Below are positions 1 through 22,013 of a stretch of 22,013 bases of DNA, piece after piece; within the stretch, counting starts at the first letter, position 1; the number at the start of each line of letters is the position of its first letter. Both the position numbers and the translations under genes were made by a program. The DNA comes from Candidatus Rokuibacteriota bacterium. GTDB taxonomy: Bacteria > Methylomirabilota > Methylomirabilia > Rokubacteriales > JACPHL01. The stretch is taken from the NCBI GenBank assembly GCA_016188625.1, contig JACPHL010000292.1, positions 1 to 22,013 of the forward strand, in the 5' to 3' direction. The notes under the pieces were generated by a model. It searched no databases. It had not been told where the DNA came from and saw only the letters and a list, made by a program, of their open reading frames with translations.

Positions 1-212
1 CCGCGTGCCGAGGGTCAGAGCGCCCGAGCCGCACAGCGTTACTCGGACAGGCCCCCTAGTCAGCGGACGTCGGACGGGTGGCGCGCCGGGCGGGGCGCCC
101 CACGAGGCGAGCCGGGGGACCCCACACCGGGCGGGGGTGGCGAGCCGAGTGGGGCTGCCCGGCGCGACAGGACCCGTCCGCCTCGCGGGAAGCCGTTCAT
201 AAATGATCGCGG
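1..212. other. Non-coding left-edge region with degenerate GC-rich repeats
   Basis: No convincing gene lies here. The only open frame on the plus strand (65 codons from position 5) is rich in Arg, Gly and Pro, has no recognisable domain and looks like chance in GC-rich DNA. The region holds an imperfect direct repeat: 76-101 and 135-160 match at 21 of 26 positions, and a partial third copy sharing the core GGCGAGCCG lies at 106-114. A small dyad (GCCG..TCAT aa ATGA..CGGC, 192-213) touches the stop codon of the minus-strand hydratase gene, but no T-run follows it, so it is not called a terminator. Confidence 0.5.
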
Positions 213-983
213 CTATCGGTGTTTCCAGGCCGGGGGGCGCTTCTCCACGAAGGCGCGCAGGCCTTCCCCGGCGTCCTCGGTCTCGATCAGCTCGTCCACG
301 TAGAGCGCCTCCAGCCGGGCGAGCGAGGCCTCGAAGTCGTCCGGCCTCGCCGCGCGGAGCGCGCGCTTCGTGAGCCGGAGGACGACCGCGCTCTTGTCGG
401 CGAACCCGGCCACCGCGGCGGCCACGGCCGCCTCCAGCTCGGCCGGGGGCACGACCCGGTCCACGAGCCCGATCCGCTCCGCCTCCCGGGCCGGGATGAC
501 GTCGCCCGAGCACAGGAGCTGGAGCGCCCGCGCCGGTCCGACCCGGGCCGGGTAGCAGAGCGCCGCGATCGGGGGGAAGACGCCCACCTTGATCTCCGGC
601 TGGCCCACCGTGGCGGTCTCGCTGGCGATGACCAGATCGCAGAAGATCGCCAGCTCCGCCCCGCCTCCGAGGGCCGGCCCCTGCACGGCCGCCACCGTGG
701 GGCAGTCGAGGGCGTGCAGGCGGCGGAAGATCTGGTGGAAGGCGGTCAGCATCGGCTTCACCCGGTCTCCCATGTGGTCCTCGACGGCGACGCCGGCGGA
801 GAAGGCGCGGCCCTCGGCGGCGAGGACGAGCGCCCGGAGCGTGGGCCGGCCGGCGACCTCGTCGAGGGCGGCGTTCAGCTCCTCAATCATCGCGATGGTG
901 AGGATGTTGAGGGGCGGGCGGGCCAGGGTGATGCGGGCGACGTCGCCCGCGATGTCGGTGCGGACCTGCCGGTCACTGCTCAC
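213..983 (-). CDS. Enoyl-CoA hydratase/isomerase family protein, possibly cyclohexadienoyl-CoA hydratase-like
   Basis: This is a crotonase-fold enzyme of 256 residues, the normal family length. Its oxyanion-hole segments are FSAGVAVEDH (61-70) and GPALGGGAE (102-110). Both hydratase glutamates are visible: E110 in GGGAE and E130 in GQPEI, so real hydration activity is likely. The segment after E130, KVGVFPPIA, replaces the usual GTIPGAGG; from memory this variant occurs in cyclohexa-1,5-dienecarbonyl-CoA hydratases of benzoyl-CoA degradation, which would fit the neighbouring oxidoreductase and ligase. The start is GTG at 983 because GGAGGT sits 6 bases upstream; an in-frame start at 1082 would add 33 residues that do not look like the family. 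It is divergent from the oxidoreductase operon. The family is certain; the substrate is inferred. Confidence 0.88.
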   Translation of the reverse strand: MSSDRQVRTDIAGDVARITLARPPLNILTIAMIEELNAALDEVAGRPTLRALVLAAEGRAFSAGVAVEDHMGDRVKPMLTAFHQIFRRLHALDCPTVAAVQGPALGGGAELAIFCDLVIASETATVGQPEIKVGVFPPIAALCYPARVGPARALQLLCSGDVIPAREAERIGLVDRVVPPAELEAAVAAAVAGFADKSAVVLRLTKRALRAARPDDFEASLARLEALYVDELIETEDAGEGLRAFVEKRPPAWKHR

Positions 984-1325
984 TGGACGACCTCCGGCTT
1001 CCGGTTCGCGTCCTCCTACGGAGGGGCGCTCTGGACGGGGCGTCACCTTTACATTTGGGCGTCGTTGCCGGCTCAAGTCCATGAGCCGTCTGGATCAATT
1101 TGCTGGAGCACACGACGCACGGCGCGGACGACGCGGTCCGGCAAGGCCCGCAGCTCCCCCCCGATTTGGGACGAATGCGCTAGACAAATGATGCGGACGA
1201 TGCATTTACAACGCGCGAACCCACGGCCTACTGTGACTGGTGGACCGCCGCGAATCCTTCCTCGGGCTCGGCTTCCGCCGCGGGCCGACGGTCCAGATGG
1301 GTCGGCCCGTCTGACGGCGACGGGG
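984..1325. other. Divergent intergenic region with possible operators
   Basis: These 342 bases separate the minus-strand hydratase from the plus-strand oxidoreductase operon and must contain both promoters. The minus-strand promoter is listed separately. For the plus strand only a weak candidate is seen: TAGACA at 1181-1186, then a 17-base spacer and an A/T-rich stretch around 1204-1210. An inverted repeat AAATG-N12-CATTT lies at 1186-1207, overlapping that weak promoter, and ATTTGGG occurs at both 1053-1059 and 1164-1170. These could be sites for a shared regulator, but no regulator gene is present and the repeats are short. Confidence 0.4.
1048..1076 (-). promoter_or_regulatory. Predicted sigma70-type promoter for the hydratase gene
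   Basis: Read on the minus strand, TTGAGC (1076-1071, 4 of 6 to TTGACA) is followed by a 17-base spacer and TGTAAA (1053-1048, 4 of 6 to TATAAT). This puts transcription start near 1041, about 58 bases before the GTG at 983. It is one of few A/T-containing patches in the intergenic region. It is predicted by pattern only. Confidence 0.4.
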
Positions 1326-1877
1326 ATGTTGGAGATCCGCATCCACGGGCGGGGCGGCCAGGGCGCCCAGGTCGGGTGCCAGATCCTGGCCGAGGCCTTC
1401 TTCCGGGCCGGCCTCTGGGTGCAGGCCTTCGCCGCCTACGGCGGCGAGCGTCGCGGGGCCCCCGTGACCGCCTTTCTCCGGATCGACGACCGGCCGATCC
1501 GCATCCGGTGCGACATCGAGCAGCCGCACCACGCCCTGGTGCTCGACCGGACCCTGCTCGCCGAGCCGGCCCTGACTGGACCCCTTCGGCCCGGCGGCGT
1601 CCTGGTCGTCAACAGCCCCGAGGGTCCGCTCCCCGGGCCGCCCCGGGCCGGGCGCGTGGTGAGGGTGGACGCCACGGCGATCGCGCAGGCGCACGGGCTC
1701 GGCGCGATCGTGGCGACCGCCGTCCTGGGCGCCTTCGCCGGGGCCACGGGGCTGGTCGCCCTCGAGGACCTCCGGGCCGCCGTCGAGCAGGGGAGCCCGG
1801 CGCGAAGGCGCGAGAACGTCGAGGCCTGCGCCGAGGGGTACCTCGCGGCGGCCGGCCTCGCGCGGGTGGGGGCGTAG
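1326..1877 (+). CDS. 2-oxoacid:acceptor oxidoreductase, gamma subunit (PadE-like)
   Basis: This 183-residue protein is the gamma domain of the pyruvate:ferredoxin oxidoreductase superfamily. It opens with the family signature: IRIHGRGGQGAQ (4-15) followed by a helix and the AYGGERRGAPV segment (38-47). In the multi-subunit enzymes this subunit contributes to CoA binding beside the TPP active site. Position 1326 (ATG) is chosen because the family begins within a few residues of the IxIxGxGGQG motif; the frame stays open far upstream, but that sequence is antisense to the hydratase and Arg/Pro/Gly-rich. The ribosome site is only a G-rich stretch. The next gene starts 3 bases after the stop, and all four subunits form one operon. 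Gene order and the partner subunits suggest the phenylglyoxylate-type branch over pyruvate, but specificity cannot be read from sequence. Confidence 0.9.
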   Translation: MLEIRIHGRGGQGAQVGCQILAEAFFRAGLWVQAFAAYGGERRGAPVTAFLRIDDRPIRIRCDIEQPHHALVLDRTLLAEPALTGPLRPGGVLVVNSPEGPLPGPPRAGRVVRVDATAIAQAHGLGAIVATAVLGAFAGATGLVALEDLRAAVEQGSPARRRENVEACAEGYLAAAGLARVGA

Positions 1878-1879
1878 GG

Positions 1880-3526
1880 ATGTCGGTCGACCTCGGCCCC
1901 GCGCGCCCGCTCGGCTGGTCGGAGCCGGGACGCACGACGCTCGAGATCCCCACGGGGGGCTGGCGCACGCGCCGCCCGGTCTACGTCGAGGCCCGAGCCC
2001 CATGCGCGGCCGCCTGCCCCGCGGGGGAGCCCGTGCCCCGCTGGGTGGAGCGCGCCCGGCAGGGCGACTACGCGGGCGCCTGGGCGCTCGTCCGGGAGGC
2101 GAACCCCTTCCCCGCCGTCACCGGACGCGTCTGCGCGCACCCCTGCGAGGCCGCCTGCCACCGCTGGGACCACGACGGCGCCGTGGCGGTCCACGCCCTC
2201 GAACGGTTCGTGGGGGACTGGGGCCTGGCCCACGGGCGTCCCGCGCCGCCGGCCGCGCGGCGGCCCGAGCGCGTCGCGGTGGTCGGCGGCGGACCGGCCG
2301 GCCTGAGCTGCGCCTATCACCTGGGCCGGCTCGGCTACCGGGTCACGGTCTACGAGCGCATGCCCGCGCTCGGCGGCCTCCTCCGCTACGGGATCCCGGC
2401 CTACCGCCTCCCCCGGGCGGTCCTCGACCGCGAGATCGACTCGATCCTCGGGCTCGGCCTGGAGGTGCGCACGGGGACGGCCGTGGGCCGGGACGTCCCC
2501 TGGGAGGCCCTCGACGGCTACGACGCCGTGTTCCTCGCGGTCGGCGCCGGCATCCCGCTGCGGCTCGGGGTCCCCGGGGAGGACCACCCGGCCGTCGGCG
2601 ACGGCCTCGCCTTCCTCCGCGCGGTCAACACCGGGTCCCGCCCGGCCCCGGGCGGCCGCGTGGTGGTGGTCGGCGGCGGCAGCACCGCGATGGACGTCGC
2701 CCGCACCGCCCTGCGGCTCGGGGCCCGCTCGGTGACGGTCCTCGCCCTGGAAGCCCGCGAGGCGATGCCGGCGGCGCCCGACGAGGTGGAGCAGGCGCTC
2801 GCCGAGGGGGTCGAGATCCGGAACGGGGTCGGCGTGCGGGCGTTCGTCGAGAAGGACGGGTGCCTCTGCGGGGTGGAGGTGAGCGCCGCGACGCTCGAGC
2901 AGGCGCCGGACGGGACGGTCCGCCCGGTGTTCCTCCCGGGCCCGAGCGGCATCCTCGAGACCGACACCACTCTGCTGGCGATCGGCCAGCGGCCCGACCC
3001 GGCGTCTCTCGTCGCGGCGGAGGCCGGCGGGGCGGGGGGCCCCGTCCGCTACGCCGGCGGCGACATGGCCTCGGGCTTCCGCACGGTGAGCCACGCCATC
3101 GGCGCCGGGGCGGGCGCGGCCCGCCTGATCCACGCCCGGCTCGCCGGAGTCCCTCCAGAGGCGGCGGCCGATCTCCCGGGGTGGGTCGCCGCGCGGCCGG
3201 CGCACGTGGTCACGCTCGACGAGATCCGCCTCGACGCCTTCCCGCGCGCCCCCCGCTGCCCGCGCCCGCACCGGGCGGCGGCCCGCCCGGCGGGCTTCAC
3301 CGAGGTCGTCCCCGGGCTCGACGAGGCCGCCGCTCGGGAGGAGGCGCGCCGCTGCCTCACCTGCGGCCGGTGCGTGGCCTGCGACGTCTGCCTCCTCGCC
3401 TGCCCCGACATGGCGATCCGCCGGGTGGACGGCGGCTACGCCGTCGCGAGCGAGTACTGCAAGGGGTGCGGGCTCTGCGCCCGGGAGTGCCCGCGGGGCG
3501 CCCTCCAGATGGGGGCCGAGCGATGA
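1880..3526 (+). CDS. Fused FAD/NAD(P) oxidoreductase and 2x[4Fe-4S] ferredoxin subunit of the 2-oxoacid oxidoreductase (PadH+PadF-like)
   Basis: This 548-residue electron-transfer subunit has four parts. Residues ~35-115 are a GltD/dihydropyrimidine-dehydrogenase type [4Fe-4S] domain with C42, C46, C85, C89 and C93. An FAD Rossmann motif GGGPAG lies at 136-141 with the YERMPALGGLLRYGIP segment after it. A second nucleotide-binding motif GGGSTAMDVAR (265-275) fits NAD(P)H. The C-terminus is a bacterial ferredoxin: C498-X2-C501-X2-C504-X3-C508-P and C527-X2-C530-X2-C533-X3-C537-P. In phenylglyoxylate:NAD oxidoreductase these roles are split between PadH and PadF; here they are one chain. The inferred path is TPP site to ferredoxin clusters to FAD to NAD(P)+. 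The alpha gene overlaps its stop codon (ATGA), supporting stoichiometric production. Confidence 0.88.
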   Translation: MSVDLGPARPLGWSEPGRTTLEIPTGGWRTRRPVYVEARAPCAAACPAGEPVPRWVERARQGDYAGAWALVREANPFPAVTGRVCAHPCEAACHRWDHDGAVAVHALERFVGDWGLAHGRPAPPAARRPERVAVVGGGPAGLSCAYHLGRLGYRVTVYERMPALGGLLRYGIPAYRLPRAVLDREIDSILGLGLEVRTGTAVGRDVPWEALDGYDAVFLAVGAGIPLRLGVPGEDHPAVGDGLAFLRAVNTGSRPAPGGRVVVVGGGSTAMDVARTALRLGARSVTVLALEAREAMPAAPDEVEQALAEGVEIRNGVGVRAFVEKDGCLCGVEVSAATLEQAPDGTVRPVFLPGPSGILETDTTLLAIGQRPDPASLVAAEAGGAGGPVRYAGGDMASGFRTVSHAIGAGAGAARLIHARLAGVPPEAAADLPGWVAARPAHVVTLDEIRLDAFPRAPRCPRPHRAAARPAGFTEVVPGLDEAAAREEARRCLTCGRCVACDVCLLACPDMAIRRVDGGYAVASEYCKGCGLCARECPRGALQMGAER

Positions 3527-4710
3527 CCGCGCAGGCGGCCCTGGGCCACCGGCCGACCCGCATGCTCCTGACGGGCGACCACGCCGTCGCGTACGGCGCC
3601 CTCCGGGCGCAGCCGCACGTGATCCCGGTGTACCCCATCACGCCCCAGACGCCCGTCCTGGAGAAGCTCGTGGAGCTCGCCGAGGCGGGGGAGCTGCGCG
3701 GCGACCTGATGACGGTGGAGAGCGAGCACTCGGCGATGGCCGCGTGCATCGCGGCCTCCCTGGCGGGCGCGCGGGTGTTCACGGCGACGGCCTCGCAGGG
3801 CCTGGCCCTCATGCACGAGATGCTCCACTACGCGGCGGGCGCCCGCGCCCCGGTCGTGATGGTCAACGTGAACCGGACCCTCGCCTCGCCGTGGGGCTTC
3901 TGGGCGGACCAGACCGACAGCCTCGCGCAGCGCGACACCGGCTGGATCCAGCTCTACTGCGAGTCGGCCCAGGAGGCGCTCGACACGGTCCTCCACGCCT
4001 TCCGCGTGGCGGAGGCCGTGCTGCTGCCCGCCATGGTGGTCATCGAGGCCGTGTACGTCTCCCACACCCTGGAGCCGGTCGAGGTGCCGGAGCCCGCGCT
4101 GGTGGCCCGGTTCCTGCCCCCGTTCACGCCGACGCTGCGGCTCGACCCCGCCCGGCCGCGGGGCGTCGGCGGGACGGCGACGCCGGCGCAGTGGCGGGGG
4201 AACCGGCTGGCCATGACGGCTGCCATGGACCGCGCCCTCGAGGAGGTCGAGACGGCCGGGCGCCTCTGGGGAGGGCTGACGGGACGGGCTTCCGCCGCGG
4301 CGGAGGCGTACCGCGCCGCCGACGCCGAGGTCCTGCTGGTGACCGCCGGCTCGATCGCCGGGACGGCCCGCGAGGCGGTGGATCGGCTCCGGGAGGAGGG
4401 CATCCCGGCGGGGCTCGTCCGGCTCCGCCTCTTCCGGCCGTTCCCGGCCGGCGAGGTGACGGCGCGCCTGCGCGGCGCCCGGCGGATCGCCGTGCTCGAC
4501 CGCAACTGCTCGGTCGGCAGCGGCGGCATCTTCGCCCAGGAGGTCCGCGCCGCCCTCCAGGTCGCCCTCGACGGCCCCCCGCCCGTGCTCTCCTACCTCC
4601 TCGGGCTCGGCGGGATCAACGTCTCCGTCGAGCGCGTGATCCAGGTCGGGCGCGACGCCCTGCGGCGCCCGCTCCCCTGCCCCGGGCCGATCCTCGAGGA
4701 GGCCCTGTGA
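3523..4710 (+). CDS. 2-oxoacid:acceptor oxidoreductase, alpha subunit (PadG-like)
   Basis: This is the 395-residue alpha subunit of a pyruvate:ferredoxin oxidoreductase-type enzyme. Family landmarks are GDHAVAYGALRA (18-29), YPITPQTP (37-44), VESEHSAMAACIAASLAGARVFTATASQG (65-93), and the block DQTDSLAQRDTGWIQLY further on, which belongs to the half of the active site that contacts TPP and the 2-oxo acid. The C-terminal third is the transketolase-like domain (AEVLLVTAGSIAGTAREAV and a conserved RLFRPFP stretch). Start ATG 3523 overlaps the upstream stop as ATGA; the beta gene overlaps its own stop as GTGA, so translation is coupled. With the beta subunit it would decarboxylate a 2-oxo acid to an acyl-CoA. 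Pyruvate, indolepyruvate and phenylglyoxylate enzymes cannot be told apart with certainty here; the neighbouring PaaK-type ligase favours an aryl substrate. Confidence 0.9.
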   Translation: MTAQAALGHRPTRMLLTGDHAVAYGALRAQPHVIPVYPITPQTPVLEKLVELAEAGELRGDLMTVESEHSAMAACIAASLAGARVFTATASQGLALMHEMLHYAAGARAPVVMVNVNRTLASPWGFWADQTDSLAQRDTGWIQLYCESAQEALDTVLHAFRVAEAVLLPAMVVIEAVYVSHTLEPVEVPEPALVARFLPPFTPTLRLDPARPRGVGGTATPAQWRGNRLAMTAAMDRALEEVETAGRLWGGLTGRASAAAEAYRAADAEVLLVTAGSIAGTAREAVDRLREEGIPAGLVRLRLFRPFPAGEVTARLRGARRIAVLDRNCSVGSGGIFAQEVRAALQVALDGPPPVLSYLLGLGGINVSVERVIQVGRDALRRPLPCPGPILEEAL

Positions 4711-5606
4711 TCGACCGCCTGCTCCCGGGCCACGCCTCCTGCCCCGGCTGCGCCGTGGCCCTGGCCGTCCGCTACGTGCTGCAGGGCCTCCCCGACCGCG
4801 CGGTCCTGGTCGTCCCGCCCTCGTGCATCGCCGTGCTGATGGGGCCGCTCCCGCTCAGCTCGACGACGCTCCCCGTGCTCCAGACCGCCTTCGAGACCGC
4901 CGCCGCGGCGGCCGCCGGCCTCGCGCGGGCCTATCGCGCCCTCGGCGAGGACGTCACGGTGGTCTGCCTGGCCGGGGACGGCGGCACCTACGACATCGGC
5001 CTCCAGGCCCTGTCCGGCGCGGCCGAGCGCGACGAGGACTTCCTGTACGTCTGCTTCGACAACGAGGCGTACCAGAACACGGGAAACCAGAAGTCGTCCG
5101 CCACCCCCTGGGGCGCCCGGACGACGTCGACGCCCCGCGGGAAGACCACGCGGAAGAAGGAGATCGTCGAGATCCTCGCCGCCCACCGGATCCCCTACGC
5201 CGCGACCGCGTCCCCGGCCTACCGCGACGACCTCCTCGCCAAGGTGAGGCGGGCCCTGGGGCTCCACGGCACCCGGTTCCTGAACGTGACGTGCCCCTGC
5301 GTGCCCGGCTGGGGGATCGGCGAGGACGCCTCGCTGCGGGTCGGCCGCCTGGGCGTCGAGTCCCGCGCCGTGCCGCTCTACGAGGTCGAGGACGGCACGC
5401 GGTATCGCATCACGCACCGGCCTGCCGGCATTCCAGTGGGCGACTACCTCCGCGCCCAGTCCCGCTACGCCCACCTGACGGCCGACCAGGTGGCCGCGAT
5501 CCAGGCCGAGGTGGAGCGGCGGTGGGAGGACCTGGTAGAGCGGTGCGAGCGCGTGAACGGCCCGGCCGCCGTGGACCGGGCCGAGGCGCGCGTCCCCGCG
5601 AGCTGA
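4707..5606 (+). CDS. 2-oxoacid:acceptor oxidoreductase, beta subunit, TPP-binding (PadI-like)
   Basis: This 299-residue subunit binds thiamine diphosphate and one [4Fe-4S] cluster. The TPP motif begins at GDGGTYDIG (90-98) and closes with the asparagine of FDNEAYQNTGNQ (117-128). Likely cluster ligands are C12 and C15 (SCPGC), C40 (PSCIA) and one of C196/C198 (TCPCVPGW), the arrangement of PFOR-type beta subunits. The TPWGARTTSTPRGK stretch (133-146) and the tail rich in YEVEDG/YRITHRP are also typical. The GTG start overlaps the alpha stop codon (GTGA) and has GAGGAGG four bases upstream. It completes a gamma-epsilon/delta-alpha-beta operon. No cysteine or TPP residue expected for the family appears to be missing. 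Confidence 0.9.
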   Translation: MIDRLLPGHASCPGCAVALAVRYVLQGLPDRAVLVVPPSCIAVLMGPLPLSSTTLPVLQTAFETAAAAAAGLARAYRALGEDVTVVCLAGDGGTYDIGLQALSGAAERDEDFLYVCFDNEAYQNTGNQKSSATPWGARTTSTPRGKTTRKKEIVEILAAHRIPYAATASPAYRDDLLAKVRRALGLHGTRFLNVTCPCVPGWGIGEDASLRVGRLGVESRAVPLYEVEDGTRYRITHRPAGIPVGDYLRAQSRYAHLTADQVAAIQAEVERRWEDLVERCERVNGPAAVDRAEARVPAS

Positions 5607-5710
5607 TGCAGACGGCCGTCGGGACCCCGTGGGCGCCGGTTCGCGCCGCCCGGCGCGGGACCGCCGCCGCCGGCCCGTCGGCCAACGACGTCATCGGCGT
5701 GCCCCACTGA
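5606..5710 (+). CDS. Possible 34-residue ORF coupled to the beta subunit (doubtful)
   Basis: An ATG overlaps the stop codon of the beta gene (TGATG) and opens a 34-codon frame ending SANDVIGVPH. Almost every third codon position is G or C, as in the real genes here, but in DNA this GC-rich that is weak support. There is no Shine-Dalgarno sequence of its own, so translation would depend on re-initiation. No domain, membrane segment or known family is recognised. It may equally be untranslated spacer before the transporter genes. Confidence 0.2.
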   Translation: MQTAVGTPWAPVRAARRGTAAAGPSANDVIGVPH

Positions 5711-5758
5711 CGCGGGCGCGCCCGGCACGCTGTGCCGCCAGAAAGGAGAGGAGGCGCC

Positions 5759-6952
5759 ATGGACATCCGCAAGCTCGTCCCGGTCGCCCTGCTGCTCGGC
5801 ATCCTGGCTCTAGGGGTGCGCACCGCCTGGGCCCAGGAGTTCCGCATCGGCTTCGTCGCCGCCATCACCGGGCCGGCCTCGAGTCTCGGGGGGCCGGAGC
5901 GGGACGTGGCGGTGATGCTCCAGAAGGAGCTCGACGCCGCGGGCGGGCTCCCGGGGCCCGACGGCAGGAAGCGCACCGTCAAGATCATCATCCACGACGA
6001 CCAGTCCAAGGCCGACGAGACCGTCAAGGCCGTCAAGAAGCTCATCGCCGACGACAAGGTGCACGCCGTCATCGCCTCCAGCCAGAGCCCGACGAGCCTC
6101 GCGGTCATCCCCATCGTCACCGAGGCCCGGGTGCCCCTGATCTCCATGGCCTCGAGCCACGCCATCGTCACGCCCGTCAAGGACCGCTACTGGGTCTTCA
6201 AGACGCCCCAGTCGAACATCCACGTGGCCGTCCACCAGGTGGGGTACCTCAAGGCCAAGGGGGTCAAGAAGATCGCCAGCCTGTACGTCAACGACGCCTT
6301 CGGGGAGGACTCGCGCCGCGGCCTCGCGGAGATGCTCAAGGGCACGGGCATCGAGGCCGTCTACGAGGACAAGTTCGAGCACGCCGACAAGGACATGACG
6401 CCCCAGCTCACCCGGGTCCGCGCCAGCGGCGCCGAGGTCCTGATCGTCCACGCGATCCCGCCCTCGGCGTCCATCATCACCAAGAACTTCCGCGACCTGG
6501 GGCTCCCGATCCCCCTCATCCACAACCACGGCGTCGGGAACAAGCCCTTCATCGACCTCGCGGGCGGCGCGGCCGAGGGGGTGATCTTCCCCATCGGCAA
6601 GATGCTGGTGGCCGAGGAGCTGCCGGCCGCCGATCCCCAGAAGAAGGCGCTGCTGGACTTCATCGCCTGGTACGAGAAGGGCACCGGCAAGCCGCGGAGC
6701 ACCTTCGCCGGCCACGGCTGGGACGCGCTCCAGATGCTCTTCCCCATCCTGGCCAGCCTCCCGCCCGACCTCCCGCTGGAGCAGGCGCGGGTCCGGATCC
6801 GTGACGGGCTGGAGCAGACCCGGAACTTCGTGGGCACCGGCGGGATCTTCACCATGTCCGCCGAGGACCACGTCGGGCTGGACGAGCGCTCCATGGTGCT
6901 CGTCCGCATCGAGGGCGGCAAGTGGAAGTACTTCCCGCGCGAGAAGTGGTAA
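5759..6952 (+). CDS. ABC transporter substrate-binding protein, branched-chain amino acid/aromatic acid type (LivJ-like)
   Basis: This is a 397-residue periplasmic binding protein of the Peripla_BP_6 (Leu/Ile/Val-binding) family. A signal peptide is clear: basic MDIRK, a hydrophobic core at about 6-22 and an AWA/QEF cleavage site after residue 25. The mature protein begins FRIGFVAAITGPASSLGG, the family's usual first strand and ligand loop, and contains PLISMASSHAI and YVNDAFGEDSRRG segments typical of the two lobes. The ATG at 5759 is chosen because AGGAGAGGAGG lies just upstream; an in-frame GTG at 5732 has no such site and would spoil the signal peptide. It starts the transporter gene set. 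Relatives bind amino acids but also benzoate, phenylpropanoids and other acids, so the aromatic-acid role is inferred only from the neighbours. Confidence 0.92.
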   Translation: MDIRKLVPVALLLGILALGVRTAWAQEFRIGFVAAITGPASSLGGPERDVAVMLQKELDAAGGLPGPDGRKRTVKIIIHDDQSKADETVKAVKKLIADDKVHAVIASSQSPTSLAVIPIVTEARVPLISMASSHAIVTPVKDRYWVFKTPQSNIHVAVHQVGYLKAKGVKKIASLYVNDAFGEDSRRGLAEMLKGTGIEAVYEDKFEHADKDMTPQLTRVRASGAEVLIVHAIPPSASIITKNFRDLGLPIPLIHNHGVGNKPFIDLAGGAAEGVIFPIGKMLVAEELPAADPQKKALLDFIAWYEKGTGKPRSTFAGHGWDALQMLFPILASLPPDLPLEQARVRIRDGLEQTRNFVGTGGIFTMSAEDHVGLDERSMVLVRIEGGKWKYFPREKW

Positions 6953-6953
6953 C

Positions 6954-7841
6954 GTGGCCGGTCCCGAGCAGCTGCTCCAGCTGGTCCTGGTGGGGCTCAC
7001 CCAGGGGGCCATCTACGCCCTGATCGCCCTGGGCTTCGTCACCATCTACAACGTGACGGGCGTCATCAACTTCGCCCAGGGCGAGTTCGCCATGCTCGGG
7101 GCCATGCTCATGGTCTCGCTGGCGCCGCTGGGGTTGCCGACGCCGGCGGCGTTCTTCCTGGCGGTGGCGGGGGTGGTGGTGGTGGGCGGGGGGGTCGAGC
7201 GGCTGGCGATCCACCCCGCCCGCCGGGCCTCCGTCGTCACCCTGATCATCATCACCATCGGGGCCGACATCGTCCTGCGCGGCCTGGCCCTGCTCGCGTG
7301 GGGCACCGACCCCCTGCCGCTCGCCCCGTTCTCGGCCGGGCCGCCGCTCACCTTCGGCGGGGCCTTCATCACCCGGCAGGCGCTCTGGATCCTGGGGACG
7401 ACCGCCGTCACCCTGGCGGCGCTCTACGCCTTCTTCGAGTACACCTACCCCGGCAAGACCGTCCGCGCCTGCGCCATCAACCGGCTCGCCGCCCGGCTCA
7501 GCGGGATCTCCCCCGAGCGCATGTCGCTCCTGGCCTTCTGCCTCGCCGCCGCCCTGGGAGGGGTCGGCGGGGTGGTCATCGCCCCCCTGACGCTGGTCTC
7601 CTATGACATGGGGCTGTACCTCGGGCTTCGCGGCTTCGTCGCAGCCGTCATGGGAGGCCTGGTGAGCGCGCCGGGGGCCGTGGCCGGGGCGCTGCTCCTC
7701 GGGATCCTCGAGGCCCTCGTCGCGGGGATCTGGAAGGCCGCCTACAAGGAGGCGGCCGCCTTCCTCGTCCTCTTCGTGATCCTCCTGCTCCGGCCCCAGG
7801 GGCTCTTCACCCGGGCCGTCGCGCGCCAGGCGGGGCTGTGA
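6954..7841 (+). CDS. livH: Branched-chain-type ABC transporter permease (LivH-like)
   Basis: This is a 295-residue inner-membrane permease of the LivH family. The hallmark N-terminus is present (GLTQGAIYALIALGFVTIYNVTGVINFAQGEF, about 14-45), followed by several long hydrophobic segments (roughly 47-85, 94-116, 145-161, 191-213, 226-256 and 265-280). The cytoplasmic coupling loop toward the ATPases is around 168-186 (GKTVRACAINRLAARLSGI). GTG at 6954 starts one base after the livJ-like stop; its ribosome site is weak, so translation may depend on the upstream gene. The end overlaps the livM start as GTGA. Length and motifs are normal, with no sign of damage, unlike livG further on. Confidence 0.92.
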   Translation: MAGPEQLLQLVLVGLTQGAIYALIALGFVTIYNVTGVINFAQGEFAMLGAMLMVSLAPLGLPTPAAFFLAVAGVVVVGGGVERLAIHPARRASVVTLIIITIGADIVLRGLALLAWGTDPLPLAPFSAGPPLTFGGAFITRQALWILGTTAVTLAALYAFFEYTYPGKTVRACAINRLAARLSGISPERMSLLAFCLAAALGGVGGVVIAPLTLVSYDMGLYLGLRGFVAAVMGGLVSAPGAVAGALLLGILEALVAGIWKAAYKEAAAFLVLFVILLLRPQGLFTRAVARQAGL

Positions 7842-8833
7842 GGCCCGGCGGGGACACGCTCGCGCTCGCGGGTCTCGGGCTGGGGGTGGCGCTCGTGCCG
7901 CTGGGCGTCACCAGCCAGTACCACCTCAGCATCGGCGTCTTCATCGGCATCCACGCCATCGTCACCATCGGCCTCTGCCTCGTCATGGGCTACGCGGGCC
8001 AGATCTCGCTCGGCCACGCCGCGTTCTACGGGCTCGGCGCGTACGCGTCGGGGCTCCTCACGACCAAGCTCGGCGCGAACCCGTGGGCGGCCATGGCGGG
8101 GGCGATGGCGCTGACCGCGGGGGTCGCCTACGCGCTCGGGCGGCCCATCCTGCGCCTCCGCGGCCACTACCTCGCCATGGCGACCCTGGCGTTCGGGATC
8201 ATCGCCTACCTGGCCTTCGTCGAGTTCACGGAGCTGACCGGCGGGCCCTCCGGACTCGCGGGCATCCCCCGGCTCCGGGTGGGGGGCTTCGTGTTCGACA
8301 CCGACCGGAAGTTCTTCTACCTCACGTGGGGCGGGGTCATCGCGGTCGTGGCCCTCTCGTTGAACGTCGTCAACTCGCGGGTCGGGCGCGCCCTGCGCGC
8401 CATCCACGGGAGCGAGGTGGCGGCCGAGACGCTCGGGGTGGACACCGCGGCGTACAAGCTCAGGGTCTTCACCCTGAGCGCCGTCTACGCCGCGCTGGCC
8501 GGGAGCCTGTACGCCCACTACCTGAGCTTCGTGAGCCCGCCGACCTTCGGCTTCATCGCCTCGGTGGAGTTCGTGGTGATGGCGGCGGTGGGCGGGCTGG
8601 CCAGCGTCTGGGGCGCGCCCTTCGGCGCCGCCACGGTGACCCTGCTGACGGAGGTGATCCGCGACGTGATGCCGCGGCTCCTCGCGTACGCCTCGGGGGA
8701 GCACGAGGTCATCGCCTACGGGCTGCTGCTCATCCTGATCATGATCTTCGTCCCCGAAGGACTCACGGTCGGCGGGCTCCGCGCGCTCCGCCGGCTCGGG
8801 AGGGCGGGGCGCCGTGTCCCCGCCGCTCCTTGA
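7838..8833 (+). CDS. livM: Branched-chain-type ABC transporter permease (LivM-like)
   Basis: This 331-residue protein is the second permease of the pair. It carries the LivM signature GYAGQISLGHAAFYGLGAY (51-69), many hydrophobic segments and the coupling-loop sequence GRALRAIHGSEVAAETLGVD in the middle of the protein. The C-terminus ends after LLLILIMIFVPEGL, as is usual. The start GTG overlaps the livH stop (GTGA). Its last 20 bases overlap the beginning of the livG reading frame, another sign of a single transcript. It would pair with LivH to form the membrane channel. No anomalies were seen. Confidence 0.92.
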   Translation: MRPGGDTLALAGLGLGVALVPLGVTSQYHLSIGVFIGIHAIVTIGLCLVMGYAGQISLGHAAFYGLGAYASGLLTTKLGANPWAAMAGAMALTAGVAYALGRPILRLRGHYLAMATLAFGIIAYLAFVEFTELTGGPSGLAGIPRLRVGGFVFDTDRKFFYLTWGGVIAVVALSLNVVNSRVGRALRAIHGSEVAAETLGVDTAAYKLRVFTLSAVYAALAGSLYAHYLSFVSPPTFGFIASVEFVVMAAVGGLASVWGAPFGAATVTLLTEVIRDVMPRLLAYASGEHEVIAYGLLLILIMIFVPEGLTVGGLRALRRLGRAGRRVPAAP

Positions 8834-9367
8834 GGCGCGCGACGTCCGGAAGGAGTTCGGCGGCGTCGTCGCGGTCGGCGGCGCCAGCCTCCGGGTCTCC
8901 CCGGGGGAGATCCGGGCGATCATCGGCCCCAACGGCGCCGGGAAGACGACCCTCTTCAACCTGATCAGCGGGCTCCTCGCCCTGGACGGCGGCGAGATCC
9001 GCTTCCGCGGGCGCCTCCTGAACGGCCTCCCGCCCGCGGCCCGGGCGATGGAGCCCTCGCTGCTCCTCGTGGACGAGCCCGCGCCCGCGCCCTGGCGATG
9101 GAGCCCTCGCTGCTCCTCGTGGACGAGCCCGCGACCGGCCTGAACCCGGCGGAGGTCGCCCGGCTGTCGGAGCTGATCCGCGCCATCCGCCAGCGCGGGA
9201 CCACCGTCCTGCTCGTCGAGCACCACATGGACCTCGTCATGGGGACCGCCGAGTCGATCCTCGTCCTCAACTACGGGCAGGTGCTGGCCGAGGGGACGCC
9301 CGAGACGGTCCGGAACGACCCCGCGGTCATCGCCGCCTACCTCGGCGCCGAGGACGACGATGCTTGA
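8814..9367 (+). pseudogene. livG: Broken LivG-type ABC transporter ATPase: internal deletion, partial duplication and frameshift
   Basis: The gene begins normally at GTG 8814 (AGGGCGGGG upstream): a LivG N-terminus with Walker A GPNGAGKTT at residues 38-46. After GLPPAARA (residue 78) the sequence jumps directly to MEPSLLLVDEPA, the Walker B region, so the Q-loop, the helical domain and the LSGGQ-type signature are absent. The Walker B segment is then repeated 50 bases later, which shifts the frame; the first frame stops at 9143. The second copy continues in another frame as ATGLNPAEV...LLVEHHMDLVM... to a stop at 9365-9367, the normal LivG C-terminus with its H-loop. The two parts sum to about 167 residues, against about 250 in the family. 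Either the gene is truly inactivated or the assembly is wrong here. livF overlaps its end. Confidence 0.85.
9044..9133 (+). repeat. 40-bp direct repeat at the livG breakpoint
   Basis: Bases 9044-9083 and 9094-9133 are identical over 40 positions (GGCGATGGAG...GAGCCCGCG) and separated by 10 bases. The copy encodes the Walker B segment of LivG. The 10-base spacer plus the second copy reads R-A-L-A-M-E-P in the native frame, so the second copy is in its natural place and the first is the extra, displaced one. The 50-base period is not a multiple of three, so it breaks the frame. Confidence 0.9.
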
Positions 9368-10076
9368 GGTGGCCGACCTCGCCGTGGCCTACGGCGCGAT
9401 CCAGGCCCTCCGGGGCGTGAGCCTCAAGGTGCGGGAGGGCAGCGTGGTCTGCCTCATCGGCGCCAACGGGGCCGGCAAGACCACCATGCTCCGGGCGATC
9501 TCCGGGCTCCTGCCGATCCAGCGGGGACGCATCCGGCTGGAGGGCCGGGACATCACCGGCCTCCCGGCCGAGACGATCGTCCGCCTCGGGATCTCGCACG
9601 TGCCGGAGGGCCGACAGAACTTCACCGCGCTCACCGTGCGCGACAACCTGCTCGTCGGCGCGTACCCGGTCCACCGGCGCGCGGGGCGCGGGGCGATCGA
9701 GGCCGCGATGGCGCGGGTGTACCAGCTCTTCCCGATCCTCCGGGAGCGCCAGCGCCAGCTCGCGGGCAGCCTCTCGGGGGGCGAGCAGCAGATGCTCGCC
9801 ATCGGCCGGGTGCTCATGGCCCGGCCGCGGCTCGTGCTCCTGGACGAGCCGTCCATGGGGCTGGCCCCGGTCCTGGCGCGGGAGATCCTGCGGCGGATCC
9901 GGCAGCTGGCTGGGGAGGGCACCACGGTCCTCCTGGTCGAGCAGAACGCGCGGGCGGCCCTCCGGATCGCCGACTACGGGTACGTCGTGGAGAACGGCCG
10001 GATCGCCCTGGAGGGGAAGGCCCGGGACCTGGCCGAGGACGAGGAGGTCAAGCGCGCCTACCTGGGTCGGGTCTGA
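9360..10076 (+). CDS. livF: Branched-chain-type ABC transporter ATPase (LivF-like)
   Basis: This 238-residue ATPase is complete. Walker A is GANGAGKT (34-41), the Q-loop lies in PEGRQNF (82-88), the signature is LSGGE (138-142) and Walker B is LVLLDEP (158-164). The usual H-loop histidine is a glutamine (LLVEQNA), which is normal for LivF. ATG 9360 overlaps the end of the livG C-terminal frame by 8 bases. In these transporters LivF pairs with LivG as a heterodimer; since livG is broken, the complex would need a LivF homodimer or a LivG from elsewhere in the genome. Confidence 0.92.
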   Translation: MLEVADLAVAYGAIQALRGVSLKVREGSVVCLIGANGAGKTTMLRAISGLLPIQRGRIRLEGRDITGLPAETIVRLGISHVPEGRQNFTALTVRDNLLVGAYPVHRRAGRGAIEAAMARVYQLFPILRERQRQLAGSLSGGEQQMLAIGRVLMARPRLVLLDEPSMGLAPVLAREILRRIRQLAGEGTTVLLVEQNARAALRIADYGYVVENGRIALEGKARDLAEDEEVKRAYLGRV

Positions 10077-10130
10077 GCCCGGAGACCCCGTGTCGCGCGA
10101 CGAGGATCCGCACTTCCCATGGAGGCGGTC

Positions 10131-11453
10131 ATGAACGACGCGCTCGCCACCGCTGTCGCCGTCGAACGAGCGCCGCGCGCCCGGGTCGAGCAGCTCCAGC
10201 TCGAGCGGGTGCGTCGCGTCATCGCCCTGATCTCGGAGCGGGTGCCGCTGTACCGCGAGCGCCTGGGCCGGGCGGGCGTCCGGGCGGAGGACGTCCGCTC
10301 GCTCGCCGATCTCCGGGGCCTGCCCTTCACGACCAAGGCCGACTTCCGCGACACGTACCCGTTCGGCATGCTCGCGGCCCCGCTGGAGGACGTGGTCCGG
10401 ATCCACGCCTCCTCGGGGACCACCGGCAAGCCGACCGTCGTGGCGTACACGCGGCGGGACCTGGACGTCTGGACGGAGGTGATGGCGCGGACCCTGCTCG
10501 CCGGCGGGGTCGGCCGCGCCGACGTCGTCCACAACGCCTACGGCTACGGCCTCTTCACCGGCGGGCTCGGGTTCCACTACGGGGCGGAACGCCTCGGGGC
10601 CGCCGTCGTCCCGATCTCCGGCGGCCTCACGGAGCGCCAGATCACGGCCCTTCGGGACTTCGGCGCCACCGTGCTCTGCTGCACGCCCTCGTACAGCCTC
10701 CACCTGGCGGAGGAGGCGGGGCTGACCTCGAAGGACCTCAAGCTGCGGGTCGGCTTTTTCGGCGCCGAGCCGTGGACCGAGGGCATGCGCCAGGCGATCG
10801 AGAGCCGCCTCCACCTGATGGCGCTCAACATCTACGGGCTCTCGGAGGTCATCGGGCCGGGGGTGTCGGTGGAGTGCCCCGAGCGCCGGGGGATGCACGT
10901 CGCTGAGGACCACTTCCTGCCCGAGATCGTCGATCCGGTGACGCTTCAGCCCACGCCGCCCGGCCTGACCGGCGAGCTGGTGCTCACGACGCTCACGAAG
11001 GAGGCCCTCCCGCTGCTGCGCTACCGGACCCGGGACCTCACCGCGCTGGACCCCGGCCCCTGCGCGTGCGGCCGCACCTTCGTCCGCATCGGGCGGATCG
11101 TGGGGCGCAGCGACGACATGCTGATCATCCGCGGCGTCAACGTCTACCCCTCCCAGATCGAGCACGCCCTCACGCAGATCCCCGACCTCGAGCCCCACTA
11201 CCTCCTCGTCCTCCGCCGGGAGCGCGCCCTCGACACCATCGAGGTGCGCGTCGAGTGCCGCGCGGAGACGGCGGCCGCGGGCGAGGCGGCCCTGGGCGCC
11301 CTCGCGACCCGGGCGCAGCGCCGGATCCTCGAGGTCGTCGGCCTCACCGCAGAGGTCGCCGTCGTGCCCCCGAAGACGATCGAGCGCAGCGTCGGGAAGG
11401 CCAAGCGGATCCTCGACCTGCGCGCGGAGGGCGAAGGGGCGCGAAACTCCTGA
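10131..11453 (+). CDS. paaK: Phenylacetate-CoA ligase family AMP-forming enzyme (PaaK/PadJ-like)
   Basis: This 440-residue adenylate-forming enzyme has the size of PaaK. The P-loop is ASSGTTGKP (93-101), followed by GAEPWTE (211-217), NIYGLSEV (233-240), HVAEDHFLPEI (256-266) and the RTRD hinge region (299-302). The C-terminal lid has GRSDDMLIIRGVNVYP (325-340) and a lysine-rich end. It activates an aryl acid with ATP and CoA, classically phenylacetate to phenylacetyl-CoA. ATG 10131 is preferred because GGAGG lies six bases upstream; an in-frame ATG at 10119 has no ribosome site. It follows livF by 54 bases without a terminator and probably belongs to the same transcript. The acid actually used (phenylacetate, indoleacetate, benzoate-like) cannot be read from sequence. 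Confidence 0.88.
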   Translation: MNDALATAVAVERAPRARVEQLQLERVRRVIALISERVPLYRERLGRAGVRAEDVRSLADLRGLPFTTKADFRDTYPFGMLAAPLEDVVRIHASSGTTGKPTVVAYTRRDLDVWTEVMARTLLAGGVGRADVVHNAYGYGLFTGGLGFHYGAERLGAAVVPISGGLTERQITALRDFGATVLCCTPSYSLHLAEEAGLTSKDLKLRVGFFGAEPWTEGMRQAIESRLHLMALNIYGLSEVIGPGVSVECPERRGMHVAEDHFLPEIVDPVTLQPTPPGLTGELVLTTLTKEALPLLRYRTRDLTALDPGPCACGRTFVRIGRIVGRSDDMLIIRGVNVYPSQIEHALTQIPDLEPHYLLVLRRERALDTIEVRVECRAETAAAGEAALGALATRAQRRILEVVGLTAEVAVVPPKTIERSVGKAKRILDLRAEGEGARNS

Positions 11454-11467
11454 ATTTCCTGCCAAAC

Positions 11468-11496
11468 TTGACTCGCCTGGCCGGTTCGGCTAATAT
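11468..11496 (+). promoter_or_regulatory. Strong sigma70-type promoter for the alaC-hom-thrC-lysC operon
   Basis: TTGACT (11468-11473, 5 of 6 to consensus) is followed by exactly 17 bases and TAATAT (11491-11496, 4 of 6). Transcription would start near 11503, about 40 bases before the GTG of the aminotransferase. It lies in an 88-base gap after the ligase gene. It marks the border between the catabolic genes and the amino acid operon. Confidence 0.65.
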
Positions 11497-11541
11497 GCCC
11501 TCACCGATCCGCGCGGCGACGCGCTCCCTTGAGGAGGGCGA

Positions 11542-12723
11542 GTGGAAGAGTTCCATCGGATCAAGCGGCTCCCCCCGTACGTCTTCGCCGTCGTCAACGA
11601 CCTCAAGGTCAAGGCCCGGGCGCGCGGCGAGGACATCATCGACCTCGGGATGGGGAACCCCGACCTTCCCACCCCGCGCCACATCGTGGACAAGCTCTGC
11701 GAGGCCGCCCGGAACCCCAGGAACCACCGCTACTCGGCCTCCCGCGGGATCGCCCGCCTCCGGGTCGCCATCACCCGCTGGTACCGGGAACGGCACGGGG
11801 TCGAGCTGGACCCGGAGACCGAGGCGATCGTCACCATCGGGGCCAAGGAGGGGCTCGCCCACCTCGCCCTGGCGGTCCTCGCCCCCGGCGACGGCGCCCT
11901 GGTCCCGAACCCGACCTACCCGATCCACGCCTACTCGGTCGTCCTCGCCGACGGCGACCTCCGCTCGGTCCCCCTGGTCCCGGGGGAGGACTTCTTCGTC
12001 CGCCTCGAGGAGGCGGCGCGGATGAGCTGGCCGAAGGCGCGCCTGCTCCTCCTCTCCTTCCCCCACAACCCCACCACCCAGGTGGTGGACCAGGCCTTCT
12101 TCGAGCGCGTGGTCGCCTTCGCGCGCGAGCACCGCCTCCTCGTCGTCCATGACTTCGCCTACGCCGACCTCTGCTTCGACGGCTACCGCGCCCCCTCCTT
12201 CCTGGAGGTCCCGGGGGCGAAGGAGGTCGGCGTCGAGTTCTTCTCCCTCTCCAAGAGCTACAACATGCCCGGCTGGCGTCTGGCCTTCGCCTGCGGGAAC
12301 CCCCGGGTGATCCACGCCCTCGGCCGGATCAAGTCCTACCTCGACTACGGGGTCTTCCAGCCGGTCCAGATCGCCGCCATCATCGCGCTCGAGGGGGACC
12401 AGGCGTGCGTGGGGGAGACCGTCGAGATCTACCGCCGCCGCCGGGACACCCTGGTCAACGGCCTCGGCCGCCTCGGCTGGCCGGTCGAGAAGCCCAGGGG
12501 GACGATGTTCGTCTGGGCCCCGATCCCGGAGGCCTACCGCGGGATGGGGTCGCTCGAGTTCGCCAAGCTCCTCCTCGCCGAGGCCAAGGTGGCGGTCTCG
12601 CCGGGGATCGGCTTCGGCGAGTTCGGCGAGGGGCACGTCCGCTTCGCGCTGGTCGAGAACGAGCACCGGACCCGCCAGGCCCTCCGCGGGATCCGGGGGC
12701 TCTTCGCGCGGGGGGCGCCGTGA
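11542..12723 (+). CDS. alaC: Class I/II PLP-dependent aminotransferase, AlaC-like
   Basis: This 393-residue aminotransferase closely follows the AlaC pattern at its N-terminus ([17 protein letters not shown], then [14 protein letters not shown] at 28-41). The PLP lysine is K238 in [13 protein letters not shown]176 (PHNPTTQ), D204 and Y207 (HDFAYAD) form the rest of the cofactor site. AlaC makes alanine from pyruvate and glutamate, but close relatives are LL-diaminopimelate or other aminotransferases, and its place beside hom, thrC and lysC leaves a lysine-pathway role possible. GTG 11542 has GAGGAGG directly upstream. The hom gene overlaps its stop (GTGA), so the two are translationally coupled. 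Confidence 0.88.
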
Positions 12724-14027
12724 ACCCCGAGGTCCGGATCGGCCTCCTCGGCCTCGGGACCGTCGGCTCCGGGGTCCTGAAGATCTACCGCGCCAACCGG
12801 GCGGGCCTCGAGGAGAAGGCCGGCTGCCGCCTCACCTTCGCCGCGGTGGCGGACAAGGACCTCACCTCGCCGCGGGCCGGGCTCACCCTGTCCGAGTGGC
12901 CCCTGATTGGGGACGCCGCCAAGGTCCTGAACGACCCGAAGGTCCAGGTGGTCGTGGAGCTGATCGGGGGGCTCGAGCCGGCGCGGAGCTTCATCCTCCG
13001 GGCCCTGGCGAAGGGGAAGCACGTGGTGACGGCGAACAAGGCCCTGGTGGCCACCCACGGCCGGGAACTGTTCGAGGAGGCGCGCCGCCAGGGCGTCCTC
13101 CTCGGCTTCGAGGCGGCGGTGGCCGGGGGCGTCCCCATCATCCGGGCCCTCAAGGACGGCCTGGCGGCCAACCGGATCCTGTCGCTCTACGGGATCGTCA
13201 ACGGGACCTCGAACTACATCCTCTCCAAGATGACCGACGAGGGGCGCGAGGTCGCCGAGGTCCTCCGCGAGGCCCAGGCCAAGGGGTACGCCGAGGCCGA
13301 CCCGACCCTGGACGTGGAGGGGATCGACTCGGCCCACAAGCTCCAGATCCTGGCCTCCCTGGCCTTCCGGACCCCGGTGGACCTGAAGGAGATCCACACC
13401 GAGGGGATCGCCGGGGTCACCGCCCAGGAGATCGCCTACGCCCGCGAGCTGGGCTACCGGATCAAGCTCCTGGCGATCGCCAAGGCCCAGGGGGGCGCCC
13501 TCGAGGTCCGGGTCCACCCCACCATGATCCCGGCCGACGTCCCCCTCGCCGCGGTCTCGGGGGTCTTCAACGCCATCTTCGTCTCCGGGGACGCGGTGGG
13601 CGACCAGATGTTCTACGGGCGCGGGGCCGGGCAGATGCCCACCGCCTCGGCGGTCTGGTCGGACATCATCGAGATCGCCCGCCGGCTGGCCGCCGGGTAC
13701 CCGGCCCTCCCCCAGGACCTCCCCGTCGTGGGCGGCAGCCCCATGCGCCTCAGGCCGATGGAGGAGATCCGCTCGGCCTACTACCTCCGGGTCATGGCCC
13801 TGGATAAGCCGGGGGTGCTCTCCCAGGTCGCCGGGGTCCTGGGGCGGCACGACATCTCCATCGCCTCCGTCATCCAGAAGGGGCGCGAGGAGGCGGCCGC
13901 GGTCCCGGTGGTGATGATGACCCACGAGGCCCGCGAGCGCGACATGCGCGAGGCCCTGGCCGAGATCGACCGCCTCGCCGTCGTGGCCGGCCGCACCGTC
14001 ATGATCCGGGTCGAGGGCGGCGCCTGA
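12720..14027 (+). CDS. hom: Homoserine dehydrogenase
   Basis: This 435-residue enzyme reduces aspartate semialdehyde to homoserine. The NAD(P) motif is GLGTVGSGV (11-19), the catalytic lysine region is TANKALV (104-110), and the substrate segment is [12 protein letters not shown] (160-171) with DSAHKL (203-208, catalytic K207). An ACT domain occupies about 354-435 ([21 protein letters not shown]...), so feedback control by threonine is likely, as in the family. The start is GTG 12720, overlapping the alaC stop. Codons upstream in the same frame are antisense-like and not part of the protein. The length fits the monofunctional ACT-bearing class. Confidence 0.95.
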
Positions 14028-14035
14028 GGGGCACC

Positions 14036-15091
14036 ATGGTTTGGGCTGGCGTCGTCGCCCACTACCGCGCCTTCCTCCCCGTCTCCGATCGCACGCCGAT
14101 CGTGACGCTCCAGGAGGGGTGGACGCCGCTCCTGGAGGCCCCGCGGCTCGCCGAGGCGGTCGGCGAAGGCCTCCGCGTCTTCCTCAAGTGCGAGGGGTTC
14201 AACCCCACCGGCTCCTTCAAGGACCGCGGGATGACGCTGGCGATCTCCAAGGCCCTCGAGGCCGGCTCCCGGGCGGTCCTCTGCGCCTCCACCGGGAACA
14301 CCTCGGCCTCCGCCGCCGCCTACGCCGCCCGGGCCGGGCTCCGCGCCTTCGTCCTCGTCCCCAAGGGCGCCGTCGCCATCGGCAAGCTCTCCCAGGCCCT
14401 GATCCACGGCGCCAGCGTGCTCATGCTGGAGGGGGGGTTCGACGCCGCCCTCGCCATCGTGAAGGCGATCGCCGAGACCCGCCCGGTCACGCTCGTCAAC
14501 TCCATCAACCCCTACCGGCTCGATGGGCAGAAGACCGCGGCCTACGAGGTGGTGGACCAGCTCGGCCAGGCCCCCGACTACCACCTGATCCCCGTGGGCA
14601 ACGCCGGCAACATCACCGCCTACTGGCGCGGCTACCAGGAGTACCACCGGGCCGGGCGGGCCGCCGGCCTCCCCCGGATGGTCGGCTTCCAGGCCGCGGG
14701 GGCGGCGCCGATCGTCGAGAACCGGGTGATCCCGGAGCCGAAGACCGTGGCCACGGCGATCCGGATCGGCAACCCCGCCAACTGGCAGGCGGCGGTGGCC
14801 GCGGTCCGGGAGTCCCAGGGATGGGTCCAGGCGGTGACCGACGAGGAGATCCTCCAGGCCTACCGTCACCTGGCCCGCGAGGAGGGGGTCTTCGTCGAGC
14901 CGGCCTCGGCCGCGGCGGCGGCCGGTCTCCTCAAGGCCGGCAAGGAGGGACGCTTCGAGCCGGGCGCCACGCTGGTCCTCACCCTGACCGGCCACGGCCT
15001 CAAGGACCCGGAGAGCGCCCTCGGCGCCGCCACCCGGCCACCCACGGTCCCGGCCACCCTGGAGGCGGTCCTGGCCGCCATGGGGCTTTGA
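14036..15091 (+). CDS. thrC: Threonine synthase
   Basis: This 351-residue PLP enzyme converts O-phosphohomoserine to threonine. The PLP lysine is K62 in FNPTGSFKDRGM (55-66), and the phosphate-binding loop is seen in PVGNAGNITAYW. The N-terminus LQEGWTPLLEAPRL is the usual threonine synthase opening, and the length matches the short bacterial/archaeal-type ThrC. ATG 14036 has GAGGGGC upstream, 8 bases after the hom stop. A large open frame runs on the opposite strand across this and neighbouring genes but has no domain. Homoserine kinase (thrB), which makes its substrate, is not in the window. Confidence 0.95.
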   Translation: MVWAGVVAHYRAFLPVSDRTPIVTLQEGWTPLLEAPRLAEAVGEGLRVFLKCEGFNPTGSFKDRGMTLAISKALEAGSRAVLCASTGNTSASAAAYAARAGLRAFVLVPKGAVAIGKLSQALIHGASVLMLEGGFDAALAIVKAIAETRPVTLVNSINPYRLDGQKTAAYEVVDQLGQAPDYHLIPVGNAGNITAYWRGYQEYHRAGRAAGLPRMVGFQAAGAAPIVENRVIPEPKTVATAIRIGNPANWQAAVAAVRESQGWVQAVTDEEILQAYRHLAREEGVFVEPASAAAAAGLLKAGKEGRFEPGATLVLTLTGHGLKDPESALGAATRPPTVPATLEAVLAAMGL

Positions 15092-15109
15092 GCGTACAGT
15101 AGGATAGCC

Positions 15110-16342
15110 ATGGCGCTCATCGTCCAGAAGTACGGGGGCAGCTCGGTGGCCGATCCCGAGAAGATCCAGGGGGTCGCCCGGCGGGTCGTCGAGACCGCGG
15201 AGCAGGGCCATCGCGTGGTCGTGGTCGTCTCCGCCATGGGGAAGACCACCGACCAGCTCGTCGGCCTGGCCCAGGCGATCACGCCCTCCCCCGACGCCCG
15301 CGAGCTCGACATGCTCCTGGCCACGGGCGAGCAGGTCTCGAGCGCGCTGCTGGCGATGGCCCTCCAGGCCCGCGGGCGGGCCGCCCGCTCCTTCACGGGC
15401 CACCAGGTGGGGATCCTCACCGACGCCGCCCACACGCGGGCCCGGATCCAGCGGATCGAGACCGAGAAGATCGCCCGCGCCCTCGAGGCGGGGGAGATCG
15501 CGGTCGTGGCCGGGTTTCAGGGGGTGACGGCGGAGGATGACATCACCACCCTCGGCCGCGGCGGCTCGGACCTGACCGCCGTCGCCCTGGCCGGCGCGCT
15601 CGGGGCGGAGGTCTGCGAGATCTACACCGACGTGGACGGGGTCTACACCGCCGACCCGGGGATCGTCCCGGAGGCCCGGAAGCTCGGGCGGATCTCCTAC
15701 GAGGAGATGATGGAGATGGCGAGCCTCGGCGCCAAGGTCCTCCAGGCCCGCTCCGTCGAGTTCGCCAAGAAGCACGGGGTGCCGGTCCACGTGCGGTCGA
15801 GCTTCAAGCCCGACCCCGGGACCCTGGTGACCAGGGAGGATCCAGGCATGGAAGACGCCGTGGTGACGGCCGTCACCCACGATCGGAGCGAGGCGAAGGT
15901 CTCGATCCTCAGGGTCCCGGACCGCCCCGGGATCGCCGCGCAGATCTTCGGGACGGTGGCCGAGCAGGGGATCGTGGTGGACATGATCGTCCAGAACATC
16001 AGCCGCGACGGCTACACCGACATCTCCTTCACCCTGCCGCGCGGCGACCGGGCCAGGGCCGTGGGCGTCCTCGAGGAGGTGGCCCGGCGGATCGAGGCCG
16101 CGGGGGTGACCTACGAGGATCGGATCGCCAAGGTCTCCATGGTGGGGGTGGGGATGCGGAGCCACTCCGGCGTCGCCGCCCGGATGTTCGCCACCCTCGC
16201 CAAGGAGGGGATCAACATCCTGATGATCTCCACCTCGGAGATCAAGATCTCCTGCGTGATCGAGGACAAGTACACCGAGCTGGCGGTCCGCGCCCTCCAC
16301 GAGGCCTTCGGCCTCGGCAAGGAGCGCGGCGGCGGGGAATAG
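15110..16342 (+). CDS. lysC: Aspartate kinase
   Basis: This 410-residue enzyme phosphorylates aspartate, the first step to lysine, threonine and methionine. The N-terminal kinase motif is KYGGSSV (7-13), followed by [12 protein letters not shown] and [14 protein letters not shown] (148-161). Two ACT domains fill the C-terminal ~140 residues ([16 protein letters not shown] and [18 protein letters not shown]), the standard layout for feedback-inhibited aspartokinase. The start ATG lies 18 bases after thrC, with AGGA upstream. It is the last clear enzyme gene of the operon; the next step, aspartate semialdehyde dehydrogenase (asd), is not present. Confidence 0.95.
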
Positions 16343-16375
16343 CGTCGGCACCGGCCGGGCTGACATGACGAGCGC

Positions 16376-16504
16376 TTGACCCTCCGGGAGCTCCTGACCC
16401 GCCTCCTCCACCTTCGCCTCTGGTACGGCCTCTACGCCCTCGGGATGCTCGTCCTCATCCTCGTCTGGGTCTACCTCCTCCTCGCCTTCGTCCTCTCCTT
16501 CTGA
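16376..16504 (+). CDS. Possible small single-span membrane protein
   Basis: A TTG-started frame of 42 codons follows lysC by 33 bases. It encodes a short basic amphipathic start (MTLRELLTRLLHLRLW) and one strong hydrophobic stretch (about 17-42, YGLYALGMLVLILVWVYLLLAFVLSF). Nearly all codons end in C or G, many of them CTC and GTC, like the true genes here. A stop codon at 16361-16363 fixes the upstream limit, so no longer version exists. Against it: TTG start, weak ribosome site, and CTC/GTC-rich DNA reads as hydrophobic by chance. No family is recognised. Confidence 0.4.
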   Translation: MTLRELLTRLLHLRLWYGLYALGMLVLILVWVYLLLAFVLSF

Positions 16505-16554
16505 CGATCCACCAAGCCGCCTCCGGGATCTCCGGCAGCGGGCCCGGCACCGCG

Positions 16555-18240
16555 TTATGAGACCCCCCGCGGAAGCCCCGGGAAGCTCAGCACGAAGGTA
16601 GTTCCCGTTCCCAATTCCGACTGCACGTCCACGGTCCCCTGGTGGTCTCGGATGATCCCGTAGCTCACCGAGAGCCCGAGACCGGTCCCGCCCGGCTTCG
16701 TCGTGTAGAACGGATCGAAGATCTTCGGGAGCGCCTCGGCCGGGATCCCCGAGCCAGTGTCGGCGATCACGAGCCGGAGCCAGCCCGGCCGGTCGGGTAT
16801 CTGGCCCGTTTCGAGCCGGATCTCGCCGCCGCCCGGCATGGCGTCTCGCGCGTTGGTCAGGAGGTTCAGGACGACCTGCTGGAGCGCGTTGGGATCCCCC
16901 AGGAGTCGCGGCAACGCCCGATCCAGCCGGGCGGTGATCCGGATTCCCTCCTTGGTCGCCTGCTTCTCCAGCAGCAGCAGCGTCTCCTCCACGACGCGGT
17001 TCAGGTCCACCGGCCCGCGTTCCCCTGGGGACTGCCGGGCGAAGGAGAGCAACCCCTGGGCGATCCGCGCGACCCGCTGCACGTTCCGGTAGATGACCTG
17101 GAGGTCGTCGCGGACCTGCTGGGGCAGGCCATAGCGCTCCACCTCCAGGGCTATCAGCTCGATGCGGGAGGAGATGATACCGAGGGGGTTGTTCAGCTCG
17201 TGGGCCAGCCCGGCGGAGAGCGTTCCCATGGCCGCGAGTTTTTCGACCTGGCGGGCCACGCGCTCCAGCTCGACCCGCTCGGTGATGTCCTCGATCAGCA
17301 AGACGACGCCGGCCGGGGCGGCGCCCTCCTTCAGCAGGCTCCCCTTGATGTTCAGGACCACGCGTCCGCTACGCAGCGTCTCGTGCTCGAGGGCTTCCAG
17401 GGCGAATTCTTCGGCCTCGCCTCGCAGTAGTCGCTCCACCGGCCCCGCCAGCCCCTCGCTCTTGAGGTTCGGGAAGATCTCGAAGAATGGCCGGCGGAGT
17501 GCCTCGTCGGCTTTGACGTCGTAGCGCGTTTCCAGGGCGGGATTCCACGCGATGACCCGGCCCTCCGGGTCGAGCACGACGAGCCCGTCGCGGAGACTCT
17601 CCACCACGTTCCGGATGAACGCCTCCCGGGCACGGACCTCCTGGCCGAGGCGCGCGACCTCCAGCCGCTCCCGCGCCTCCACGTCAGCGAGGACGCCGAC
17701 GACGATGGCCGTGCCGAGCAGCCCGGCGACGCGGATGGCCACGTTGGCCACCTCGATCTCGGCCAGCGTGGGCCACACGACGGCGAGGTACGCCGCCGAC
17801 GCGCCTCCGGCGACGAGGACACCAAGGGCCATCCCGTAGTAGTACGACTGAAGCCCGGCGATCAGCAGGAGCGCCAGAAAGAGGATGCTCCGGGCCCCGC
17901 CAGTGAGGTGAATCAGCAGGAGGGCGAAGCCGAGGTCAACCAGGAGAACCGGGACGTGCAGGTACAGGACGAACCGCGGGCGTCGCCAGAGCAGGGCGTA
18001 AAGCCCGCAACTGTACGCGGCAAAGGCGCCCATCGCCACCGCCGTCGCACCCCAGTTCGGGAAGTCCGCGGGGGCCAGCGCGATCCAGACCAGGCCCGCA
18101 CTGATCGCCAGCCCGCGCAGAAGGGGAAGCGCCAGGTAGCGGACACCGCCGAGGTGGCGGGCGATCCGCTCGATTAACAAAATGAGATCCACTAGATTTA
18201 AATGCGCCCGGCATTCCGGTGAAGTCCATAGTGTCATCAC
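16555..18240 (-). CDS. Membrane-bound PAS sensor histidine kinase (NtrB-like catalytic region)
   Basis: This 561-residue kinase has about six hydrophobic segments between residues 38 and 186, a short coiled linker (187-207), a PAS domain (about 206-325), and a HisKA/HATPase core. The phospho-acceptor is H347 in GLAHELNNPLG. The ATPase shows the N-box NLLTNARDA (459-467), G1 DTGSGIP (494-500), F-box FDPFYTTK (508-515) and G2 GGTGLGLS (517-524). The signal is unknown. No response regulator is in the window, so it is an orphan here. The start is uncertain: GTG 18240 or ATG 18237, both with GAGG too close; GTG 18192 is also possible. It lies 81 bases downstream of cobA on the same strand and converges with the amino acid operon. 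Its A/T-richer start region stands out from its neighbours. Confidence 0.9.
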   Translation of the reverse strand: MMTLWTSPECRAHLNLVDLILLIERIARHLGGVRYLALPLLRGLAISAGLVWIALAPADFPNWGATAVAMGAFAAYSCGLYALLWRRPRFVLYLHVPVLLVDLGFALLLIHLTGGARSILFLALLLIAGLQSYYYGMALGVLVAGGASAAYLAVVWPTLAEIEVANVAIRVAGLLGTAIVVGVLADVEARERLEVARLGQEVRAREAFIRNVVESLRDGLVVLDPEGRVIAWNPALETRYDVKADEALRRPFFEIFPNLKSEGLAGPVERLLRGEAEEFALEALEHETLRSGRVVLNIKGSLLKEGAAPAGVVLLIEDITERVELERVARQVEKLAAMGTLSAGLAHELNNPLGIISSRIELIALEVERYGLPQQVRDDLQVIYRNVQRVARIAQGLLSFARQSPGERGPVDLNRVVEETLLLLEKQATKEGIRITARLDRALPRLLGDPNALQQVVLNLLTNARDAMPGGGEIRLETGQIPDRPGWLRLVIADTGSGIPAEALPKIFDPFYTTKPGGTGLGLSVSYGIIRDHQGTVDVQSELGTGTTFVLSFPGLPRGVS

Positions 18241-18321
18241 CTCAATCTGATGAGATGAGCGGCCCAGACGCGGCGATCCAGGCTCATTCGTCGGCCGTCC
18301 CCGGATGGGGCCGGCGCGTCG

Positions 18322-19137
18322 TCAGCCCAAAACGCCCGCTTCCCGCTCGAGGAGCTCCCGCATGGACACAGGGGGGAGGTCGGCCGAGGCGCCCTCGAAC
18401 CACCGCAGGCGGTCCCGGAGCCGGACCACCTCGCCGATGACCGCGACCACCGGGGGCTCGAGCCCGGCGGCCCGCGCCCGAGCGACGATGTCGGCGAGGA
18501 CGCCGGTGACCGTTTCCTGCTCCGCGGTGGTCCCCCAGCGGATCAGCGCCACCGGCGTGTCCGGGGAGCGGCCGTGGGCGAGGAGGCTCGCCACGATCGC
18601 CGGGAGGGCGCGCACCCCCATCAGGACGACCAGGGTGTCCACGGCGCTCGCCAGGCGCGCCCAGTCCACGGCGGAGCCGTCCTTCGAGGCGTCCTCGTGA
18701 CCGGTGACGACGGCGAAGGAGGAGGAGAGCCCTCGGTGCGTGACCGGGATGCCGGCGTAGGCCGGGACCGCGATGGCCGAGCTGACGCCGGGGACGACCT
18801 CGAAGGGGATCCCCGCCGCGGCCAGGGCGGCCGCCTCCTCGCCCCCCCGGCCGAAGACGAACGGGTCCCCTCCTTTCAGCCTCACGACGCGCCGGCCGCG
18901 GCGGGCGTGGGCGATGAGGAGGGCGTGGATCTCGGCCTGGGGGAGGTAGTGGCTGCCGGCGAGCTTGCCCGCGAAGACGCGGAGGGCCTCCGGGGGGGCC
19001 TCGTCCAGGAGGATCGGGTTGACCAGACGGTCGTAGACGACCACCTCGGCCCTCCGCAGCAGCTCGAGGCCGCGGACGGTCAGGAGCCCGGGATCCCCGG
19101 GGCCCGCGCCGACCAGGGCCACGCGGCCTACCCCCAC
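18322..19137 (-). CDS. cobA: Uroporphyrinogen-III C-methyltransferase (SUMT)
   Basis: This 271-residue enzyme methylates uroporphyrinogen III twice, using S-adenosylmethionine, to give precorrin-2 for siroheme and cobalamin. Motifs in order: [11 protein letters not shown] (10-20), YDRLVN (35-40), [17 protein letters not shown] (85-101), VVPGVSSA (114-121) and PVTHRG (131-136). GTG 19137 is the start, with GGGGGTG six bases before it; it overlaps the end of the precorrin-2 dehydrogenase gene by 10 bases in another frame, so the two are separate proteins and not a CysG fusion. Longer frames upstream are antisense-like. Its place after the reductase and dehydrogenase points to siroheme supply. 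Confidence 0.95.
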
Positions 19138-19763
19138 GGCGGCACCCCCAGCCGGGCCAGGAGGTGCGCCCGGGCCTCGGCGCGTCGCCCCTCGGCGACG
19201 AGCCGGCGCAGGTCGGCGTCGAGCGCCGCGCGCCAGCGCTCGGGGCCGGGCGCCTCCCGGCGGCCGCGCAGCTCGCGCCGGACCGCGGCGACGACCTCGA
19301 CGAGCGCGGCGTAGTCGTCGGTGACATGGCGCTCCAGCTCCTCCCGGACGGCCCGGGAGAGCGCGGGGCTCGCGCCGCCGGTGGCCACCGCGACCACCAG
19401 CTCGCCCCGCCGCAGGAGGGAGGGGAGGATGAAGTCCGAGTGGGCGGGGTCGTCCGCGGCGTTGACCCACACCCCGCGCGCCCGCCCCTCCCGGGCGACG
19501 GCCGCGGTGACCGCGCCGTCGTCCGTGGCGACGAAGGCGAGCCGGTAGCCGGCGAGATCGCCGGGGCGATAGGCCCGCCCGAGGTGGCGGATGCGCCCGT
19601 CCCGGGCCAGGGCCTCCAGATCGGGGCCCAGGGTGGGGCTGATCACGGTCACCTCGGCGCCGACGGCCCGCAGGCCCGCGACCTTCCGTCCCGCCACGGC
19701 GCCGCCCCCGATGACGAGGCAAGGCTCGCCGGCCAGCTCGAGGACGATCGGGTAGGATCCCAC
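19128..19763 (-). CDS. Precorrin-2 dehydrogenase / sirohydrochlorin ferrochelatase (CysG N-terminal, Met8-like)
   Basis: This 211-residue protein matches the N-terminal half of CysG. It opens with [28 protein letters not shown] (4-31), the NAD-binding segment, and has the [30 protein letters not shown] block (101-130) that contains the catalytic aspartate (D104 or D105). It oxidises precorrin-2 to sirohydrochlorin and may insert iron to make siroheme. Two GTG codons compete: 19769 overlaps the reductase stop, but GGAGG is only one base away from it; 19763 has GGAGG seven bases upstream and is chosen. The gap to the reductase stop is then two bases, so the genes are coupled. Confidence 0.92.
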
Positions 19764-19765
19764 CG

Positions 19766-21463
19766 TCACCCCTCCACGCCGTGGGGCGGCCGCCCCGGCG
19801 AGGGATCGCGGGCGACCGCGGCGAGGGGCTCGCCGGCCAGCAGGGCCCGCAGCTCGTCGTCGGTGTGCCGGGCCGCGAATTGCCGGAAATTCTCCCCCTC
19901 CCGCCGCGTGGCGAGATAGGCCCGGAGGAGCCGCTCGATCGCCTCGGGCACCTCCAGAGCGGGGATCCGGTAGCCGATGGGACGGGCCGTGGCCTGGTGC
20001 CGGCCGACGGCCCCGCCCACGCAGAAGAAGTAGGCGTCCACCAGCCTGCCGTCCACCCTCACCTTCTTCCCCTCGATCCCGATGTCGGCGATCCAGTGCT
20101 GCCCGCAGCTGTTGGGGCACCCGGTGACGTGGAGCTTCACGTGCTGGTCGAAGCCCGGGAGCCGGGCCTCGAGCTCCTCCACCAGCCAGCGGGCGAAGCC
20201 CTTGGTCTCGGTCAGGGCGAGCTTGCAGAACTCGCTGCCGGTGCAGGCGATGGTCCCCCGCCAGAACGGCGAGGCGTCGAGCCGGAGGCCCGCGGCCTCG
20301 GCCTCCCCGGCCAGGGCGCGCGCCCGCCGCCGCGGGACGTTCAGGAGGAGGAGGTTCTGCATGGTGGTGATCCTGAGCTCCCCGGTCCCGTAGCGGTCGG
20401 CGAGGGCGGCCGCGGCGCGCATCTCGCCCGGCGTGATCCGCCCGCGCAGGACGACGAGCCCGGCGTACACGTACCCCTCCTGCCGCTGGGGATGGATCCC
20501 GACGTGGTCCCGGTAGACGTCCTCGGGCGGCTCTTCAGGGACCGCCGGGGCGAGCCGGAGGCCCAGCCGGGTCTCGAGCTCCGCCAGGAAGCGCTCCGCG
20601 GTCCAGCCGTGCTGGAGGAAGAGGAACTTCAGGCGCGCCTTCTCGCGGTTCTGGCGGAGGACCTCGCTCTCCCGGAAGATCTCCGAGATCCCCCTGACCA
20701 CCGGGAGCACCTGGTTCCAGCGGACGAAGGCGTCGAGCCGCACGCCGAGGTGGGGGGCGGTCGAGAGCCCCCCGCCGACCCGCACCGAGAAGCCGACCTC
20801 GCCGGTCCCGGGGTGCCGGAGGGCGGTCATCCCGATGTCGTTGATCTCGGGGTAGGAGCACCAGACCCGGCAGCCCGTGATCGAGATCTTGTACTTCCTC
20901 GGCAGGTTGTAGAAGGCCGGGTTGCCGTTCAGCATCCGGGTCGCCGCGTGGACGAGCGGCGAGGCGTCAACGATCTCCTCGGCGTCCACGCCGGCCAGCG
21001 GGCAGCCGGTGACGTTGCGCGTGTCGTCGCCGCAGGCCCCCATGGTGGTGAGCCCGCCCCGGACCAGCTCCTGGAGCAGCGCCGGGAGCTCCTCGAGGCG
21101 CACCCAGTGGAGCTGGACGTTCTGGCGGACGGTCAGGTCGGCCACCCCGCGGGCGTGCCGCTCGGCCAGGTCGGCGAGGGTGCGGAGCTGGTGGGAGAGG
21201 AGGATCCCGTTGGGGATCCGGATCCGCACCATGAAGTAGGGGACGGCCCTCCCCTCGCCCCCCTTCCCGCCGACCGCGCCGACCCCGTCGCCCTGGGTGT
21301 AGACGCCCCACCAGCGGAAGTAGGTGTTGAGCCACTCGGGCGGGATCGCCTCGTACCCCTCGCGCGCGAACCGGAGGATCTCCTGGAAGTGCTCCCAGGG
21401 ATTCAGCTCGCGCTTGAGCCGCTCGATCCGTTGGGCCTTCGTCTCTTTGAGCGGTTCTCCCAT
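19766..21463 (-). CDS. Ferredoxin-dependent sulfite (or nitrite) reductase, siroheme/[4Fe-4S]
   Basis: This 565-residue reductase carries the siroheme/[4Fe-4S] ligands C407-X5-C413 ([11 protein letters not shown]) and C449-X3-C453 (TGCPNSCGQ). Probable substrate-binding basic residues are R149 (DDTRNVTG), K190 and K192 (RKYKISITG). The N-terminal ferredoxin-like half has RWWGVYTQ and RQNVQLHW. Y55 and C144 appear to match, from memory, the Tyr-Cys pair near the siroheme in Mycobacterium SirA, which would favour sulfite; the TETKGFA and SCGQ stretches also resemble nitrite reductases. It makes sulfide or ammonia by six-electron reduction. Its two downstream genes make siroheme. No nitrate or sulfate gene is in the window to settle the substrate. 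Confidence 0.9.
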
Positions 21464-21481
21464 CGCCTGGCCTCGCGGACG

Positions 21482-21522
21482 AAAAAAGCCGAGGGCGGGG
21501 ACTCGCCCCGCCGCCCGGCTTT
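21482..21522 (-). terminator. Terminator-like hairpin between the zinc-ribbon gene and the reductase
   Basis: On the minus strand AAAGCCG pairs with CGGCTTT and, inside, GGCGGGG pairs with CCCCGCC, with a small internal bulge and a CGAGT loop. The 3' arm runs into six T residues, the form of a rho-independent terminator. It lies 38 bases after the zinc-ribbon stop and 18 bases before the reductase ATG. On the plus strand the T tract is interrupted, so the minus orientation is preferred. Because no clear promoter lies between it and the reductase, it may be a leaky terminator or an attenuator. Confidence 0.65.
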
Positions 21523-21560
21523 CCGTCTTTTGGGGACTTTCGCCTTGTCGTGCGGCCCGG

Positions 21561-21797
21561 CTACTGGCGGTACGCCAGCGGCACCTCCACCCACGCCTTA
21601 CAGCGGGGACACTTGGCGCTGGCCCGGCCGGTCGCTGCGCTCACCCGGAGGATGGCGTTCCTGACGACGATCCCCTCCTGGTCGGGGACCAGGATCTTGG
21701 CCCGGCAGATCGGGCACCGCTTGGGTCCCGTCGGCGCCGACCTCGGATGCTCCTCTCGCCCCACGACCCCCCCCGCGTCAGTCTGAGCCGATTGCAC
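21561..21797 (-). CDS. Small zinc-ribbon protein of unknown function
   Basis: A frame of 78 codons encodes a protein with two CXXC knuckles, C28-P-I-C31 and C63-P-R-C66, 31 residues apart, a likely zinc ribbon. The middle (QEGIVVRNAILRVSAATGRA) looks like two beta-strands. It is not recognised as a named family; function unknown. The start is uncertain: GTG 21797 has no ribosome site and would lie only about 8 bases after the predicted transcription start, while GTG 21764 follows a run of eight G residues and leaves both knuckles intact (67 residues). The promoter upstream and the hairpin downstream suggest its own short transcript, perhaps reading through to the reductase. Confidence 0.65.
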   Translation of the reverse strand: MQSAQTDAGGVVGREEHPRSAPTGPKRCPICRAKILVPDQEGIVVRNAILRVSAATGRASAKCPRCKAWVEVPLAYRQ

Positions 21798-21811
21798 GGT
21801 CTGTCTAGAGA

Positions 21812-21840
21812 AAACTAACTATTCCGATCGGTAATGTCAA
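21812..21840 (-). promoter_or_regulatory. Sigma70-type promoter with a palindrome in the spacer
   Basis: On the minus strand a perfect TTGACA (21840-21835) is followed by a 17-base spacer and TAGTTT (21817-21812, keeping T1, A2 and T6 of the -10). The spacer contains CCGATCGG, flanked by ATT and AAT-like arms, a partly palindromic site well placed for a repressor. The surrounding ~45 bases are the only A/T-rich patch in the last kilobase. It would drive the zinc-ribbon gene and, by read-through, the reductase and siroheme genes. Confidence 0.6.
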
Positions 21841-22013
21841 GAACAATTTTCCCCGTCTCCAAGGGCTGACGCCTGTCGCCGGTCCCGTACGCCCGGCGCC
21901 CCCAGGGAGACCTCGGCCCCGAGCGGCACGTTAAGCGGAACGGCGCGGGTCCCCGCCGTGAGCGAGCCGGGTGGGGAAGCCGGCTCGCGGGCGGAACACG
22001 ACCAGGAGGGGCC
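21841..22013. other. Structured non-coding right edge; possible leader of a plus-strand gene beyond the window
   Basis: No complete gene is seen. Two GC-rich hairpins lie in tandem: CGGCG/CGCCG (21941-21945 with 21954-21958) and a perfect 9-base stem GCGAGCCGG/CCGGCTCGC (21962-21970 with 21980-21988). AGGAGG at 22003-22008 could be a ribosome site for a plus-strand gene starting just past the edge. A GTG at 21958 also opens a frame to the edge. The order TTAAGCGGAA, GGGTCCCCGCCGTGA, GGGGAAGCC, ACCAGGAGG loosely recalls the core of a cobalamin riboswitch, but the match is partial and key segments look shortened. Confidence 0.3.

Follow-up and report, generated by a model that had tools for sequence, protein, structure and literature searches.

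An interrupted livG in a Rokubacteriales draft genome is probably a local assembly error

Microhomology-mediated deletion with templated tandem duplication leaves short homologies at its joins, together with a short duplicated stretch. Damage of a different origin has been described in metagenome-assembled genomes (MAGs), in which gaps have been placed between flanks that in fact overlap, so that sequence is left in duplicate, and in which local assembly errors yield wrong protein-coding sequences (Chen et al. 2020, PMC7111523). Here we compare these types of damage with a defective livG gene in the window, a stretch of 22,013 nucleotides that constitutes the complete contig G000:C99 of a Candidatus Rokuibacteriota draft genome obtained from mixed environmental DNA (2.60 Mb in 344 contigs, 84% complete).

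The gene resembles LivG, the ATPase with Pfam domains PF00005 and PF12399, in its position within a livK-livH-livM-livG-livF operon and in its Walker A, Walker B, H-loop and BCA_ABC_TP_C regions, whereas the assembled version differs from LivG in lacking the Q-loop and signature motif and in being out of frame. An earlier note on this DNA had described livG (8814-9367) as reduced to a Walker A half and a Walker B/H-loop half without the central ATPase region, and our analysis bears this out. The 5' part (8814..9047, + strand, as are all features given here) starts with GTG at 8814 and remains in frame until the deletion join. Its frame (8814-9143) carries the Walker A motif GxxGxGKT as GPNGAGKT, covers only profile positions 3-50 of Pfam ABC_tran, and is truncated to 109 amino acids by a premature TGA (9141..9143), which is reached via the frame shift of a 50-nt duplication. 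The 3' part (9098..9367) is open in a different frame and encodes Walker B, the D-loop, the H-loop and the branched-chain amino acid ABC C-terminal domain, as seen in the motifs LLLVDEP and VEHHMDLV and a match to PF12399 in 9098-9364 (E 3e-14). The Q-loop and the LxxGxQ signature, represented by ARTFQ and LPFGQQ, are missing as part of 91 lost codons, and a single continuous livG frame of about 255-260 codons is absent; Walker A and Walker B lie 136 codons apart in the orthologue of the relative G025 and in three others. Of the remaining liv genes, all described earlier as apparently intact, livM and livF are confirmed as such: the permease gene livM (7838..8833) encodes BPD_transp_2 at residues 32-301, the second ATPase gene, livF (9360..10076), matches ABC_tran over its full length, and whole Pfam domains are recovered in livK, livM and livF. 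Across window positions 1370-11453, the liv operon lies between ORFs resembling subunits of a 2-oxoacid:acceptor oxidoreductase and a phenylacetate-CoA-ligase-like gene, all named by eye from translations; these neighbours suggest that the region may serve to take up and degrade aromatic or branched acids. No Rfam families or tRNAs were found within the window.

Codon comparison with the orthologous loci L010-L013 places the deletion join at 9043..9048, where the livG frame passes straight into the stretch immediately preceding Walker B. The segment absent relative to the orthologues measures 273 nt, or 91 codons, close to the 80-90 residues and 250-330 bases estimated earlier, and corresponds to LGIARTFQ...SLPFGQQRLLEIARAL in the G025:C198 orthologue (L010). 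The Walker B stretch is present twice, in 49/50-nt tandem copies at 9039..9087 and 9089..9137, whose exact cores (9044-9083 and 9094-9133) confirm the frame-shifting 40-bp direct repeat of 50-bp period reported in the earlier note. This exact 40-nt match with a 50-nt spacing, in the top-scoring tandem repeat of the window (TRF score 193), is not due to chance. The net change against L010 is -223 nt, with 273 nt lost and 50 nt gained; since the 273-nt deletion alone would be frame-neutral, it is the 50-nt duplication that shifts and thereby destroys the frame. The same note had offered a repeat-mediated rearrangement as one of two readings, and a simple repeat-mediated collapse does not account for the site: the only bases exactly common to both sides of the join are GGCG (4 nt, 9044-9047), accompanied by the imperfect homology GCCCGGGCG/GCCCTGGCG, and the 50-nt repeat was created by the join and is no older repeat at which recombination took place. 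A programmed frameshift or a split gene was rejected as an interpretation, as the catalytic middle of livG is missing.

Short homologies at a join and a short duplicated stretch are what livG shares with microhomology-mediated deletion and templated duplication. They speak for a real and recent inactivation, by which one complex replication event, with template switching at short homologies, would have removed 273 nt and duplicated 50 nt in tandem, leaving livG dead in the lineage. A natural pseudogene might be recognized by relaxed constraint or by extra lesions in its remnants. Neither was observed. The two livG halves are 75% and 70% identical at the amino acid level to the G025 orthologue, whereas livM reaches 80% and livF 82%. 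For the two halves, dN/dS values relative to G025 (0.22 for the 5' and 0.30 for the 3' part) are close to those of livM (0.20) and livF (0.19), with no other lesion in either half. The gene has therefore either been released from normal constraint only very recently or remains subject to it. The absence of decay would be equally expected of a very recent real event, with which the undecayed remnants are compatible. About a dozen places in the bin encode related ABC ATPases, so that loss of livG might be tolerated.

Full-length livG is found in all five orthologous operons examined in related bacteria (G025, G037, G019, G039 and L039), a comparison that the earlier note had proposed; the lesion is not inherited from relatives. 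A scan of the genome's contigs, which may omit the window's own record, yielded only paralogues as candidates for a second livG copy (at most 84% identity over about 100 nt). The missing middle segment was likewise not found elsewhere in the bin, with 32-59% amino acid identity over longer stretches and a best short match of 73% over 26 residues at C334. We also rejected a chimera of two different operons, as the 5' and 3' halves lie at a similar distance from one and the same orthologue, that of G025.

Comparable lesions occur elsewhere in the draft. We surveyed 741 kb of its non-masked sequence (about 29% of the genome), plus the window, and 544 kb from three relatives for short direct repeats, counting adjacent tandem duplications with a period not divisible by three and repeats roughly as long as the period. 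Five such duplications, all inside genes and with periods of 47, 50, 50, 68 and 76, were recovered in the draft including the window, and none inside genes in the 544 kb of the relatives, where most short repeats keep the frame or are not adjacent. Taken alone, this enrichment of 5 versus 0 is weak (p about 0.06). Besides livG (9039-9137 in the window, period 50), the duplications affect argF (L118=C95, 1433-1569, period 68, with SNPs between the copies), a tctA-like gene (L131=C228, 12048-12195, period 76), a histidine kinase gene (L195=C33, 3395-3492, period 50) and a HEAT-repeat gene (L100=C18, 5228-5320, period 47), the latter four names being judged from translations without a family search. 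Against its orthologue, argF shows a plain 68-nt insertion, and no other copy was found in the 84%-complete bin. The tctA-like and histidine kinase duplications are likely to be simple insertions as well, since two frames read on through the copies; the HEAT-repeat gene had no match among four relatives. In each of the four non-livG duplications the copies differ at 1-3 positions while the remaining gene is open; five of the nine differences fall at third codon positions, and the true frame gains no stop. SNP-bearing copies in otherwise open genes resemble two strain alleles, unlike a decaying pseudogene, and would be expected had the contig ends of two strains been joined.

A second survey, for frame breaks, used filtered ORFs and tblastn with the proteins of relatives as comparison. 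It revealed a 22-nt frame-shifting deletion, relative to these relatives, in the catalytic domain of metG (L129:14549-16407, G000:C226). Methionyl-tRNA synthetase, the metG product, is needed by a living cell and normally indispensable, and no second metG was found in the bin, which holds the broken copy alone. Because the cell needs this enzyme, an assembly error is the best reading of the broken metG; the part of the genome missing from the 84%-complete MAG could contain a further copy of metG or argF. On the same contig as metG, a D-aminoacylase-like gene (L129:3986-5520) has about 36 codons swapped for an unrelated stretch, with a change of frame, and the origin of this foreign stretch was not found in the sampled sequence.

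The scaffold gaps in the draft comprise 5-41 N. One of them, a 26-N gap at L200:4582-4607, lies between GGCGAAACCCATCGAG and GGCGAAGCCCATTGAG, which are synonymous variants that both represent the start of one acyl-carrier-protein-like gene. Such flanks point directly to a mixture of strains in the assembly. As a separate observation, the contig end at window positions 21905-22013 is formed by a dispersed repeat, 110 nt or more in length, with 23 matches in the sampled draft including the window's own, most at 82-94% identity; eight of these lie at most 250 nt from a contig end, and none occurs in the 544 kb of relatives. This repeat may represent a family of the lineage similar to MITEs or REPs, at which the assembly breaks.

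These findings bear differently on the alternatives. Similar lesions in argF and metG, genes whose inactivation in a living cell is improbable, and strain-variant duplicates on both sides of a scaffold gap argue against a real inactivation of livG, which we regard as unlikely; similar damage to essential genes of the draft also sets the lesion apart from microhomology-mediated events and makes a cellular origin unlikely. The SNPs between copies at other sites, in suggesting a strain mixture, would also suit a minor variant, in which the deleted livG is present in some of the cells and the assembler happened to follow that path, but the same choice of minor dead alleles would have had to be repeated for metG, argF and others, and we consider this highly improbable. 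Least credible of all is a lineage with frequent short tandem duplications and microhomology deletions in its genes, in which livG, argF and metG are truly altered and either dispensable or somehow restored.

The earlier note had left fresh inactivation and misassembly side by side without choosing. Lesions of similar type in argF, the tctA-like gene, the histidine kinase gene, the HEAT-repeat gene and metG, together with the gap with duplicated flanks, now favor misassembly and render fresh inactivation less likely. The normal constraint on both livG halves and the intact livG of the five orthologous operons count on the same side. The livG site is not special, similar lesions being spread across the draft, and it is this that decides for the misassembly reading. 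We infer that the site was made by the same process as the others and that the true gene is whole. With a probability of roughly 85%, we interpret the livG lesion as an error of local assembly in a draft that combines closely related strains. During assembly or scaffolding, contig ends would have been fused within livG, and this fusion would have dropped 273 nt and retained an overlapping stretch twice, giving the adjacent 50-nt duplication. The draft shares with the MAG assembly and scaffolding errors of PMC7111523 the duplicate sequence at joined overlapping flanks, the broken genes and the small N gaps with duplicated flanks; it differs in that livG also shows a 273-nt loss with only 4 nt shared at the join. 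Certain observations weigh against misassembly: plain fusion of overlapping contig ends does not account for a deletion join with 4-nt homology, the two livG copies contain no strain SNPs within their 40 exact bases, and the duplication count alone gives only the weak p value stated above. As the metG deletion shows, sequence has also been lost in this draft where the joined ends have no clear homology.

Read literally, the draft would suggest that the organism has lost a transporter, arginine synthesis (argF) and an essential tRNA synthetase (metG). Claims of gene loss from this MAG and from similar uncurated drafts need to be screened for short adjacent duplications that shift the frame; an ordinary repeat finder picks these up within seconds. 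The livG finding is a signal of data quality and no new biology, useful as an annotation warning; a normal, full-length livG is probably present in the organism itself.
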